Assembly: GCF_004341165.1 (NCBI RefSeq)
Contig: NZ_SLZR01000011.1
Coordinates: 62,001-126,000 of the forward strand
Direction: 5' to 3'
DNA from: Reinekea marinisedimentorum
GTDB taxonomy: Bacteria > Pseudomonadota > Gammaproteobacteria > Pseudomonadales > Natronospirillaceae
Length of the DNA: 64,000 bases
Notes under the pieces: generated by a model
What the model was told of the DNA's origin: nothing
Databases searched by the model: none
Seen by the model: the letters and a program-made list of their open reading frames with translations, nothing else
Position numbers and translations under genes: made by a program
Shown: one piece after another, positions 1 through 64,000 of the stretch
Layout: each line of letters starts with the position of its first letter
Position numbering within the stretch: the first letter of the stretch is position 1

Positions 1-1387
1 GGTGCCCGGTGAAGTCACCCTGCACCCGGGCGATAAGTTCGAAGCAGCGCCGCTCTACTTTACCTATTCCAGGAAAGGCCTGGCGGGCGTTGCCGAAAGC
101 TTACAGCCATTTGTGCGCCAGAATATTCTTGATATTCCGGGTAACAAGCCGCGCCCTGTTCACATCAACACCTGGGAGGCCATCTACTTTGATCACCGCC
201 AGCAAGAGCTCGATTCCCTGGCAGCAGCCGGAGAGCTGTGTGGTGCTGAGCGCTTTGTACTGGATGACGGCTGGTTCCCTGCGCGGCGTGATGACAGCGC
301 CGGCCTGGGTGACTGGACCGTAGATAAAACCGTTTACCCGAAAGGCCTGCACCCACTTAAAGCGACACTGCAAAAGCATAACCTTGGCTTCGGCATCTGG
401 TTTGAGCCGGAAATGGTCAACAAAGATTCGGAGCTTTACCGCAACCACCCTGAGTGGCTCTTGCAGGTAAACGGCCTTAAACAAACAGCCGGGCGCAACC
501 AATGGGTTCTGGATATTACCCGCCCCGAGGTACGCGATTATCTGTACAAGGCCATTACCAACATTCTGAACGAGTACCCCATTGAATACATTAAATGGGA
601 TATGAACCGCGATTTATCTCAATCCGGCAATCCGGATGGCAAACCCGCCTATTACCGCTACGTTCGCAGCCTGTACGAGTTGATCGACAGAATTCGCAGC
701 AGCCACCCGGCGGTGGAAATTGAGAGCTGTGCCTCCGGTGGCGGTCGAATAGACTACGGAATTCTGAAGCGCACCCACCGGTTCTGGCTGAGTGACTGCA
801 ACGATGCCAACGAACGTCAGACGATGCAGCAATGGGCAAGCCTGTTCTTCCCTGCAGAGGTATTAGGCAGCCATGTTGGACCTGTTATCAGCCATACCAC
901 ATCGCGGGCACACAGTACGGCGGTCAGAGCCGGTACCGCGCTCTTTGGCCATATGGGCATTGAATGGGATGTTCGCAAGCTGAACGAAGATGAATTGAAT
1001 GAACTGAGCAGTTACATTCAACTCTATAAAGACCTTCGCACACACATTCACAGTGGCATTCGCATTCCACTCGCAGCGCCGGATAAAAACCAGCTGGCGT
1101 TCATGGTGTCCGATGCAGATGTACACCTGGTCAGCCTGTACCAACGAAATATGCCAAATAGCGGTGTACCGGGTAACCTTTTATTGCCTATGCTTGAAGC
1201 TGAGAAAAAGTATCGGATAAAGGTTCTGTCGCAACCGGCAGCCACCCACCATCTGATGAAAGTTAAAACAGCATGGCAGCAGCTGGAAGATACGGTAGTT
1301 TCCGGTGAGGTGCTTGCAAAAGTGGGAATACCGTTACCGGTAATGGACCCTGAAACTGTGTTAATTTTGCAGTTCAATAGACTGTAA
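1..1387 (+). CDS. alpha-galactosidase, GH36 family (5' end outside window)
   Basis: Hydrolyses terminal alpha-galactosides (melibiose, raffinose-type sugars). The reading frame is open to the left edge, so the N-terminal part is missing; about 461 residues are present against roughly 700 for the family. Visible GH36 core motifs are DDGWF (about residue 88), YIKWDMN with the catalytic nucleophile Asp about residue 200, ESCASGGGR (about 240), and FWLSDCND with the acid/base Asp about residue 265 (numbered from base 2). The beta-sandwich C-terminus is complete and stops at TAA 1385-1387. A sugar-binding protein gene follows on the same strand, which suggests a galactoside-use locus extending to the left of the window. 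The family call is firm; the exact substrate is inferred. Confidence 0.93.
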   Translation, partial: VPGEVTLHPGDKFEAAPLYFTYSRKGLAGVAESLQPFVRQNILDIPGNKPRPVHINTWEAIYFDHRQQELDSLAAAGELCGAERFVLDDGWFPARRDDSAGLGDWTVDKTVYPKGLHPLKATLQKHNLGFGIWFEPEMVNKDSELYRNHPEWLLQVNGLKQTAGRNQWVLDITRPEVRDYLYKAITNILNEYPIEYIKWDMNRDLSQSGNPDGKPAYYRYVRSLYELIDRIRSSHPAVEIESCASGGGRIDYGILKRTHRFWLSDCNDANERQTMQQWASLFFPAEVLGSHVGPVISHTTSRAHSTAVRAGTALFGHMGIEWDVRKLNEDELNELSSYIQLYKDLRTHIHSGIRIPLAAPDKNQLAFMVSDADVHLVSLYQRNMPNSGVPGNLLLPMLEAEKKYRIKVLSQPAATHHLMKVKTAWQQLEDTVVSGEVLAKVGIPLPVMDPETVLILQFNRL

Positions 1388-1402
1388 ATGAAAGAATGTT
1401 CA

Positions 1403-1423
1403 GAGGAGTAGCACTACTCTTTT
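1403..1423 (+). terminator. possible weak terminator after the alpha-galactosidase
   Basis: Stem GAGTA/TACTC (1406-1410 with 1415-1419), loop GCAC, followed by a run of four T, 16 bases after the stop codon. The stem is short, so termination may be partial. Confidence 0.4.
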
Positions 1424-1465
1424 GACTGTATGGTTGATCTTTCAGTTTTGATCGATCGGTTTGGC

Positions 1466-1492
1466 TTCAGAAAATTAAATTAATTTTCTGAA
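1466..1492. promoter_or_regulatory. 27-bp perfect dyad, candidate operator
   Basis: Arms TTCAGAAAATTAA (1466-1478) and TTAATTTTCTGAA (1480-1492) around one central A. It lies 95 bases upstream of the sugar-binding protein start and has no T-run after it, so it reads as a repressor operator rather than a terminator. Binding by a sugar-responsive regulator is inference; no regulator gene is in view beside it. Confidence 0.5.
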
Positions 1493-1586
1493 CTTAAAAA
1501 AGCCGGGCACTGGATAAGAATAATAACGCCAGCGCACCGGTTAAATAGTGGCTTGTTCGTCACCCAACAAGAAGAAGGACGATAAA

Positions 1587-2804
1587 ATGACCCTTAAAAA
1601 ACTGTTAACCACCGGTATTGTTAGTGCCGCTATGGTTACTCAAGCAATCGCGGGCACTCTGGTAATTAACTCCAACCAATCAGACCCGGCACCGAAGCAG
1701 GCGTGGACAGACATCGTAGACGCTTTCCAGGCAGAAAACCCGGATATCACCGTTAAGTTCAACGAGTATGACCATGAAGGTTACAAGAGCGCGATCCGTA
1801 ACTGGCTGGTCACATCACCACCGGATGTCGTTTTCTGGTTTGCCGGCAACCGCATGAAGTACTTCGTAGACCGCGGTCTGTTTGAAGATGTTTCCGATGT
1901 TTGGGAAAGCGAAGGCCTTTCAGACAGCATGTCTTCAACCAAAGCGTCCTTAACCGTTGACGGCAAACAGTATGGTCTGCCATTTACTTATTACCAGTGG
2001 GGCATGTACTACAACAAAGATCTGTTCGATATGTACGGCCTTGAAGAACCAACAACCTGGGAAGAATTCCTCAAGGTTTGTGAAACCCTGAAGGCGAATG
2101 GCAAGGCTCCTATCGCCATCGGCACTAAGTTTCTGTGGACTGCAGGCGGTTGGTTTGACTACATGAACCTGCGTACCAACGGTCTGGATTACCACATCGA
2201 CCTGATGGACGGTAAAATTCCTTACACCGACGACGGCGTTCGCAAAACCTTCGCAAACTGGCGTACTCTGGTCGATAACGACTACTTCCTGAAAAACCAC
2301 GCTTCTTACAGCTGGCAGGAAGCTCAGGCACCACTGATTAATGGTGATGCAGCCATGTACCTGATCGGCAACTTCATTACGCCATTCTTCCCGGAAGGCT
2401 CTAACTTCGGCTTCTTCCAGTTCCCGGTAATCGACCCAAGCGTTGGCATCTATGAAGATGCACCAACCGATACCATTCATATTCCGGCTCGTGCGAAGAA
2501 CAAAGAAGATGCTCGCAAGTTTATGGCCTTTATAGCCAAGCCTGAGAACATTGCCAAGATCAACACCGTGATCAATCAGCTGCCACCGAACAAGTATGCG
2601 GAAACAGCTGATAACGCCTTCCTGGTTGAAGGTGGCGCAATGCTGAGCGCTGCAGACGGTACTGCACAGTTCTACGACCGTGATACCGACCCTGCAATGG
2701 CCTCTGAAGGCATGAAGGGCTTCCAGGAGTTCATGGTGAACCCCGATCGTCTGGATAAAATCCTTGAGAACCTGGAACGTGTTCGCCAACGCGTATTCCG
2801 CTAA
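1587..2804 (+). CDS. ABC transporter extracellular sugar-binding protein
   Basis: A 405-residue family-1-type solute-binding protein that would capture a sugar or oligosaccharide in the periplasm. The start at 1587 is preferred over an upstream in-frame ATG (1548) because it has an AAGGA ribosome site just before it and opens directly into a signal peptide: MTLKK, a hydrophobic stretch, then cleavage after AIA at residue 22. The mature protein shows the usual binding-protein pattern (FNEYDHEGYKSAI, YGLPFTYYQWGMYYNKDLF). It follows an alpha-galactosidase, so a galactoside ligand is likely but inferred. No permease or ATPase gene follows: a strong terminator comes 25 bases after the stop, so the membrane components must lie elsewhere. 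Confidence 0.9.
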   Translation: MTLKKLLTTGIVSAAMVTQAIAGTLVINSNQSDPAPKQAWTDIVDAFQAENPDITVKFNEYDHEGYKSAIRNWLVTSPPDVVFWFAGNRMKYFVDRGLFEDVSDVWESEGLSDSMSSTKASLTVDGKQYGLPFTYYQWGMYYNKDLFDMYGLEEPTTWEEFLKVCETLKANGKAPIAIGTKFLWTAGGWFDYMNLRTNGLDYHIDLMDGKIPYTDDGVRKTFANWRTLVDNDYFLKNHASYSWQEAQAPLINGDAAMYLIGNFITPFFPEGSNFGFFQFPVIDPSVGIYEDAPTDTIHIPARAKNKEDARKFMAFIAKPENIAKINTVINQLPPNKYAETADNAFLVEGGAMLSAADGTAQFYDRDTDPAMASEGMKGFQEFMVNPDRLDKILENLERVRQRVFR

Positions 2805-2829
2805 GTGTAAGTACAAATAATCATGTACT

Positions 2830-2857
2830 AAGACCAGCCAACGGCTGGTCTTTTTTT
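2830..2857 (+). terminator. Rho-independent terminator of the sugar-binding protein gene
   Basis: Perfect 10-bp stem AAGACCAGCC/GGCTGGTCTT with loop AAC, running into seven T. Confidence 0.9.
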
Positions 2858-2915
2858 ACCTTCAAAAAACGCAAAGCCTTCAGTTACACTTGTGCGATCA
2901 TTCAAGGTGCTAACA

Positions 2916-3998
2916 ATGACTCAACCACAGGCTCTGCTGCTCTCCGGCTATCACGCACTCAGTCAAAAACACTGGGCAGATTTTGTAACACAGAACACGC
3001 CCTATCACTGGCAGCAAATTGCACTGCCACCGCGGTATTTTTCCTGGCGTATGCGCGGCGCACCACTTTCTGTGGCCGCACTGAGCAACGAGAAAATGTC
3101 AGCAAACTATGAGTTATTACTGGCGACCTCCAGCATCGATTTATCAGTGGTCCAAAGCCTTTACCCCAACCTTCGTAACACGCCCAGCATTCTTTATTTC
3201 CACGAGAATCAGTTCGCTTACCCGAAGCAAAACACGCCGGGCTCTGTTGTCGACTGGCAAATGGTGAATCTTTATTCCGCGTTGCGCGCAGATAAATTAT
3301 TGTTCAATACTGAATTTAATCGCAGCTCTTTTCTGGGCGGTGTTGAAGCGCTGTTAAAGAAAATGCCGGATCTGGTACCAAAACATCTTGTTGAAAGCCT
3401 GAGCAACAAATCAGCCCTTCTGCCCGTTCCGATCCCCGCGCCGGCAAGCACCAGAACGCGACGGGCAGAACAGACCAAAGCGCTGAAAATAATTTGGAAT
3501 CACCGCTGGGAATGGGATAAAAACCCTGAGCTGCTGCTATGCATCTTCAAGCAGATTGAGGCACTAAAGCTGCCGGTAACGTTTATTTTAACCGGTCAAA
3601 AATTCAGAACCATCCCTGATGCACTGCTCGAAATATGCAATAGCTATGAAAGCCGAATTGAACAGGCGGACTTCATCGAAAGCGTTGAAGAATACCGGCA
3701 AGCACTGGCGCAGGCCGATATCGTGCTGTCTACGGCTGATCATGAGTTTCAGGGTATCGCGGTCATGGAGGCGGTCAGTGAAGGCTGCATTCCACTGCTG
3801 CCCAACCGGCTAAGTTACCCGAATATTTTCACCGCGGACTACCTTTATGCTGGCACTGGCTCCAATGAAAAGCAGGCGCTAGCGGCGGTTAAAAAGCTGA
3901 GTCACTGGCTGAAGCATGGCCTGCCAGATGCACCGGATTTAACCGGCTATTATGAACAAAGCCTCATAGCAACATACCGTGAGGCTTTAGAGTTTTAA
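2916..3998 (+). CDS. tRNA-queuosine alpha-mannosyltransferase-like glycosyltransferase (DUF3524)
   Basis: About 360 residues, GT4-like fold with the DUF3524 N-terminal signature LLLSGYHALSQKHW and PPRYFSWRMRG near the start, and the nucleotide-sugar-binding part in the C-terminal half (IIWNHRWEWDKNPE, then STADHEFQGIAVMEAVSEGCIPLLP). The family includes the enzyme that mannosylates queuosine in tRNA-Asp (human QTMAN); the bacterial members are named by homology. The start at 2916 (ATG after AAGGTG) is preferred over the GTG at 2892. It runs convergently into ygiQ with only 22 bases between the stops. Glycosyltransferase: secure. Queuosine substrate: inferred from family. Confidence 0.8.
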   Translation: MTQPQALLLSGYHALSQKHWADFVTQNTPYHWQQIALPPRYFSWRMRGAPLSVAALSNEKMSANYELLLATSSIDLSVVQSLYPNLRNTPSILYFHENQFAYPKQNTPGSVVDWQMVNLYSALRADKLLFNTEFNRSSFLGGVEALLKKMPDLVPKHLVESLSNKSALLPVPIPAPASTRTRRAEQTKALKIIWNHRWEWDKNPELLLCIFKQIEALKLPVTFILTGQKFRTIPDALLEICNSYESRIEQADFIESVEEYRQALAQADIVLSTADHEFQGIAVMEAVSEGCIPLLPNRLSYPNIFTADYLYAGTGSNEKQALAAVKKLSHWLKHGLPDAPDLTGYYEQSLIATYREALEF

Positions 3999-4020
3999 TC
4001 AGCAAACGACCAAACTGCAG

Positions 4021-6198
4021 TTACTTTTTCTTCTTACTGCTCGGTTTTGGTTTTGGCTTGGCGTGGAATTTTTTCTTCACAGGCGCCGCCCGGTTAAAGC
4101 CTTTGGCTCTGTGTTTTTGCCCGCCAGTGCTTCGCCCCTGTCCTTTTTGTTCGGCCGGTACAAGCTGATTGTCACGATCACCAATCAGATTCTGCAAGCC
4201 CATTTTTAGCAGCGCAGCACGAATATCCTTCCAGTTGTTTTTATCGTGATAACGCAACAGCGCCTTGTGCAGTTGGCGCTGTTCAATCTGCTTAACAATA
4301 CTGACGCGGCCGGTCTTATAATTCACCTTCTTCAGCGGATTACGACCCGAATAATACATCGCCGTTGCCAAGCTCATGGGTGAGGGGTAAAAGGTTTGTA
4401 CCTGATCCACCTTCATGCGCTGGCTCTTCAGCCACAGTGCCAGGTTCACCATATCTTCGTCTTCACAACCGGGGTGTGCGGCAATGAAATAAGGAATTAA
4501 GTACTGCTTTTTACCCGCCTGCTTAGAGAACTTTTCAAACATATCTTTGAAGCGATCGTACGTACCCATACCCGGCTTCATCATCATTTTCAGCGGGCGG
4601 TCTTCGGTATGTTCCGGTGCAATCTTCAGGTAACCGCCAACATGGTGAGTCACCAGCTCTTTCACATATTCCGGGTCTTCCACGGCCAGGTCGTAACGCA
4701 GACCCGAGGCAATGGCGACGGTATGAATACCCTTAACCTTGCGAACCTTACGGTACAACTCGGTCGTTTCAGAGTGGTCTGTTTTGAGATTCACACAGAT
4801 GGTTGGGTAAACACAGCTTAACCGGCGGCAGCTGGCCTGAATTTCTTTATCTTTGCAGTTCAGGTGATACATGTTGGCCGTAGGGCCACCTAAGTCTGAA
4901 ATGCTGCCACTGAACCCCGGCACCTTGGTCTTCATCTCTTCCACTTCATGCAAAACCGATTCGTGCGAGCGCGACTGAATCACCCGCCCCTCATGCTCGG
5001 TAATGGAACAGAAGGTACAGCCACCAAAACAGCCACGCATGATGTTGATCGAGGTCTTAATCATGTCGTAAGCCGGGATCTTCGCTTTGCCATAGCTGGG
5101 GTGCGGTACGCGCGCGTAGGGCAAATCGAATACACCATCCATCTCGTGTGTCAGCAACGGAATTGGCGGTGGGTTCACCCACACTTCCTGATTACCGTGC
5201 TTCTGCACCAGTACATGAGCGTTATGCGGGTTGGCCTCCATGTGCAGAATCCGGCTGGCATGGGCGTACAGAGCCGGGTCTGAGCTGACCTTTTCAAAGG
5301 ATGGCAGACGAATACAGGTGTGCTCGCCATCGAGCTCTGCCTTGCGCTGCAAAGGCATAGGAATGATACGCACCGCCTGAACATCATCCTTCTCGGATTC
5401 CGGTTCAGAATCACATTCCGGTTTCATTTCAGCGTAGGGGTTCTCACGCTCAAACTCGGCGATTTCACCGATATTTGCCGGCCAGTCAATACGGGTGGAA
5501 TCGATCACCGTCCATCGTTCGGGGATATCCTTGAGCATCACAACGGTACCACGCACATCGGTGATCTGCTCAATCGGCACATCATTGGCCAGCCTATGGG
5601 TCACCTCGACCAGCGCTCGTTCTGCATTGCCGTACAGCAACAAATCGGCGTTCGCATCGAACAACACCGAGTGACGCACCTTGTTGCTCCAGTAATCGTA
5701 CTGGGCAATGCGCCGCAAACTGGCCTCTATACCGCCGATAATCACCGGCACATCGGCGTAGGCTTCCTTACAGCGCTGGCTGTATACCAGAACCGCTCTG
5801 TCCGGACGTTTTCCGCCTTCGTTATTCGGTGTATAGGCATCATCATTACGGACTTTCAGATCGGCCGTGTAGCGGTTAATCAGTGAGTCCATATTGCCGG
5901 CCGTTACCCCAAAATAGAGGTTTGGCTTGCCCAGTGCTTTGAATGGATCGGCGGATTTCCAGTCTGGCTGGGCAATAATACCCACGCGATAGCCCTGAGC
6001 TTCCAGCAAACGGCCAATCACCGCCATGCCGAAGCTGGGATGATCCACATAGGCATCGCCAGTGACCAGAATGATGTCGCAACTGTCCCAGCCCAGCTTA
6101 TCCATCTCGGCCCGGGTCATCGGTAAAAAGGGCGCCGGATCAAAGCAGGAAGCCCAGTATTTGGGGTATTTGAACAGGTCGGGAGCAGTTTTATGCAT
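4021..6198 (-). CDS. ygiQ: YgiQ family radical SAM protein
   Basis: About 725 residues, close to E. coli YgiQ (739). The radical SAM 4Fe-4S ligands are seen in [12 protein letters not shown] (Cys390, Cys394, Cys397). The N-terminal UPF0313 segment ([18 protein letters not shown], then [15 protein letters not shown]) is typical, and the C-terminus is a Lys/Arg-rich, probably disordered, nucleic-acid-like tail. The molecular function of YgiQ is not established. The start at [15 protein letters not shown] is chosen by homology; an in-frame start 66 bases upstream adds residues not seen in the family. No clear ribosome site precedes either start. Confidence 0.93.
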
Positions 6199-6285
6199 AA
6201 TCAAGGAGTATCTGAATTTGGCCGCGCATGTTAGCAGAAGCCGCAGGCAGAGTCGCCTGCACAATTGGTCGGGTAGCCGGCCAAC

Positions 6286-7098
6286 TCAGAAGCTTCGCCG
6301 GTCGACAAACGGTCTCTGATCAGCACTTCCCTTCAGGCCATTGTGCATGGCTATTCTCTGGTTTTTTCGGCCGAGCAGCTTAAGTTGTACCCAGCGCTCC
6401 CAAAACAGCGCAGTACGCTCGCTGCGGTTCCAGGTTTTCCGGTACAGGTACTTTGCGGCGGCGATCGCATCCGGGCTGTTTTGTGCAATCTGACCGGCCA
6501 TATCACAGGCCTCTTCAAGCGCATTAGCGGCCAGCCGACTGATCAGGCCATACTCTTTGGCCTCCTGCGCGCTAAATACCCTGCCGGTCATGGTGAGTTC
6601 CTGAGCGATATCCAGGCTGGTCAGCCGTGGCAGCGTGACCGTTGCGCTCATATCGGGAATGATGCCCCACTTCATCTCCATAATGGAAAATCGCGCATCC
6701 GGCTGTGCAATCCGGTAATCACACGCCAGAGCGATCTGCAGGGCACCCCCAAAACAATTACCATGCAGTGCCGCAATTACCGGAACCGGTACCTTGCGCC
6801 AGATGTTGGCAACACGCTGAAAGCCATTGTCTTTCGCCCATGGCCACTTAATAAAGAATCTGGGCACCATACCCGGGTTTTTAGATACGTAAGAAAAATC
6901 CAGGCCGGAACAGAAAGAAGGCCCATTACCCGTGAGAACCACGACCCGAACACTGCGATTGCGGGCAACAGACTTCGCCGCCTGAATCAGCCCTGTCATC
7001 ATTTGCTGGTCGAGGCCATTATGTTTATCCGGCCGGTTAAGACTCACCCTGGCTATACCGCCTTCCACCGAAACCAGTACCCTATTACTCTCATCCAT
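6286..7098 (-). CDS. crotonase / enoyl-CoA hydratase family protein
   Basis: A 270-residue single-domain crotonase. The CoA-binding and oxyanion-hole segments are visible: GPSFCSGLDFSYV (residues about 60-72) and ALHGNCFGGALQIALACDYRIA (about 110-130), then the MEMKWGIIPDMSATVTLPRL motif. The pattern matches the enoyl-CoA hydratase/isomerase superfamily; substrate not determinable. It lies 87 bases upstream of ygiQ on the same strand and may be co-transcribed with it. It is divergent from the acyl-CoA thioesterase gene at 7290, which fits a loose acyl-CoA theme. Confidence 0.9.
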   Translation of the reverse strand: MDESNRVLVSVEGGIARVSLNRPDKHNGLDQQMMTGLIQAAKSVARNRSVRVVVLTGNGPSFCSGLDFSYVSKNPGMVPRFFIKWPWAKDNGFQRVANIWRKVPVPVIAALHGNCFGGALQIALACDYRIAQPDARFSIMEMKWGIIPDMSATVTLPRLTSLDIAQELTMTGRVFSAQEAKEYGLISRLAANALEEACDMAGQIAQNSPDAIAAAKYLYRKTWNRSERTALFWERWVQLKLLGRKNQRIAMHNGLKGSADQRPFVDRRSF

Positions 7099-7289
7099 GC
7101 TGCAGCCCTTTATTATTTTCTTTCAAGATAGCCGCTCACCCTGAAAGCGCCTTATAACTTTTAGCTAAGGCGAAACGGACAGGCTGAATGAACAGATTAA
7201 AACGGGTGAACATGGCACTTAAATAGGAACGGCTCTGGCTTAATTCTGCATTACACTGAAAACCATGCTCACCCTTTAGAGACCAGGAT

Positions 7290-7853
7290 ATGAATAATCA
7301 GGAGTACGGCTATAACGAACCGGTCATCATGACCATGCTGATCACCCCGGATATGGCTAACTTTTCCGGCAACATGCACGGCGGCAACCTGTTAAAACTA
7401 TTAGACCAGGTGGCCTATACCTGTGCAGCCCGCTATTGCGGCCAGTATGCGGTGACACTTTCAGTTGATCATGCGCACTTCAAAGAAGCGATAAAGATCG
7501 GTGAGCTGGTCACCTTTTTTGCTTCTGTCAATTACGTTGGCAACACCTCGATGGAAGTGGGCGTAAAGGTGGTGGCAGAAGATATTCAAACCCACGAAAA
7601 GCGACACACCAACAGCTGTTACTTCACCATGGTCGCCGTTGATAAAAGCGGTAAGCCGACCAAGGTTCCACTATTGAAACTGACCGACAATATCCAGAAG
7701 GGGCGTTTCATTTCAGCGAAGCTGCGCAGAGAACTGCGCATGGAGCACAATGCTCGCTTACAGGCACTGCATCAGGAATGGAAAAAAAACCTGGAAACAC
7801 TCAGCGACGAAGAGATAAATCAGCAGTTTGAGAAATACTTCGAGCCCCGTTAA
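7290..7853 (+). CDS. acyl-CoA thioesterase, hotdog fold (YciA/ACOT type)
   Basis: Hydrolyses acyl-CoA esters to free acid and CoA in the cytoplasm. 187 residues with one hotdog domain: MTMLITPDMANFSGNMHGG then LLKLLDQVAYTCAARYC (the Asp-bearing central helix) and DHAHFKEAIKIGELVTF. The extended C-terminus after residue about 130 is charged and helical. The start has AGGA just upstream (GACCAGGAT before ATG). Divergently transcribed from the crotonase, with a 191-base shared upstream region in which no distinct operator was seen. Confidence 0.92.
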   Translation: MNNQEYGYNEPVIMTMLITPDMANFSGNMHGGNLLKLLDQVAYTCAARYCGQYAVTLSVDHAHFKEAIKIGELVTFFASVNYVGNTSMEVGVKVVAEDIQTHEKRHTNSCYFTMVAVDKSGKPTKVPLLKLTDNIQKGRFISAKLRRELRMEHNARLQALHQEWKKNLETLSDEEINQQFEKYFEPR

Positions 7854-7867
7854 ATCCGACGGGGCTC
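7842..7867. terminator. hairpin between convergent genes, possible terminator
   Basis: Perfect 9-bp arms GAGCCCCGT (7842-7850) and ACGGGGCTC (7859-7867) overlapping the thioesterase stop codon. No strong T-run on either side, so it may act as a partial terminator or mRNA 3' stabiliser. Confidence 0.45.
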
Positions 7868-7878
7868 AATGTTAGCTT

Positions 7879-8391
7879 TTAGTGCTGACAGCAACGATGC
7901 TTGCCATGGGCAGGCGCCTGGCTTTCCCCCTTACCCTGACAACAATGGCCACGCGGCTCATCAGAGGCGTCATTCTGATGTTCATGATCGTGATGGTGTT
8001 CGTGCCCGCAACACCCGCCTTCAGCCATTTTCTTGGTGTGATTAACCGATTCCCTGCCCTGCTCTGCTTTAGTCAACGGCAACATACCGAATGCTTCCGG
8101 CCGGGAAAGTGCCTCGTTCACAAAGCGAGGGCCGTTGGTCTGGAAAACCAGCATGTTGCTTTGCAGCAGCTTACCCAGCATCTGTTCACCGATATGGCGC
8201 ACCACCACCCGTTCAACTTTTTTTTCGGCAAGTATTTCCAGCAGTTTCTCTTTGCCGGAACAGCCGGACTCTAATGCCGGATTGGCAAATCGCTCCAGCA
8301 TATGCCCGCTACCATCCAGCAGGATCATTTCGGGAGCTTTGGTAAAATGACCGGAGATTCGGTCGCTTTTCATTGGAATAGCAGTAATCAT
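7879..8391 (-). CDS. NifX/NifB-C-like iron-molybdenum cofactor-binding family protein with His/Cys-rich tail
   Basis: 170 residues. Residues 1-105 look like the dinitrogenase iron-molybdenum cofactor-binding domain (small ribonuclease H-like fold; MITAIPMKSDRISGHFTKAPEM opening). Residues about 120-170 form a metal-binding tail with clusters GGCCGHEHHHDHEH, GHCCQG and KHRCCQH. No nitrogenase genes are present, so a metal carrier or metallocluster-assembly role outside nitrogen fixation is more likely; that is inference. It starts 13 bases after a DUF134 gene, a pairing common among such stand-alone NifX-like genes. Confidence 0.8.
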   Translation of the reverse strand: MITAIPMKSDRISGHFTKAPEMILLDGSGHMLERFANPALESGCSGKEKLLEILAEKKVERVVVRHIGEQMLGKLLQSNMLVFQTNGPRFVNEALSRPEAFGMLPLTKAEQGRESVNHTKKMAEGGCCGHEHHHDHEHQNDASDEPRGHCCQGKGESQAPAHGKHRCCQH

Positions 8392-8404
8392 GATTTAAGC
8401 CTCG

Positions 8405-8680
8405 TCAGTTATCTATAAAGAGCGCTTTGCCATCCAGAAGGCATTCCACCAGCTTGTACCGGCCCGACTTCAGAATATTGGCCAGAGTCTGTCGCGAAAC
8501 CACCATATGCTTGGCTGCAACCTGCTGCTGCATGCCGTGAAAATCAACCAGCCGCACAGCTTCAAATTCATCGGCCGCCAGATTCACCCTTTCCAGCTGT
8601 GCCAGCGAAATGCCGCTTGGCTTAAAGCTGCAGGAACAAGGCTTTCCGCACACCCTTCTTGGAATCTTTGGTCTTGGCAT
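8405..8680 (-). CDS. DUF134 (UPF0251) family putative DNA-binding protein
   Basis: 91 residues with the DUF134 opening MPRPKIPRRVCGKP and a helix-turn-helix segment at about residues 50-75 (MQQQVAAKHMVVSRQTLANILKSGR). Four residues including the CGKPCSC cysteines could bind metal. A strong ribosome site (AAGGGGG, minus strand) precedes the ATG. It is the first gene of a two-gene operon with the NifX-like protein and may regulate it; this is inferred from family and position. Confidence 0.85.
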   Translation of the reverse strand: MPRPKIPRRVCGKPCSCSFKPSGISLAQLERVNLAADEFEAVRLVDFHGMQQQVAAKHMVVSRQTLANILKSGRYKLVECLLDGKALFIDN

Positions 8681-8899
8681 ATCGCCCCCTTAATCAGGTA
8701 TAAAATATATACTCTTAATTTATGGCATATGCAAATTACTATTTTTGTTTTTTGTAAGTCAGGCCAGCCTGTACAATCCCGAAGGGTCATCAACCGGGGC
8801 GCATTTTCTGCCTGCAAATACAGCCGGCACTGAGCTCTTTATAAGCAACATTCCACCCGCAATCTGCCCTGCAAAATAAATAACGTTAAGAGACAACTT

Positions 8900-10174
8900 A
8901 TGAAACTGGAATCCATCGCACTTCATCACGGTTACACCTCTGAAGAAACCACTAAGGCAGCTGCCGTGCCTATTTACCAGACCACGTCTTACACCTTTGA
9001 CAACACCCAGCACGGTGCAGACCTGTTTGATCTGAAGGTAGAAGGCAATATCTACACACGCATTATGAACCCGACAACCGCCGTACTGGAGCAGCGCGTT
9101 GCCGCAATGGAAGGTGGCATTGGCGCACTGGCCGTGGCTTCCGGTATGACCGCCATTACCTACGCGCTGCAGTGCATCTGCCGAGCCGGTGATAACATCG
9201 TTAGCACCAGCCAACTGTATGGCGGCACCTACAACCTGTTTGCCCACAGCTTTCCGACGCAGGGTATTGAGGTACGCATGGCGGCGTACGATGATTACGC
9301 CACGCTGGAATCCCACATTGATGATAAAACCAAAGCACTGTTCTGCGAATCTATCGGCAACCCGGCCGGCAACGTGGTTGACCTGCAAAAGCTTGCGGAT
9401 ATCGCCCATAAATACGGCGTGCCACTGATTGTCGATAACACCGTAGCAACCCCTTACCTGTGCAAACCGTTTGAGCACGGTGCTGATATCGTGGTGCACT
9501 CACTGACCAAATATATTGGTGGTCACGGCACCTCGATTGGTGGTGCGATTGTTGATTCCGGTAAATTTGACTGGGCGGCGAACAAAGACCGTTTCCCAAT
9601 GCTGAACGAACCAGACCCGGCCTACCACGGCGTGGTTTACACCGAAGCGTTAGGCCCAGCCGCTTACATTGGGCGCTGCCGCGTTATTCCTCTGCGCAAC
9701 ACCGGTGCTGCTATCTCACCCATGAATGCCTTTATGATCATGCAGGGACTGGAAACACTCGGCCTGCGCATGGAACGCCACTGCGAAAACGCCGAGGCTC
9801 TGGCCAATTACCTGCAGAATCATGAGAAAGTGAACTGGGTGAACTACGCCGCCCTGCCCGACAGCCCATACAATACAACCTGCCAGAAAATTTGTGGCGG
9901 CAAAGCATCCGGCATTTTGAGCTTTGGCATTAAAGGTGGAAAAGAAGCTGGCGCGCAGTTCATTGATGCACTGCAAATGATCTTACGCCTGGTCAACATT
10001 GGTGATGCTAAATCACTGGCTTGCCACCCGGCTACCACAACTCACCGCCAGCTCAAGGAAGAAGAACTGGCGAAAGCCGGGGTCTCTGAAGACCTGGTGC
10101 GTATCTCGGTGGGCATTGAGCACATTGACGATATTATTGCGGATATTGAGCAGGCGCTGGCGGCTGTAAAGTAA
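8900..10174 (+). CDS. metY: O-acetylhomoserine aminocarboxypropyltransferase (sulfhydrylase)
   Basis: PLP enzyme of the Cys/Met metabolism family that makes homocysteine from O-acetylhomoserine and sulfide. 424 residues, full length. The Schiff-base lysine is Lys204 in HSLTKYIGGHG; the substrate-loop motifs YTRIMNPTT, ASGMTA and SLYGGT-like SQLYGGTYNLF are present. The long insertion after the lysine (DSGKFDWAANKDRFP) distinguishes MetY from cystathionine gamma-synthase. The 200-base upstream region holds no SAM riboswitch or obvious operator that I recognise. Single gene followed by a hairpin. Confidence 0.95.
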   Translation: MKLESIALHHGYTSEETTKAAAVPIYQTTSYTFDNTQHGADLFDLKVEGNIYTRIMNPTTAVLEQRVAAMEGGIGALAVASGMTAITYALQCICRAGDNIVSTSQLYGGTYNLFAHSFPTQGIEVRMAAYDDYATLESHIDDKTKALFCESIGNPAGNVVDLQKLADIAHKYGVPLIVDNTVATPYLCKPFEHGADIVVHSLTKYIGGHGTSIGGAIVDSGKFDWAANKDRFPMLNEPDPAYHGVVYTEALGPAAYIGRCRVIPLRNTGAAISPMNAFMIMQGLETLGLRMERHCENAEALANYLQNHEKVNWVNYAALPDSPYNTTCQKICGGKASGILSFGIKGGKEAGAQFIDALQMILRLVNIGDAKSLACHPATTTHRQLKEEELAKAGVSEDLVRISVGIEHIDDIIADIEQALAAVK

Positions 10175-10198
10175 GTCTGCTCTCTCATTAGCCGTATG

Positions 10199-10224
10199 AT
10201 GCCTGCCTCACCGAAGGCGGGCAT
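10199..10224 (+). terminator. hairpin downstream of metY, possible terminator
   Basis: Arms ATGCCTGCCT and AGGCGGGCAT pair with one mismatch around loop CACCGA, 25 bases after the stop. The T-run is absent. Confidence 0.4.
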
Positions 10225-10284
10225 GCTCTAAAACTTCCAGCTTGATTCAGGTACATAAAATTTATATCTTCATACAAAATAGCA

Positions 10285-11172
10285 GTGAAAGATCCTATTG
10301 TGGCGAGCACATTCTCAAACATTAAATGGGATGATCTTAAGATAGTCCTATCAGTTGCAGAGCAAGGCTCGCTAACCGGTGCTGCTGCCTATCTAGACAC
10401 AACTGAAAGCACTGTATCGAGAAGACTCTCCAGCATCGAAAACCAATTAGGGCTTCGTCTGTTTGAACGTATGCCAACCGGCATGAATCCAACAACTGCC
10501 TGCAGCACGATGTTAAAGCACCTTTCATTAGCTGAAAGCGAGATCGAGAGAAGCATTAATGCGGCCAGAGAATCAACGCTATCCGTTAGTGGAGTTGTTC
10601 ATTTAACGTCTGTTCCGATAGTAGCCAATCACATCATTATTCCGAACCTAAACATACTCACTTCAGCTTTCCCTGATGTCAGCCTGGATTTAATATCAAC
10701 ACAAGATGACATTAGCGTTCTGAATCGTGAATGCGATATTGCTGTTCGGATATCTCGCCCCAACAAAGAGCTGGATGCGATGACTAAGCAGATTGGAAAG
10801 ATTAAATACGCTGCTTATATCCATGAATTGCTCTTACCTAATGAGAAGCAAGTCCCTTGGCTTAGCTATGAAAGGAACAGCAGTAAACGAGTTCAGGCCA
10901 GGTGGATTATTAATCGAGTTGAGCAATTCCATGAGGCACGTACTCAGCTATCAATTAATGATAACGAAGCTGCTGTAGAGGCCATCAAAAGTAAGCTAGG
11001 AAAATCGCTACTGCCCACCTGCATTGGAAATAAAGTAGCGGGTTTAGTTCAGGTACCTTATCCCAACCTACCTGAAAGAGAAGTCTGGATTTTATTCCAC
11101 CCAGATTTAAAAGATGCCAAGCGCATTCGTGCGGTCATTGATTGGCTCGTCGATACATTTTCAAAAATTTGA
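10285..11172 (+). CDS. LysR family transcriptional regulator
   Basis: 295 residues. The N-terminal winged helix-turn-helix covers about residues 14-72 (WDDLKIVLSVAEQGSLTGAAAYLDTTESTVSRRLSSIE); the rest is a divergent substrate-binding domain. The reading frame begins with GTG at 10285; a second GTG at 10300 is an alternative. Base composition is visibly AT-richer than metY before it. The next gene, 101 bases on, is an AEC transporter, its probable target. The effector is unknown. Confidence 0.88.
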   Translation: MKDPIVASTFSNIKWDDLKIVLSVAEQGSLTGAAAYLDTTESTVSRRLSSIENQLGLRLFERMPTGMNPTTACSTMLKHLSLAESEIERSINAARESTLSVSGVVHLTSVPIVANHIIIPNLNILTSAFPDVSLDLISTQDDISVLNRECDIAVRISRPNKELDAMTKQIGKIKYAAYIHELLLPNEKQVPWLSYERNSSKRVQARWIINRVEQFHEARTQLSINDNEAAVEAIKSKLGKSLLPTCIGNKVAGLVQVPYPNLPEREVWILFHPDLKDAKRIRAVIDWLVDTFSKI

Positions 11173-11273
11173 AACCAGTAAAATATAAACGAATAGGGCC
11201 TTTGCATTTCTGTCGGTTCAAATAGGCCGAGCACCGGTTAGTCTTCGCGTACCTTTTTCAACGAAGACTCATT

Positions 11274-12215
11274 ATGGCCTCAGCTCCCCTTCTTTATGTT
11301 TTACTGCCGTCACTTATCATCATACTGATTGGAAAGCTCGTTAGCCTACGCTGGTTAAGAGACCCAAAGATCTGGAACTCAATCGATCAATTAAATTTCA
11401 GACTACTCATTCCTTGCTTAATCGTATCGATCTTAGCCAAGAGCAATTTAGACTCATACGAAGTTGACCAAATTGCTGCGGTGATACTTTTAACACTGGG
11501 CCTAATTGCGATTGGCCTTTTCGCGCTCTATCGATTAAATCTAATTAAAGATCTCAGCGCTGCGTCGTTCTCCAGTGTTTTCCAAACATCAACTCGCTGG
11601 AATACCACTATTGCCATCGTATTGATCAGCCAATTGTTTGGAGATAGCTACTTGGCGATCATTGCCGTCATCATGGTTATGTTTATGCCGCTGGCAAATG
11701 TTCTGAATATAACAATGCTCATCTACTTACTGAACAACGATCAAAACTCACTAGTCAGCTATATTTCAAAAATCCTAAAAAACCCGATCATAGTATCTTG
11801 TTTAGTAGGAATAGCGTTGAGTTACAGTCCTATCCAACTGTCTAATGCTCTGTTAACAGGGCTCAATCGACTTGGGCAAGCATCAGTCGCCACTGCACTT
11901 CTAAGCTTAGGTGCCGGAATTTCATTCAATATGAGTAGAACGGGGTTAATGGCCATCACGACGTCTTGCATCTTCAAGCTCGTCGTAATGCCAGTTCTGG
12001 TAATGATCTTAGCGCTACTAATTGGCATTGAGCACAAGTTGGCTTGCGTTATGGCCCTATCACTTGCCGCACCTACGGCGATGAATGGTTATGTAGTGGC
12101 CAAAGAAATGGGCGGCGATGCACCTCTATATGCAAACATCAGCTCAATTCAAACCCTGTTCTCATTCATTACGTTACCTGCCTGGGTTGCATCAATGAAA
12201 TACTGGGTTACCTAA
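11274..12215 (+). CDS. AEC (auxin efflux carrier) family transporter
   Basis: 313 residues and strongly hydrophobic throughout, with about ten predicted membrane segments in the two five-helix halves typical of the family (LLPSLIIILIGKLV at the N-terminus; FQTSTRWNTTIAIVLIS in the middle; PTAMNGYVVAKEMGGD near the C-terminus, the conserved half-site loop). It would export or import small organic acids or amino acids in the inner membrane. AT-rich like the LysR gene ahead of it, with which it likely forms a regulator-transporter cassette. Confidence 0.87.
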   Translation: MASAPLLYVLLPSLIIILIGKLVSLRWLRDPKIWNSIDQLNFRLLIPCLIVSILAKSNLDSYEVDQIAAVILLTLGLIAIGLFALYRLNLIKDLSAASFSSVFQTSTRWNTTIAIVLISQLFGDSYLAIIAVIMVMFMPLANVLNITMLIYLLNNDQNSLVSYISKILKNPIIVSCLVGIALSYSPIQLSNALLTGLNRLGQASVATALLSLGAGISFNMSRTGLMAITTSCIFKLVVMPVLVMILALLIGIEHKLACVMALSLAAPTAMNGYVVAKEMGGDAPLYANISSIQTLFSFITLPAWVASMKYWVT

Positions 12216-12348
12216 ATTATCAATAAAGGACAAAGACTTACTGCTAGCCGGTACAGCCGAGAACCCCTTGTGATTAACTAGCCCCATCTTAAGCAGCCTA
12301 TTGATTGTTTGGAGCCCACTTTTCAAAGTCGGCTCCCGCTAAAAAACA

Positions 12349-12837
12349 CTAAACGCCAGAACTCTGTGGCTCAACGCAAGGTTCACCCCTTTGAGGATCA
12401 TGTATCTCGCAAACCTGATTCACCTTGTAGTTAAAATAAACTGCGCCGAAGATGAACGACCAAGCGCCTTCAAACCACTCATCATCGTCTCTGTCTATTT
12501 GAAAAATGGTGTTAATCCGATTCTTAGCCTCAAATGCCCACAAAAGAGAAAAAGCCCATCTCAGTTGATCTGCGATCTTCAATAGATTCTCTACCGGTGA
12601 ACTGATTTCTAAAAAGTGCCTACCAATCATTATTGCAATAGAGAGGTAAGAAAACAGGATTATCATTGATATAAGCAGATCGGGTATTTTCTGATTTTTA
12701 TCAAGATAAAGGTTAAGCCTCTTCGATTGGCGCTTTATGTAAAAGGCGTTATAAACCCCTAGAGTTATCAGGTTTAAAACTACCAGACGAAATGTGGCTT
12801 GATCTTTAAATTCCTTCATCCAGGTTTGGTTTTGCAT
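12349..12837 (-). CDS. small membrane protein, DUF4234-like
   Basis: 162 residues. The opening (WMKEFKDQATFRLVVLNLITLGVYNAFYIKRQSK) resembles DUF4234 membrane proteins; hydrophobic segments occur at about residues 18-34 and 53-72. The C-terminal part is polar. A clear AAGGAG ribosome site lies ahead of the ATG on the minus strand. Function unknown. It sits in the AT-rich patch between the LysR/AEC cassette and the tRNA operon. Confidence 0.72.
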   Translation of the reverse strand: MQNQTWMKEFKDQATFRLVVLNLITLGVYNAFYIKRQSKRLNLYLDKNQKIPDLLISMIILFSYLSIAIMIGRHFLEISSPVENLLKIADQLRWAFSLLWAFEAKNRINTIFQIDRDDDEWFEGAWSFIFGAVYFNYKVNQVCEIHDPQRGEPCVEPQSSGV

Positions 12838-13290
12838 GTGTTCTCCTTGTTTTTATTCTGCGCAAAATTAGGTTTTCTGCTGCTTAATAAAGCAGCTGCA
12901 TCCATCGTTCATCGTTCTGATACACCTTCAGCCTGCTCGAATACCTGACTCCGCCCGCTTCACCGCAACCTATGAGCAGACCACGGACAGTTTTGTCTAA
13001 ACAGACCAAAAGTGCATTAAAAACACCTTTTTAGGCGGGAGCATTAATCGCGTAAAAATCAAACAGATGCAAGAAAATTATTCAGCCCAAATGAAAAGTG
13101 CTATTTATTTGCTACGTGAGTTGCTGCAGTTCATTGACTCAAGCGTTACAGCTTCTGACTTAAATAGCAGGCAATGAAACCGGGCGACTTTGGAAATTAA
13201 ACCAAACCCAAGCATCTGCAGCACTCAATAGAACCCGTTGGCGCCTATAGGATTCGCGTTACCTAGCTCAGCGGTTTTTCACGTTTATAA
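12838..13290. other. intergenic stretch without a supported gene
   Basis: About 450 bases of AT-rich sequence. The only structure I see is a short hairpin GCTGCTT/AAGCAGC at 12879-12896 just upstream of the DUF4234-like gene, without a T-run. No ORF with a ribosome site and no tRNA beyond those listed. Confidence 0.5.
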
Positions 13291-13293
13291 ACG

Positions 13294-13317
13294 AAAAAAG
13301 CAGCCATAAGGCTGCTT
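13294..13317 (-). terminator. second terminator of tRNA operon copy 1
   Basis: Minus-strand stem AAGCAGCC/GGCTGCTT with a four-base loop and a T-run (plus-strand A 13294-13299). An identical hairpin is found at 37878-37901 after the other tRNA copy. Confidence 0.8.
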
Positions 13318-13326
13318 CTTAAAATT

Positions 13327-13343
13327 CGGAACGGGAAAGAAGG
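13327..13343 (-). repeat. degenerate copy of the tRNA-Gly 3' end
   Basis: The 17 bases resemble the last bases of the tRNA-Gly (acceptor stem and CCA) with two changes, 116 bases downstream of the real 3' end at 13443. The same spacing is seen between units in the second tRNA locus. Confidence 0.65.
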
Positions 13344-13404
13344 ATGAACTGATCCGCATCCGGCGGCTGGCGCTCCAGTTCGGACCCCTTAGGGTCGCAG
13401 GCAT

Positions 13405-13429
13405 AAAAAATCCGAGTACTAAGACTCGG
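13405..13429 (-). terminator. first terminator of tRNA operon copy 1
   Basis: Minus-strand stem CCGAGT/ACTCGG, loop CTTAGT, then ATTTTTT, 14 bases after the tRNA-Gly CCA end. Confidence 0.85.
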
Positions 13430-13442
13430 CTTCTTTGGAATT

Positions 13443-13517
13443 TGGAGCGGGAAAGGAGGCTCGAACTCCCGACCCCAACCTTGGCAAGGTTGTGCTCTAC
13501 CACTGAGCTATTCCCGC
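13443..13517 (-). tRNA. tRNA-Gly (GCC), copy 1
   Basis: A 75-base tRNA with encoded CCA; the acceptor stem starts GCGGGAA and ends TTCCCGC, followed by TCCA. The anticodon loop CTTGCCAA gives anticodon GCC. The T-arm GTTCGAG is intact. It is the second gene of a tRNA-Glu/tRNA-Gly operon and is identical to the copy at 38129-38203. Confidence 0.97.
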
Positions 13518-13581
13518 ATATGAACCAACGCTTTCACTCATTGATTCTGTTCTTTCAGTAAACTCAACCCGAAGGTTGAAG

Positions 13582-13657
13582 TGGCATCCCGTAGGGGACT
13601 CGAACCCCTGTTACCGCCGTGAAAGGGCGGTGTCCTAGGCCACTAGACGAACGGGAC
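13582..13657 (-). tRNA. tRNA-Glu (TTC), copy 1
   Basis: A 76-base tRNA: acceptor start GTCCCGT, anticodon loop CCTTTCAC with anticodon TTC, T-arm GGTTCGAGTCC, encoded GCCA 3' end. It precedes tRNA-Gly by 64 bases on the minus strand; the copy at 38268-38343 is identical. Confidence 0.97.
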
Positions 13658-13682
13658 ACTGTGTACCTCAAGAACGAGCGCT

Positions 13683-13710
13683 ATAATACCGAAATATTTC
13701 TGCGATGCAA
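13683..13710 (-). promoter_or_regulatory. promoter of tRNA-Glu/Gly operon copy 1
   Basis: Minus strand: -35 TTGCAT (plus 13705-13710) and -10 TATTAT (plus 13683-13688), spacing 16, followed by a GC-rich AGCGCTCG discriminator as expected for a growth-rate-controlled stable-RNA promoter. The element recurs at 38369-38396. Confidence 0.8.
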
Positions 13711-13736
13711 CTTTTTTTCTTATATAAATCAATGAA

Positions 13737-14861
13737 TTATGAGTCTTTTTTTATACTGCGAGATAATTCCAGCTCATAGCTGGAATATATCGTTTCCCAC
13801 GCTTCACACTGCGGGCAGTGCCAAAGCATTTTGTCGGACTCATAGCCGCAGTGGGTACATATTTGAATATCGTGAGCATCGAGATTGTTATTGCTCAACA
13901 CGGACTTTATTACCGTAGTCACCTGAGCAGGCAACTCTGGAAACTGCTCCAGCCAATAGTCAACAACTATGACTGATTCACCCAGGCGCACCTTTTCTTC
14001 AATTGCAGATGTCCAGTGCGCTTCAAGTGGTTCGCCCGAAAGCTGGTGCAGTTCGATGACGACTTCCAGAATTCTCACCGATGGATGGCGCAAATAAAGC
14101 TGCTTGAGAAAATCAAGCATCCCATCGGCACTGTTGCCAGCCACCGCCAACAATTTGAGCGGCTTGATGGCGAGGTTTGTTCTGAGCGGGTCTTTTTCCA
14201 GTACATCGCGATAGTAGTAAGTGGCCTCCCCTACCCTTTGCTTTTCTACCGCCAGTACAGCAGACATATAGGCCGCGCGAGTTCCGACGTTCAGCTTTCT
14301 GGCTTTCTTCAATACCCTGGCAACATCAGCGATATCATTACTTTCTTGCAGGTCTTCAGCGTATTCGCAATAAAGATTGGCAAGCCGCAGACCACCGGAA
14401 CCAGGAATGCCATATTTTTCAATAAGCTCTACAGCCTGCTTCCAGCCTTTTTCTTTTTCCAGTATGGAAAGCCACAGACGAAAAGCATTCTTGGAAGTTT
14501 CGTCATCCGCCTCTTCCAGCGCCCTTAACAACACGCTTTCAGCATGGCTCAACACACCCGCGGAGTAATAATCGCGTGCAATCTCAATTTCCAGCTTGAA
14601 GGGCTCATGACCTTGCAAGCTGGCGGAAGAAATTGCTTCATGAATGGAAATAGCCTTATCAAACTCCCCCCTGCGTCGGAACAATTCGGCCAGCGCATAG
14701 TAAATTTCGACGTTTTCAAGGTTAATGGGGTAACGATTAAGCCAACGGGTTACATCACTTTCCATGATCTTCAGGTCGTAGTGGTATTCGCCCATAGGAA
14801 AGCGGCGCGACCGAAAGCGCTCAGGAAGGAGCTTTTCAAAATAAAGAAGCAGATTTTTCAT
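13737..14861 (-). CDS. lapB: LapB (YciM)-like TPR protein with rubredoxin-type metal site
   Basis: 374 residues. TPR-like helices fill most of the protein (for example ENVEIYYALAELFRRRGEFDKAISIHEAI at 47-75), and the C-terminus has the metal-binding pair CTHCG and CPQC (about residues 338-356) typical of LapB. In E. coli LapB works with FtsH to control LpxC and lipopolysaccharide synthesis. Oddity: the N-terminus (MKNLLLYFEKLLPERFRSRR) lacks the hydrophobic anchor seen in E. coli LapB. It starts 9 bases after the lapA stop, so the pair is co-transcribed and the assignment is strong from context, even though the sequence is divergent. Confidence 0.85.
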   Translation of the reverse strand: MKNLLLYFEKLLPERFRSRRFPMGEYHYDLKIMESDVTRWLNRYPINLENVEIYYALAELFRRRGEFDKAISIHEAISSASLQGHEPFKLEIEIARDYYSAGVLSHAESVLLRALEEADDETSKNAFRLWLSILEKEKGWKQAVELIEKYGIPGSGGLRLANLYCEYAEDLQESNDIADVARVLKKARKLNVGTRAAYMSAVLAVEKQRVGEATYYYRDVLEKDPLRTNLAIKPLKLLAVAGNSADGMLDFLKQLYLRHPSVRILEVVIELHQLSGEPLEAHWTSAIEEKVRLGESVIVVDYWLEQFPELPAQVTTVIKSVLSNNNLDAHDIQICTHCGYESDKMLWHCPQCEAWETIYSSYELELSRSIKKDS

Positions 14862-14870
14862 ACGTAATAT

Positions 14871-15071
14871 TCAGGATGATCGTACGAATCGCCCAAGAAT
14901 GATGCCCAATAACAGACCAAGGGCAAGGAAGGTGAGGTAAACAATGTAAGCAGGTATATCCGGAGAGGTCCAGGACAGGAACTGAAAGTTAACAATCGTG
15001 CTGTTAGACCAGCCAACCAGCCAGCCGACCACGAGCAAAACGACAATAAAAATCCATTTCAGTATGCGCAA
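14871..15071 (-). CDS. lapA: LapA-like inner-membrane protein (short form)
   Basis: 66 residues with two membrane segments (about 5-23 and 41-60), matching the DUF1049/LapA fold. E. coli LapA is 102 residues and carries a C-terminal cytoplasmic helix; here the protein stops at FVRSS right after the second segment. It sits between ihfB and lapB, the standard position. The loss of the tail parallels the missing anchor in LapB. Confidence 0.85.
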   Translation of the reverse strand: MRILKWIFIVVLLVVGWLVGWSNSTIVNFQFLSWTSPDIPAYIVYLTFLALGLLLGIILGRFVRSS

Positions 15072-15109
15072 GTTAAATCTCCACTAAAGAATGCGGGGAG
15101 CTGATTATA

Positions 15110-15400
15110 TCAGTCGTCGATGCTGTCGTTCACTGATTCACGCAGTTCTTTTCCCGGCTTGAAATGCGGAACGTATTTACCCTCCAGCTCAACTGATTCG
15201 CCGGTTTTAGGGTTACGGCCCACCCGTGGCGAGCGATAGTGCAGTGAAAAGCTGCCAAAGCCACGAATTTCAATACGCTCACCCTCAGCAAGCGCTTGTG
15301 CCATATGGTCTAACATGGTTTTAATTGCCAACTCTACGTCGCGAACTGACAACTGTCCTTGCCGGTCAACTATTCGTTCTATGAGTTCGGACTTAGTCAC
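15110..15400 (-). CDS. ihfB: integration host factor subunit beta
   Basis: 96 residues, full HU/IHF fold: [11 protein letters not shown] opening, the arm segment [26 protein letters not shown] with the intercalating proline, and [14 protein letters not shown] at the C-terminus. It bends DNA together with IhfA. The start codon is GTG, supported by a strong GGAGG site eight bases upstream. It is downstream of rpsA, as in other gammaproteobacteria, but a terminator separates them. Confidence 0.97.
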
Positions 15401-15584
15401 AGTGAAATCCTCCGGTCGGTTTCAACTAAGTGCTTAATAATTAGACTAATTCAGCTTCAGAAATAACACAAGTATTTATTTTTAAACGACTTTTTTGACA
15501 TTTTGAAGTCATTCGCCCAGCCGGGATTTACACAGATACAGTTTGATCAAAAGATTGTGACCAACCACCAATAATTAACAGGCA

Positions 15585-15614
15585 TAAAAAAAGCCAGCAT
15601 TCAGCTGGCTTTTT
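15585..15614 (-). terminator. Rho-independent terminator of rpsA
   Basis: Stem GCCAGC/GCTGGC (plus 15593-15598 and 15604-15609) extended by A:T pairs and followed on the minus strand by a run of T; it starts 17 bases after the rpsA stop. Confidence 0.9.
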
Positions 15615-15630
15615 CATCAGAAAACAACGC

Positions 15631-17313
15631 TTAGCTGTTGCCTTCTTCCAGTTTAGCTTTGATCAGGTCACCAATAGTGGTTGGGCCTGCAGCTTCAACA
15701 GCTTTGTCTTTCAGCTCTTTAACCGCTGCTTTCTCGTCGTCTACGTCTTTCGCCTTGATAGACAGGCTGATTACGCGGTTCTTACGATCAATGCTAACGA
15801 TCTTAGCTTCAACTTCATCGCCTTCGTTCAGTACGTTGCGAGCATCTTCAACACGGTCACGTGAGATTTCAGAAGCCTTCAGAGTACCTTCGATGTCGTC
15901 TTCCAGAGTGATGATCGCTGCTTTAGCGTCAACTTCTTTCACAGTACCTTTAACGATGGTGCCTTTGTCGTTTTCAGCAGCGTATGCAGCGAATGGATCC
16001 ATATCCAGTTGCTTGATACCCAGAGAAATACGCTCACGCTCAGGATCGATAGACAGAATAGTGGTTTCCAGCTCTTCACCTTTCTTGTACTTACGTACAG
16101 CTTCTTCACCAGACTCATTCCAGCTGATGTCAGACAGGTGAACCAGGCCGTCAATGCCGCCTTCCAGACCAATGAAGATACCGAAGTCAGTGATAGACTT
16201 GATCTTACCAGATACTTTGTCGCCCTTGTTGAAGCGGTTACCGAAGTCTTCCCATGGGTTAACAACAGTTTGCTTGATACCCAGAGAAATACGACGACGC
16301 TCTTCGTCGATGTCCAGAACCATTACGTCGATGTCATCACCAACCTGAACAACCTTGGATGGGTGGATGTTCTTGTTAGTCCAGTCCATTTCAGAAACGT
16401 GTACCAGACCTTCAACGCCTTCTTCCAGCTCAGCAAAACAGCCGTAGTCAGTCAGGTTAGTAACTTTAGCAGTCACTTTAGCGTCTTCTGGGTAACGCGC
16501 TTTGATATCTACCCATGGATCTTCACCCAGCTGTTTCAGGCCAAGAGATACACGGTTACGCTCACGATCAAACTTCAATACTTTAACGTCGATCTCATCA
16601 CCAACCTGTACGATTTCGCTTGGGTGCTTGATACGCTTCCAAGCCATGTCAGTGATGTGCAACAGGCCGTCAACACCGCCCAGATCTACGAACGCACCGT
16701 AGTCTGTCAGGTTCTTAACGATACCCTTAACTTCTTGACCTTCTTGCAGGTTAGCCAGCAACTCTTCACGCTCAGCGCTGTTAGAAGCTTCTAGAACCGC
16801 ACGGCGAGATACAACAACGTTGTTACGCTTTTGGTCAAGCTTGATAACTTTAAACTCTAACTCTTTGCCTTCAAGGTGCAGAGTGTCACGTACTGGACGA
16901 ATATCTACCAAAGAACCCGGCAAGAACGCTCGTACGGAGCTAACGTCAACGGTGAAACCACCCTTAACTTTGCCATTGATAACACCAATAACAACTTCTT
17001 TCGCTTCGTAAGCTTTTTCAAGTTCTGCCCATGCTTCAGCACGTTTAGCTTTTTCACGAGAAAGACGAGTTTCACCAAAGCCATCTTCAACAGCTTCCAG
17101 AGCAACTTTAACTTCGTCGCCAACAGCAACTTCAATTTCGCCTGCGTCGTTCAGGAATTGAACGCGAGGAATAACACCTTCAGACTTAAGGCCTGCGTGC
17201 ACAGTTACCCAGTCAGAATCGATGTCAACAACAAGGCCAGTTACGATGGAGCCTGGCGCCATTTCAATTGTTTTTAAGCTTTCTTCAAATAAATCAGCGA
17301 AAGATTCAGTCAT
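15631..17313 (-). CDS. rpsA: 30S ribosomal protein S1
   Basis: 560 residues, with six S1 (OB-fold) domains: two shorter N-terminal ones for ribosome binding and four mRNA-binding repeats ([59 protein letters not shown], then [20 protein letters not shown]). It recruits mRNA to the 30S subunit. E. coli S1 is 557 residues, so it is full length. Codon use is strongly biased, as expected for a highly expressed gene. It has its own promoter and a long leader, which in E. coli is the site of autoregulation. Confidence 0.98.
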
Positions 17314-17493
17314 TTAATTTAAGTTCCTAAGAGATAAACGTCGCAAATTATTCAATTCACGACACGGCCGTAATCCAGCTGTTACGGGTCTGTCATTATT
17401 CCCTAAATGATCGACGCTGCTGGTCAAGTGATCATTCAAGGCCCAGTTCGAATAGCGTTTAACACGTTAATTCGTCTGAAATCAGGGTGGCGT

Positions 17494-17521
17494 ATTATAC
17501 GGATGGCAGACAAAAACCCAA
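17494..17521 (-). promoter_or_regulatory. rpsA promoter
   Basis: Minus strand: -35 TTGGGT (plus 17516-17521), 16-base spacer, perfect -10 TATAAT (plus 17494-17499). This leaves a leader of about 170 bases before the rpsA ATG, long enough for the autogenous S1-binding structures known in enterobacteria. Confidence 0.75.
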
Positions 17522-17552
17522 GTGTTTTAACGGTTTTTCGCATACAAAAAGA

Positions 17553-17587
17553 ACAAAACCCCAACACTCTTGCCAAGTACCGGGGTT
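17553..17587 (-). terminator. terminator between cmk and rpsA
   Basis: Outer stem AACCCC/GGGGTT (minus strand) with an inner CTTGGCAAG dyad, followed by TTTTGTTC; ends the cmk transcript just before the rpsA promoter. Confidence 0.75.
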
Positions 17588-17616
17588 AAGCAGGGGTCTC
17601 ACCAGCGATTCTGCAA

Positions 17617-18297
17617 TCAAATAATCTGTCGGCTGGCAGCCTCATCTAAGATGGCATTCATGACTTCATCAATGGAAAGACAGGTCGTATCCAGCAGAAC
17701 TGCATCATCTGCAGGCTTTAATGGCGCGGTTGCGCGGTTCTGATCGCGCTCATCGCGGGCGACAATATCTGCCAGAACGGTGTCGTAATCCGCAGTTGCG
17801 CCCTTTTCCTGTAACTGCCTAACCCGCCGGGTTGCACGCTCTTCAGCAGAGGCATTCATAAAGATCTTTAACGGCGCATCGGTGAAAACAACCGTACCCA
17901 TGTCCCGGCCGTCGGCTATAAGCCCCGGTTCAACGGCAAAAGCCCGCTGACGCTTCAGCAGCGCATCGCGAACACGGCTGTATGCTGCAACGATTGAGGC
18001 ATTGGTACCGACCTCTTCGGTACGGATCGCCTCGGTTACCTTTTCATTTTCCAGGATTATCTGGCTGCCAGAGGCATCGTTGGCAAACTGTACATCCAGA
18101 TGCTCCGCCACCAGAGCAACGGCCTGCTCATCTTTGAGGGATATGCCATGATTGCTTGCTGCAAGCGCCGTTAAACGATACAACGCACCCGAATCAAGAA
18201 AGTGCCAACCCAGCTTCTCAGCCAACAGAGTGCTGATTGTGCCTTTACCAACACCGCCTGGGCCATCCAATGTAATAACGGGTGCATGCTTGTTCAT
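17617..18297 (-). CDS. cmk: cytidylate kinase
   Basis: 226 residues, phosphorylates CMP/dCMP. P-loop GPGGVGKGT at residues 12-20, CMP-binding loop around [14 protein letters not shown] (about 126-139), and the LID arginines in [13 protein letters not shown]. Full length relative to E. coli Cmk (227). It lies between tyrA and rpsA, with a 169-base gap to tyrA where Pseudomonas carries aroA. Confidence 0.97.
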
Positions 18298-18466
18298 TTA
18301 GATTCCTGTCTTCCTGCTATGCTTTTCGGCGGGCATTTTCACTACTTCAGCGCGAATATCAACCTAACTTTGTAAAAATATTCCAGCTAAGCACAAAAAA
18401 CTGACCCGTGCCGGCTTATTGCCAGTTATTCCAGGCAGATACAAAATGTCACCTTTCAGATGATTC
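18298..18466. other. gap between cmk and tyrA, no gene seen
   Basis: 169 bases with no ORF. In Pseudomonas aroA (5-enolpyruvylshikimate-3-phosphate synthase) occupies this position, fused to tyrA. I cannot see a convincing aroA remnant by eye. Confidence 0.5.
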
Positions 18467-19351
18467 TCATTTCTTATTCTTTCTGGCTTCCAGAATGTCT
18501 GAGAAATGATCCCTAGATGCCTTGGCACGCTCGAAGACCACCTTCAGGTAATCACCATCACCACGCTCAATGGCCCCTTCCAGCTGCGACAGATCAGCCT
18601 GAAAGCGCCGTAATACGGCCAGCAAGGCATCCTGATTAGTCAGGAAAATATCGTGCCACATGGTTGGGTCTGAAGCGGCAATCCGGGAAAAATCCCTGAA
18701 GCCACCGGCCGCATACTTAAAAATTTCCCGGTTTTCTGATTCGCGAGACAGGGTATCGACCAGCGAAAACGCCAGCAAATGCGGTAAATGGCTTGTTGCG
18801 GCCAATACTTCATCGTGGCGGGCAACCGGCATGGAAACCACTTCTGCCCCACAAGCACTCCAAAGGCGGCTGACAAGCGTGGTTGCCTCAGCAGAGGTTT
18901 CTTCCAGCGGCGTCACAATGAGCATGTGATTTTCAAACAACTGATCATTAGCCGCCATCAGGCCACTCTTCTCAGCTCCGGCAATTGGGTGTCCGGGCAC
19001 AAAACTCGCTGGCACGTAACCCAGCTGCTGACGCACGATATTGACAACCTCGCCCTTAACGCTGCCAACATCGGTGATTGCCTTTACCTTATCCAGAGCA
19101 GGCTTAATGGCTTCGATCACAGCGGCAATCGCCAGAACCGGCACACCAATGACGATGCAATCCACGTCGGGAAGCTCGCTCAGGTTATCGACAACCTCAT
19201 CAATAACACCCAGCTCTTTTGCCTGAGCAGCCACACCCTCGCGCCGGTTGTAACCATAAACATAGGCCTCGCCGCGGGTTTTAAGCGCCTTGGCGAAAGA
19301 AGCCCCAATAAGACCAAGGCCTATAACAAGCACCTTCGGCTGATCATTCAT
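18467..19351 (-). CDS. tyrA: prephenate dehydrogenase
   Basis: Oxidatively decarboxylates prephenate to 4-hydroxyphenylpyruvate on the way to tyrosine. 294 residues; NAD-binding GLGLIGASFAKAL at residues 11-23 and the PDH motif GHPIAGAEKSG (about 119-129). It is a stand-alone dehydrogenase, with neither an N-terminal chorismate mutase (as in E. coli) nor a C-terminal AroA domain (as in Pseudomonas). It follows pheA by 85 bases, the space where hisC is commonly found in relatives. Confidence 0.95.
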   Translation of the reverse strand: MNDQPKVLVIGLGLIGASFAKALKTRGEAYVYGYNRREGVAAQAKELGVIDEVVDNLSELPDVDCIVIGVPVLAIAAVIEAIKPALDKVKAITDVGSVKGEVVNIVRQQLGYVPASFVPGHPIAGAEKSGLMAANDQLFENHMLIVTPLEETSAEATTLVSRLWSACGAEVVSMPVARHDEVLAATSHLPHLLAFSLVDTLSRESENREIFKYAAGGFRDFSRIAASDPTMWHDIFLTNQDALLAVLRRFQADLSQLEGAIERGDGDYLKVVFERAKASRDHFSDILEARKNKK

Positions 19352-19436
19352 AACTGCTGTTGCTCCAACCTAAATTTATACACTGAGACAGACCGGTTAC
19401 TTATGACTGCCAGCAAAGTTTCCAAACACATAAAGC

Positions 19437-20555
19437 TTAAAGTACACCCTTCGGATAGGAGCCCAGCACCTTCACTTCCACCGCAGTTTCTTTAATCGCG
19501 GCCAGTGCATCCTGAACATTTTTCTCATCGATGTGGCCGACAAAATCAATGAAGAAGACGTACGTCCAGTTACCGGAAGGTGAAGGCCGGGATTCCAAAC
19601 GGGTCATATCGACACCGAAATCCTTAAACGGCTTCAGCAGGTTATACAATGCACCCGGCTCGTTGCGCATAGAAACGACCAGCGAGGTTTTATCGCCACC
19701 GGAAGCACCCACCTCTTCACGACCAATAATCAGGAAGCGAGTGGAGTTATCCGGGTTGTCTTCGATCTTGGTTTCAACGATTTCCAGCCCGTAAAGCTCA
19801 CTGGCCAGCTCACCGGCAATGGCGGCAGAGTTCCATTCACCCTGCACACGGCGGGCGGCCTCAGCATTGCTGTTCACCGCGATTCGCTCAGCCTGAGGCA
19901 TATGCGCATCAAGCCATTTACGACATTGAGCCAAAGACTGCTGATGGCTGTATATACGGGTAATTTTATCTCGGCGGGTATTTGGCCCGGTCATCAGATG
20001 CTGATGAATGCGCAGCTCCACCTCACCACAAATATGAATATTGGAACTGATAAAGGTATCCAGCGTGTGGTTTACAACACCTTCGGTCGAGTTTTCGATT
20101 GGCACCACACCATATTGCACCGCACCGGCCTCAACCTCGCGGAAAACTTCATCAATAGCAGGCATCGGCTTGCTCTTCACCCACTGGCCGAAGTGCTTCT
20201 TGGCAGCCTGCTGGGTAAAGGTGCCTTCCGGCCCCAAATAGGCGACTTCCAGAGGCTTTTCCAGCGCCAGGCAGGCCGACATAATCTCGCGGAACAGTCG
20301 CGCCATATCTTCGTTACCCAGTGGCCCCGGGTTACGTTCCATAATACGGTTGAGAACCTGTGCTTCACGCTCCGGGCGATAAAACACAGCATTCTCCGGG
20401 TCGGCAGCCAATTTCACTTCGGCAACGCGCATCGCGCATTGAGCACGCTGAGAAATCAGATTCAGGATTTCAGTATCCAGACGATCAATCTCGTTGCGAA
20501 GCCCTTTCAGCTCTTCTTCATCTTTGAAGTTTTGTTCCTGGTTTTGATCAGACAT
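19437..20555 (-). CDS. pheA: bifunctional chorismate mutase / prephenate dehydratase
   Basis: About 372 residues: chorismate mutase (about 16-95, LRNEIDRLDTEILNLISQRA), prephenate dehydratase (about 100-278, VAYLGPEGTFTQQAA and the STRFLIIG end), then an ACT regulatory domain with ESRPSPSGNW, the phenylalanine-binding ESRP motif. It is probably feedback-inhibited by phenylalanine. The start MSDQNQEQ at 20555 overlaps the serC stop by 8 bases, so translation is likely coupled; a longer in-frame start (20642) would run deep into serC and is rejected. Confidence 0.96.
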   Translation of the reverse strand: MSDQNQEQNFKDEEELKGLRNEIDRLDTEILNLISQRAQCAMRVAEVKLAADPENAVFYRPEREAQVLNRIMERNPGPLGNEDMARLFREIMSACLALEKPLEVAYLGPEGTFTQQAAKKHFGQWVKSKPMPAIDEVFREVEAGAVQYGVVPIENSTEGVVNHTLDTFISSNIHICGEVELRIHQHLMTGPNTRRDKITRIYSHQQSLAQCRKWLDAHMPQAERIAVNSNAEAARRVQGEWNSAAIAGELASELYGLEIVETKIEDNPDNSTRFLIIGREEVGASGGDKTSLVVSMRNEPGALYNLLKPFKDFGVDMTRLESRPSPSGNWTYVFFIDFVGHIDEKNVQDALAAIKETAVEVKVLGSYPKGVL

Positions 20556-21639
20556 ATTGGCTCTCAAATTTCTGCATAAAGTTGACCAATGCCTCGACAC
20601 CTGAATAAGGCATGGCGTTATAGATACTGGCCCGCATACCACCCCGACTGCGATGCCCTTTCAAATTCATTAATCCAGCCTGTTCAGCCTGCCTTACAAA
20701 CCGCTCATTCAGCTCCGCGCTGGCACAGGAGAACGGCACATTCATAGCGGAACGAGATCCTTGCTCGACAGCATTGGTAAACAAACTGCTGGAGTCTATC
20801 GCATTGTAAAGCAACTCAGCCTTGCGTTGGTTCTGCTTTTCTATTTGCGGTATGCCGCCGTTTTCCAACAACCACTCAAACACCAGATTAGCCATGTAAA
20901 TCGCAAAGGTTGGCGGTGTATTCGCCATCGAGTTTTGGCTGGCCAGAGTCGCATAGTTCATTAACCGGGGCACACGATCACCGCAGCGCTCCAGCAAATC
21001 ATCGCGGATAATAACCAGCGTTAAGCCTGCCGGGCCGATGTTCTTTTGCGCGCCGGCATAGATCACACCAAAATCAGCCACATTAAGTGGCGCCGACAAA
21101 ATGCAGGACGACATATCGGCAACCAGTGGCACCTGACCACTTTGAGGAACATCTGGAAATGCGACACCATCGATGGTTTCGTTCGGCGTGTAGTGAAGGT
21201 AAGAAAGCTTAGCACCGACCGAATACTCACCGTTCAGCAATGCCCGGGAATAGTTGCTTTCAGCAGCGGAGGCCACAACCTTCACCGGTCCATAACGCTC
21301 TGCTTCTGCTATGGCCTTTTGCGCCCAATAGCCGGAGTCGAGATAGCCGCCAGGCTTTCCCGGCTGCATTAGATTCAGAGGAATGGACGCAAACTGAGCA
21401 CTGGCACCGCCCTGCGTAAACAGCACGTGATAGTGATCAGGAATATTCAGTAATGAACGAAGCCGGTTTTCAGCCTGCGAAAGAATAGAGAGAAACGCAT
21501 CTGAACGATGCGATAAAGACATTACCGACATGCCACAACCCTGATAGCTTAATAGCTCAGATTGGGCTTTTAATAGAACCTCTTCCGGCAGCATGGCCGG
21601 GCCAGAGCAAAAATTATAAGTTCTGTTTGCACCGGCCAT
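20548..21639 (-). CDS. serC: phosphoserine aminotransferase
   Basis: PLP enzyme converting 3-phosphohydroxypyruvate to phosphoserine (serine and pyridoxal phosphate synthesis). 363 residues; E. coli SerC has 362. Opening NRTYNFCSGPAMLPEEVL, Schiff-base lysine Lys199 in YAGAQKNIGPAG. It starts 17 bases after the gyrA stop and overlaps pheA, giving the transcription order gyrA-serC-pheA-tyrA. Confidence 0.97.
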   Translation of the reverse strand: MAGANRTYNFCSGPAMLPEEVLLKAQSELLSYQGCGMSVMSLSHRSDAFLSILSQAENRLRSLLNIPDHYHVLFTQGGASAQFASIPLNLMQPGKPGGYLDSGYWAQKAIAEAERYGPVKVVASAAESNYSRALLNGEYSVGAKLSYLHYTPNETIDGVAFPDVPQSGQVPLVADMSSCILSAPLNVADFGVIYAGAQKNIGPAGLTLVIIRDDLLERCGDRVPRLMNYATLASQNSMANTPPTFAIYMANLVFEWLLENGGIPQIEKQNQRKAELLYNAIDSSSLFTNAVEQGSRSAMNVPFSCASAELNERFVRQAEQAGLMNLKGHRSRGGMRASIYNAMPYSGVEALVNFMQKFESQYV

Positions 21640-21655
21640 CAGCCTTCAGTGTTCC

Positions 21656-24271
21656 TTATTCTTCGGTATCTTGATTTTCTTGTGCGTCAGCCTCATCAGA
21701 AGCTTCCGCATCGCCTTCATCCGCGAGCAGGCCTTCAACTTCTTCCGGCTCTTCAATGCGGGCAATACTGACCAGCGTCTCGTCTTCAGCAACACGGATC
21801 AGCGTAACACCCTGGGTATTCCGGCCGAGGGTCGAAATCTCTTCAACACGGGTACGGACCAGCGTGCCCTGATCGGAGATCAGCATCACCTCGTCGCCAT
21901 CGAACACCTGCACTGCGCCAACCAGCTTGCCGTTACGCTCGCTGCACACCATAGCAATAACACCCTTGGTTCCGCGCCCTTTGGTCGGGAACTCGGTAAC
22001 CTCTGTGCGCTTACCAAAGCCTCGTTCAGAGGCCGTCAGAATGGTGGAGTCATTCTCAGGCACAATCAGTGAAATGACCGACTGACCATCGTCCAGCTGA
22101 ATACCACGAACACCGCGCGCCGTTCGACCCATGGCACGAACGTGCTCTTCTTTAAAGCGCACTACCTTGCCGGCATCGGAAAGCAACATCACTTCGCGCT
22201 CACCGTCTGTCAGCGCAACACCAACCAGGTGGTCACCCTCATCCAGAGACAAAGCAATCAGGCCATTGCTGCGCGGGCGAGAGAAGGCATCCAGAGATGT
22301 TTTCTTCACTGTACCGTTCGAGGTAGCCATGAAAATAAAGTGATCGGCATCGTATTCACGAATCGGCAGAATTGCGGTAACCCGCTCATTCGCATCCAGA
22401 TTCAACAGATTCACCATCGGGCGGCCCTTCGCCGCACGGCTGGCCTGCGGTATTTCAAAGACACGCAGCCAGTAAACCTTGCCAAAATTCGAGAAGCACA
22501 GGATTGTATCGTGGGTATTCGCCACCAGCATGTGCTCAATAAAGTCTTCATCTTTCAGCGAGGACGCAGAACGACCCTTACCGCCACGCTTCTGCGCCTC
22601 GTAATCGGTCAGCGGCTGCGTTTTAGCATAACCGGCGTGAGAAATGGTCACTACCATGTCTTCTTCGGTGATCAGGTCTTCCATGGAAAGATCCTGACGG
22701 CTGGCGATAATTTCAGTTTTACGCTCATCACCGAATTCATCTTTCACCTGCTCCAGCTCTTCACGAATGACTTCCATCAGGCGTTCATAGCTGTTCAGAA
22801 TGCGCAGCAACTCACCAATATCGTTGATGATCTGCTTGTATTCGCCAATGAGTTTTTCGTGCTCCAGGCCAGTCAGCTTCTGTAAGCGCATATCCAGAAT
22901 CTGCTGAGCCTGATCGGCTGACAGGTAGTAGCGCTCATCACGCACACCAAATTCATCGCCCAGATCTTCCGGCCGGCATACATCGGCACCGGCACGTTCC
23001 AGCATGGCAGAAACATCACCCAGCGCCCAACTGCGGGCCAGAATGCGTTCTTTGGCTTCCGCTCCGGTTGACGAGGAGCGAATCAACTCAATCATTTCAT
23101 CGATATTTGCCAGCGCTATCGCCAGACCTTCAAGGATATGACCACGCTGACGCGCTTTGCGTAATTCGAAAACAGTACGGCGGGTTACCACTTCACGGCG
23201 GTGACGAATAAAGGCTTCCAGCAGCTCTTTCAGGTTAAGAACCTTTGGCTGACCGTCGACAAGAGCCACGGTATTGATACCGAATACGGTTTCCAGCTGG
23301 GTTTGTGCATACAGGTTATTCAGCAGTACATCGCCGGATTCACCCCGTTTCAGATCGATCGCAATACGCAGACCGTCTTTATCAGACTCATCACGCAGCT
23401 CAGAAATACCTTCAATCTTCTTCTCTTTAACCAGCTCTGCGATCTTTTCAATCAGGCGGGCTTTGTTCACCTGATACGGGATCTCATGAACAATAATGCT
23501 TTCACGACCGGTCTTTTCATTGACCAGCACTTCGGCCTTACCGCGAACATAAATGCGGCCGCGACCCGTACGGTACGCTTCCAGAATGCCTTTGCGGCCA
23601 TTGATGTAGGCTCCGGTCGGGAAATCCGGCCCGGGAATGTATTGCATTAGGCCATCAACATCTAAATCCGGGTTTTCAATCAGCGCAAGAACGCCATTAA
23701 TCACCTCATTCAGGTTGTGCGGCGGAATGTTGGTCGCCATACCAACGGCAATGCCGGACGATCCATTAACCAGCAGGTTAGGTATGCGAGTAGGCAGCAC
23801 TTCCGGAATTAATTCAGAGCCGTCGTAGTTTTCGACGTAATCAACGGTCTCTTTTTCCAGATCAGCCAGCATGGAGTGCGACAGCTTCTCCATACGGATT
23901 TCGGTGTATCGCATTGCAGCAGCTGAGTCACCGTCGATAGAACCGAAGTTACCCTGACCGTCGACCAGCGTGTAACGCATGGCAAAGGGCTGAGCCATAC
24001 GGACGATGGTGTCGTATACCGCTGAGTCACCGTGCGGGTGGTACTTACCGATTACATCACCAACAACACGTGCAGATTTCTTATATGCTTTGTTCCAATC
24101 GTTGCCCAAAACATTCATGGCAAAAAGGACACGTCGATGCACCGGTTTCAGGCCGTCGCGCACGTCTGGCAGTGCACGACCGACAATAACGCTCATCGCA
24201 TAATCTAAATAGGATTGTTTCAGCTCTTCTTCGATATTGACCTGAAAAATCTCTTTGGCTAATTCACCCAT
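21656..24271 (-). CDS. gyrA: DNA gyrase subunit A
   Basis: 871 residues. The catalytic tyrosine is Tyr122 in AAAMRYTEI. The quinolone-resistance region reads [17 protein letters not shown] with Ser83 and Asp87, the susceptible residues, in the same numbering as E. coli. The C-terminal beta-pinwheel includes the GyrA box QRGGKGR (about residue 559) needed for DNA wrapping. The tail is acidic. It introduces negative supercoils with GyrB, which is not in the window. Confidence 0.98.
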
Positions 24272-24362
24272 GAGGTATCACTATCCTTTTTTATTTGGCC
24301 GGCCCGTATTACTGACCTGCCTTGTTACCGGGCAACGTTATTCGCGCCCAACAAAGAGCGAA

Positions 24363-24371
24363 ATAATACCA
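24363..24371 (-). promoter_or_regulatory. candidate gyrA -10 element (extended)
   Basis: Minus strand TGGTATTAT, an extended -10 (TG, one base, TATTAT), 92 bases upstream of the gyrA start. The -35 region is weak (CTGTCT at 17-base spacing). Confidence 0.45.
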
Positions 24372-24481
24372 CAAATCAATAAGATAGACAGGTAAAGGAA
24401 AGTCATTTTCACTTCGAGTCTGGCTATGCTGCAGGCTTTTTACTAGCATACGCCTTTTACACAAATAGAAAGGACCGCGCT

Positions 24482-25795
24482 ATGCAACCGATCGACACCC
24501 TGATTAACGCCCGTTGGGTTATTCCGGTTAACAAAGAACGCGACATATTAGAAAATCACAGCGTTGCCATAGCTGACGGCAAAATTGTCGACATTCTGGC
24601 AACCAATGAAGCTGCCGATAAGTATACCGCTAAAGAAACCATTTCCCTGCAAGACCAGGCATTGATCCCCGGCTTTGTAAACACGCACGGCCATGCCGCT
24701 ATGGCCCTGTTCCGTGGTATGGCTGACGACCTGGAGCTGATGACCTGGCTGAACGACCACGTCTGGCCGGCCGAAGGTAAATGGGTCAGCGCTGAATTCG
24801 TTAAAGACGGCACCCTGTTTGCCGCGGCCGAAATGATCCGCTCCGGCACCACCACCTTCTCTGACAACTATTTCTTCGCCGGCGAAGCGGCCAAGAGCGT
24901 GATTGAAAGTGGCATGCGCGCTCAGCTTTGCCCACCTGTTCTCGACTTTCCGACGAACTGGGCTCAAACCCCGGATGAACACATCGACCTGATTACCGAA
25001 GTTATGGGTGAGTACAAGAACCACAGCCATGTTCGTGTTGTGTTTGGTCCTCACGCGCCTTACACCTGCTCTGACGAGCCGCTGATCCGCATTAAAGAGC
25101 TGGCCGATGAACTGAACGTGCCGGTACAAATGCACGTACACGAAACTCAGGTTGAGGTAGACGGCCAGATTGAGCAGCGGGGCAACCGCCCTATCCGCCG
25201 TCTGAAAGAGCTGGGTCTTCTGAACAGCAAGTTTCAGGCAGTGCACATGACCGCACTGAGCGATGAAGACATCGACGATATCGCCGAAGCCGGCGCGCAT
25301 GTTCTGCACTGCCCGGAATCCAACCTGAAGCTGGCCAGTGGCTTTTGCCCGGTCGATAAACTGCAGAAGCGCGGCATCAATGTCGCCCTGGGTACCGATG
25401 GCGCTGCCAGCAATAACGATCTGGACATGCTCGGCGAGATGCGTACAGCTGCGATGCTGGCCAAGGCCGTAGGCCAGAACGCGGTAGCCCTGCCAGCCTA
25501 TGAGGCACTGGCAATGGCAACCATCAACGGCGCTAAAGCACTGGGTTGGGATGCTGAAATCGGCAGCCTGGAAGTGGGTAAGTGCGCGGATATCACCGCC
25601 ATTGCTCTGGATGACCTGGAATCACAGCCTTTGTACGACCCGGTATCACACATTGTGTATGCCAGCACCCGTGATCAGGTGAAGCACGTTTGGGTTAACG
25701 GTAAGCACCTTCTGGACGACCGCAACCTGACAACTCTGGATAAAAACGCCATCGTTGAAAACGCAAAACAGTGGCAAGCCAAAATCAAAGGCTGA
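24482..25795 (+). CDS. mtaD: TRZ/ATZ family hydrolase, probable 5-methylthioadenosine/S-adenosylhomocysteine deaminase
   Basis: 437 residues of the amidohydrolase superfamily. Metal ligands: NTHGH (about residues 67-71), MHVHET (His), HMT, and GTDGAAS with the catalytic Asp. MtaD-type enzymes deaminate the adenine of methylthioadenosine or S-adenosylhomocysteine to inosyl products. The upstream AAGGA ribosome site supports the start. Position (next to ubiG and yciK, divergent from gyrA) matches the Pseudomonas arrangement. The substrate is inferred from family; other aminohydrolase activities are possible. Confidence 0.88.
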   Translation: MQPIDTLINARWVIPVNKERDILENHSVAIADGKIVDILATNEAADKYTAKETISLQDQALIPGFVNTHGHAAMALFRGMADDLELMTWLNDHVWPAEGKWVSAEFVKDGTLFAAAEMIRSGTTTFSDNYFFAGEAAKSVIESGMRAQLCPPVLDFPTNWAQTPDEHIDLITEVMGEYKNHSHVRVVFGPHAPYTCSDEPLIRIKELADELNVPVQMHVHETQVEVDGQIEQRGNRPIRRLKELGLLNSKFQAVHMTALSDEDIDDIAEAGAHVLHCPESNLKLASGFCPVDKLQKRGINVALGTDGAASNNDLDMLGEMRTAAMLAKAVGQNAVALPAYEALAMATINGAKALGWDAEIGSLEVGKCADITAIALDDLESQPLYDPVSHIVYASTRDQVKHVWVNGKHLLDDRNLTTLDKNAIVENAKQWQAKIKG

Positions 25796-25805
25796 TACTG
25801 ACCAC

Positions 25806-25830
25806 AGCCCGGCACTCCCAATGCCGGGCT
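25806..25830 (+). terminator. hairpin after mtaD, possible attenuating terminator
   Basis: Perfect 9-bp stem AGCCCGGCA/TGCCGGGCT, 7-base loop, but no T-run; ubiG follows 70 bases later. Confidence 0.4.
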
Positions 25831-25900
25831 GAAACCCCACGCAAATCCATAATCCAAACCTGGCCGTATAACAGGTTAAATAACAATTCCGGAATCGCCC

Positions 25901-26611
25901 ATGCAGAGCAACGTAGACCCCGCTGAAATCGCCAAATTTGAAGCACTCGCCAGCCGATGGTGGGACCCAGAATCAGACTTCAAACCTCTACACGATCTTA
26001 ACCCTGTTCGCATGGGGTATATCGACAGCTATATTAACGTTGCCGGTTTGAAGGTACTGGATATTGGCTGTGGCGGCGGCATTCTCAGCGAAACACTGGC
26101 CAGACGAGGCGCCAATGTCACCGGTATTGATATGACCGATGCCCCGCTGCAGGTCGCCAAGCTGCATGCGCTCGACGCCGGTGTTGAAAACATTGAATAC
26201 CGCCAGATGACAGCGGAAGACTTGGCCGCAGAAGCACCTGCCAGCTTTGATGTCATCACCTGCATGGAAATGCTCGAACATGTCCCCAAGCCGGGTGACA
26301 TCCTCAAGGCCTGCCACACCCTGTTGAAGCCGGGCGGTAAAGCCTTCTTCTCGACCATCAACCGAAATCCAAAATCATGGTTGTTTGCGATAGCCGGTGC
26401 AGAATACGTGCTGCAATTGCTGCCGAAAGGCACACACAGCTACGAAAAATTCATTAAACCTTCAGAGCTGACCCGCTACGCACGTCGCGCAGAACTTAGC
26501 ATCACCAACCTGCGTGGCATCAACTACAACCCGATTACCAAGGGCTTCAAGCTTACCGACGATGTATCTGTAAACTACCTGATGGCGACCGAGAAGGATA
26601 AGCAACAATGA
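25901..26611 (+). CDS. ubiG: bifunctional 2-polyprenyl-6-hydroxyphenol methylase / 3-demethylubiquinol 3-O-methyltransferase
   Basis: 236 residues; performs both O-methylations of ubiquinone synthesis. SAM-binding motif I is VLDIGCGGGILSE (about residues 51-63); FDVITCMEMLEHVPKP (about 116-131) is the family-specific segment. The opening FEALASRWWDPESDFKPLHDLNP is diagnostic for UbiG. The last 4 bases overlap the yciK start (ATGA), so the two are translationally coupled. Relatives usually have mupP between them; it is absent here. Confidence 0.97.
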   Translation: MQSNVDPAEIAKFEALASRWWDPESDFKPLHDLNPVRMGYIDSYINVAGLKVLDIGCGGGILSETLARRGANVTGIDMTDAPLQVAKLHALDAGVENIEYRQMTAEDLAAEAPASFDVITCMEMLEHVPKPGDILKACHTLLKPGGKAFFSTINRNPKSWLFAIAGAEYVLQLLPKGTHSYEKFIKPSELTRYARRAELSITNLRGINYNPITKGFKLTDDVSVNYLMATEKDKQQ

Positions 26612-27378
26612 GCACACCCGCGAAGGAAATCATCGAGCAATTCAACCCGGATAACTGCCTGCAAGATCGCGTTATTCTGATTACCGGTGCCAGCGCCGGT
26701 ATCGGCAAAGAAGCCGCTCTGGAATTCGCCCGCAGGGGTGCGCATGTTGTGCTGATTGCCCGCAATCAGGAAAACCTCGAAGCGGTTTACGACGAAATTG
26801 AATCCACCACACAAACCCGACCGATAATCTTTCCGTACGACCTGAACACACTGAACCCCGATATTGCCCGGGAAATGGCTTACGCCATCGAACAGGAATA
26901 CGGCCGCCTGGATGGCGTTTTATTTAACGCGTCAGCACTGGGCAGCAAGATGTCGATAGCTCAGTACCCGGAACAGCAATGGCTGGATGTCATCAACACC
27001 AACGTCAACAGTGCGTTTTACCTGACCAAAGCCATGCTTCCTCTGCTGGAAGCTGCACCCGCCGGGCGCATGCTGTTTACCACCTCCAGCGTTGGCCGCA
27101 AAGGCCGTGCTTACTGGGGTGCCTATGCCGTGTCAAAATTTGCGACCGAAGGCCTGATGGAAACACTGGCAGACGAGCTTAAAGCCACCAGCAACGTCAG
27201 AGTCTTTGCAGTCAACCCGGGCGGTACACGCACCGCCATGCGCGCCAGCGCCTACCCGGGCGAGAACCCGGAAACCGTGCCGGCACCGTCGGAACACATG
27301 CCGCTTTACTGCTACTTAATGTCCGATGCATCCGGCGATTACCACGGCGCATCTATCGACGCCTACGACTACCTTTAG
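26608..27378 (+). CDS. yciK: YciK family short-chain dehydrogenase/reductase
   Basis: 256 residues, Rossmann-fold oxidoreductase with TGASAGIGKEAAL (cofactor glycine motif, residues about 28-40), NASALGS (the NNAG equivalent), the catalytic Ser and YAVSK (Tyr-x-x-x-Lys, about residue 171). The YciK-specific WLDVINTNVNSAFYLTK and NPGGTRTAMRASAYPGE segments are present. Substrate unknown. It overlaps ubiG by 4 bases. Confidence 0.93.
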   Translation: MSTPAKEIIEQFNPDNCLQDRVILITGASAGIGKEAALEFARRGAHVVLIARNQENLEAVYDEIESTTQTRPIIFPYDLNTLNPDIAREMAYAIEQEYGRLDGVLFNASALGSKMSIAQYPEQQWLDVINTNVNSAFYLTKAMLPLLEAAPAGRMLFTTSSVGRKGRAYWGAYAVSKFATEGLMETLADELKATSNVRVFAVNPGGTRTAMRASAYPGENPETVPAPSEHMPLYCYLMSDASGDYHGASIDAYDYL

Positions 27379-27461
27379 ATTGCCTGCGTTAACGCCCGCA
27401 CCACCGGCGTGGAGAGTTTGACACTTCAAACTCCCCACCATCAACACCGCCATTGAACGAC

Positions 27462-27491
27462 AAAAAACCGGCAGTTTTTTGCCGCTTTTTT
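27462..27491 (+). terminator. Rho-independent terminator after yciK
   Basis: Stem CGGCA/TGCCG flanked by A6 and T6 arms, usable in both directions, ends the mtaD-ubiG-yciK block. A second dyad GAGTTTG/CAAACTC lies just before it at 27414-27433. Confidence 0.8.
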
Positions 27492-27557
27492 GTCAGACAT
27501 TCCGATAAAAACCCCTAAACACCTGTAACAGACTGATTTAAAAGGAATTTTTAGCTA

Positions 27558-27704
27558 ATGGCACAGTTATCGCTTAGTCAGACTAAGTCTGAAAATGCGG
27601 TATATAAAAAATGGCGAATAGCTTCACTCAAATCAGTTTTGGTACCAACAAAGCACTTCCACAAACTCTCGTCGACGCAACACCGGTCTCGGTTGAATCG
27701 TTGA
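27558..27704 (+). CDS. possible upstream overlapping small ORF
   Basis: 48 codons in a different frame, starting ATG after AAGGAATTTTTAGCT and ending inside the diguanylate cyclase gene. It has a better ribosome site than the cyclase start at 27611. It may be a leader ORF that couples translation, or chance. Confidence 0.25.
   Translation: MAQLSLSQTKSENAVYKKWRIASLKSVLVPTKHFHKLSSTQHRSRLNR
27573..27587. promoter_or_regulatory. 15-bp perfect dyad upstream of the diguanylate cyclase
   Basis: CTTAGTC-A-GACTAAG, 24 bases before the cyclase start; operator-like, regulator unknown. Confidence 0.35.
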
Positions 27705-28567
27705 CGCCAGAGAAAGTGGTCGATTTCAGACTTCAGCTATCCAGCCAGTTACAAACCACCCTGGAAATTGAACAGCTTATTACTATTCTTTACCGGCAAC
27801 TAAAGAAGATCATGCCGGTTTCCGGCATCGAATATATGTGTGAAAAGCCACACGCCAAGGCAATAGCCGGCCGGCTGCATAAGCACCGCTGCTGCTATCA
27901 GCTCTCCATGGATAAAATGAACTTCGGGGAAATCATCTTCACGCGCAATAAAAGGTTCAGTGAAAAAGAGCTGGCTACCATTGAATCGATGATGGACCTG
28001 GTTATCTTTCCGATCCGCAACGCCCTGAAACACCTCGAAGCGCTGGCATGCGCGATGATCGACCCACTGACCGGGCTCTATAATCGTACCGCCATGTCGA
28101 TCTCGCTTACGCGGGAAATTGAGCGAGCCCGCCGCCATGAAGACCAGTCCATCAGCATCCTGGCTGTCGACATTGATCATTTTAAGTCGATTAACGATCG
28201 TTACGGTCACCTCACCGGCGATAACGTATTGCGCCAGGTGGCTCAAATCGTCCAGTCATCCATTCGCGGCTGCGATGCCAGCTTCCGCTGGGGTGGCGAA
28301 GAATTTTTGATCTGCCTGTCGAATTCCAACGCTTCTCTGGCTCATATGGTGGCTGAACGTATTCGCGAAGCCATTGCTGACAGCACCCTGCTGCCCGATA
28401 AAGAACGCCAGGTTACAGCCAGCTTCGGCATTGCCAACTACAGCAATGAATCAGACTGGCCAGCACTGGTGGATCGTGCCGACAAAGCCCTTTATAGCGC
28501 CAAAGCACAGGGCCGCAACCGCACTGTCACATCGCTGAGCCCGCAGGTGAACTCCCAGTTTGCCTGA
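27611..28567 (+). CDS. diguanylate cyclase with N-terminal GAF-like sensor
   Basis: 318 residues, no membrane segment or signal peptide, so cytoplasmic. Residues about 40-140 look like a GAF-type sensor; residues about 150-310 are a GGDEF domain with the active-site motif GGEEF intact. An RGCD inhibitory site sits five residues ahead of it, the usual RxxD c-di-GMP product-inhibition position. It should make c-di-GMP. The start codon lacks a clear ribosome site. Position after yciK matches a Pseudomonas GGDEF gene in the same neighbourhood. Confidence 0.9.
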   Translation: MANSFTQISFGTNKALPQTLVDATPVSVESLTPEKVVDFRLQLSSQLQTTLEIEQLITILYRQLKKIMPVSGIEYMCEKPHAKAIAGRLHKHRCCYQLSMDKMNFGEIIFTRNKRFSEKELATIESMMDLVIFPIRNALKHLEALACAMIDPLTGLYNRTAMSISLTREIERARRHEDQSISILAVDIDHFKSINDRYGHLTGDNVLRQVAQIVQSSIRGCDASFRWGGEEFLICLSNSNASLAHMVAERIREAIADSTLLPDKERQVTASFGIANYSNESDWPALVDRADKALYSAKAQGRNRTVTSLSPQVNSQFA

Positions 28568-28698
28568 ACCGGGCAAACCTGGCTGCCTGCAATTGTGACT
28601 TACGCCCATATCCTGCCCGGCCACTCATCCTAATTAATCATCAATAGCGCTGTTTTTTCGGGTATGGTAACCGGGACTAACTTGCTGTTATCACAGAC

Positions 28699-29271
28699 AT
28701 GAACCCAATGAACATTCTTGTAATCGACCAAATTGCTAAACGCGCCGAAACCCTGGAGCAGGCGCTGGTTAAACTTGGCCACAATGTAATGGTTCGCCCT
28801 CCGGGTAAATACGCCATTTACCAGATGGTTGAGTCGTTTCAGCCAGACGTCGTTATTGTTGATGCGGACTCACCCGACCGGGACACACTCGAAGACGTTT
28901 CAGTCACCTCTGACCGCTGCCCCCGGCCCATTATCTTTTTCGCCAACGATGAAGATGACGAGGTTATACGCCAATCCATTCAGGCAGGCGTCAGCGCTTA
29001 TATCGTCGATGGCTTGCAGCCAAACCGGGTTAAGAGCCTGCTCAATGTCGCCATCAGCCGCTTTGAGCAGCATCAGCAGCTGAAAGGCGAGCTGAAGAAA
29101 ACCCGCGATGAACTGGCCGACAGAAAAGTCATCGATAAAGCCAAAGGCCTGCTCATGAAGCACAAAGTGTGTGACGAGGAAGCCGCCTTTGCAGCCATGC
29201 GTAAAATGGCGATGAACAAGAACGTCCGCCTTGCCGAGATTGCGCAAGACGTTATTGATTTATTTGGTTAA
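28699..29271 (+). CDS. nasT: NasT-type ANTAR antiterminator response regulator
   Basis: 190 residues: an N-terminal receiver-like domain (MNILVIDQIAKRAETLEQAL, with the phosphoacceptor region VVIVDADSPD) and a C-terminal ANTAR RNA-binding domain (about 125-188, DRKVIDKAKGLLMKHKVCDEEAAFAAMRKMAM). NasT binds a two-hairpin leader RNA to prevent termination ahead of nitrate assimilation genes. It is followed by nasS, its nitrate-sensing partner. No nitrate or nitrite reductase genes follow, so the target is elsewhere. Confidence 0.92.
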   Translation: MNPMNILVIDQIAKRAETLEQALVKLGHNVMVRPPGKYAIYQMVESFQPDVVIVDADSPDRDTLEDVSVTSDRCPRPIIFFANDEDDEVIRQSIQAGVSAYIVDGLQPNRVKSLLNVAISRFEQHQQLKGELKKTRDELADRKVIDKAKGLLMKHKVCDEEAAFAAMRKMAMNKNVRLAEIAQDVIDLFG

Positions 29272-29289
29272 CGCCCATACGGATTATTT

Positions 29290-30387
29290 ATGCAAAAGAC
29301 TTCAGCCCCTACTCAGCAAACTGTTCGTATCGGCTATGTACCTTTGGTTGACGCAGCACCGCTCATTATCGCCAAAGAAGCCGGCTTCTTTCTGGAAGAA
29401 AATTTAGACATCGTATTGCACCGTGAATCCAATTGGGCAAGCATTCGGGATAAGCTGTCACTCGGCCTGATAGATGCTGCCCATATGCTGGCACCTATGG
29501 TATTTGCCAGCCATATTACTCCGCCCAACAGCCATCATGACAAATCCTTCATGACTGCGATGGCGCTGGGTTATAACGGAAATGCAATCACCCTATCCAA
29601 CCCGCTGTTTGATGAATTAAACGCCGAAGGAAAGAGCCTCGATGAAATCCTTGCAGCGCTGAAAGCCTATGTTGACGCCAGCGAAAGCAAACTGACGTTT
29701 GGCAGTGTGCATCCGTTTTCAATGCATACAAACCTACTGCTACTGCTTTTAAAGCGAGCAGGTATCGATAAAGACAAGATTGAGATTAAGGTTATCCCAC
29801 CGGTGCGCATGGTCGATGCCATACGTGACGGACTGGTTGATCTGTTCTGCGTGGGCGAACCCTGGAACACCGCCGCCCAATTTGAAAAGGCCGGTAAGAT
29901 CATCTGCTATGGCAGCGATCTCTGGAGTCACGCACCAGAAAAAGTATTAGGGCTGAACAGCAAGTTTGCCCGCCAGAACCGAGAAACACACATTAAGGTG
30001 TTAAGAGCGATTGTTCGTGCCTGCCAATGGCTGGAAGAGCCAGACCACATGGCACAGGCCGCACTGTGGCTGGCCAGTAAAAGGTACCTGGACTGCTCAT
30101 CAGACCTGCTTCTGCATGCCATGGTTAATCAGTGGCAAAACCAGGCCAATGGCTCAGCCCAGCGGAAAATATTTTTCTCGCAGAATGCCAATGCACCCTG
30201 GCCACAACATGCAAAATGGATCAGTGATGCCATATTCAACCCGCGCAATACCTTTGCAACGGATGGCCAATGGCTGACCCCACCGGATCAGATTTACGAC
30301 TGGGAAATATTCTCGCAAGTGATGACCAGCCTGGGCTTGCCGGTACCCAATACAGATGACTGCCCGGGTACCTTGCCTAAACTGTAA
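29290..30387 (+). CDS. nasS: NasS nitrate-responsive regulator (CmpA/NrtA family)
   Basis: 365 residues, similar to the nitrate-binding periplasmic proteins but with no signal peptide (opening MQKTSAPTQQTVRIGYVPLVDAAPLIIAKE), so it acts in the cytoplasm. NasS sequesters NasT until nitrate or nitrite binds. It lies 18 bases after nasT. It ends 20 bases before the convergent glucosylglycerate operon, with only a weak hairpin (GCAACC/GGTTGC) between. Confidence 0.92.
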   Translation: MQKTSAPTQQTVRIGYVPLVDAAPLIIAKEAGFFLEENLDIVLHRESNWASIRDKLSLGLIDAAHMLAPMVFASHITPPNSHHDKSFMTAMALGYNGNAITLSNPLFDELNAEGKSLDEILAALKAYVDASESKLTFGSVHPFSMHTNLLLLLLKRAGIDKDKIEIKVIPPVRMVDAIRDGLVDLFCVGEPWNTAAQFEKAGKIICYGSDLWSHAPEKVLGLNSKFARQNRETHIKVLRAIVRACQWLEEPDHMAQAALWLASKRYLDCSSDLLLHAMVNQWQNQANGSAQRKIFFSQNANAPWPQHAKWISDAIFNPRNTFATDGQWLTPPDQIYDWEIFSQVMTSLGLPVPNTDDCPGTLPKL

Positions 30388-30407
30388 TTAAAACGGGTCA
30401 GGCAACC

Positions 30408-32168
30408 TTACTGGTTGCTTAACCAAACTGTCTGATACGGGTTCAGCGCAATCTCGCTGGAGATATCGCTAACCGGGCTTTCACTGAGCAGGTCTACCCA
30501 ACTGTTCATGCTGATCAGGTTGAGCTCGCTCAAGCGCAGAGTTGCCGGCTCACAGGAAATATTACTGACGCAGAAGATGCTCTGCTTCCTATCAATACTC
30601 TGCCGCCATATTCCGAACAGCCCATCACCCAATTGCAGCGTAAACTGAGTCGCATTCGGGTGAAAGGCTTTCTGGCCCTTACGGATAGTCAACAGCTCGT
30701 TCAACCGCTTATAAACCCGGGAGTGATGCGAGCTATCATTGGTCAGCTCTTTCTGCAGCTCTGCCAGATCCCAACGGTGCCGGTTAATGTGACGATTGTG
30801 CTTGGTATTTTCCAGTCGCGCGTAATCGTTTTGCGTTCCCAGCATACTGTGAATATAAACACCCGGAATGCCCTCCAGAGAGAACATAATCTCGTGGGCA
30901 CAAATGAAACGGTCAAAATTCCATTTATCAGGCCCGTCGTGCGTCCCCTGTAAGGCATCGTACAGCGCAATATTAATTTCATAGGGCTTTGATGAACCGT
31001 CATCCATGGTGCGCATCGATACCCGCCCACCGAAGTTCATCATGGTATTGACCAGTGAGTTGATCTCTTTTTCACTCAACAACCCTTCGGCCGGGCGCAA
31101 GCCAATGCCATCATGCGATGCGATGAAATTAAAGTAAGCCGTACCGTCCTGACAAGGAGGCATACTCATCAACCACTGTTTCAGATAAGTACAGTCACCA
31201 CTGATCAGGGTATTGACCAGCAAAGGTGGCAACGAAAAGTTATACACGCAGTGTGCTTCGTTAGCGTTACCGAAGTAAGTCAGGTTTTCCTGGTTAGGAA
31301 TATTGGTTTCCGTAATGATGACGCAATCCGGGCAGCTGTGCTCAATCAGCGTTCTCAGCAGACGAATAACCTCATGCGTTTGAGGAAGGTTGATGCAGGA
31401 AGTGCCGTCTTCCTTCCATAAAAAAGCAACGGCATCGAGACGGAAAATACGAACACCCTCGTCCAGATAAAGGCGGATAATTTTCACAAACTCCAGAAGC
31501 ACGTCGGTATTTGAAAAGTCAAAGTCGACCTGATCATGGCTGAAGGTACACCAGACATGCTTAAGGCCATCCTGCGTTTCGGTTTCCCGCAGCAGTGGCG
31601 ATGTACGGGGGCGAACACACTGGCTGTGATCGATGGAGGGATCCGATGTTTTAAAATATTTATTACCCGGCGCTTCATTTTTCACAAACTGATCAAACCA
31701 AATACTTCGGCTCGAGCAGTGGTTAATCACCAGATCAGACATTAACCTAAAGTCATAAGCAATGGCGTTTATATCGCGCCAGTCACCCAGCGCTTCATTC
31801 ACCTCGGAATAGTTTATAACGGCAAAACCATCGTCTGAACTGTAGGGATAAAACGGCAGAATATGAACGGAGTTGAAAGACTCCTTTAACGGGCCGGAAA
31901 GGAACTTATGCAGCGTTTTAAGCGGCGGCTCAGTAACCTTTTGACCCTCTTTCAATTCAATACTGTCACCATAGGTAATTAATACTGAGTCCTGTTCGCT
32001 CCAGTGGTTGGTGAAGGGGATGGGATCGTTAGCAAACTCATTCAGGCGCATTTCTGCCAACAAATCATTCGCAATATCTTCAATGCTTTTTCCAAGATCA
32101 ATGTCTTTATAAATCACATCAAGGTGGCGATGAACCGTCGCCTTCAGTTTTTCAACCACTTCACTCAT
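30408..32168 (-). CDS. glucosylglycerate phosphorylase-like (GH13_18 sucrose phosphorylase family)
   Basis: 586 residues, a GH13 (alpha/beta)8 glucosyl phosphorylase. Nucleophile Asp245 in RIFRLDAVAFLW, acid/base Glu287 in IITETNIPN, and the transition-state Asp in FIASHDGIG (about residue 350). The family holds sucrose, sucrose-6-phosphate and glucosylglycerate phosphorylases; E. coli YcjM (559 residues) is the glucosylglycerate enzyme. Its position as last gene of an operon with GpgS, GpgP and a glycerate kinase makes glucosylglycerate + phosphate to glucose-1-phosphate + glycerate the likely reaction. Family secure, substrate inferred from context. Confidence 0.85.
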   Translation of the reverse strand: MSEVVEKLKATVHRHLDVIYKDIDLGKSIEDIANDLLAEMRLNEFANDPIPFTNHWSEQDSVLITYGDSIELKEGQKVTEPPLKTLHKFLSGPLKESFNSVHILPFYPYSSDDGFAVINYSEVNEALGDWRDINAIAYDFRLMSDLVINHCSSRSIWFDQFVKNEAPGNKYFKTSDPSIDHSQCVRPRTSPLLRETETQDGLKHVWCTFSHDQVDFDFSNTDVLLEFVKIIRLYLDEGVRIFRLDAVAFLWKEDGTSCINLPQTHEVIRLLRTLIEHSCPDCVIITETNIPNQENLTYFGNANEAHCVYNFSLPPLLVNTLISGDCTYLKQWLMSMPPCQDGTAYFNFIASHDGIGLRPAEGLLSEKEINSLVNTMMNFGGRVSMRTMDDGSSKPYEINIALYDALQGTHDGPDKWNFDRFICAHEIMFSLEGIPGVYIHSMLGTQNDYARLENTKHNRHINRHRWDLAELQKELTNDSSHHSRVYKRLNELLTIRKGQKAFHPNATQFTLQLGDGLFGIWRQSIDRKQSIFCVSNISCEPATLRLSELNLISMNSWVDLLSESPVSDISSEIALNPYQTVWLSNQ

Positions 32169-32183
32169 AGCAACACCTTCGGC

Positions 32184-33413
32184 TTATTTACTTTCCAAAA
32201 ATTCTTTTCGATCTTCTTCCACGGCCGTTATTAACCGATCGTAAACATCCGGCATTGCACTGACAACCCGGTTCCAGCTCGGTATAAACGGGCGCTCCAT
32301 TGGCGCTTCAAGAAAGCGCTGACCTGCCGTCATAATATTCTGGGCAAACATTTCAATGGCTTTTTCTTCCTGGTGAATATCCAGTGTCAGGCCATTCATC
32401 TTGGCATCGTTGTTATAGGTTTCAACGAAATCCAGTGCAATACGGTAGTAGGTCGCCTTCAGCGAACGGAAGGTTTCAGTCGTAAAGGTCTGACCATAGG
32501 TGGCCAGTTTACGGAACATCGCCTTGGTGATATCGATCGACATTTTCGACAGACCACCCTCGGTATTGTCGAAGCTTAGGTCCTGATGCTTATGATCGTA
32601 CGTTTCTGCAATGTCTGCCTGACACAAGCGGTTGTTCGCGTAATTACGGTACATCTCAGAAAGCACACCGATCTCCAGGCCCCAGTCACTCGGGATACGA
32701 ATATCAGTCAACACATCTTTGCGGAAAGAAAATTCCCCGGCCAATGGATAGCGGAAGCTGTCCATAAACTCCAGGTACTCGTTTTCGCCAACTGTACGCT
32801 TAAGCGCACGTATCAAAGGCGTCACCAGCAAGCGGGAAACCCGGCCGTTCATCTTGCCATTGGCTACCCGGGCGTAATAGCCCTTACAGAATTCATAATT
32901 AAACTGCGGGTGCGCCACCGGGTACAGCAGCCGCGCCAGCAAACCTCGGTCGTACGTTACGATATCGCAATCGTGCAGACCAATGGATTCAGATTTGCCG
33001 CTGGCAAGTATATAGCCCATGCAATACCAGACATTGCGCCCCTTACCCAGCTCTCTCGGCGAAACGCCCAGCTCACTCAGTTCTTTATCGAGCGCCTGCA
33101 AACGCGGGCCTTCATTCCAGAGAATTCTGTGGTGCTGTGGCAACTCGGAGAAAAACTCACAGGCATGGAAGTACTGATCCCGATCGGCGCGGTCCAGGCC
33201 GATAACAATCTCTGAAAGATAGGGTACTTCTTTAAGCTGCTTCACGATTGCCGGCAGCGCTTCGCCCTGAAGTTCGGAATAGAGGGACGGAAGAATCAGG
33301 CCCAGCGGGCGAAAGCGGGAAAAGTGTTCAAGATCGTACTCAAGCTCTTCAACGCTGCGATTAGAAAGATTGTGAAGTGTCGTAACGATACCGTTTTGAT
33401 GAAAATCAGCCAT
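32184..33413 (-). CDS. gpgS: glucosyl-3-phosphoglycerate synthase (GT81)
   Basis: 409 residues. Transfers glucose from a nucleotide donor to 3-phosphoglycerate to make glucosyl-3-phosphoglycerate. GT-A features: EIVIGLDRA, GKGRNVWYCMGYIL, and the metal-binding HDCDIVTYD (about residues 148-156). The GpgS-like lower domain EFCKGYYAR, GRVSRLL, DSFRYPLAGEFSFRK and DWGLEIG is present. The gap to the phosphatase gene upstream is 15 bases and the gap to the phosphorylase downstream is 15 bases, so this is one operon. Confidence 0.92.
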   Translation of the reverse strand: MADFHQNGIVTTLHNLSNRSVEELEYDLEHFSRFRPLGLILPSLYSELQGEALPAIVKQLKEVPYLSEIVIGLDRADRDQYFHACEFFSELPQHHRILWNEGPRLQALDKELSELGVSPRELGKGRNVWYCMGYILASGKSESIGLHDCDIVTYDRGLLARLLYPVAHPQFNYEFCKGYYARVANGKMNGRVSRLLVTPLIRALKRTVGENEYLEFMDSFRYPLAGEFSFRKDVLTDIRIPSDWGLEIGVLSEMYRNYANNRLCQADIAETYDHKHQDLSFDNTEGGLSKMSIDITKAMFRKLATYGQTFTTETFRSLKATYYRIALDFVETYNNDAKMNGLTLDIHQEEKAIEMFAQNIMTAGQRFLEAPMERPFIPSWNRVVSAMPDVYDRLITAVEEDRKEFLESK

Positions 33414-33428
33414 GTCGGTCCTCGATTA

Positions 33429-34259
33429 TTATTTAGATTCTTTAGGAGATGAATTCAATATTTTAGTTATAGCTTCAGCCCAGCCCTCCGGGCCGTATTT
33501 TTCTGTGCGATACAATGATGTTTTTTCAAGTTCAGGGAATTCGTGGGCAGGTGATCTTATTTGCACCGCTATATCTGCCTTTAACTGCATAGCGATGTCA
33601 TTTTCGCCATCACCCAGGGCGATACTTTCAAGATCAGAAACCTCCAGAAACTCGGAAAGATAGTTGTTCAGCCAAACCAGCGCAGCGCCCTTATCTGAAT
33701 TTTTTAACAGATGGACAAACCGACCGCCTTTAACAACCTGCACACCTTTTTGTGCGCAAATATCGCTGAGTGTCTGCAGTTGCTCATCACTGCCCAACCA
33801 TTGCAGCGGGTTACTGTATTCGCGCTTCAGCGCCCGCTCCGCTGCAGGCAATGACAAAGAGGTCATGTCAGCCAGTTGTTGGGCACTCATCTGGTTCATG
33901 GCAACGAAGGCACCGGAAAGCGCTTTTTCAAGCTCCACAACCAACGCGTTCCAGAAATCAATAGCCGGTGCAAAAGACTTCACCCGATAACCATCCACCT
34001 GCGGCAATTCACTGCAGGCTTCTTCGGTACAAAAGACTTTTGGGATAAAGATGGCCGCTCCATTTTCCACGATAAAGGGTGCATTAAGCTTTAACTCATG
34101 ACATAGCGGCTCTATTTCTGCCCGGGTTTTACTGGTCACCGGAACGACCGGAATACCGCTTTCATTAAGGCGTTCCAGCGCCGGCAAAGCGGCCTGATAA
34201 GAGTAGTTGTCGTGATCAAGAAGCGTGCCGTCGAGATCGGTGTAAACCACATAACTCAT
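33429..34259 (-). CDS. gpgP: glucosyl/mannosyl-3-phosphoglycerate phosphatase (HAD-IIB)
   Basis: 276 residues with all HAD motifs: YTDLDGTLLDHD (catalytic Asp pair at residues 8 and 10), PVTSKTRAE (motif II Thr/Ser), the lysine-bearing region and GDGENDIAMQLKAD (motif IV, about 226-239). The mannosyl-3-phosphoglycerate phosphatase family covers both sugars; pairing with a GpgS makes glucosyl-3-phosphoglycerate the likely substrate. It overlaps the glycerate kinase stop by 4 bases (ATGA). Confidence 0.88.
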   Translation of the reverse strand: MSYVVYTDLDGTLLDHDNYSYQAALPALERLNESGIPVVPVTSKTRAEIEPLCHELKLNAPFIVENGAAIFIPKVFCTEEACSELPQVDGYRVKSFAPAIDFWNALVVELEKALSGAFVAMNQMSAQQLADMTSLSLPAAERALKREYSNPLQWLGSDEQLQTLSDICAQKGVQVVKGGRFVHLLKNSDKGAALVWLNNYLSEFLEVSDLESIALGDGENDIAMQLKADIAVQIRSPAHEFPELEKTSLYRTEKYGPEGWAEAITKILNSSPKESK

Positions 34260-35164
34260 CGTGCTACCTCGTTGGTAATGACCTGTTGAACCTGCCGCTG
34301 ATCATTCAACAGGAAGAGATCATCTGTTTTTTCCGGCAGCACTGAAAAGCAACTCACCGTAATGCGCTCGTAGTGCTGAATAAAACGCTCCACTTCTGCA
34401 TCCGTCATAACGCCCTCCATACTGCCGCCCTGCGCCATAACGCGGGTACGCAACTTTTGCTCCTGCTCACTGCGCCAGCCCTTGACCGTATGAAAGCCGG
34501 GTGCTTTAAGCATCACTATTCTATCCAACAATGAAAAAACGGCCTGATAATCCTCAGCCAATACTTTGTTTGAATAGCTGCGCCAGGCGGCATCGGCATC
34601 TTCTGTTTTTTCAAGATCGTTTACCGGTGTGACAAGCTCGCTTTCAGACTGCGGACCCGCTCCCACACACCAGCCCTCAAATAGCACAACCTGAACCCGC
34701 TGCTCCTCAACCGGCCACTGGCTTTCCGGCAGCGGATCATCAATGGCTTTGTTAAAAGACGGAATCGGCGTAGGAAGCAAGCCATTCTTAAGGCGTTGCA
34801 GGGTATCCAGCATCAAGCCGACATTGTGGGTTCCCGGAACACCACGCGTTTTAAACAGCGGGTGGACCTTTTGCGATAAGTTTAGACGTTCCTGTTTCGA
34901 TAGGTAGAAATCATCAATGGAAAGACCAATCGCAGGGCATTGAAATTGCTGGGATAGCACATCAACCAGCAGGTCAGTCAGGGTCGATTTACCGGATCCC
35001 TGACAACCATTGATCCCGACGACGATGGGTTGAGTCGATGCAAGGGCCTGATCATATATACGTTGCGCTAATGGGAAAAAATACTTATCAGCAACCTGCT
35101 GATAACTTTCGGGAAGAGCGTGTTTTTGTAAAAACGCCTGAAGTAAGGGCTTTTCTATTTTCAC
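34256..35164 (-). CDS. D-glycerate kinase, P-loop (GLYK/YGR205W) type
   Basis: About 302 residues. P-loop GINGCQGSGKSTL followed by LSIDDFYLSKQERL and a VLFEGWCVGAGPQ Walker B-like segment, characteristic of the plant-type D-glycerate 3-kinase family (related to uridine kinase and pantothenate kinase). It would return glycerate released by the phosphorylase to 3-phosphoglycerate. The start is uncertain: GTG at 35164 (AGGT eight bases upstream) fits family length; an in-frame GTG at 35233 would add 23 residues. First gene of the operon; overlaps gpgP by 4 bases. Confidence 0.85.
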   Translation of the reverse strand: MKIEKPLLQAFLQKHALPESYQQVADKYFFPLAQRIYDQALASTQPIVVGINGCQGSGKSTLTDLLVDVLSQQFQCPAIGLSIDDFYLSKQERLNLSQKVHPLFKTRGVPGTHNVGLMLDTLQRLKNGLLPTPIPSFNKAIDDPLPESQWPVEEQRVQVVLFEGWCVGAGPQSESELVTPVNDLEKTEDADAAWRSYSNKVLAEDYQAVFSLLDRIVMLKAPGFHTVKGWRSEQEQKLRTRVMAQGGSMEGVMTDAEVERFIQHYERITVSCFSVLPEKTDDLFLLNDQRQVQQVITNEVAR

Positions 35165-35318
35165 ATGAGCTACCTGAAAAGATTCACAGTGTATTTTGCA
35201 TAATGCATACCAGTCTAATGGTAGCTCAAACACCCAAAACGGGTCATAAAGGCGAAATTAACGCCCTACAATTACACTCTCGAATCTTTTCCGCCCTAAA
35301 ACTGCACACTTACTCAGT

Positions 35319-35501
35319 TCAGGCTGGCTCCAGCTCGCTTTTTTCAAGGTAAGCGCCAATCGCGTCTATATCCATACCCGTTTCAGGAAATGGCAGACAA
35401 ACCCGATCAACCGGCAAATTTACGCTTTGACTATAAGCCCTTATAGGTTCGCGATTTTCGAACTGTTCATTTGGCGATGCATGGTCCACTCCGACAGTCA
35501 T
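35319..35501 (-). CDS. small hypothetical protein (60 aa)
   Basis: ATG at 35501 preceded by GGAG eight bases upstream; an in-frame GTG at 35513 is weaker. The product is acidic, without membrane segment or signal peptide, and ends DAIGAYLEKSELEPA. It is 154 bases upstream of the glycerate kinase gene on the same strand and could be a leader gene of that operon. I do not recognise a family. Confidence 0.45.
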   Translation of the reverse strand: MTVGVDHASPNEQFENREPIRAYSQSVNLPVDRVCLPFPETGMDIDAIGAYLEKSELEPA

Positions 35502-35752
35502 AATCTGCTCCACTATTCTTATTCAGATCGTATTCGCGTCAGAATATTGCCAATTACATACCAATCGCCTGAAAGCCCTATTATACGGGCGCCTTGGCTT
35601 TTTTGGACTGTTTTTCAGCCCGCATAGAAATGCGATTCAAGTCTCAATATGACATTTTTTGTCACAATAGCTGGCATTCCGGGGGCACGCTCCAAATGCA
35701 AGATTGTCAAATTAACATCGATCTTTCGCAGCGTGTTTCTTTATGTAATCAA
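35502..35752. other. intergenic, no gene recognised
   Basis: About 250 bases upstream of the small hypothetical gene. A short dyad TGACA/TGTCA around a T-run at about 35648-35664 is the only structure; no ORF with a ribosome site. Confidence 0.4.
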
Positions 35753-35877
35753 CCATCCGCAGGATGAGCGATGAGAGCGGATGGGTCTGCAACAGAACGC
35801 CCTACACCAAAGAGATGAAGTTTCAATCGGGTTCGATATTCAACAGGCATTAAAAAAGGGCGACAGGCGCCCTTTTT
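35753..35877 (+). ncRNA. candidate small RNA with terminal terminator
   Basis: A perfect 8-bp stem CCATCCGC/GCGGATGG (35753-35760 with 35777-35784) is followed about 70 bases later by the strong hairpin at 35853-35877. No plus-strand gene lies upstream that would need this terminator. The span therefore could be a small structured transcript. No known family is recognised and no strong promoter is visible. Confidence 0.3.
35853..35877. terminator. strong bidirectional terminator
   Basis: Perfect 10-bp stem AAAAAGGGCG/CGCCCTTTTT with loop ACAGG. On the minus strand it would end the WYL regulator transcript, now interrupted by the inserted palindromic element; on the plus strand it would end the candidate small RNA. 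Confidence 0.85.
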
Positions 35878-35887
35878 GAGTTCTTAG

Positions 35888-36043
35888 TGGGCTATGCGTA
35901 AAGTTCGGTCACTAAGGAGCACAGTAGTTCAGTGAAGATCAAGGCGAAAAAACGCAGGAATAGTGGCGCTATTTCAAGTTTTTTCAACGAAGATATTCGC
36001 TGAAATGCGAAGCGAACAGTTACCTAACTTTGCGCATGGCCCA
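35888..36043. mobile_element. 156-bp palindromic MITE-like element
   Basis: Terminal inverted repeats of 26 bases match at 22 positions (starting TGGGCTATGCG and ending GCGCATGGCCCA). Inner arms also pair: AGTTCAGTGAAGATC with GATATTCGCTGAAAT, and GAAAAAAC/GTTTTTTC at the centre. The four bases TTAG occur directly on both flanks (35884-35887 and 36044-36047), as expected for a target duplication. No coding capacity. It lies between the WYL regulator stop and its likely terminator. Confidence 0.6.
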
Positions 36044-36054
36044 TTAGCTACAGC

Positions 36055-36888
36055 TTATTGACGAAGCCAAAGCAAATAATCACCGGCCTGCTCTGACGGC
36101 GTAGCAGAAAGATCCACGTCCCATTGCGACAGCAGGTAATCTTTCAGTGCCACACGGGAGGTCATCTTAAGGATGCCATTGTGCATACCAAACTCCTGCT
36201 CAATGGCTTCTTTATATGGCAGCGCCGGGTGCGGAACCAAAGACAGCTCAACAATTTGGTTCCAGCCAGAATCTGCTTCTTTCAATTCTGTATGGATTGG
36301 CAGCGTCGAAACGCCCTGCACAGCCTTAATACGATTGATGACAAAGTTACTGAAAACGGAATTCGTTCTGTCATACGCCCTGACTGCCCAGCGTGTGCCG
36401 GTGTTTATCAACGCATGAGGAACCAGAGTCACGGTTCTCTCACCTTCGATCTCCGATACATAAGTCACTGTGACTGATTGCTGCTTATGGATTGCCCGGG
36501 TAATCGCGGCCAGCGTTGGAATGTACGGCAGCGGTGTTTGGCAGGGTGCTTCTGTCACTATTTCCGGGAACTTGGGCCCGGAATAGTCATCACCAAAGCC
36601 ATGAGACAGTGCCGTTAAGACCTGAGTGGCGGTGTAAGAAAATAATGGCTTGAAGGAATCCTGAGGGATATAGGATTTAATCCCATAATCATAAACCACA
36701 TTGTCTGGCACCAGCTTTTTATAGAGGGCAATATCACGCGAAGCGGAAGATTCTTTCAAACCAAAACGCTTTTGCAGGTCGCTGCGGTTAGCATGCCCCA
36801 AAAAATACAGTCGAAATTCCAGGTAAAACAATCTCTCCTGCTGCGGCTGAGATTGATCCTGCAATTGTGGTTGAGCTTTATCAGTCAT
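36055..36888 (-). CDS. WYL-domain transcriptional regulator, BrxR/CapW-like
   Basis: 277 residues: N-terminal winged helix-turn-helix (about 19-70, ERLFYLEFRLYFLGHANRSDLQKRFGLKESSASRDIALY), a central WYL domain (about 125-195, with TVTYVSEIEGERTVTLVPHALINTGTRWAVRAYD) and a C-terminal WCX-like region. This domain order and the opening resemble BrxR/CapW, which repress phage-defence operons (BREX, CBASS). No defence genes are adjacent. A promoter with an inverted repeat on its -35 box precedes it, suggesting autorepression. Family level is confident; the BrxR/CapW subfamily is by pattern only. Confidence 0.8.
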   Translation of the reverse strand: MTDKAQPQLQDQSQPQQERLFYLEFRLYFLGHANRSDLQKRFGLKESSASRDIALYKKLVPDNVVYDYGIKSYIPQDSFKPLFSYTATQVLTALSHGFGDDYSGPKFPEIVTEAPCQTPLPYIPTLAAITRAIHKQQSVTVTYVSEIEGERTVTLVPHALINTGTRWAVRAYDRTNSVFSNFVINRIKAVQGVSTLPIHTELKEADSGWNQIVELSLVPHPALPYKEAIEQEFGMHNGILKMTSRVALKDYLLSQWDVDLSATPSEQAGDYLLWLRQ

Positions 36889-36928
36889 AGCTTCTATTTA
36901 TTAACTCTAATTTTAATGTTGTGGAGTC

Positions 36929-36962
36929 ACTGTAGAGTTGTAGGTAGTTGCTGTCAATTACC
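36929..36962 (-). promoter_or_regulatory. promoter and candidate operator of the WYL regulator
   Basis: Minus strand: perfect -35 TTGACA (plus 36952-36957), 17-base spacer, -10 TACAGT (plus 36929-36934), about 40 bases from the start codon. An inverted repeat GGTAGTTG/CAATTACC (36943-36950 and 36955-36962, one mismatch, 4-base spacer) overlaps the -35 box, a position suited to repression. Confidence 0.6.
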
Positions 36963-37350
36963 GTACAGATTCAGCATAGCACTTCATTTTGGAGAGCCTA
37001 AATAAAAACCATTCATAGAGTGAATTACTTTTAATTATTTTATTTCGGGCAATTAAAATACCTCTTTTAAAGTCCGAAAAATAACCGGCAGCCGATGCGA
37101 TTACATGGCCTGTTTTTACCGCCAACCCTATCCGCCGCAGTTAACCGACAGGGAAATAGGCAGAATCATCATCTACAGATACAGACAACTAAAGGATTAC
37201 TAAGGGTTCGGGATAACGGCAAGGTTGCGTGTGCAAGCGGCGGTGGCGATGCAATATCACCAGTACAGCTCATTCGAGTAAATTCAGACTGCACGGACCG
37301 CAAAACAGGCCCGGCAGATTCGGTTTTCCGGCTAACTTGATGCCAGCAGA
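36963..37350. other. intergenic, no supported gene
   Basis: About 390 bases between the WYL promoter and a possible small minus-strand gene. The first part is AT-rich. A plus-strand frame at 37095-37340 is open but has no ribosome site and an unlikely composition, so it is not called. Confidence 0.4.
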
Positions 37351-37656
37351 TTAAAATTCAACAACCTGATACACCGCGCGCTGGCAGTAGCAATCTCTGA
37401 CATCCTGCAGAACATTTCGCTGCGACTTATAACTTTCAGGCTCGAATGTTTTCGCTTCGCAACCACAGGGCTGCTCGCAAGGCTTCTTCGGTGGTTCCAT
37501 AAAAGCTGGATGCACCTGACTGGAAAACATAAATGTTTTTCGGGTGTGTTGATCTTCAACAAACTGGAGGATTCGCTTAAATAAAATCATACAATAATAC
37601 CAATTTATCCAATTTCGACGGCAATAATACTTATTCTCATCGATACTAAAAGTCAT
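37351..37656 (-). CDS. possible hypothetical Cys-containing protein
   Basis: Up to 101 codons; an internal ATG (37590) would give 79 residues. The C-terminal part holds a CEQPCGCEAK cluster and DCYCQ, which could bind metal. Neither start has a ribosome site and base composition is mixed. It may be real or a decayed gene. Confidence 0.3.
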   Translation of the reverse strand: MTFSIDENKYYCRRNWINWYYCMILFKRILQFVEDQHTRKTFMFSSQVHPAFMEPPKKPCEQPCGCEAKTFEPESYKSQRNVLQDVRDCYCQRAVYQVVEF

Positions 37657-37877
37657 TTAAGCAAAAGTTGCCGCTGTCCATTAGTCGTAGGTTTTATCAC
37701 TTACTTTATAAATCAACAGCTTAAGGGCAAAAAAAACTTCGGACTTTGGCAGTGTTTTTTTAATCGCAGAGCGGGTGCGATACCCGAAATGGCCTGGAAC
37801 GATGGCCGGTCGACCGAAAGGAGATCGCACAAGAGGCGCGCTTTTCACTTCATAGAATTTGATAGCGGCTATAAACG

Positions 37878-37901
37878 AAAAAAGCAGCCATAAGGCTGCT
37901 T
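37878..37901 (-). terminator. third terminator of tRNA operon copy 2
   Basis: AAGCAGCC/GGCTGCTT stem, ATAA loop, T-run on the minus strand; same as 13294-13317. Confidence 0.8.
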
Positions 37902-37908
37902 CTTAAAA

Positions 37909-38046
37909 TTTGGAGCGGGAAAGGAGGATGAACTGATCCGCATCCGGCGGCTGGCGTTCCAGTCCCGACCTCTTGGGGTCGCAGGCATAAAAAAACCGAG
38001 TACTAAGGCTCGGCTTCTTTGGAATTTGGAGCGGGAAAGGAGGCTC
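37909..38046 (-). repeat. two partial copies of the tRNA-Gly 3' end with spacer
   Basis: The 19-20 bases of the tRNA-Gly acceptor 3' strand (plus TGGAGCGGGAAAGGAGG) occur at 37911-37927 and 38027-38046, and again in the intact tRNA from 38129. Unit spacings are 116 and 102 bases. The spacers share the TCCCGACCTCTTGGGGTCGC segment and end in a CCGAG/CTCGG terminator. Locus 1 has one such unit. Confidence 0.8.
37989..38013 (-). terminator. second terminator of tRNA operon copy 2
   Basis: Minus-strand stem CCGAG/CTCGG followed by seven T (plus A 37989-37995). Confidence 0.8.
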
Positions 38047-38090
38047 AACCGGCTGGCGCTCCAGTCCCGACCTCTTGGGGTCGCAGACAT

Positions 38091-38115
38091 AAAAAAACCG
38101 AGCATTAAGGCTCGG
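38091..38115 (-). terminator. first terminator of tRNA operon copy 2
   Basis: Minus-strand stem CCGAG/CTCGG, eight-base loop, then seven T; 14 bases after the tRNA-Gly 3' end. Confidence 0.85.
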
Positions 38116-38128
38116 CTTTTTTGGAATT

Positions 38129-38203
38129 TGGAGCGGGAAAGGAGGCTCGAACTCCCGACCCCAACCTTGGCAAGGTTGTGCTCTACCACTGAGCTATTCC
38201 CGC
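38129..38203 (-). tRNA. tRNA-Gly (GCC), copy 2
   Basis: Identical in sequence to the copy at 13443-13517 (anticodon GCC, encoded CCA). Downstream of it lie two further copies of its 3' end, each with a terminator. Confidence 0.97.
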
Positions 38204-38267
38204 ATATGAACCAACGCTTTCACTCATTGATTCTGTTCTTTCAGTAAACTCAACCCGAAGGTTAAAG

Positions 38268-38343
38268 TGGCATCCCGTAGGGGACTCGAACCCCTGTTAC
38301 CGCCGTGAAAGGGCGGTGTCCTAGGCCACTAGACGAACGGGAC
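38268..38343 (-). tRNA. tRNA-Glu (TTC), copy 2
   Basis: Identical to 13582-13657 (anticodon TTC, encoded CCA). The 64-base spacer to tRNA-Gly differs from copy 1 at a single base, so the duplication is recent or kept uniform by gene conversion. Confidence 0.97.
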
Positions 38344-38368
38344 ACTGTGTACCTCAAGAACGAGCGCT

Positions 38369-38396
38369 ATAGTAATGAAATTTTTTCAGGATGCAA
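38369..38396 (-). promoter_or_regulatory. promoter of tRNA-Glu/Gly operon copy 2
   Basis: Minus strand -35 TTGCAT (plus 38391-38396), 16-base spacer, -10 TACTAT (plus 38369-38374), AGCGCTCG discriminator as in copy 1. The -10 differs from copy 1 (TATTAT). Confidence 0.78.
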
Positions 38397-38492
38397 ACTT
38401 TTTTTATTAAAAATCAATAAGTTAACCAAGAAAATACGAAATGGTGGCGCTCACGGGGTGGCTCAGGCTTATCAGCCACTCCAACGCAGCCG

Positions 38493-40169
38493 CTACTGCT
38501 TGCGAAAATAGCCGATTGAGCTCTGCAAATCGGAACTCAGGTCCGATAGCTGATCGGTCAATTCCAGCGATTGCTCTGCCCTTTTCGAGTTTGACTGAGC
38601 TAGCTGGCGGACCTTAGCGACGTTTTCAGTAATTTCAGACAGGGAGCCATCCTGCAATTCCAGCTTGTGAACTGTCTGCGTCGTGTTATCGCGGATGGTG
38701 TCCAGGGAATGGCGAATAGTCTTGATCACCTCGCCGGTACGGTTAATCCACTCGACACTCTCGGCGGTGTTGCTCTGGCTCTGGTTAATCGTTGCCACGA
38801 CACGCTGGGTGCCGGTCGTCAGGCCTTCAATGGTCGCTTGTATTTCATTGGTGGAATCCTGTGTTCGTTTTGCCAGTTGCCGCACTTCATCGGCCACTAC
38901 CGCAAAACCTCGCCCCTGATCCCCCGCCCTGGCCGCTTCAATTGCCGCATTCAGCGCCAACAGATTGGTCTGCTCGGCAATACCCTGAATTACATTCAGT
39001 ACCGAGGAGATCTCGACGGTACTTTCCTGCAGAGAATGCAATTCATTGACTGCGTTGTTGACCTCTGACGATAACGCTTCAATGGCCGCGACCGTTTTGC
39101 TGACCGTTACACTGGTTTCATCGGATGCACTGAGGGCGTCGTCGGCATTCTGAATCGCGTTACCGGCTAACTGGCTAACCTCACCGGAATAACCCTGCAG
39201 CTGCATAACCACATCTGCCAATTGCTCCAGCTCCGCCACCTGAGCCGTCACTTCATTCATGCGGCTCTGATTGTCATCCACCAGCTGCTGCGTAGACCGG
39301 TTCAGGTCATCGGTCAGATTAAATACTGAATCAAAAATACCCTTAAGTTTATCGATCAATAGCTTCAGTGAGCGCTTAACATGACTCATTTCATCCTGAC
39401 GGTTGCCAACGTGAAATTCAGTTTGGATATCACCATCAGAGATCCGCTCTGCCACCTCAACGGTCACCTTAAATTCACGCGAAAGCCTGAGCATCATCGT
39501 GACCGACAACAGTACACCCGCCAGAATAATACCGGCTGCAATGACCAGTGTTCTGATTGTCCTGGCTTTCTCCTGCTCGATGTACCTGGCGGATTCAGTC
39601 TGAACAAAAAACTGATACTGGTCCTGAATTCTGTTTATCTCATCGGTGTATTCATCCATCACCAGCAGGACGTTCTTCTCGGCAGCCTTACGCTGCGCGA
39701 AGCCCGCCATATCTCGCCACGCGGTGGCAATGTCATTAAAGGCAGAAACAAAATCAGCCTGCCTGGCAATGATCGACTCAATAATGTCACTGGCCGCGGG
39801 GTGACCATGGTCAGTCAGTACGGCATCCCACTTCTGCAGCATGGGTTGTGAAAGATCAGACAGACCAGCTTCTAAACGGGATGTGGTTTGAATAACCCGC
39901 TGCAAAGCCGCCTCCAGCTCTTCTTCTGTGGCATTGCGCGAGGTGAAATGCGCACCCACGCTGTAGGCTGCCTCGTAATGTTCCTGCAACTCATCCCAGG
40001 TGCTTTTCAGGTTGGCATTAAAGAACAAATATTCTTTGTCAGATTCCATGCGCACAACATTATTGCGGGCGGAAAGAATCTGCATTGCGGCCAGATAGAT
40101 AACTGAACACATAAGAACAGTCACAAGGAAAAATAGCTGGTTGCTAAACCTCTGATAATTAAGTTTCAC
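38493..40169 (-). CDS. methyl-accepting chemotaxis protein
   Basis: 558 residues. Membrane helices at about 11-31 and 205-227 bracket a roughly 170-residue helical periplasmic sensor (four-helix-bundle type), followed by HAMP (about 228-280) and the cytoplasmic signalling coiled coil. The hairpin tip [35 protein letters not shown] is canonical for CheA/CheW contact. No CheR-tethering pentapeptide is seen at the C-terminus (ends GYFRKQ). Ligand unknown. It is a single gene, with pyrC upstream after a 335-base gap. Confidence 0.95.
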
Positions 40170-40504
40170 AATTACTCCGATTACTTACTGGATTAATTTT
40201 TCGCTGTGACTGCGTTTTATTCAGGCAAACCCACCAATATTAAAATATATGACCGAGCTGTTTTATGGTGAGAACCGTTCAATAGCCTTTGGCATTCATT
40301 ATCGTGACTAAACTGCGCCGGTAATAGTCACCAAATTGAGTACGTTTTAGCGGCGGCTTACGCCCCGATAACGGCACTCAAGATAGATAACGGCTGCATC
40401 AGGCAACACCTGAGTGTTTTTTCTTTCAGGAAACTAGCAGAGAAAGGAATCAATACCAGCGCGTACTGGTATTGATTATTTTGACAGGCAGGAACAAACA
40501 GCGT
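40170..40504. other. intergenic between pyrC and the chemoreceptor
   Basis: 335 bases. It holds a weak plus-strand hairpin AACAC/GTGTT with a T-run (40405-40422) and a perfect dyad at 40448-40477 (separate entry). No gene seen; the chemoreceptor promoter should lie near 40200-40300 but no clear box is apparent. Confidence 0.5.
40448..40477. repeat. 30-bp perfect inverted repeat downstream of pyrC
   Basis: Arms AATCAATACCAG (40448-40459) and CTGGTATTGATT (40466-40477) around CGCGTA, 27 bases past the pyrC stop. No T-run on the minus strand, so it is either an atypical terminator/processing hairpin or a protein-binding dyad. Confidence 0.5.
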
Positions 40505-41539
40505 TTATTTAACCTTCCAGCTGACTGGCTGACCCGCATGGAAAGGAACAATCGGCCGGCCATTAGGCAGAATAATTTCTTCCGGTACCGTCCACTCTTC
40601 TTTTTTCAGGGTGATGGTTTCGGTATTCCTTGGTAGGCCATAGAAGTCCGGTCCGTAAAACGACGCAAACGCCTCGAGCTTATCCAGTACGCCCAGGTCT
40701 TCAAAGATTTGGGCATACAGTTCAATAGCGCTCCAGGCACTGTAACAGCCGGCACAACCGCAGGCATTTTCTTTATTGGCTTTTTCGTGCGGTGCAGAAT
40801 CGGTACCCAGGAAGATTTTAGGTGTGCCCTGAGCAACGGCATCACGCAGTGCTTGCTGGTGCGTATTTCGCTTCAGTACCGGCAAACAGAAATTATGCGG
40901 CCGCACGCCGCCTACCAGCAGATCATTACGGTTCAGCAATAGATGCTGCGGAGTAATGGTGGCCGCAATATTATCACTGGCCGCTAGCACAAATTCGGCA
41001 GCGTCTGCCGTGGTGATATGTTCCAGCACCACCTTCAAATCCGGGTTGCTCGCCACTATCTTGCTCAGGTGAGTATCGATAAACACCTTCTCGCGATCAA
41101 AAATATCAATGTGGCTATCGGTAACTTCGCCATGAATCAGCAGCAACATACCTTGTGCGGCCATTTCTTCAAACACCGGCTGCATCCCTTCAATTGAGGT
41201 CACCGCCAATGCCGAGTTAGTCGTCGCACCGGCCGGGTAAAGTTTTGCAGCAACAACACCGGCGGCCTTGGCTTTCTGAATGGTTTCTTTGCTGGTGTTG
41301 TCGGTTAAATAGAGCGTCATCAACGGCGTAAAAGAGCTCCCTTCTGGGCGAGCCGCCAAAATACGCTCTTTGTATTCCATCGCCATTTGCTCAGTAGTGA
41401 CCGGTGGCACCAGGTTAGGCATAACAATGGCGCGCTGAAAACACCGGGCCGTTGCCGGTACCGTTTCGCCCAACATTTCACCATCACGAAAATGCAAATG
41501 CCAGTCATCCGGTTTGGTAATAATCAGTTCAGTTGTCAT
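40505..41539 (-). CDS. pyrC: dihydroorotase (homodimeric type)
   Basis: 344 residues; interconverts carbamoyl aspartate and dihydroorotate in pyrimidine synthesis. Zinc ligands in DWHLHFRDG (about residues 12-20), carboxylated lysine in [14 protein letters not shown] (about 98-111), later His ligands in LIHGEV and LEHITT, and the catalytic Asp in FLGTDSAPH. Similar in length to E. coli PyrC (348). It begins 19 bases after the uvrB stop, so the two are probably co-transcribed. Confidence 0.97.
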
Positions 41540-41558
41540 TTTATTTCCTTCATTTGCA

Positions 41559-43583
41559 TCAACGGTTTTTCAGTAATTCTTTCAATTCAAGCAGCTGATC
41601 GCGCATAGCCGCAGCCTCTTCAAACTTAAGATCGCGAGCGGCCTTATGCATCGCATCCTCGACTTTCACAATCTCTTTGCCCAGTTCGGCCGCATTCATG
41701 TGCATCAGGCCTTTGGCCTCTTCGGCTGAGATATGCTCTACCCGCTTCTTGTTGCGGGCCATTTTACCTTTGCGACCCGGCGCTTGCGGCGCACCATCAA
41801 TAATATCGGTGATCGATTTATTCAGCGCTTGCGGGGTAATGCCGTGCTCTTCGTTATGGGCCTGTTGCTTAGCTCGCCGGCGTTCGGTTTCGCCAATCGC
41901 CCGCTCCATAGAACCGGTGATGCGGTCTGCATACAGAATCGCTTTACCGTTCAGGTTACGGGCGGCCCGACCGATGGTTTGAATAAGTGAGCGGTCACTG
42001 CGCAGGAAGCCTTCTTTATCGGCATCCAGAATAGCCACCAGCGATACCTCTGGCATATCCAGGCCTTCACGCAGCAGGTTAATACCCACCAACACATCAA
42101 ACTCACCGAGGCGCAGATCACGGATAATCTCTACCCTCTCCACGGTATCGATATCGGAATGCAGGTAGCGCACCCGAACGCCGTTGTCGTGCAGGTAGTC
42201 GGTTAAATCTTCAGCCATGCGCTTGGTTAATGTGGTGATCAGCACCCGCTCTTCGACGGCAACCCGCAACCGGATTTCTTCCAGCACATCGTCGACCTGA
42301 GAGGTCGCCGGACGCACTTCAATGATCGGGTCAAGCAAGCCGGTAGGCCGTACAACCTGCTCTGCCGTTTGCTGGGAGTGCTCTTCTTCGTATTTACCCG
42401 GTGTTGCTGAAACATAAATTGCCTGCGGTGACGCCCGCTCCCATTCCTCAAAGCGCAAAGGCCGGTTATCCAATGCCGATGGCAAGCGGAAGCCATATTC
42501 AACCAGCGTTTCTTTGCGCGAGCGGTCGCCCTTATACATGGCACCAATCTGCGGAATGGACACATGGGATTCATCGATAAACATCAGTGCATCCGGCGGC
42601 AGATACTCATAAAGCGTGGGTGGCGCTTCACCGGAACCGCGCCCGGCCAGATAACGGGAGTAGTTTTCGATGCCGGTACAAAAGCCAAGCTCACGCATCA
42701 TTTCCAGGTCGTACTTGGTTCGCTGCTCCAGGCGCTGGGCTTCAACCAGGCGGTTATCCGATTCAAAAACTTTCAGGCGATCTTTCAATTCCTGCTCAAT
42801 GCTTTCGGCCGCATCCAGAATTGTCTGGCGCGGTGTTACATAGTGGGTTTTCGGGTAAATGGTATAGCGATGCAGCTTTTGCAGAACCTCGCCGGTGAGC
42901 GGATCAAACAGACTGAGGTTTTCAATTTCCTCATCGAACAGCTCAACCCGAACCGCTTCCAGCTCTGATTCCGCCGGGAAGATATCAATCACATCTCCGC
43001 GCACCCGATAGTTACCACGTCCAAACTCGACATCGTTACGGGCGTATTGCAGCTCGGCCAGGCGACGCAACATCTCACGCTGATTGACGGTATCGCCCTT
43101 ACGCAGGTGCAGCACCATCTTCAGGTAACTTTCCGGCGAGCCCAGACCATAAATTGCCGAGACGGTGGCGACGATAATGGTGTCTTTGCGCTCCAGCAGT
43201 GCCTTGGTGGCGGAAAGCCGCATCTGTTCAATGTGCTCGTTTACACTGGAGTCTTTATCGATAAAGGTGTCAGACGAGGGCACATAGGCTTCCGGCTGAT
43301 AATAGTCGTAGTAGGAAACGAAATACTCCACCGCATTGCCGGGGAAAAACTCGCGGAACTCCGAATAGAGCTGAGCAGCCAGCGTTTTGTTGTGCACCAT
43401 AACAATGGTCGGCCGCTGAACTGTCTCTATAACCTTGGCCATGGTGTAGGTTTTACCGGAGCCTGTTACCCCGAGCAGTGTTTGAGCGGCCAGACCATTG
43501 TTAAGCCCGTCCACCAGCCGCGCAATAGCGGCAGGCTGATCGCCGGAAGGCTGATATTTGGATTCGACCTTAAAAGGCTTCAT
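41559..43583 (-). CDS. uvrB: excinuclease ABC subunit B
   Basis: 674 residues. Damage-verifying helicase of nucleotide excision repair. Walker A GVTGSGKT at 38-45, the beta-hairpin around [21 protein letters not shown] (about 92-112), DESHVSIPQ (Walker B-like), helicase motif [11 protein letters not shown], and the C-terminal UVR motif that contacts UvrC ([23 protein letters not shown]). Full length. Confidence 0.98.
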
Positions 43584-43595
43584 AACCGCTCCAAT

Positions 43596-43631
43596 AAAAA
43601 AAAGGGCTGGCTATTATAGCCAAACCCTTTT
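43596..43631 (-). terminator. terminator between the pseudouridine synthase gene and uvrB
   Basis: Minus-strand hairpin with outer arm AAGGG/CCCTT and inner GGCTAT/ATAGCC, followed by eight T. The loop sequence contains TATAAT, so it could also supply a -10 for uvrB, but no matching -35 is seen. Confidence 0.8.
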
Positions 43632-43725
43632 AGGTGTTTGCATGTTTCATTCAAATTTCCGGCCTCATTCAAAGGTAGCGCAACCCTAAAACGCTTCGGC
43701 AACCGGCGCCATTCACTGAACCCGG

Positions 43726-44550
43726 CTATTCGTGGATCAGTGAGAACGTCCTGGCTTCGCCGCTGACCGGGCAGCTGTATGCCAGTTCAACCAGGCGCAA
43801 GCGCAAGCCTTCAACGCTGTCATCCTCTTGGCGATAGCGTTCATCACCCACAACGGGGTTACCGGCAGCCGCAAATTGACGGACTATCTGGTGTTCTCGG
43901 CCGGTCTCCGGCCATAAATCGACAACACTGCGGTTTGGGCGCGCATCGTAACGGGCTTTTTTCACTCGGGTGATTGCTGTCGCGCCATCAATCGGCTGGT
44001 CCAGCCGGTCAACGGCGCCCAGATCACCCTGAACATCAGCGCGATAATGCAGGCTCGCGCCTTCAAAGCCATCAACCGCTAACTGATTCGAAAATGCCAG
44101 CGCTGCCTTACGCGTGTGCGCCAGTATTAACAAACCAGAGGCTTCGTAGTCGAGCGCAGCCAGCCAGAAAATCTCTCTGGCCGGATTGAACGCCAGCTCA
44201 ACGGCGCGGGCGAAGCTTTGAAAATCCCCCCAGTCGGAGCCATGCAGCGGCATACCGGCAGGCTTATTCCAAACTGAATATTGCCCGGCATCTTCAAGCA
44301 GTTCCGCCTTCAGCGGTTTTAACGCCAGTAAATCGTCATCGTAAAAGATCTCGATCTGTTCTCCGACCAGTATATCGGTCATCGCTCTACGCAGCCGCTG
44401 GCGGTCGCCGTTCTTATCGACCCGCCAGACACCGCCTTTATTCATCAGGTCTTTTAAACGCGATTTAGAAAGATTGATATTGGCAACCAGAAAATCAATT
44501 GCTATTTGCGGGTCACCTGCTTCAACTTCCAATACTGCATCTATTTCCAT
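43726..44550 (-). CDS. RluA-family pseudouridine synthase, divergent
   Basis: 274 residues: an S4-like RNA-binding start (about 10-70, LVANINLSKSRLKDLMNKGGVW) and a pseudouridine synthase domain. The usual HRLDxxTSG catalytic motif reads ALDYEASGLL (about 131-141): the Asp nucleophile is kept but the preceding Arg is replaced by Ala and Thr by Ala. The QIVRQFAAAGNPVVGDERY segment is typical. RNA target unknown. Last gene of a four-gene operon. Confidence 0.82.
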   Translation of the reverse strand: MEIDAVLEVEAGDPQIAIDFLVANINLSKSRLKDLMNKGGVWRVDKNGDRQRLRRAMTDILVGEQIEIFYDDDLLALKPLKAELLEDAGQYSVWNKPAGMPLHGSDWGDFQSFARAVELAFNPAREIFWLAALDYEASGLLILAHTRKAALAFSNQLAVDGFEGASLHYRADVQGDLGAVDRLDQPIDGATAITRVKKARYDARPNRSVVDLWPETGREHQIVRQFAAAGNPVVGDERYRQEDDSVEGLRLRLVELAYSCPVSGEARTFSLIHE

Positions 44551-44579
44551 GCGTTACTGCTTTCTCACCTTTTAGTCAT

Positions 44580-46418
44580 TTAAAATTTGATTTTATCAAT
44601 CAGCTTGCCGGCTTCTTCTTTCGCTTTATCTTCTGCCGCTTTCTTGGCTTTGTTCTCCAGCTCTTTCTGCTTAGCCGAGATCTTGTCTTCCAGTGCCTGA
44701 ATACGGTCTTCAACCTGCTGCTCAAAGCTGTCGATACGGAAATTAGCCAGCGACTCTTCACCGGTAAATTCTTCAGCCGGGCCATCCAGCGATGCCGTTA
44801 AATCTGCCACATTGTCGTTAAAGCCGCTCTCTACATCCGCCAACCAGGCCTGATACTCTTCTTTGGCAACATTCTTTAATGCAGCGCTGAGTTTATTATC
44901 GATATCCGAACTCACAGAAATACGCGGGCTGGTCACTTCACCGGAAAGCTGAACATCAATATTAAAGGCATTCACCGACTGGAAAGCAGACTGCAGGTAG
45001 CCAACCACATCGCCACTGCCCAAAACAGTAAACTGGTTTGCCGGGAAGGAAACGGTAATGTCACCCTCCAACTCGCCATCGGTGGAGACGATTTCACCGG
45101 TCACATCGGCATCTTCAGGCACCCAGTTCAGTTTGGCACCCGCAACGTTTATATCCCTTGATGAGAACGCCACTCCGCGCCCGGTTAGGGTAAAGGTATC
45201 AACACTGCTGCCACCACTGCGCTCCAGTACACCATTGATCAGCAGAGCCTCATTGCTTTCTTCACCACGGCGCAACTTCAGGTACACCGGCTGCACGGCA
45301 CCATCGGTTGTTGAGCGAATGTTTTCGACCATCAACTGCCATGGCCAGCCATCTGAAACAAAGGAAACCAGGCCGGTATCAAGCTGAAACTTCGCGGTTG
45401 GGTCCGGGTGCGCAAAATGGACGAACTGACCCACACCGCGGGCCGGCTTCTCGTCTTCATCGTTATTCAGGCGAACCTTTGCCAGCCAGGGTTTGGCTTT
45501 GTTATACCAATAGATTGCTTTTTCAGCCTTTTGCCAGACACCCTCGCCCAGCAGTAAATCTGCCACCTTCAGCAAACCCTGCTCATTTAGCGGATAGGTT
45601 TCGACAATGGTTTGCCAATCCTCTCCCGGCGCATTGGCCACATCTTTAAGCGCTTCGGCATTGGCTTTAACAGCATCGCTGACGACCGTTTTCAATTCTG
45701 CAACGGCGGCCTTATCACTGCTAACCGCTGATTGCAGCGCCTGCAGTTTTTCACGGAAATCCGCCAGATCATCGAGCGATGAAATCTCGGTGTTCTCCAG
45801 TGCGTCTATCTGCTCTTTATAATCAGCCAGTGCAGACTCATTGGGCACCTTGCTGATCGCAGTCGTCACCTCATCTTTGGAGCTCGCCAATACTGTTCCG
45901 GCATCGGTTACCGCCTGCCGGGTATTGGCGCTGGCACCATCGAGCACCGAAGAAGCAAACGGTAACTGCTGCGCAATACCATCGGTGTAGGAATCAACCT
46001 TCGCTTTACCGGCCGAGGCGATACTCTCTCCGGCACTTTTCTCTTCTGAAGCTTCGGGTAAACGTGCAACCTGCTTTCGTTCAACATCGGCTTCAACATC
46101 AGAAATAATCAAGTTATGAATGCGCAAATTACCCAAAAACAGTTGCGCCAGGCTGAGTTCCACCTGAACGTTTGGCAGCACTGCGGCGTTATGGGTTGGC
46201 TTGCCGGAATCCGCGACTTCAACGCCGTTTATTTTAAAACCCAGCGGGCTCAAAGAAAGCTGCACGCTGGCAACATCCACCTCGGCACCGTTGGCTTTAG
46301 TGCCGCTGGCTTCCAGGCCCTGCTTTGCCCAACCGTTGACAAAGAAAAAACCAATAACCAATAGAATGGCAGTAAACACTGCCAAGCCGACCAAACCGGT
46401 CCATCTTATAAATTTCAT
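44580..46418 (-). CDS. TIGR03545 family membrane-anchored protein
   Basis: 612 residues. One N-terminal membrane helix (about 8-29, LVGLAVFTAILLVIGFFFVNG), then an AsmA-like segment (AEVDVASVQLSLSPLGFKINGVEVAD), a long Ala/Glu/Lys-rich coiled-coil section and a beta-rich C-terminal half, ending in a basic coiled coil. Family function is unknown; it always travels with TIGR03546, which is the next gene upstream (9-base gap). AsmA-like features suggest an envelope lipid or outer-membrane role, by inference only. Confidence 0.88.
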   Translation of the reverse strand: MKFIRWTGLVGLAVFTAILLVIGFFFVNGWAKQGLEASGTKANGAEVDVASVQLSLSPLGFKINGVEVADSGKPTHNAAVLPNVQVELSLAQLFLGNLRIHNLIISDVEADVERKQVARLPEASEEKSAGESIASAGKAKVDSYTDGIAQQLPFASSVLDGASANTRQAVTDAGTVLASSKDEVTTAISKVPNESALADYKEQIDALENTEISSLDDLADFREKLQALQSAVSSDKAAVAELKTVVSDAVKANAEALKDVANAPGEDWQTIVETYPLNEQGLLKVADLLLGEGVWQKAEKAIYWYNKAKPWLAKVRLNNDEDEKPARGVGQFVHFAHPDPTAKFQLDTGLVSFVSDGWPWQLMVENIRSTTDGAVQPVYLKLRRGEESNEALLINGVLERSGGSSVDTFTLTGRGVAFSSRDINVAGAKLNWVPEDADVTGEIVSTDGELEGDITVSFPANQFTVLGSGDVVGYLQSAFQSVNAFNIDVQLSGEVTSPRISVSSDIDNKLSAALKNVAKEEYQAWLADVESGFNDNVADLTASLDGPAEEFTGEESLANFRIDSFEQQVEDRIQALEDKISAKQKELENKAKKAAEDKAKEEAGKLIDKIKF

Positions 46419-46427
46419 GCGCCGCCC

Positions 46428-46934
46428 TCAGCCTTCTATGCTCTGGTAAAGTTGAAACAAGCGTGATCCTTTTAACATCTGCACCACCTTCATTTTATTT
46501 ACCCAGGGCAGCAGGCTCGCACGGTAACGAACAATGCTTAAACGCATAGCAACAGCGAAGGGTACAAAGGCAATGATGGCAACGAGGAAGCTACCCAGCG
46601 TAATGGTGTGGTTAAAATGCAAAACCTGCCAGAAATCCTGCTGGTAAAGGCTTGTCCACAGCGATTCCAGCGAGTCGTTATTCAGCAGCGAAAGCCCTAA
46701 CTGGTGGAACCAGGGGTCAAGCAGATAGGCAATCGCTGAAAACAGCAGCCAGAAGACAAAAAACGTCGCCAGATGCACACGCAACAAAAACGCCAGCAAC
46801 AACACGATAGCGTTGTGCACAGACCAGAGCGGTGTCAGGCCGATTATCATGCCCATTGCAGCGGCAAAGGCGATCTGCCACGGGCCGACATCAGAATTAA
46901 GAGCTTTGAATATTTTTAAAATGGATTGGATCAT
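46428..46934 (-). CDS. TIGR03546 family (DUF2062-like) membrane protein
   Basis: 168 residues with about three membrane segments (LTPLWSVHNAIVLLLAFLL; ATFFVFWLLFSAIAYLLDP; FLVAIIAFVPFAVAM). It is the partner of the TIGR03545 protein, and the two lie 9 bases apart. Function unknown. Confidence 0.88.
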   Translation of the reverse strand: MIQSILKIFKALNSDVGPWQIAFAAAMGMIIGLTPLWSVHNAIVLLLAFLLRVHLATFFVFWLLFSAIAYLLDPWFHQLGLSLLNNDSLESLWTSLYQQDFWQVLHFNHTITLGSFLVAIIAFVPFAVAMRLSIVRYRASLLPWVNKMKVVQMLKGSRLFQLYQSIEG

Positions 46935-46962
46935 AAACCGTTTCCTTGTGGCCTATTAACAG

Positions 46963-47751
46963 TCATTTGATTGCCGATTTTAAAACTTTGTTAACTAAGT
47001 GAGCGGTTGCCGTTAAACCAAAACTGGCGGTTACCATCATCGAGGCACCAAAACCACTGGCGCAGTCGAGCCGCGTACTCTGGCCCTGTTCCGGCTTGGT
47101 TGCGCAAACGCTGCCATCGCTTTGAGGGTAGACCAGTTGCTCAGTGGAATATACACAATCAACCGAAAACTTACCTTTGCCCGCTGCCGGAAAACCATAC
47201 TGCCGGCGCAGCATATTGCGCACCTTCGCAGCCAGCGGGTCGTGTACCGTACGGCTTAGGTCATCGACCTGAATTTTACCCGGATCGATCTGACCACCGG
47301 CCCCGCCGGTTGTCACCAGCGGTATTTTATTGCGTTTGCAGTAGTTAATCAGTGCAGCTTTAGGCTTAAGGCTATCGATAGCATCGATCACACCGGTGAC
47401 CGATGCGGGAATCAACTCGCTCAGGTTATCGGCGGTAATGAAATCCATCACCGCGTTAACGTTGCACTGCGGGTTAATCTGCCGAATCCGCTCGGCCATC
47501 GCCTCTACCTTTAACTGACCCACCGTCGACTGCAGGGCATGAATCTGACGGTTGGTATTGCTGACGCAGATATCGTCCAGATCAATCAGTGTAATCTCAC
47601 CAACGGCAGTACGCGCCAGCGCCTCGGCCGCCCAGCTGCCAACCCCGCCGATACCGATCACAACAAAGTGCGAACCGGCCAGAAATTCCGTTTGCTTTAC
47701 ACCATATAAACGTTGCGTACCGCCAAAACGTTCAGACAGATTCATACTCAA
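46963..47751 (-). CDS. tcdA: tRNA threonylcarbamoyladenosine dehydratase
   Basis: 262 residues of the E1-like ThiF/MoeB fold: IGIGGVGSWAAEALART (ATP-binding glycine motif, about 33-49), DLDDICVSNTNRQ (about 57-69), and the conserved SVDCVYSTEQ near the C-terminus. It cyclises t6A37 of tRNAs to ct6A using ATP. E. coli TcdA (CsdL) is 268 residues. First gene of the operon with the TIGR03546/03545 pair and the pseudouridine synthase, which together give a partial RNA-modification theme. Confidence 0.95.
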   Translation of the reverse strand: MSMNLSERFGGTQRLYGVKQTEFLAGSHFVVIGIGGVGSWAAEALARTAVGEITLIDLDDICVSNTNRQIHALQSTVGQLKVEAMAERIRQINPQCNVNAVMDFITADNLSELIPASVTGVIDAIDSLKPKAALINYCKRNKIPLVTTGGAGGQIDPGKIQVDDLSRTVHDPLAAKVRNMLRRQYGFPAAGKGKFSVDCVYSTEQLVYPQSDGSVCATKPEQGQSTRLDCASGFGASMMVTASFGLTATAHLVNKVLKSAIK

Positions 47752-47909
47752 TAAAACTCCAGCTATGGAAACTCAAAAAAAGGGTGGCATAGTATACCAA
47801 CCGGTCCGCCTAAGCGCGGGCTATTTGTATTTGAAATCAATGCAGTACTGCTTGTTAGCTCCGGCCACCGACGGGAAACAAACCGCACCCACTCAGATAG
47901 GAGAAGCCA

Positions 47910-49034
47910 ATGTTCGACACTGTCAATCGCGACAATACACACGCCATTAAATGGGAACGCTATCGTGATAAAAACCTGTTACCCATGTGGGTGGCAGATA
48001 TGGACATTGCCTCACCGGAAGCCATTCAGCGTGCTTTTATTGAACGCATGCAACACCCTATTTACGGCTATACCCACCCATGGCCATCGCTCAACCAGTC
48101 GGTTGTTGACTGGTGCCAAAGCCAGTATGGATGGTCGATTGATGCCAGCTGGATTGTCTGGATGCCTGGCGTCGTACCCAGCTTCAACCTCGCCTGCATG
48201 ACCTACGGCAAAGGTGGTCGGGTGCTGATTCAAACCCCGAACTACCCGCCGCTGCTGGCTGCTCCGACCAATCAGGGCTGCACACCGGTTAAAATTCCTA
48301 CCACGTGGACGGACAATCAATGGCAGATTGACTGGCAAGCGCTGGAGCAGGAAATGGCGCACCCGGAATGCCATCTGTTTATTCTGTGCAACCCGATGAA
48401 TCCAAACGGTGCCGTGCTGCGTGCCGATGAGCTGGCGAAGATTTCCGCACTGTGCAGTGAACACAATGTTCTGCTGTGCAGCGATGAGATTCACTGCGAC
48501 CTGATACTGGACGGCACGCCTCATACGCCGGCGGGTTCCGTTGCCGGCCTGGAAGAGAGCTCCATCACCCTGATGGCTGCCAGCAAAACCTTCAACATCG
48601 CCGGGCTGGGCTGCTCCTTTGCGATTATCCCCGGTGAAGACCTGCGCAAACAGTGGCAAAAACGCATGCTCGACCTTATCCCCTACCCTAACTTCCTGGG
48701 TTACATTGGCGCCGAGGTTGCTTTTACTGAGTGCCATCAGTGGCACCAGAAGCTGCTGGCGCACCTGAAGACAAACCAACAGATCATGGCCGATGCACTG
48801 GCGCCCTTGGAAGGCATTATTTACCGCCCGCAGTCTGCGACCTTTCTGGCCTGGATTGAAAGCGGCCGTGAAGACCTGTCACTGGATACGCACCTGATAA
48901 ACGCCGGCATTATGCCAAGCGAAGGCAAGTTCTTCGGCAATGCTAAGAATATCCGCCTGAACTTCGGCACCGGCACAGAAACCGTCATTCAGGCCATGGA
49001 AATGCTCACCGATTACTGGAAAAAAACTTTCTAG
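47910..49034 (+). CDS. MalY/PatB family C-S lyase (PLP aminotransferase fold)
   Basis: 374 residues. Opening WVADMDIASPEAIQRA and YGYTHP are hallmarks of MalY/PatB. The PLP lysine is Lys226 in AASKTFNIAGLG and the Asp that binds the pyridine ring is in CSDEIHCDL. Likely beta-cystathionase activity, giving homocysteine, pyruvate and ammonia; members also act on other cysteine conjugates. A good AGGAG site lies upstream. Divergent from tcdA, with 158 bases between. Confidence 0.92.
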   Translation: MFDTVNRDNTHAIKWERYRDKNLLPMWVADMDIASPEAIQRAFIERMQHPIYGYTHPWPSLNQSVVDWCQSQYGWSIDASWIVWMPGVVPSFNLACMTYGKGGRVLIQTPNYPPLLAAPTNQGCTPVKIPTTWTDNQWQIDWQALEQEMAHPECHLFILCNPMNPNGAVLRADELAKISALCSEHNVLLCSDEIHCDLILDGTPHTPAGSVAGLEESSITLMAASKTFNIAGLGCSFAIIPGEDLRKQWQKRMLDLIPYPNFLGYIGAEVAFTECHQWHQKLLAHLKTNQQIMADALAPLEGIIYRPQSATFLAWIESGREDLSLDTHLINAGIMPSEGKFFGNAKNIRLNFGTGTETVIQAMEMLTDYWKKTF

Positions 49035-49221
49035 TAAAACACCCCGAAGCGGTCGGCGATTATTTCATCGGCCTTATTCCAGCGCGCCGGGCTTACATCC
49101 CGGTAGCCGCTGAAAACTCAAATCTCTATCCGGGCAGGCAGACTGCAAACGCAAGGTGGCTCTCTCAACCTGTTTTCTGACAAAATGTGGCAATTCTGAT
49201 GTTGAAGACAAGTTATCACCC

Positions 49222-49467
49222 ATGAATTTAGATTCTGAAATGCTCATCGAGCTAGCGCATACCACCATGCCGTTTGGAAAATATGCCGGCCGTTCACTCA
49301 TTAAGCTGCCGGAGCCCTACCTGTTGTGGTTCGCCAACAAGGGATTTCCGCAAAACCGGCTTGGGCAGTTGCTGGCATTGGCATTGCTGATTCGCACTGA
49401 GGGACTGGAGCACCTGCTCGACCCAATCACCAAGCCGGTTGCACCTTCAACAAACCGGCTTCAATGA
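49222..49467 (+). CDS. DUF3820 family protein
   Basis: 81 residues: TTMPFGKYAGRSLIKLPEPYLLWFANKGFP is the DUF3820 core, followed by a helical end. The family is annotated in some genomes as a quorum-sensing-regulated factor, but no function is established. ATG at 49222 is chosen by family length; an earlier in-frame start (49156) adds unrelated residues. The stop overlaps the next gene by 4 bases. Confidence 0.85.
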   Translation: MNLDSEMLIELAHTTMPFGKYAGRSLIKLPEPYLLWFANKGFPQNRLGQLLALALLIRTEGLEHLLDPITKPVAPSTNRLQ

Positions 49468-50174
49468 ATTGCAGCACCATGAACCCTAAACTGTTCTGGC
49501 GGGATCAGGCGGTTGCCATGACCCTGAGCCGCCGTAAAACCATGGCACTGCATGTGCGCGAAAACAGCATTGAGGTGCGCGCGCCCTACCGGACGCCAAT
49601 CAAACTGGCACAGACCTTTGTTGATGATCACGACCAGTGGATCGAAAGAAAGCTGAGCGATATCCGCAAACGAAAAGCGGAAAAACCAGACCTAATGGCG
49701 GCAAGCCATATCCCCTTTATGGGCCTGAACGTGGCCCTGAATATTGAGCAGGGCGCTATAAACCGCTGGCAACTGGCACCGGAGGGCCTGAACTGCACGC
49801 TGACCGACAAACAGGAACAGCTACTGCCATTGCTCGGTGACTTCTACAAAAAACAGGCACAGTTCTGGCTAAATAAAAAAACCCTCGCCGTCGCCGAAGG
49901 CCTCGGTTTCCAGAACAGAATCAGCGGTATTCGTTTAAGAAAGACTAAAACCAAATGGGGACACTGCTCCGCAAGCGGTCAACTACAATACAACTGGCTG
50001 ATTATGATGGCCCCGGAGGCGGTGATCGATTATCTGGTGGCCCACGAAGTGGCTCACCTGGAACATTTGAATCATTCAGCCAGCTTCTGGCAACTGGTGG
50101 CACAAATACAGCCCGGGTTTGACCGCAACCGACGCTGGCTGAGCGACCATGGCCACCGGTTAACGCTGACCTGA
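49464..50174 (+). CDS. M48-type (DUF45/YgjP) metallopeptidase
   Basis: 236 residues. Zinc site HEVAHLEHLNHSASFW: the HExxH pair is His-Glu-Val-Ala-His with the third His nearby. TKTKWGHCSASGQLQYNW is a YgjP-family signature. Probably cytoplasmic; substrate unknown. The start could be the ATG at 49464 (overlapping DUF3820) or 49479. Part of a three-gene plus-strand run. Confidence 0.88.
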   Translation: MNCSTMNPKLFWRDQAVAMTLSRRKTMALHVRENSIEVRAPYRTPIKLAQTFVDDHDQWIERKLSDIRKRKAEKPDLMAASHIPFMGLNVALNIEQGAINRWQLAPEGLNCTLTDKQEQLLPLLGDFYKKQAQFWLNKKTLAVAEGLGFQNRISGIRLRKTKTKWGHCSASGQLQYNWLIMMAPEAVIDYLVAHEVAHLEHLNHSASFWQLVAQIQPGFDRNRRWLSDHGHRLTLT

Positions 50175-50198
50175 CCGTACAAAATTTAAGGAAGCTAC

Positions 50199-50564
50199 GT
50201 GATTGAACGCCGCACACAAAAACCAGACCTGTTAACGCGCCTGCTGCAAGCAGCTGCCGCGCTTGGTTGGATAGCGATTTTTCTGGTGCAGATACTCGCC
50301 TGGATTGGCGCACCAGAGCTGGATACCGGCATTGCCCGCTATCATGAACTGGATATCCGGCAGACCTGGCAAAAGCAATGGGTACAGTGGATGCCGTTTC
50401 TGCTCGGTGCCTGTACCCTGCTCAGCCTGTTTGCGCTGGGTGTCCGACCGCTGCGCTCGCGCCGAAAGACAGACCCCAAGCGCCTGCACCTGCTGGCGCT
50501 GCTGGCGCTCACGGCCCTTGGCTATGGTCTTTACTGGTTCCAGATTCTGGGGAATGTGGCTTAG
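50199..50564 (+). CDS. small membrane protein of unknown function
   Basis: 121 residues with three membrane segments (about 15-35, 63-82, 95-115) and a basic linker RSRRKTDPKR. GTG start with AAGGAAG eight bases upstream. It converges with the sensor kinase gene, overlapping by 4 bases. No family recognised. Confidence 0.65.
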   Translation: MIERRTQKPDLLTRLLQAAAALGWIAIFLVQILAWIGAPELDTGIARYHELDIRQTWQKQWVQWMPFLLGACTLLSLFALGVRPLRSRRKTDPKRLHLLALLALTALGYGLYWFQILGNVA

Positions 50565-51910
50565 GCCAGCGGCAGCGTAACGCTGAACCTGGCACCCCCA
50601 AACGGACTGCTGCTGATGGCCAGATCAATCTGATAACTGGCAAGAATATCGTTCACCATGGCCAGACCAATGCCCTGGCCCGGCTGAATGGTATCGAGCC
50701 GCTTGCCGCGGGTAAGTACTTGCTCGCGCTCGGCCTCACCAATGCCATTGCCGTCGTCATCCACATGCACGCTGATGCTGTGTTCAGATAACTCATAGCC
50801 GACACAGACCACACTGCGACCATACTTCAGCGCGTTTTCCACCAGGTTGCCGAATACCTCAAAGACATCGTTGGAATCCATCGCAACAAAAACAGGGTTC
50901 GCAAGCTCTTCTATATCAAGCACCTTGTCTTCGTTCATGTAGGCTTTTTCCAGTGCATTACCAATGCGCGAAATGGTTTCGTTAAGCTGGCAGCGCTGGC
51001 CGATAACCGGGCCGCTGCGTGCATCGGTTACGGCCCGTTGCAGCTGATAACGTACAATCTGATCCATACGGCCAATCTGCTCATTGAGCAATTCAGAGCC
51101 TTCAGCCGACTCCGTGCGCATAATCGCCAATGGCGTTTTCAGGCTGTGTGCCAGATCGCCCATGGCTTTGCGGTAACGCTCACGCTGGCCTTTTTCTGCC
51201 TGCAGCAGCTGATTCAGACTGGTGGTTAACGGAGTCAGCTCTTTTGGGTAGTTCCCGCTCAGGCTTTCGGTTTCACCGGAGCGTATTCGGTGCAGATGAA
51301 CGGCCAGCTGGCGCAGTGGCGACAAGCCCCACACCGTCACCGCCAGCATGGCGAGCAGCAACGCAACAGCGACGGCGACAAAGCTGCCCCAGAGCTGATT
51401 ACGAAAGGTTTGCAGGGACGATTTAAACGGCTCGGCAGACTCCAGTACCCAGAACTCGAAATACTGGTCTTCGCCCCGAACATCTTCCCAGACAAAGCCA
51501 TTGCGCTGATAAACGTAGCCACCGTGCAGGCCAAATTCTTTTTCACCCGGTGCCAGCGAAGGCCGACCGCGCAGCCATTCACCGTCGGTATACCATTCAC
51601 TGGACAGACTCTCCCAAACCGACTGCCGCTCGTTATTCAGCACCAGGCCGATCAACCCGGACTCGGGTGAGTTGAATCGCTGCTCGTTTAAGATTCTCGG
51701 CAGCGAAAGCGTGTGGTCGTCCATACTGGCCACAGACAGCAAATTGAAGATGCGCAGGAACAGCCGCTCACCCTGCGCAGCCAGTTGGCTTTGTTCATAA
51801 GCCCGGTCGAGCGCATAGCCGGTAATGCCCAGAAACAGGATAAGCACGGCAGCCACGGCGAGCAGCAGCCGGCGGGTCAACGAACCACGGTACTCAGCCT
51901 GCTGCTTCAT
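50561..51910 (-). CDS. two-component sensor histidine kinase (PhoQ-like layout)
   Basis: 449 residues: membrane helices at about 13-32 and 173-194, a 140-residue periplasmic sensor, HAMP (about 195-245), H-box GDLAHSLKTPLA with phosphorylated His255, N-box NLVENALKYG and G-box DDGNGIG and GQGIGLAMV. The periplasmic domain is acidic-rich and compares in size with PhoQ, but cation binding is not shown. It overlaps the response regulator by 4 bases. Confidence 0.92.
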   Translation of the reverse strand: MKQQAEYRGSLTRRLLLAVAAVLILFLGITGYALDRAYEQSQLAAQGERLFLRIFNLLSVASMDDHTLSLPRILNEQRFNSPESGLIGLVLNNERQSVWESLSSEWYTDGEWLRGRPSLAPGEKEFGLHGGYVYQRNGFVWEDVRGEDQYFEFWVLESAEPFKSSLQTFRNQLWGSFVAVAVALLLAMLAVTVWGLSPLRQLAVHLHRIRSGETESLSGNYPKELTPLTTSLNQLLQAEKGQRERYRKAMGDLAHSLKTPLAIMRTESAEGSELLNEQIGRMDQIVRYQLQRAVTDARSGPVIGQRCQLNETISRIGNALEKAYMNEDKVLDIEELANPVFVAMDSNDVFEVFGNLVENALKYGRSVVCVGYELSEHSISVHVDDDGNGIGEAEREQVLTRGKRLDTIQPGQGIGLAMVNDILASYQIDLAISSSPFGGARFSVTLPLA

Positions 51911-52593
51911 TCACGGTCAATTGAGCTTGTATTGAAGCGATAGCCCAGCCCGCGCTGGGTAATGATCGGATTGCGAGCGCCCTCCGGGTCGAGCTTTTTA
52001 CGCAGGCGGCGGATAAATACCTCAATTACGTTGCTGTCGCGGTCGTAATCCTGCTCGTAAAGGTGCTCGGTCAGTTCCGTTTTGGAAACCACCTTGGTTC
52101 GGTGGGTCATCAGGTATTCCAGCGTGTTGTACTCGTAGCTGGTCAACTCCACAGACTCACCGGCAACCGATACGGTTTTGGTGGAGGTATTCAGGCTGTA
52201 ATCGCCTAGCTCGAGCAGCGAGCTGGACATACCCACGCTGCGGCGCAACAGCGCCTTCACGCGGGCCAATAATTCATCGAAGACAAAGGGTTTGGCCAGG
52301 TAGTCATCGGCACCACTTTCCAGGCCATCAACTTTGTCTTTCCAGTGGCCCCGGGCTGTCAGCAGTATCACTGGGTAATCCTGCCCGGACTTCCGCAGTT
52401 GCCGAACAACCTCCAGGCCATCGAGTTTTGGCAGCCCAATATCGACGATGGCGGCATCGTACTGTGTTTCGCAGCCCAGATATAAACCTTCTTCCCCGTT
52501 GGTACTGGTATCAACGGCAAAGCCTTCCTTCTTGAAGCCTGCCTGCAGATGATCGAGCAGGCTCTGCTCATCTTCTATAATCAGTAGTCTCAT
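51907..52593 (-). CDS. OmpR-family response regulator
   Basis: 228 residues. Receiver domain (1-115) with Asp51 in AAIVDIGLPKLDG and acidic pair EDE at 7-9; winged-helix DNA-binding domain (about 125-222, VELTSYEYNTLEYLMTHRTKVVSK). It is transcribed with the sensor kinase and three small exported proteins, which are probable targets. Confidence 0.94.
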   Translation of the reverse strand: MRLLIIEDEQSLLDHLQAGFKKEGFAVDTSTNGEEGLYLGCETQYDAAIVDIGLPKLDGLEVVRQLRKSGQDYPVILLTARGHWKDKVDGLESGADDYLAKPFVFDELLARVKALLRRSVGMSSSLLELGDYSLNTSTKTVSVAGESVELTSYEYNTLEYLMTHRTKVVSKTELTEHLYEQDYDRDSNVIEVFIRRLRKKLDPEGARNPIITQRGLGYRFNTSSIDRE

Positions 52594-52611
52594 GCATCAC
52601 TTCCCGTTGTT

Positions 52612-52893
52612 TTATTTCAGCGGCATTCCGGATTCCGGGTCGATATCAACCGTTTTGATGCGCCCACCGGGTATCAGCACCCGTAACCGGTAATACCAGC
52701 TTTTACCCTGAGTCACCCGTTCGACTTTGGCCACCTGACCGTCGTACAGGCACTCAACGGCCCGTACAACAGACTTTTCAGAGGTTAAGGGTAACGCCTC
52801 GCCTGTACAGGGGTGCACCTGATCGGCACCAAACAGGGGGGTCATCGCCTGCACCATTAATGCGAACAGCAAACCACTTATCATTCGTGTCAT
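52612..52893 (-). CDS. PepSY-like small exported protein
   Basis: 93 residues with a signal peptide (cleavage near LFGA at about residue 23) and a PepSY-like beta-alpha fold (AVECLYDGQVAKVERVTQGKSWYYRLRVLIPGGRIKTVDIDPESG). It likely resides in the periplasm. It lies 18 bases upstream of the response regulator, consistent with a ligand or modulator for that system. Function inferred. Confidence 0.8.
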   Translation of the reverse strand: MTRMISGLLFALMVQAMTPLFGADQVHPCTGEALPLTSEKSVVRAVECLYDGQVAKVERVTQGKSWYYRLRVLIPGGRIKTVDIDPESGMPLK

Positions 52894-52911
52894 TCAAGCC
52901 TCCGGCGAAAC

Positions 52912-53460
52912 TTAGCGCACGGCAGGCTGCACCTCGACACGTAATTGAATGTAGCGGCCCGGATGATCGTGCGTTTGAATAGTAAATTCGCGGCCATTGT
53001 ATCGGTAGCGAACGTCATAGCCAATCAACTCACGATGTTCACGGCGATAACGGGTGTCACAATCGCGCTCAACACGATAGTGCACCGTATCCGGTTCACG
53101 AACGCCCTGACCAATCACACTGCCGATCACACCTCCGGCAATAGCACCGGCCACGGCCGATTCAGAGGAGTTTCCTGCGTGAGCACCCACTTGAGCACCG
53201 ATAACGCCGCCAATGATGGCTCCTGCAGGCGCGTTGTTTCTTCCGGAGCGGTGTACTTCCACCTCGCGAACCCGACAGCGTTCATCAAACCGGTTGCGTT
53301 CACGCTCACGCGAGTCGTAATACCAGGTGGTTTCATAGACCGGAACCGCGCTGACGACCCGCCCCTCAACATAAAAGACCTCTCCGGAGCGTGGGCCTGC
53401 TGCCGCCATCCCGCTGAATATTCCCAACGCCAGTGCAACTGGAACAATTAACTTTTTCAT
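52912..53460 (-). CDS. glycine-zipper 2TM outer-membrane-like protein
   Basis: 182 residues with a signal peptide ending MAAA (residue about 21). A glycine-zipper segment (AGAIIGGVIGAQVGAHAG and AGAIAGGVIGSVIGQG, about 78-122) is flanked by polar, Arg-rich beta regions, as in the Rickettsia 17 kDa antigen and PA-type surface proteins. Probably envelope-associated. The start overlaps the preceding gene's stop by 4 bases (ATGA). Confidence 0.88.
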   Translation of the reverse strand: MKKLIVPVALALGIFSGMAAAGPRSGEVFYVEGRVVSAVPVYETTWYYDSRERERNRFDERCRVREVEVHRSGRNNAPAGAIIGGVIGAQVGAHAGNSSESAVAGAIAGGVIGSVIGQGVREPDTVHYRVERDCDTRYRREHRELIGYDVRYRYNGREFTIQTHDHPGRYIQLRVEVQPAVR

Positions 53461-53822
53461 TTTGGTCTCCCCACAATTGCGCCTATCAATGCCTGCATAT
53501 TAATGCCCTGAGCTTGAACAGAAGCTGAACCCCTTCGGTCGGGCTTGGCAATAGGTGCGGCCTGCTGAGGCTTAACAGCCGGCTTAATTTTAGCGGCCTG
53601 TGGTTTGGCACTGTGTAAGGCTGGCTTAATTTTAGCGGCCTGTGGTTTGGCACTGTGTAAGGCTGGCTGAATTTTAGCGGTTTGTGGCCGGTACTCAGGT
53701 ACAGACGGGTGATGAGGGTGTGAGAGCTGGGCAGGCCCCTGAGCTTTTTGAGGCGCAGCAAATGCGACACTGCTGGTCGCCATAACGATGGTAAGTCCAA
53801 ACCCTGCGAGTAATTTATTCAT
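53457..53822 (-). CDS. exported Lys/Pro/Ala-rich repeat protein
   Basis: 121 residues: signal peptide (cleavage after AFA, about residue 22) followed by a low-complexity body. A 14-residue unit, ALHSAKPQAAKIKP, is present twice with flanking partial copies. The tail ends ALIGAIVGRPK. First gene of the five-gene envelope operon. No family recognised; an extended periplasmic or cell-surface linker is plausible. Confidence 0.75.
   Translation of the reverse strand: MNKLLAGFGLTIVMATSSVAFAAPQKAQGPAQLSHPHHPSVPEYRPQTAKIQPALHSAKPQAAKIKPALHSAKPQAAKIKPAVKPQQAAPIAKPDRRGSASVQAQGINMQALIGAIVGRPK
53581..53688 (-). repeat. 42-bp tandem repeat in the exported repeat protein
   Basis: Two perfect 42-base copies (53581-53622, 53623-53664) and a third, partial degenerate copy from 53665. 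Encodes the 14-residue unit in frame; copy number could vary without frameshift. Confidence 0.85.
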
Positions 53823-53877
53823 TGATCATGTCCCTGGTGCATTAATTCGTTCAGGCTCAACAATAAGGGGGGATGAA

Positions 53878-53893
53878 TGAACAGAAGCTGAAC
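53878..53893. promoter_or_regulatory. candidate response-regulator box (16-bp direct-repeat site)
   Basis: TGAACAGAAGCTGAAC contains TGAAC twice with an 11-base period, the usual spacing of OmpR-family half-sites. It lies 56 bases upstream of the first gene of the operon. The same 16 bases recur inside the coding region at 53515-53530. Confidence 0.45.
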
Positions 53894-54387
53894 TCTTCAG
53901 ACCGTCACAGATGTGCGCTGGTTAACACAAACTGGAATAGCCCAAAGCGGAGCAAAACAGGGCAGAAAACCCATTTAGATCAACAGTTTAAAAGATGTCA
54001 TTAAAATGACAGCAATGTGAGGTTCGGCCATAGATCGATGAAAGCCGCATGCTGACTGGGCTATAGAGACATTTCCACAAAATCTGTGGATAACTCTGTT
54101 TACAACCACTTTGATATGTCACCAAACAGCCGTTTAATGCGGCCGGAGCAAATTGATCAATTTTTAACCTACCAAATTAATATCCTTATAAATCAATAGG
54201 TTAGGAGGCATTATTCGAACAATTTATTAAGCCAGAGGCAAATCAGTCTTCAATAACGGGTATTTCTATTAAATTTTTTGGCTGGGGATATTTGCTTACT
54301 CTGTTTCTAAATACAGAGCAATTCTCAGCACTTCACAAATTGTATCTTTTTGTAAAAATTATCATTGAATAACAGGATCCAACAACG
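53894..54387. other. intergenic, no gene seen
   Basis: About 490 bases of AT-rich sequence between the envelope operon and the lysS terminator. It contains one perfect DnaA-box-like 9-mer (TGTGGATAA, 54085-54093) but no cluster. No ORF with a ribosome site. Confidence 0.5.
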
Positions 54388-54413
54388 AAAAAAGCGCCCG
54401 CAGGCGCTTTTTT
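54388..54413 (-). terminator. lysS terminator
   Basis: Perfect 11-bp stem AAAAAAGCGCC/GGCGCTTTTTT with a four-base loop, usable in both directions. Confidence 0.92.
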
Positions 54414-54472
54414 GTCATTGATTCAGATCAGGGTTTAACGCTGATCAATTACCCCACTTTCAGAAAAGCGGC

Positions 54473-55987
54473 TTATTCAGACGCTTTTGGTTTCATGTGC
54501 GGGAACAGGATGACATCTTTAATCGACGGTGAGTCCGTCAGGAACATCACCAGGCGATCAATACCGATGCCTTCACCGGCTGTTGGTGGTAACCCGTACT
54601 CCAATGCGTTGATATAGTCGGCATCGTAGAACATGGCTTCATCATCACCGGCGTCCTTCTCCAGAACCTGGGCCTGGAAACGCTCTGCCTGATCAATCGG
54701 GTCATTCAGCTCCGAGAAGCCGTTGGCAATTTCACGCCCGCCCAGGAAGAACTCGAAGCGGTCGGTGATTTCCGGATTTTCGTCATTACGGCGCGCCAGC
54801 GGTGAGATTTCAGCCGGATACTCGGTAATAAATACCGGGTCCATCAGGCTTTCTTCAACCGTTTCTTCAAAGATTTCTGTCTGTACCTTACCCAGGCCCC
54901 AGGAGTCTTTCACCTGAATACCCAGCTTGCCAGCCACTTCCGTTGCTGCCGCCAGCGTATTGATGTTTTCTGCGGTCAGTTCCGGGTTGAACTTCAGGAT
55001 GGCGTTAAACATAGACAGACGCTCAAACGGCTTGGCAAAGTCGTAATCGCGGCCCTGATAATGAATCTCTGTCGTACCCAGCACTTCTTTTGCAACCGTG
55101 CGCAGCATGTCTTCGGTCAAATCCATCAGGTCGTTGTAATCAGCGTAAGCCTGATACCACTCAAGCATGGTGAACTCAGGGTTATGACGGGTAGAAACAC
55201 CTTCATTGCGGAAGTTACGGTTGATTTCAAATACACGCTCGAAGCCACCCACAACCAGACGCTTCAGGTACAGCTCTGGTGCAATACGCAGGTACAGATC
55301 ACGATCCATTGCGTTGTGGTGGGTAATAAACGGACGCGCAGTTGCACCACCCGGAATCACCTGCAGCATCGGTGTTTCCACTTCCATGAAATCGCGCTGA
55401 GCCAGGTAGTTACGAATACCGTTCACCACCTTAGAACGCACCTCGAATACCTTACGGGTTTGCTCAGACACCATCAGATCGACATAACGCTGACGGTATT
55501 TTGCTTCCTGATCGGCCAGTCCGTGGAATTTGTCCGGCAACGGGCGCAGCGATTTAGTCAGGATGCGCAGGTCTTCGATCTTCTCCACATTCACATACAG
55601 TTCGCCTTTACCGGATTTCGCCAAGGTACCGCTGACACCCACGATGTCACCGATATCCAGCAGCTTCCAATCGTCGCTTTCTTTCTGCAGCGGCTTACCC
55701 AGGTAAAACTGAATGCTGCCGGTGACATCACGCAGGCCAACGAACGGACCACCACGACGCATAACACGCCCTGCTACAGCGACCTTGATATTCTTTTCGG
55801 CAATGGCTTCTTTTTCCAGTTCGCCATAAGCCGCCTGCAGGTCACCGGCTTTGTTTTCACGCTGAAAATCATTCGGGAAGGCGATACCACGTTTATCCTG
55901 CAACTCCGCCAATTTCTGTTTTCGCTCAGTAATGATGTGATTTTCTTCGTGTTGGCCGGTCAGGTTTTCTGTAGTGTTATCGCTCAT
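54473..55987 (-). CDS. lysS: lysyl-tRNA synthetase (class II)
   Basis: 504 residues: OB-fold anticodon-binding domain (about 60-145, [19 protein letters not shown]) and class II catalytic core with motif 2 ([29 protein letters not shown]) and motif 3 ([14 protein letters not shown]). Same length as the E. coli enzyme (505). Follows prfB by 67 bases on the same strand, the classical prfB-lysS arrangement. Confidence 0.98.
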
Positions 55988-56054
55988 GTTTCGTTTCCAA
56001 AGTTAACTTGGTTTGGTTTAGGTTGGCGTATAGTGCCGTGGATAGGGGCTCTTA

Positions 56055-57150
56055 TCAGAGCCCTTTTTTCAGAGAGGCTTCAATGAATGGGTCAAGTGCG
56101 CCATCCAGTACGGCCTGAGTATTCCGGTTTTCGACACCGGTTCGCAAATCTTTGATGCGAGAGTCATCCAGAACGTAGGAGCGGATCTGGCTGCCCCAGC
56201 CGATGTCGGACTTACTGTCTTCCACCACCTGAGCGGCTTCCTGACGCATCAGCATCTCCCGCTCATAAAGCTTTGCCTTCAACTGCTTCATTGCCTGATC
56301 TTTGTTCTTGTGCTGCGAACGGTCGTTCTGACACTGCGTCACAATACCGGTCGGTTCGTGGGTGATACGCACCGCAGATTCGGTTCGGTTAACATGCTGA
56401 CCACCGGCACCGGAAGCGCGATAGACATCGATACGCAGATCGGCCGGATTGATTTCAATTTCAACGTTGTCGTCAATTTCCGGAGACACAAACACAGAAG
56501 AAAATGAGGTATGGCGGCGGTTACCCGAGTCGAAAGGCGACTTACGAACCAGGCGGTGGACACCGGTTTCTGTGCGCAACCAACCGTAGGCGTATTCGCC
56601 TTCAAAGCGGATGGTCGCCGATTTAATGCCGGCCACTTCACCGGCCGATGCTTCCATCAGCTCGGTTTTAAAGCCCTTCTCTTCACCCCATCGCAAATAC
56701 ATACGCAGCAGCATTTCGGCCCAATCCTGCGCCTCGGTACCACCAGAGCCTGCCTGGATATCCAGGTAAGCATTGTTTGGATCCATCTCGCCACTGAACA
56801 TACGGCGGAACTCCAGAACCTCCAGCTGTTCTTTCAGGTTGGCCAGCTCATGCTCGACATCCGCGACGGAAGCCTCATCGTTTTCTTCCACGGCCATCTC
56901 CAAGAGATCTGACGAATCACTCAGACCCTCATCGAGATTTTCAATGGTGTTAACGACTTTCTCCAGTGAAGAACGCTCTTGGCCAAGGGCCTGCGCTCGT
57001 TCAGGTTTATTCCAGACTTCGGGCTGAGCCAGTTCACGCTCTACTTCATCTAACCGTTCTTTCTTGTTAGCGAAGTCAAAGATACCCCCTAAGCACATCC
57101 GTACGGGCGCTTAAGTCTTTAATCAGTTCTCGGATCGGATTTACTTCCAC
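56055..57150 (-). CDS. prfB: peptide chain release factor 2 with programmed +1 frameshift
   Basis: Release factor for UGA/UAA. The gene starts with GTG at 57150 (AGGAG just upstream) and reads 24 codons to an in-frame TGA at 57078-57076. The context CTTAGGGGGTATCTTTGAC is the well-known autoregulatory frameshift site, with an internal Shine-Dalgarno-like AGGGGG and slippery CTT-TGA. After a +1 shift (dropping plus base 57078) the frame continues from GAC at 57077 to the stop at 56055, giving about 365 residues. Key motifs: anticodon-like SPF in [13 protein letters not shown] and GGQ in [14 protein letters not shown]. Low RF2 favours frameshifting and restores its level. Confidence 0.97.
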
Positions 57151-57314
57151 ATTTGCTCCTGGCATTTTCGATGGAATTTGGCAATTTTTAAAAAGGCGGC
57201 GAATTTTACAGCAGATGAATTTATTACGGTAGGCATCCGGCAAATTCCGTACTAATTTTCTATCTGGAGGCTATCTATCACTGAGAAAATCTTTATATTG
57301 TCTGACAATTATTT

Positions 57315-57328
57315 TTGATACACATCAA
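57315..57328 (+). promoter_or_regulatory. perfect FNR/Anr box
   Basis: TTGAT-ACAC-ATCAA matches the FNR consensus exactly. Its centre is about 41 bases ahead of a plausible start point set by the -10-like TATGTT at 57350-57355, the class II activator position. It would activate the gene at 57387 under low oxygen. Confidence 0.75.
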
Positions 57329-57386
57329 AATGAATAATTAAGATGAGCGTATGTTAATCCGGCGTTAAATACAGTGTTAGGAGACT

Positions 57387-57653
57387 ATGATGGACATGGT
57401 ACTAGATGTATTGAAAAGCAAGATAGACCCGGCAGCCACCGAGGAACTATCTGAACTTTCTGCGATGTTGGCATTACCGGTTGAAAAAATTCTGGAATCT
57501 ATTCTGGAAAAAAGCAGTTACAGCCTGAGCAGCCTGCACCGCATGACGAAAGAACGGCTCGAAATGGTGACATCCTCACCTGCATTACTTTCCGAGCTGA
57601 AACGACTGATCTGGAAAGAACGCTGGTCTGGCCAAAGGCAAGAATATGCCTAG
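57387..57653 (+). CDS. small hypothetical protein, probably oxygen-regulated
   Basis: 88 residues, helical, cytoplasmic, no signal or membrane segment and no cysteine. Strong ribosome site (TTAGGAG before ATGATG). Composition Leu/Glu/Ser/Lys-rich with an amphipathic pattern (EELSELSAMLALPVEKILESILEKSSYSLSSLHRMTKERLEMV). No family recognised. The FNR/Anr box upstream suggests induction in low oxygen. Confidence 0.72.
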   Translation: MMDMVLDVLKSKIDPAATEELSELSAMLALPVEKILESILEKSSYSLSSLHRMTKERLEMVTSSPALLSELKRLIWKERWSGQRQEYA

Positions 57654-57672
57654 GCGGCCCTGTTAACAGGCC

Positions 57673-59391
57673 CTAGCAAACCTCCAGCTTTGAAAACACC
57701 AGCTGCAATGTGGTTTCACCCCGAAAACGATTGCAGCTGATCTCATAAACCCCCTTCACCCGGCGAATATCAGCCAACGCACAGGCCTCCGGCACATTAA
57801 AGGCAATCGCTGCAATCAGCTGATCATCCGCCTGTAATGTTAATTTCAGGTGTTTACCGCTCAATACACGGCTATCTGCCACCGGCCACTCACCATAAAA
57901 GGCCGGCGAAGGAAATGCCTGACCCCAGGGGCCTGCCTGTTCAAGCTGCAGAGCGTTCTCCAAAGATAGATCGCCACGTTCCAGCACACCATCGACCCAC
58001 AGCTGTGGTGTCAGGGCTTCCGGCTCGGCAAAGTACTGAACAGCCTTATCAAACCATAGCTTGAATGACTCCAGCTCGGCCTCGTGAATGGATAAGCCAG
58101 CGGCCATTGCATGACCGCCGAATTTCAGAATCAGGTCTTTTTGTTGTTTACTGATCCAGTCAAGGCAATCCCTAAGGTGTACACCGCTGACCGAACGCGC
58201 TGAGCCCTTCAGCTCACCGCTATCACTGCGGGCAAACGCAACCACCGGGCAGTGCAATTGCTCTTTTACTCTGGAGGCAACAATGCCGATGACACCCTCA
58301 TGCCAGTTGTCGCCATAGACAACCTGACTGGAGCTTTGCTCCACTATTTTCACCGCTGCCAGTGCCGGCTCTACTTCCTGCAGCATCGACGCCTCAATCT
58401 GCCGGCGCTCGCTGTTCAGCTCATGCAGCTCGGTAGCAATGGCTCTGGCTTCACCCGGGTCATCGGTCAACAACAGCTGCACACCCAAACTCATATCACC
58501 CAGCCGGCCGGCCGCATTGAGCCTTGGGCCTACGCAAAAGCCGAAGTCTGCCGATCTGGCATTTTGCCAGTCCCTGCCGGAAACATCGAACAGTGCCTGA
58601 ATACCGGGCCGCATGCGCCCCTGACGCACCCGCTGCAAACCATTTTGCACAATCAGCCGATTGTTACGATCCAACGGAACAACATCGGCAACCGTTGCCA
58701 GCGCCACCAGATCAAGCCACTGAGCCAGGTTTGGCAGAGCTGTTTCACCCTGCTCGCGCAATCGGGCACGCAACGCAATCAGCAGATAAAACATCACCAT
58801 ACAACCACAAGCAGCCTTGCTTTCAAAGCGGCAGCCCGGCTGATTAGGGTTAACGATGGCATCGGCACCCGGCAGACTATCGGCCGCCAGATGGTGATCC
58901 GTGACCAGTACCTTAACGCCATGTTTTTTGGCATGGGCAACGCCTTCAAAACTTGAAATGCCGTTATCAACGGTAATGATTAAATCCGGCTTTTGCTGAA
59001 GAGTTAAATCGACAATCGGAACCGACAGGCCATAACCGTATTCAAAACGGTTAGGCAAAACATAGCTAACGTTAATGCCCATGGCCGAAAGACCCAGCAT
59101 CGCCAGGGCGGTCGATGTCGCGCCGTCGGCATCGTAATCACCAACCACGACAACCCGGTATTGTTGCTGACGCGCCTGCATGCACAGGTCTACCGCCTCA
59201 TTGATCCCCTTAAGAGTTCGCCAATCGAGCAGTCCGGTAATATCGGTCTGCAGCTCGTCCGGGTGTTCAATACCCCGCGCCTGGTAAAGCCGGTTCAGTA
59301 AAGGATTAGGATGGATACTATTTGAGAAGACAGGTTGCCGGGTTTTTACTTCAAACCCGGCAACACTGTAGGCGTGCTGTTTAATCACCAA
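57673..59391 (-). CDS. recJ: single-stranded-DNA-specific exonuclease RecJ
   Basis: 572 residues, 5'-3' exonuclease of recombination and mismatch repair. DHH-superfamily motifs: GDYDADGATSTALAML (I, about 81-96), IITVDNGISS (II), LVTDHHLA (III, DHH), and DHHA1 domain with GGHAMAAGLSI (about 446-456); C-terminal OB domain. Start overlaps the thrC stop by 11 bases. Confidence 0.97.
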   Translation of the reverse strand: MVIKQHAYSVAGFEVKTRQPVFSNSIHPNPLLNRLYQARGIEHPDELQTDITGLLDWRTLKGINEAVDLCMQARQQQYRVVVVGDYDADGATSTALAMLGLSAMGINVSYVLPNRFEYGYGLSVPIVDLTLQQKPDLIITVDNGISSFEGVAHAKKHGVKVLVTDHHLAADSLPGADAIVNPNQPGCRFESKAACGCMVMFYLLIALRARLREQGETALPNLAQWLDLVALATVADVVPLDRNNRLIVQNGLQRVRQGRMRPGIQALFDVSGRDWQNARSADFGFCVGPRLNAAGRLGDMSLGVQLLLTDDPGEARAIATELHELNSERRQIEASMLQEVEPALAAVKIVEQSSSQVVYGDNWHEGVIGIVASRVKEQLHCPVVAFARSDSGELKGSARSVSGVHLRDCLDWISKQQKDLILKFGGHAMAAGLSIHEAELESFKLWFDKAVQYFAEPEALTPQLWVDGVLERGDLSLENALQLEQAGPWGQAFPSPAFYGEWPVADSRVLSGKHLKLTLQADDQLIAAIAFNVPEACALADIRRVKGVYEISCNRFRGETTLQLVFSKLEVC

Positions 59392-60778
59392 AGACCGTTT
59401 TTACCACGAAGTTCTGCAGGTTACTCAGTTCATTTTCCATCACTTCGTAGCGCTCTTCACGTTCGAACAGATCCAGCAAATGATGCGGCAGCTGTGGCGT
59501 TTCCAGGCCGGCCTTTTCAATGGCTTCGGCAAACTTGACCGGGTGCGCGGTGCCCAGAGTGATCATCGGCACCGTTGCATCGCGACGGCATTCACGCGCG
59601 GCTTTTACACCAATAGCGGTGTGCGGGTCGAGCAGATAGCCGGTCTCGTCGTATACCTGCTTAATGGTTTCGCAGGTGACTTCATCGTTCACCGCATGGC
59701 TGTCGAACATTTCTCGTACCTTAGCCATGCCGTCTTTGTCGAACTCAACGGTTTCGCTGTTCATGCGATCCATCAGGCTTGCCAATGCGGCACCATCACG
59801 GCCGTAAACATCGAACAACAGGCGTTCAAAGTTAGAAGAAACCACGATATCCATGGACGGCGACAGCGTATGCGCCAACGGGTGTTTCTCATATTTATTC
59901 TGGCTGATCGCGCGGTGCAGAATGTCGTTCTTGTTGGTGGCAACAATCAACTGCTTAACCGGCAAGCCCATTTTATGCGCCAGATAGCCTGCGAAGATAT
60001 CACCAAAGTTACCGGTCGGCACCGATAACGCCACTTCACGATCCGGACCACCCAGGTTCAGCGATGCATAGAAGTAGTAGACAATCTGCGCCATGATGCG
60101 CGCCCAGTTAATGGAGTTAACCGCCACCAGGCGACGCTCGCCACGCAGAAAATCCTGATCAGCGAAGCAGGCCTTCACCATGCGTTGGCAATCGTCGAAG
60201 TTGCCTTCCACGGCAATATTAAAGACGTTATCGCCCTTAATCGTCGTCATCTGTTTGCGCTGCACTTCGGAGACCCGGTTGTGCGGATGCATAATGAAAA
60301 TATCAACATGGTCGCTGTGCTTGCAGCCTTCAATGGCCGCTGAGCCGGTATCCCCGGATGTCGCACCAATGATCACTGCACGCTCATTACGCTTAACCAG
60401 AACGTGGTCCAGCAAACGGCCTAACAGCTGTAATGCAAAGTCTTTAAACGCCAGCGTTGGGCCCTGGAACAATTCCAGAACGTATTCGCTGCTATCTATC
60501 TGAGCCAGCGGTGCAACAGCCTTATGACCGAACCCTGCATAGGTTTCGTCGAGCATCTTAGCCAGTACATCATCTTCAATAGCACCGCCAACAAAGGGCT
60601 TGATGATCTTAAAGGCCAGTTCGGAATATGGCAGGCCGCGCCAGCTGCGAATTTCATCCAGGCTGTACTCGGGCAGTTCTTTAGGAACATAAAGACCACC
60701 ATCAGTCGCCAGGCCAGCCAGCAATACGTTTTCGAAATCCAGTTCGGGGGCGTTTCCACGGGTGCTTATATATTTCAC
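59381..60778 (-). CDS. thrC: threonine synthase
   Basis: 465 residues; converts O-phosphohomoserine to threonine. PLP lysine is Lys112 in PTLAFKDFALQLLG. The cofactor-binding SGDTGSAAIEG segment and SVPTGNFGDIFAGYLAHKMG are present. The extended (long-form) threonine synthase type seen in gammaproteobacteria. It follows hom by 56 bases on the same strand. Confidence 0.97.
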   Translation of the reverse strand: MKYISTRGNAPELDFENVLLAGLATDGGLYVPKELPEYSLDEIRSWRGLPYSELAFKIIKPFVGGAIEDDVLAKMLDETYAGFGHKAVAPLAQIDSSEYVLELFQGPTLAFKDFALQLLGRLLDHVLVKRNERAVIIGATSGDTGSAAIEGCKHSDHVDIFIMHPHNRVSEVQRKQMTTIKGDNVFNIAVEGNFDDCQRMVKACFADQDFLRGERRLVAVNSINWARIMAQIVYYFYASLNLGGPDREVALSVPTGNFGDIFAGYLAHKMGLPVKQLIVATNKNDILHRAISQNKYEKHPLAHTLSPSMDIVVSSNFERLLFDVYGRDGAALASLMDRMNSETVEFDKDGMAKVREMFDSHAVNDEVTCETIKQVYDETGYLLDPHTAIGVKAARECRRDATVPMITLGTAHPVKFAEAIEKAGLETPQLPHHLLDLFEREERYEVMENELSNLQNFVVKTVFGD

Positions 60779-60834
60779 TGTGATATCTCTTCAATCTTTT
60801 CGTTTCCGGCCACCACTACGGCAGCCGGACTGAA

Positions 60835-62133
60835 TTAACCGTCTAGACGTTCAGTTCGAATACGAACAATCTTTTCAGGCACAGAAGGCAAGGCTTCCAG
60901 TGTTTTAATTGCAGCATTCATAGCCTTCTCTTTCACAGGCTGAGTCAGAATGATCACCGGAACCAGATCATCATCTTCCGGTGCTTCCTTCTGCAGAATA
61001 GCTTCCATGTTGATGCCGTTCAGGCTCAGCGTTTCGGCAATCTTCGCCATTTGACCCACTTCATCCTTCACTGAAATTCTCAGGTAGTATGAGGTGGTGA
61101 AGTCATCGGCATTCAGCACCGGCAGGTTTTTGGTTTCTACACTGAAACCCAAGTGAGGTACCAGCCCCGGGCTGTCGATATCGCGCGCAATATCAACGAT
61201 ATCGGCAATAACAGCTGAAGCCGTTGCTTCAGAACCCGCACCAGCGCCGTAATACATGGTTGGCCCAACGGCATCACCCATGACCAGCACGGCATTCAAA
61301 ACGCCATCGACATTGGCAATCAGCCGCTTTTCAGGGATTAAAGTCGGGTGTACGCGCAGCTCAACGCCTTCAGCGGTGCGGCGGGTAATACCCAGGTGTT
61401 TAATGCGGTAACCCAGCTCTTCTGCATGCTTAACATCTGCAGTGGTCATGTTGGTAATGCCTTCAGTGAAGACTTTATCGAACTGCAGTGGCACACCAAA
61501 GGCGTTCGCCGCCAGAATCGTCAGCTTGTGCGCAGCATCGATACCTTCCACATCAAAGGTCGGGTCAGCTTCAGCGTAGCCGAGTTCCTGAGCTTCTTTC
61601 AGTACATCGGCAAAGTCGCGGCCTTTTTCAGACATCTCAGTCAGAATGTAGTTGGTTGTACCGTTAATGATACCGACCACACTGGAAATCTTGTTAGCCA
61701 CCAGGCCTTCACGAATGGCCTTGATAATGGGGATGCCCCCGGCAACCGCCGCTTCGTATGCCACAACGACATCTTTGGCTTCAGCGGCTTCAAAGATCTC
61801 GTTACCGTGCGTGGCGATCAGCGCCTTGTTGGCGGTAACAACGTCTTTGTTGTTTTCAATTGCAGCCAGAACCAGCTCTTTGGCGACCGTTGTGCCACCA
61901 ATCAATTCCACCAGGATGTTTACTTCCGGGTCTTTGGCGACTTCAAAAATATCGTTCGAAAACTTAATACCGGTCAGGTCACACTCTGAATTCACTTCGC
62001 GTGCACTGACATGGGTAATCTTAACAGGGCGGCCCGCGCGACGCGCAATATCGTCGAGATTACGCTGCAATACGTTGAAAGTTCCGGCACCAACCGTACC
62101 GAGCCCACAGATACCCACATTTACTGGTTTCAA
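60835..62133 (-). CDS. hom: homoserine dehydrogenase
   Basis: About 432 residues: NAD-binding GLGTVGAGTFNVL, catalytic core with GIINGTTNYILTEM and GYAEADPTFDVEGIDAAHKL, and a C-terminal ACT domain (about 350-425) for threonine feedback. It is monofunctional; no aspartokinase domain. The start is a TTG at 62133 with AGAGG seven bases upstream; longer in-frame starts add unrelated residues. Transcribed with thrC and recJ. Confidence 0.95.
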   Translation of the reverse strand: MKPVNVGICGLGTVGAGTFNVLQRNLDDIARRAGRPVKITHVSAREVNSECDLTGIKFSNDIFEVAKDPEVNILVELIGGTTVAKELVLAAIENNKDVVTANKALIATHGNEIFEAAEAKDVVVAYEAAVAGGIPIIKAIREGLVANKISSVVGIINGTTNYILTEMSEKGRDFADVLKEAQELGYAEADPTFDVEGIDAAHKLTILAANAFGVPLQFDKVFTEGITNMTTADVKHAEELGYRIKHLGITRRTAEGVELRVHPTLIPEKRLIANVDGVLNAVLVMGDAVGPTMYYGAGAGSEATASAVIADIVDIARDIDSPGLVPHLGFSVETKNLPVLNADDFTTSYYLRISVKDEVGQMAKIAETLSLNGINMEAILQKEAPEDDDLVPVIILTQPVKEKAMNAAIKTLEALPSVPEKIVRIRTERLDG

Positions 62134-62263
62134 AACACGCCTCTTAGATTTTTCAGCTGAAAATAACAGGAGCCAAACAGTACTTAACGGCGTGGTCGAG
62201 GTCAACGAGAATGATCTGCAAAGTCGCGGAATTGAGCAGCTATTTCATGATGTTTTTGCAAGA

Positions 62264-62304
62264 AGGCCTTTCATATTCAAAAAAACAAATAAATAGAAAG
62301 GCCT
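62264..62304. other. inverted repeat near the hom upstream region
   Basis: Arms AGGCCTTTC (62264-62272) and GAAAGGCCT (62296-62304) with a 23-base AT-rich spacer, between the large exported protein stop and hom. It may be a weak terminator or an operator. No T-run directly after the stem. Confidence 0.35.
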
Positions 62305-62366
62305 ATACTTAGAGCCAGAAATCAAAAGAGCTAGAAATCAGCCCTTTTGGCAAAATAAGCAATGAG

Positions 62367-64000
62367 TTAATCGATCACCGTAATTAACTCACCATTATCC
62401 TCTTCGTAGACAGCAGTTGATAAATCTACACTTTCACCCAAATAAGGTGCAATTGAATAGCTCACTGCCGATGAAGCTTCAATTGTTAACGACAGATCGC
62501 AGGCCGTAATTTCATCATAACCAAACTCACATTCTGTACCATGCATTTCAACGGCAGGATAATAGACACCTACCTTCGCAGTTACTGCGGAGCCTGCAGG
62601 AACCTGAACAAACCCTTCATCGTTCACTGCTGTCTCAATACCATCTACATAATAAACAACACCATTTGTTGCCGTTACAGCAGAACTAATAACACCGGTA
62701 TCGTCGAAGGGGTAGCCGTCTACAAATTCATAGCTTTCCTGAGTCCAGTAGTCCATATAGTCATCAAGATCTATCCAATAACTCGAATAAGTTAACAACT
62801 CCTCGTAATAGTCCGCATTAACGCTCGCACTTAGATCAGCTGTATCGTTATCATCAATAATGTCATACCAATAACTATTCCAATAATCATTGAACGTCGC
62901 TTGAATTACCGGCCCAAATTCAAAGCCAGTAGTAACGTCACTAGTCACTCCACCGTAATATAAATTATACCGAACGATATATAGATCATCTCCATAGTCG
63001 TCACCCTTGAATCGATCGAGGTAGACTGCTGTATCAGGCGCGACTGAACCATAAATACTCGACAAGGCTGCATATAATGTAACCGAGTCCGGCAGCGTGT
63101 CCGAATAATAATCATACGCCTCACCGATCACCTCACGGGTCTCGATCTCAACTACACTGGCCTCACTAGTATCATAAAACATAAAACTTGCTTCATCATC
63201 AGGAGTGTATGAGGCCCAAAAATCATCAGTAGTATTATATACATCAAAATAGGCACCCGTAGTCTTATACACCTTTGCTACCCGAATACCTGATTCATAA
63301 CTCAGCGTAACATCGGCATCTTCCATCGTTGCCAATGAAAACTCAATATCATAGTCATTGTCATTAAGATACTCATACTCATAAACCTGCTCCCATTCAT
63401 CTTCATCAGGAGGGCTGGTTAAAGTCAGGCTGGAATATGCGCTATCAGTAGCGATATAGGTAAGAGAACCTGCATCAGCGAAGTAGCGAACATTGAAAGA
63501 ATAAGTACTGGTATCGACATTACCGGCATTATCTTCAATATAGAGCGTTATCTCATGCTCGGCAGCTGCATCGGTTAAAAACCAGTTATCACCCAGGTAT
63601 TCTTCGATAAACGGCAGATAATAGGCATCATTGTCATCCTCGTTAGCAGTCAAGGCTATATCACTAAGAATAAGCTCGTCATCAATAGCATAACTGTAGC
63701 TAACCTTCAGTTCAGACGCAGAGGTAATCACACCACTATCCTGAGTTCCATCATCATCACTTACTGTAAAGTACAGGAAGCTAAACAAACCACCTGTAAG
63801 ATTCGTACTACTCATAGAAAGGCCATTTAAGGCGACATTTGTGTCGTCAAAATACAACGGGTCCGTTGTACTGCTAGTTAAATCCAGCAAGCTTAAATAA
63901 TTATCAGTAACGTCATCAGAGGCTGAATAATACACCTCGTAAATATCATTCGGATAAAAGAAAGTTGCTGATGGCGCAGTCTGATCAACATAGACATTAA
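62367..64000 (-). CDS. large acidic exported protein, Ig-like repeats (N-terminus outside window)
   Basis: The minus-strand frame stays open from the stop at 62367 to the right edge; the GTG at 63935 is internal, and the frame upstream of it reads VDQTAPSATFFYPND, a bacterial Ig-like domain start. At least 544 residues are visible. The protein is extremely Asp/Glu/Tyr/Ser/Thr-rich and AT-rich, with regular beta-strand spacing (for example SYAIDDELILSDIALTAN and YIEDNAGNVDTSTYSFNVRY), as in halophilic or secreted surface proteins. A short Cys pair occurs near the C-terminus (GTECEFGYDEITACDL). No transmembrane, LPXTG or Type-I secretion signature is seen in the visible part. Function unknown. 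Confidence 0.75.
   Translation of the reverse strand, partial: NVYVDQTAPSATFFYPNDIYEVYYSASDDVTDNYLSLLDLTSSTTDPLYFDDTNVALNGLSMSSTNLTGGLFSFLYFTVSDDDGTQDSGVITSASELKVSYSYAIDDELILSDIALTANEDDNDAYYLPFIEEYLGDNWFLTDAAAEHEITLYIEDNAGNVDTSTYSFNVRYFADAGSLTYIATDSAYSSLTLTSPPDEDEWEQVYEYEYLNDNDYDIEFSLATMEDADVTLSYESGIRVAKVYKTTGAYFDVYNTTDDFWASYTPDDEASFMFYDTSEASVVEIETREVIGEAYDYYSDTLPDSVTLYAALSSIYGSVAPDTAVYLDRFKGDDYGDDLYIVRYNLYYGGVTSDVTTGFEFGPVIQATFNDYWNSYWYDIIDDNDTADLSASVNADYYEELLTYSSYWIDLDDYMDYWTQESYEFVDGYPFDDTGVISSAVTATNGVVYYVDGIETAVNDEGFVQVPAGSAVTAKVGVYYPAVEMHGTECEFGYDEITACDLSLTIEASSAVSYSIAPYLGESVDLSTAVYEEDNGELITVID

Follow-up and report, generated by a model that had tools for sequence, protein, structure and literature searches.

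The question raised by this locus is whether four neighbouring genes encode both the synthesis and the recycling of the anionic compatible solute 2-O-alpha-glucosylglycerate (GGA), and what might switch them on. The sequence makes it highly likely that they form an operon for making and recycling GGA, probably expressed from a sigma54 promoter. The relevant features of the window, the whole 64 kb stretch of DNA that was analysed, are as follows.

30408..32168, minus strand: phosphorylase of the glucosylglycerate phosphorylase (GGaP) type, GH13_18, 586 aa open reading frame
32184..33413, minus strand: GpgS-like synthase, 409 aa open reading frame
33429..34259, minus strand: GpgP/MpgP phosphatase, HAD-IIB, 276 aa open reading frame
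34256..35164, minus strand: GLYK-like D-glycerate 3-kinase, probable GTG start at 35164 (mechanical open reading frame to 35233, 325 aa)
35197..35212, minus strand: putative sigma54-type promoter element with the sequence TGGTATGCATTATGCA; the probable kinase start follows after 32 nt
35292..35308, minus strand: place of an NtrC-like box in three relatives of the genus, degenerate in the window and not significant

The initial annotation had described four minus-strand genes, overlapping or 15 bases apart, and the coordinates of the open reading frames confirm this: the kinase and phosphatase genes share 4 nt and the remaining two junctions are gaps of 15 nt each. All four genes are apparently transcribed as a single unit. 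The families assigned earlier also hold, namely GH13_18, GpgS-like, the mannosyl/glucosyl-3-phosphoglycerate phosphatase family and D-glycerate 3-kinase-like. The span given for the genes, 30408..35233, is right in their placement but not in the start of the kinase. A start at 35233 was rejected because the conserved sigma54-type site would then fall inside the gene's reading frame, downstream of the start, and because relatives have no counterpart to it. An in-frame GTG is found 31–36 nt after the site in four relatives (L097, L098, L099 and L101) and at 32 nt in the window, and the kinase probably starts at this GTG, 35164. Rfam scans gave only four tRNA matches in the whole window and, for 35100–36100, a single match that scored far under the gathering threshold; no known leader RNA was thus recognised at the operon.

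Searches with the phosphorylase returned GH13_18, sucrose-phosphorylase-like relatives. It is 38% identical over 581 columns (419 bits) to E. coli YcjM, which is annotated as a glucosylglycerate phosphorylase, whereas the best-scoring solved structure reaches 187.5 bits. The E. coli glucosylglycerate phosphorylase has been characterised (PMC11009771), and a fingerprint of strict GGaP enzymes, TETN together with a loop-A Glu instead of Gln, is described in PMC7178133. The window enzyme has TETN at residue 286 and the loop-A Glu within YEIN at 396, along with the RLDA and SHDG catalytic-site motifs, while two solved relatives aligned to it have Gln at the loop-A position. A set of 80 loci was fetched from named genomes, chosen for similarity to the phosphorylase. 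Among 82 phosphorylases, comprising these 80 together with the window enzyme and YcjM, all have (S/T)ETN (TETN in 81, SETN in one) and all have the loop-A Glu. Activity on sucrose or another disaccharide, with the neighbourhood being incidental, would agree with the nearest NCBIfam model being sucrose phosphorylase, but the score of 209.5 bits misses the cut-off of 334.4, the GGaP-specific motifs are present and the phosphorylase gene co-occurs with that for GpgS. Specifically, 35 of 57 related genomes have GpgS, and exactly these 35 also have GGaP; in 11 of them the two genes are far apart or on separate contigs according to the listed coordinates. Such a substrate is therefore very improbable. 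Glucosylglycerate had been proposed as the substrate in the initial annotation, where it was called inference. That proposal is strengthened by the fingerprint, by the co-occurrence with GpgS in 35/35 genomes and by a glycerate kinase in all 35, and the enzyme is a predicted glucosylglycerate phosphorylase.

The synthase aligned over residues 3–405 with positions 2–402 of the 402 in the NCBIfam model GpgS_Meth. This is a full-length relation, but the score of 367.8 bits is well under the cut-off of 700, and the product is assigned by family membership and gene context. The score against the PRK13915 GpgS model was 63.6 bits (cut-off 262) and solved GpgS structures matched with E 1.5e-4. The phosphatase belongs to TIGR01486 (217.8 bits, over the cut-off of 164.75), matches a solved mannosyl-3-phosphoglycerate phosphatase with E 2.2e-30 and scores under the cut-offs of narrower equivalog models. 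This phosphatase family also takes mannosyl-3-phosphoglycerate as a substrate.

No Pfam match was found for the kinase. It is related to solved D-glycerate 3-kinases (6ckg, E 2.9e-19; 7xpc, E 1.3e-13) and is the only glycerate kinase found in its own genome, kinases of PF02595 and PF05161 both being absent there. Of the 35 genomes with GpgS and GGaP, 25 have GLYK; among the other ten, eight have a PF02595 kinase and two a PF05161 kinase. Judging from listed coordinates, the PF02595 gene of G008 and that of G015 adjoin the phosphorylase gene. A glycerate kinase of one of these three families is thus present in 35/35 genomes with GpgS and GGaP versus 9/22 of the others (Fisher test 2e-7, a value that is too small because the compared genomes are kin). 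A fusion of GLYK with the phosphatase was seen in at least 8 of the 80 loci.

Taken together the four products would form a cycle. GpgS would transfer glucose from a nucleotide-sugar donor onto 3-phosphoglycerate, and dephosphorylation by the HAD phosphatase would yield GGA. Using phosphate, the GH13_18 phosphorylase would then split GGA into glucose 1-phosphate and D-glycerate, and from the latter the GLYK-type kinase would regenerate 3-phosphoglycerate. The substrates, the direction of flux and the use of the promoter site by sigma54 are what we infer here. Counting the reactions, each complete round of the cycle consumes one ATP, and glucose 1-phosphate has to be activated again as well; it must therefore be metabolite concentrations or regulation of the enzymes that decide which way the flux runs. 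The closed cycle had been suggested in the initial annotation, and each of its assigned steps agrees with the available sequence tests, with the GpgS match staying below its family cut-off. The concept is already in print and so is no novelty, and the accompanying suggestion that the solute is tuned in both directions has to be qualified: as the four genes appear to be one transcription unit, two-way tuning would have to come from enzyme-level or metabolite-level control. The sequence supports the make-and-recycle reading well, although the reading itself is not new.

According to section 2.2 of the review PMC7178133, which summarises Franceus et al. 2017, genes for GGaP often have those for glycerate kinase, GpgS or GpgP as neighbours. 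The clusters summarised there resemble the window in this gene company, and a role in regulating the level of GGA is proposed for them; the summary makes no mention of a sigma54 promoter, of a fused kinase and phosphatase or of one kinase family standing in for another. In Prochlorococcus NATL2A, genes for GGA synthesis and for its recycling to glucose 1-phosphate and 3-phosphoglycerate are in one operon (PMC11631117), as is predicted for the window. That organism is a cyanobacterium, and a putative transporter gene belongs to its operon or adjoins it, whereas none was seen at the window operon. The 19-kb stretch that holds E. coli ycjM also encodes an ABC transporter, sugar dehydrogenases and a kojibiose phosphorylase and, unlike the window, has no annotated GpgS, phosphatase of the MpgP/GpgP family or glycerate kinase.

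All four genes are adjacent on one strand with short gaps in 65 of the 80 loci, and the arrangement is more than chance. GLYK was not detected in 13 loci; for two of these, L052 and L067, the sequence stops a short way upstream, which makes them uninformative. Beyond the four genes, the next commonest neighbouring family occurs in only 27 of 81 loci. This conservation bears on whether the locus mainly scavenges external glucosylglycerate, for instance from cyanobacteria, with the synthase seldom used. Exchange of GGA between Alteromonas and Prochlorococcus has been proposed (PMC11631117), and one of the 80 loci, L022, has GLYK and GGaP but neither GpgS nor phosphatase was found there. That locus is, however, the whole of a short contig from a metagenome-assembled genome (MAG), so the missing genes may be elsewhere. 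Against scavenging, 78/80 loci have the genes for phosphatase, GpgS and GGaP side by side in the same orientation, and no permease gene adjoins the window operon among the neighbours scanned, making this reading unlikely. It is just as unlikely that the phosphorylase runs synthetically, joining glucose 1-phosphate and glycerate to GGA as a second route beside GpgS. Free phosphate in cells normally exceeds glucose 1-phosphate, which counts against this direction, and the neighbouring kinase would drain glycerate. In favour of it, the reaction is reversible and GGaP enzymes have a Km for D-glycerate of 1–5 mM (PMC11009771). The making of GGA by GpgS and phosphatase with recycling by the phosphorylase and kinase is the preferred reading.

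Control of this operon was approached through the region before the kinase gene. The sigma54 consensus is TGGCAC, 5–7 nt, TTGCT (PMC12316311). The site TGGTATGCATTATGCA differs from it at three positions (9 of 12 scored positions); TGG, the A and TGCA are retained, and the spacing between GG and GC is 10 nt. The pattern TGGYAYRNNNNDTGCW matches once in the 64 kb window. In 184 kb of stretches from seven genomes of the genus it matches seven times, in every case 31–36 nt before the likely start of the first gene of the operon, whereas 112 control gene starts gave no match. The site is conserved in place in 7/7 genus genomes, even in two without a kinase gene in the operon. Shuffling of single regions gave weak results (window 0.08, L097 0.29, L098 0.16, L099 0.07, L101 0.01), and genome-wide the pattern had 19 matches versus 15 for a reversed control. 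The putative glnK promoter site in this genome departs from the pattern. Among marine relatives, a good site (score of at least 9) was present in 11 of 71 rows, duplicates included, and most others lack one. Control by sigma70 is not supported: a scan of 30380–36100 gave no sigma70-type site ahead of the operon, and a TATAAT noticed by eye at about 35585–35580 lacks, again by eye, a good -35 partner. A sigma54 promoter probably drives transcription of the operon. According to PMC7178133, experiments had not confirmed what GGaP does metabolically in the cell; the conserved sigma54-type site, the exact co-occurrence with GpgS and the presence of a glycerate kinase from one of three families in every genome with the phosphorylase make this question concretely testable in culturable marine bacteria.

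Sigma54-type promoters are often used for nitrogen-responsive genes. The genome encodes NtrC itself (762.6 bits, cut-off 558.6), and NtrC-like boxes occur above the sigma54-type site in six of the eight genomes examined (p 0.002–0.032). In L097, L099 and L101 the box is 96–100 nt above the site (p = 0.002–0.004). The best box anywhere in 220 nt of the window has p = 0.25, as does the best in L098, and neither is significant. Near-perfect boxes were also found in 12 of 61 other loci, mostly without a good sigma54 site, and among the other marine relatives there was no consistent pair of sigma54-type and NtrC-type sites outside the genus and L005. Induction of the operon by nitrogen limitation through NtrC is a hypothesis that we consider evenly balanced. 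It would fit GGA as a nitrogen-free anion replacing glutamate, a replacement reported under nitrogen limitation in other organisms (PMC11009771). Somewhat more tentatively, and at slightly under even chances, the whole cycle in this genus may be a sigma54/NtrC-controlled nitrogen-economy module, in which the synthesis and recycling arms are switched on together at low nitrogen, glutamate is replaced by a nitrogen-free anion and the carbon is recoverable as glucose 1-phosphate and 3-phosphoglycerate. The nitrogen-type promoter, if in use, would explain the timing of GGA synthesis, and the choice of osmolyte in marine heterotrophs would, if the module is real, be tied to nitrogen status. Since the genome has an ectoine synthase, GGA need not be the main osmolyte. 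One neighbour of the operon, a substrate-binding-type protein, is read as a NasS-like sensor. Its gene adjoins the operon in three of the seven genus genomes (the window, G003 and G005), and the adjacent NasT/NasS-like pair is therefore probably incidental.

Sequence searches bore out the families and the minus-strand order of the four genes described in the initial annotation. Along the direction of transcription a D-glycerate 3-kinase-like gene (GLYK) is followed by genes for a mannosyl/glucosyl-3-phosphoglycerate phosphatase, a GpgS-like glycosyltransferase and a GH13_18 phosphorylase (GGaP). The kinase and phosphatase genes overlap by 4 nt and the remaining two junctions are 15 nt each. 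The draft genome carrying the window is 4.23 Mb, and the closest named loci are from Reinekea species with a phosphorylase identity of 69–74%.

30408-35164, minus strand: four-gene operon, from ORF calling
35212-35197, minus strand: sigma54-type site TGGTATGCATTATGCA, from alignment of kinase upstream regions

All four genes were found in 65 of 80 loci from relatives. A further 13 had no detected GLYK, two of which (L052 and L067) end close upstream and are uninformative on this gene, one, truncated by the end of its contig, retained GpgS and the phosphorylase, and one had GLYK and the phosphorylase only. In all 80 loci the detected genes share strand and order, with short gaps between them. 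The kinase and phosphatase form a single ORF of 577–594 amino acids in at least eight loci (L019, at 6980-8713; L036, at 7030-8772; L046; L050; L056; L063; L074; L077), six of them named Pseudoalteromonas. Long open frames of 588–672 amino acids matching GLYK in four related genomes (G025, G031, G036, G043) may be further fusions. The locus with two genes only, L022 at 7786-10454 in a Thalassotalea MAG, has GLYK and GGaP, while GpgS and the phosphatase were not detected on its 19.8-kb contig; it is possibly a version that consumes 2-O-alpha-glucosylglycerate (GGA).

GGA had initially been put forward as the substrate of the phosphorylase by inference. According to PMC7178133, strict glucosylglycerate phosphorylases can be distinguished from sucrose phosphorylases by carrying (S/T)ETN and, in loop A, a Glu. 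In the window protein these are represented by TETN at 286 and YEIN at 396. Among 82 sequences (the window, E. coli YcjM and the 80 loci) the first motif was TETN in 81 and SETN in one, and the loop-A Glu was present in all 82; as the loci are those 80, out of 299, that most resemble the window phosphorylase, these counts show consistency and do not amount to an unbiased survey. The window protein aligned over 581 columns (38% identity, 419 bits) with YcjM, whose annotation is glucosylglycerate phosphorylase; among solved structures the highest score, 187.5 bits, was for one labelled as a sucrose phosphorylase. The fingerprint and the match to YcjM thus argue for GGA as the probable substrate.

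Of 57 related genomes, counting that of the window, 35 gave a GpgS match at E up to 1e-3; at E up to 1e-60 the phosphorylase was found in exactly these 35. Shared inheritance of an operon is not the only basis of this link, since by their listed coordinates the two genes are distant or on separate contigs in 11 of the 35 (G008, G009, G012, G015-G021 and G031), although those on separate contigs, for example in the fragmented G031, may still be close. GLYK (E up to 1e-10) was present in 25 of the 35 phosphorylase-bearing genomes versus 2 of the 22 others. The ten without it have a PF02595 glycerate kinase (eight) or a PF05161 (MOFRL) match (two), and the PF02595 gene adjoins the phosphorylase gene in G008 and G015. 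Any glycerate kinase was thus found in 35/35 genomes with the phosphorylase versus 9/22 of the rest (Fisher 2e-7, a p too small as the genomes are kin). PF02595 and MOFRL enzymes make 2-phosphoglycerate, so a loop closed directly at 3-phosphoglycerate would require GLYK. In the window's genome one GLYK and no PF02595 or PF05161 match were found, which leaves the operon kinase as the sole representative of the three kinds detected there.

When the window was aligned with four genomes of the same genus upstream of the kinase gene, a single block stood out as clearly conserved ahead of the kinase start, TGGTATGCATTATGCA in the window, with the TGG to TGC spacing of sigma54 promoters, given as TGGCAC N5-7 TTGCT in PMC12316311. 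The pattern TGGYAYRNNNNDTGCW was drawn up after inspecting the sites and so fits them by construction. It matched once in the 64-kb window versus 0.63 expected, with at least one match in 47 of 100 shuffles, and 19 times genome-wide versus 15 for a reversed control; single-region upstream shuffles were also weak, both for the window (0.08) and for most relatives. In stretches from seven genomes of the genus, 184 kb in total, there were seven matches, one per genome and all at the operon, 31–36 nt before the next start codon of its first gene. In five genomes this codon is a GTG of the kinase. The operons of G004 and G006 lack a kinase gene, and there it is a TTG of the phosphatase 34 nt past the site, a start chosen by us as the mechanical phosphatase ORF starts inside the site. 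Of 112 other gene starts in these stretches, many being the same genes in different genomes, not one had the pattern, whether within 110 nt upstream or within 110 nt on either side. Above the site, identity between genomes over 150 nt is 50–66% in gapped alignment (95% for the near-identical L100/L102 pair). The site was also present in L005. Judged from sequence, the evidential weight of the site is in its position and not in the match count.

The window's genome encodes NtrC (762.6 bits, cut-off 558.6) and a P-II gene followed by a frame that reads, by eye, as AmtB. Upstream of the P-II gene are a sigma54-like site, TGGCATAGCCTTCGCT, which does not match the pattern TGGYAYRNNNNDTGCW, and, 99 nt above this site, the dyad box CGCACTTAAAGTGTGCG. 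A matrix was built from CGCACTTAAAGTGTGCG, a second P-II box and two boxes above a frame reading as ntrB, a region in which no sigma54-like site turned up. Two of these four boxes were chosen by eye and none is from the GGA operon. The matrix was scanned over the 220 nt above the operon site in eight genomes; L097, L100 and L101 were taken as the same DNA as L003, L004 and L002.

Best matrix box above the operon site in six loci
L097: p 0.002, 100 nt above site
L099: p 0.002, 96 nt above site
L101: p 0.004, 98 nt above site
L100: p 0.008, 56 nt above site
L102: p 0.006, 56 nt above site
L005: p 0.032, 86 nt above site

In the same 220-nt scan the best box had p 0.25 each in the window and L098. 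The combined p without L102 was 2.5e-7, kinship among genomes being ignored, and a matrix score of at least 10 was reached in 6/8 operon regions versus 2/112 control regions. By a simpler box count, p was 0.67 for the window, 0.31 for L098 and 0.34 for L005. That count also turned up near-perfect boxes at 12 of 61 other loci, which means that a box by itself lacks specificity. These sequence comparisons support NtrC control in the relatives; for the window's operon it is unproven.

GGA accumulates under salt and nitrogen limitation and stands in for glutamate, according to PMC11009771, and a sigma54/NtrC switch would fit this behaviour. As both gene sets are in one operon, the balance between synthesis and breakdown would be set after transcription. 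The gene set and the recycling idea are already in print. In PMC3662644 and PMC3870243 glucosylglycerate occurs in the reference list only. Searches combining glucosylglycerate with NtrC or RpoN, in partly available texts, gave no statement on sigma54/NtrC control of GGA genes, and further papers could hold one.

Several neighbouring features were observed. At 28699-30387, convergent with the operon, lie genes for an ANTAR response regulator and a protein of the NMT1_2 family, which we take to be a NasT/NasS-like pair. The NasS-like gene is next to the operon in three of the seven genus genomes (the window, G003 and G005). A WYL-domain protein gene (36055-36888), upstream on the same strand and beside the operon in five of the seven, encodes a possible candidate regulator. 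Between it and the operon lies a 60-amino-acid open frame (35319-35501, minus strand) that carries an LPFPE motif at its C-terminus; L097 and L101 have similar frames, and the same motif search found none in L098, L099, L100 or L005. A tRNA-Gly/tRNA-Glu pair occurs in two copies, at 13443-13657 and 38129-38343, identical at 214 of 215 bases.
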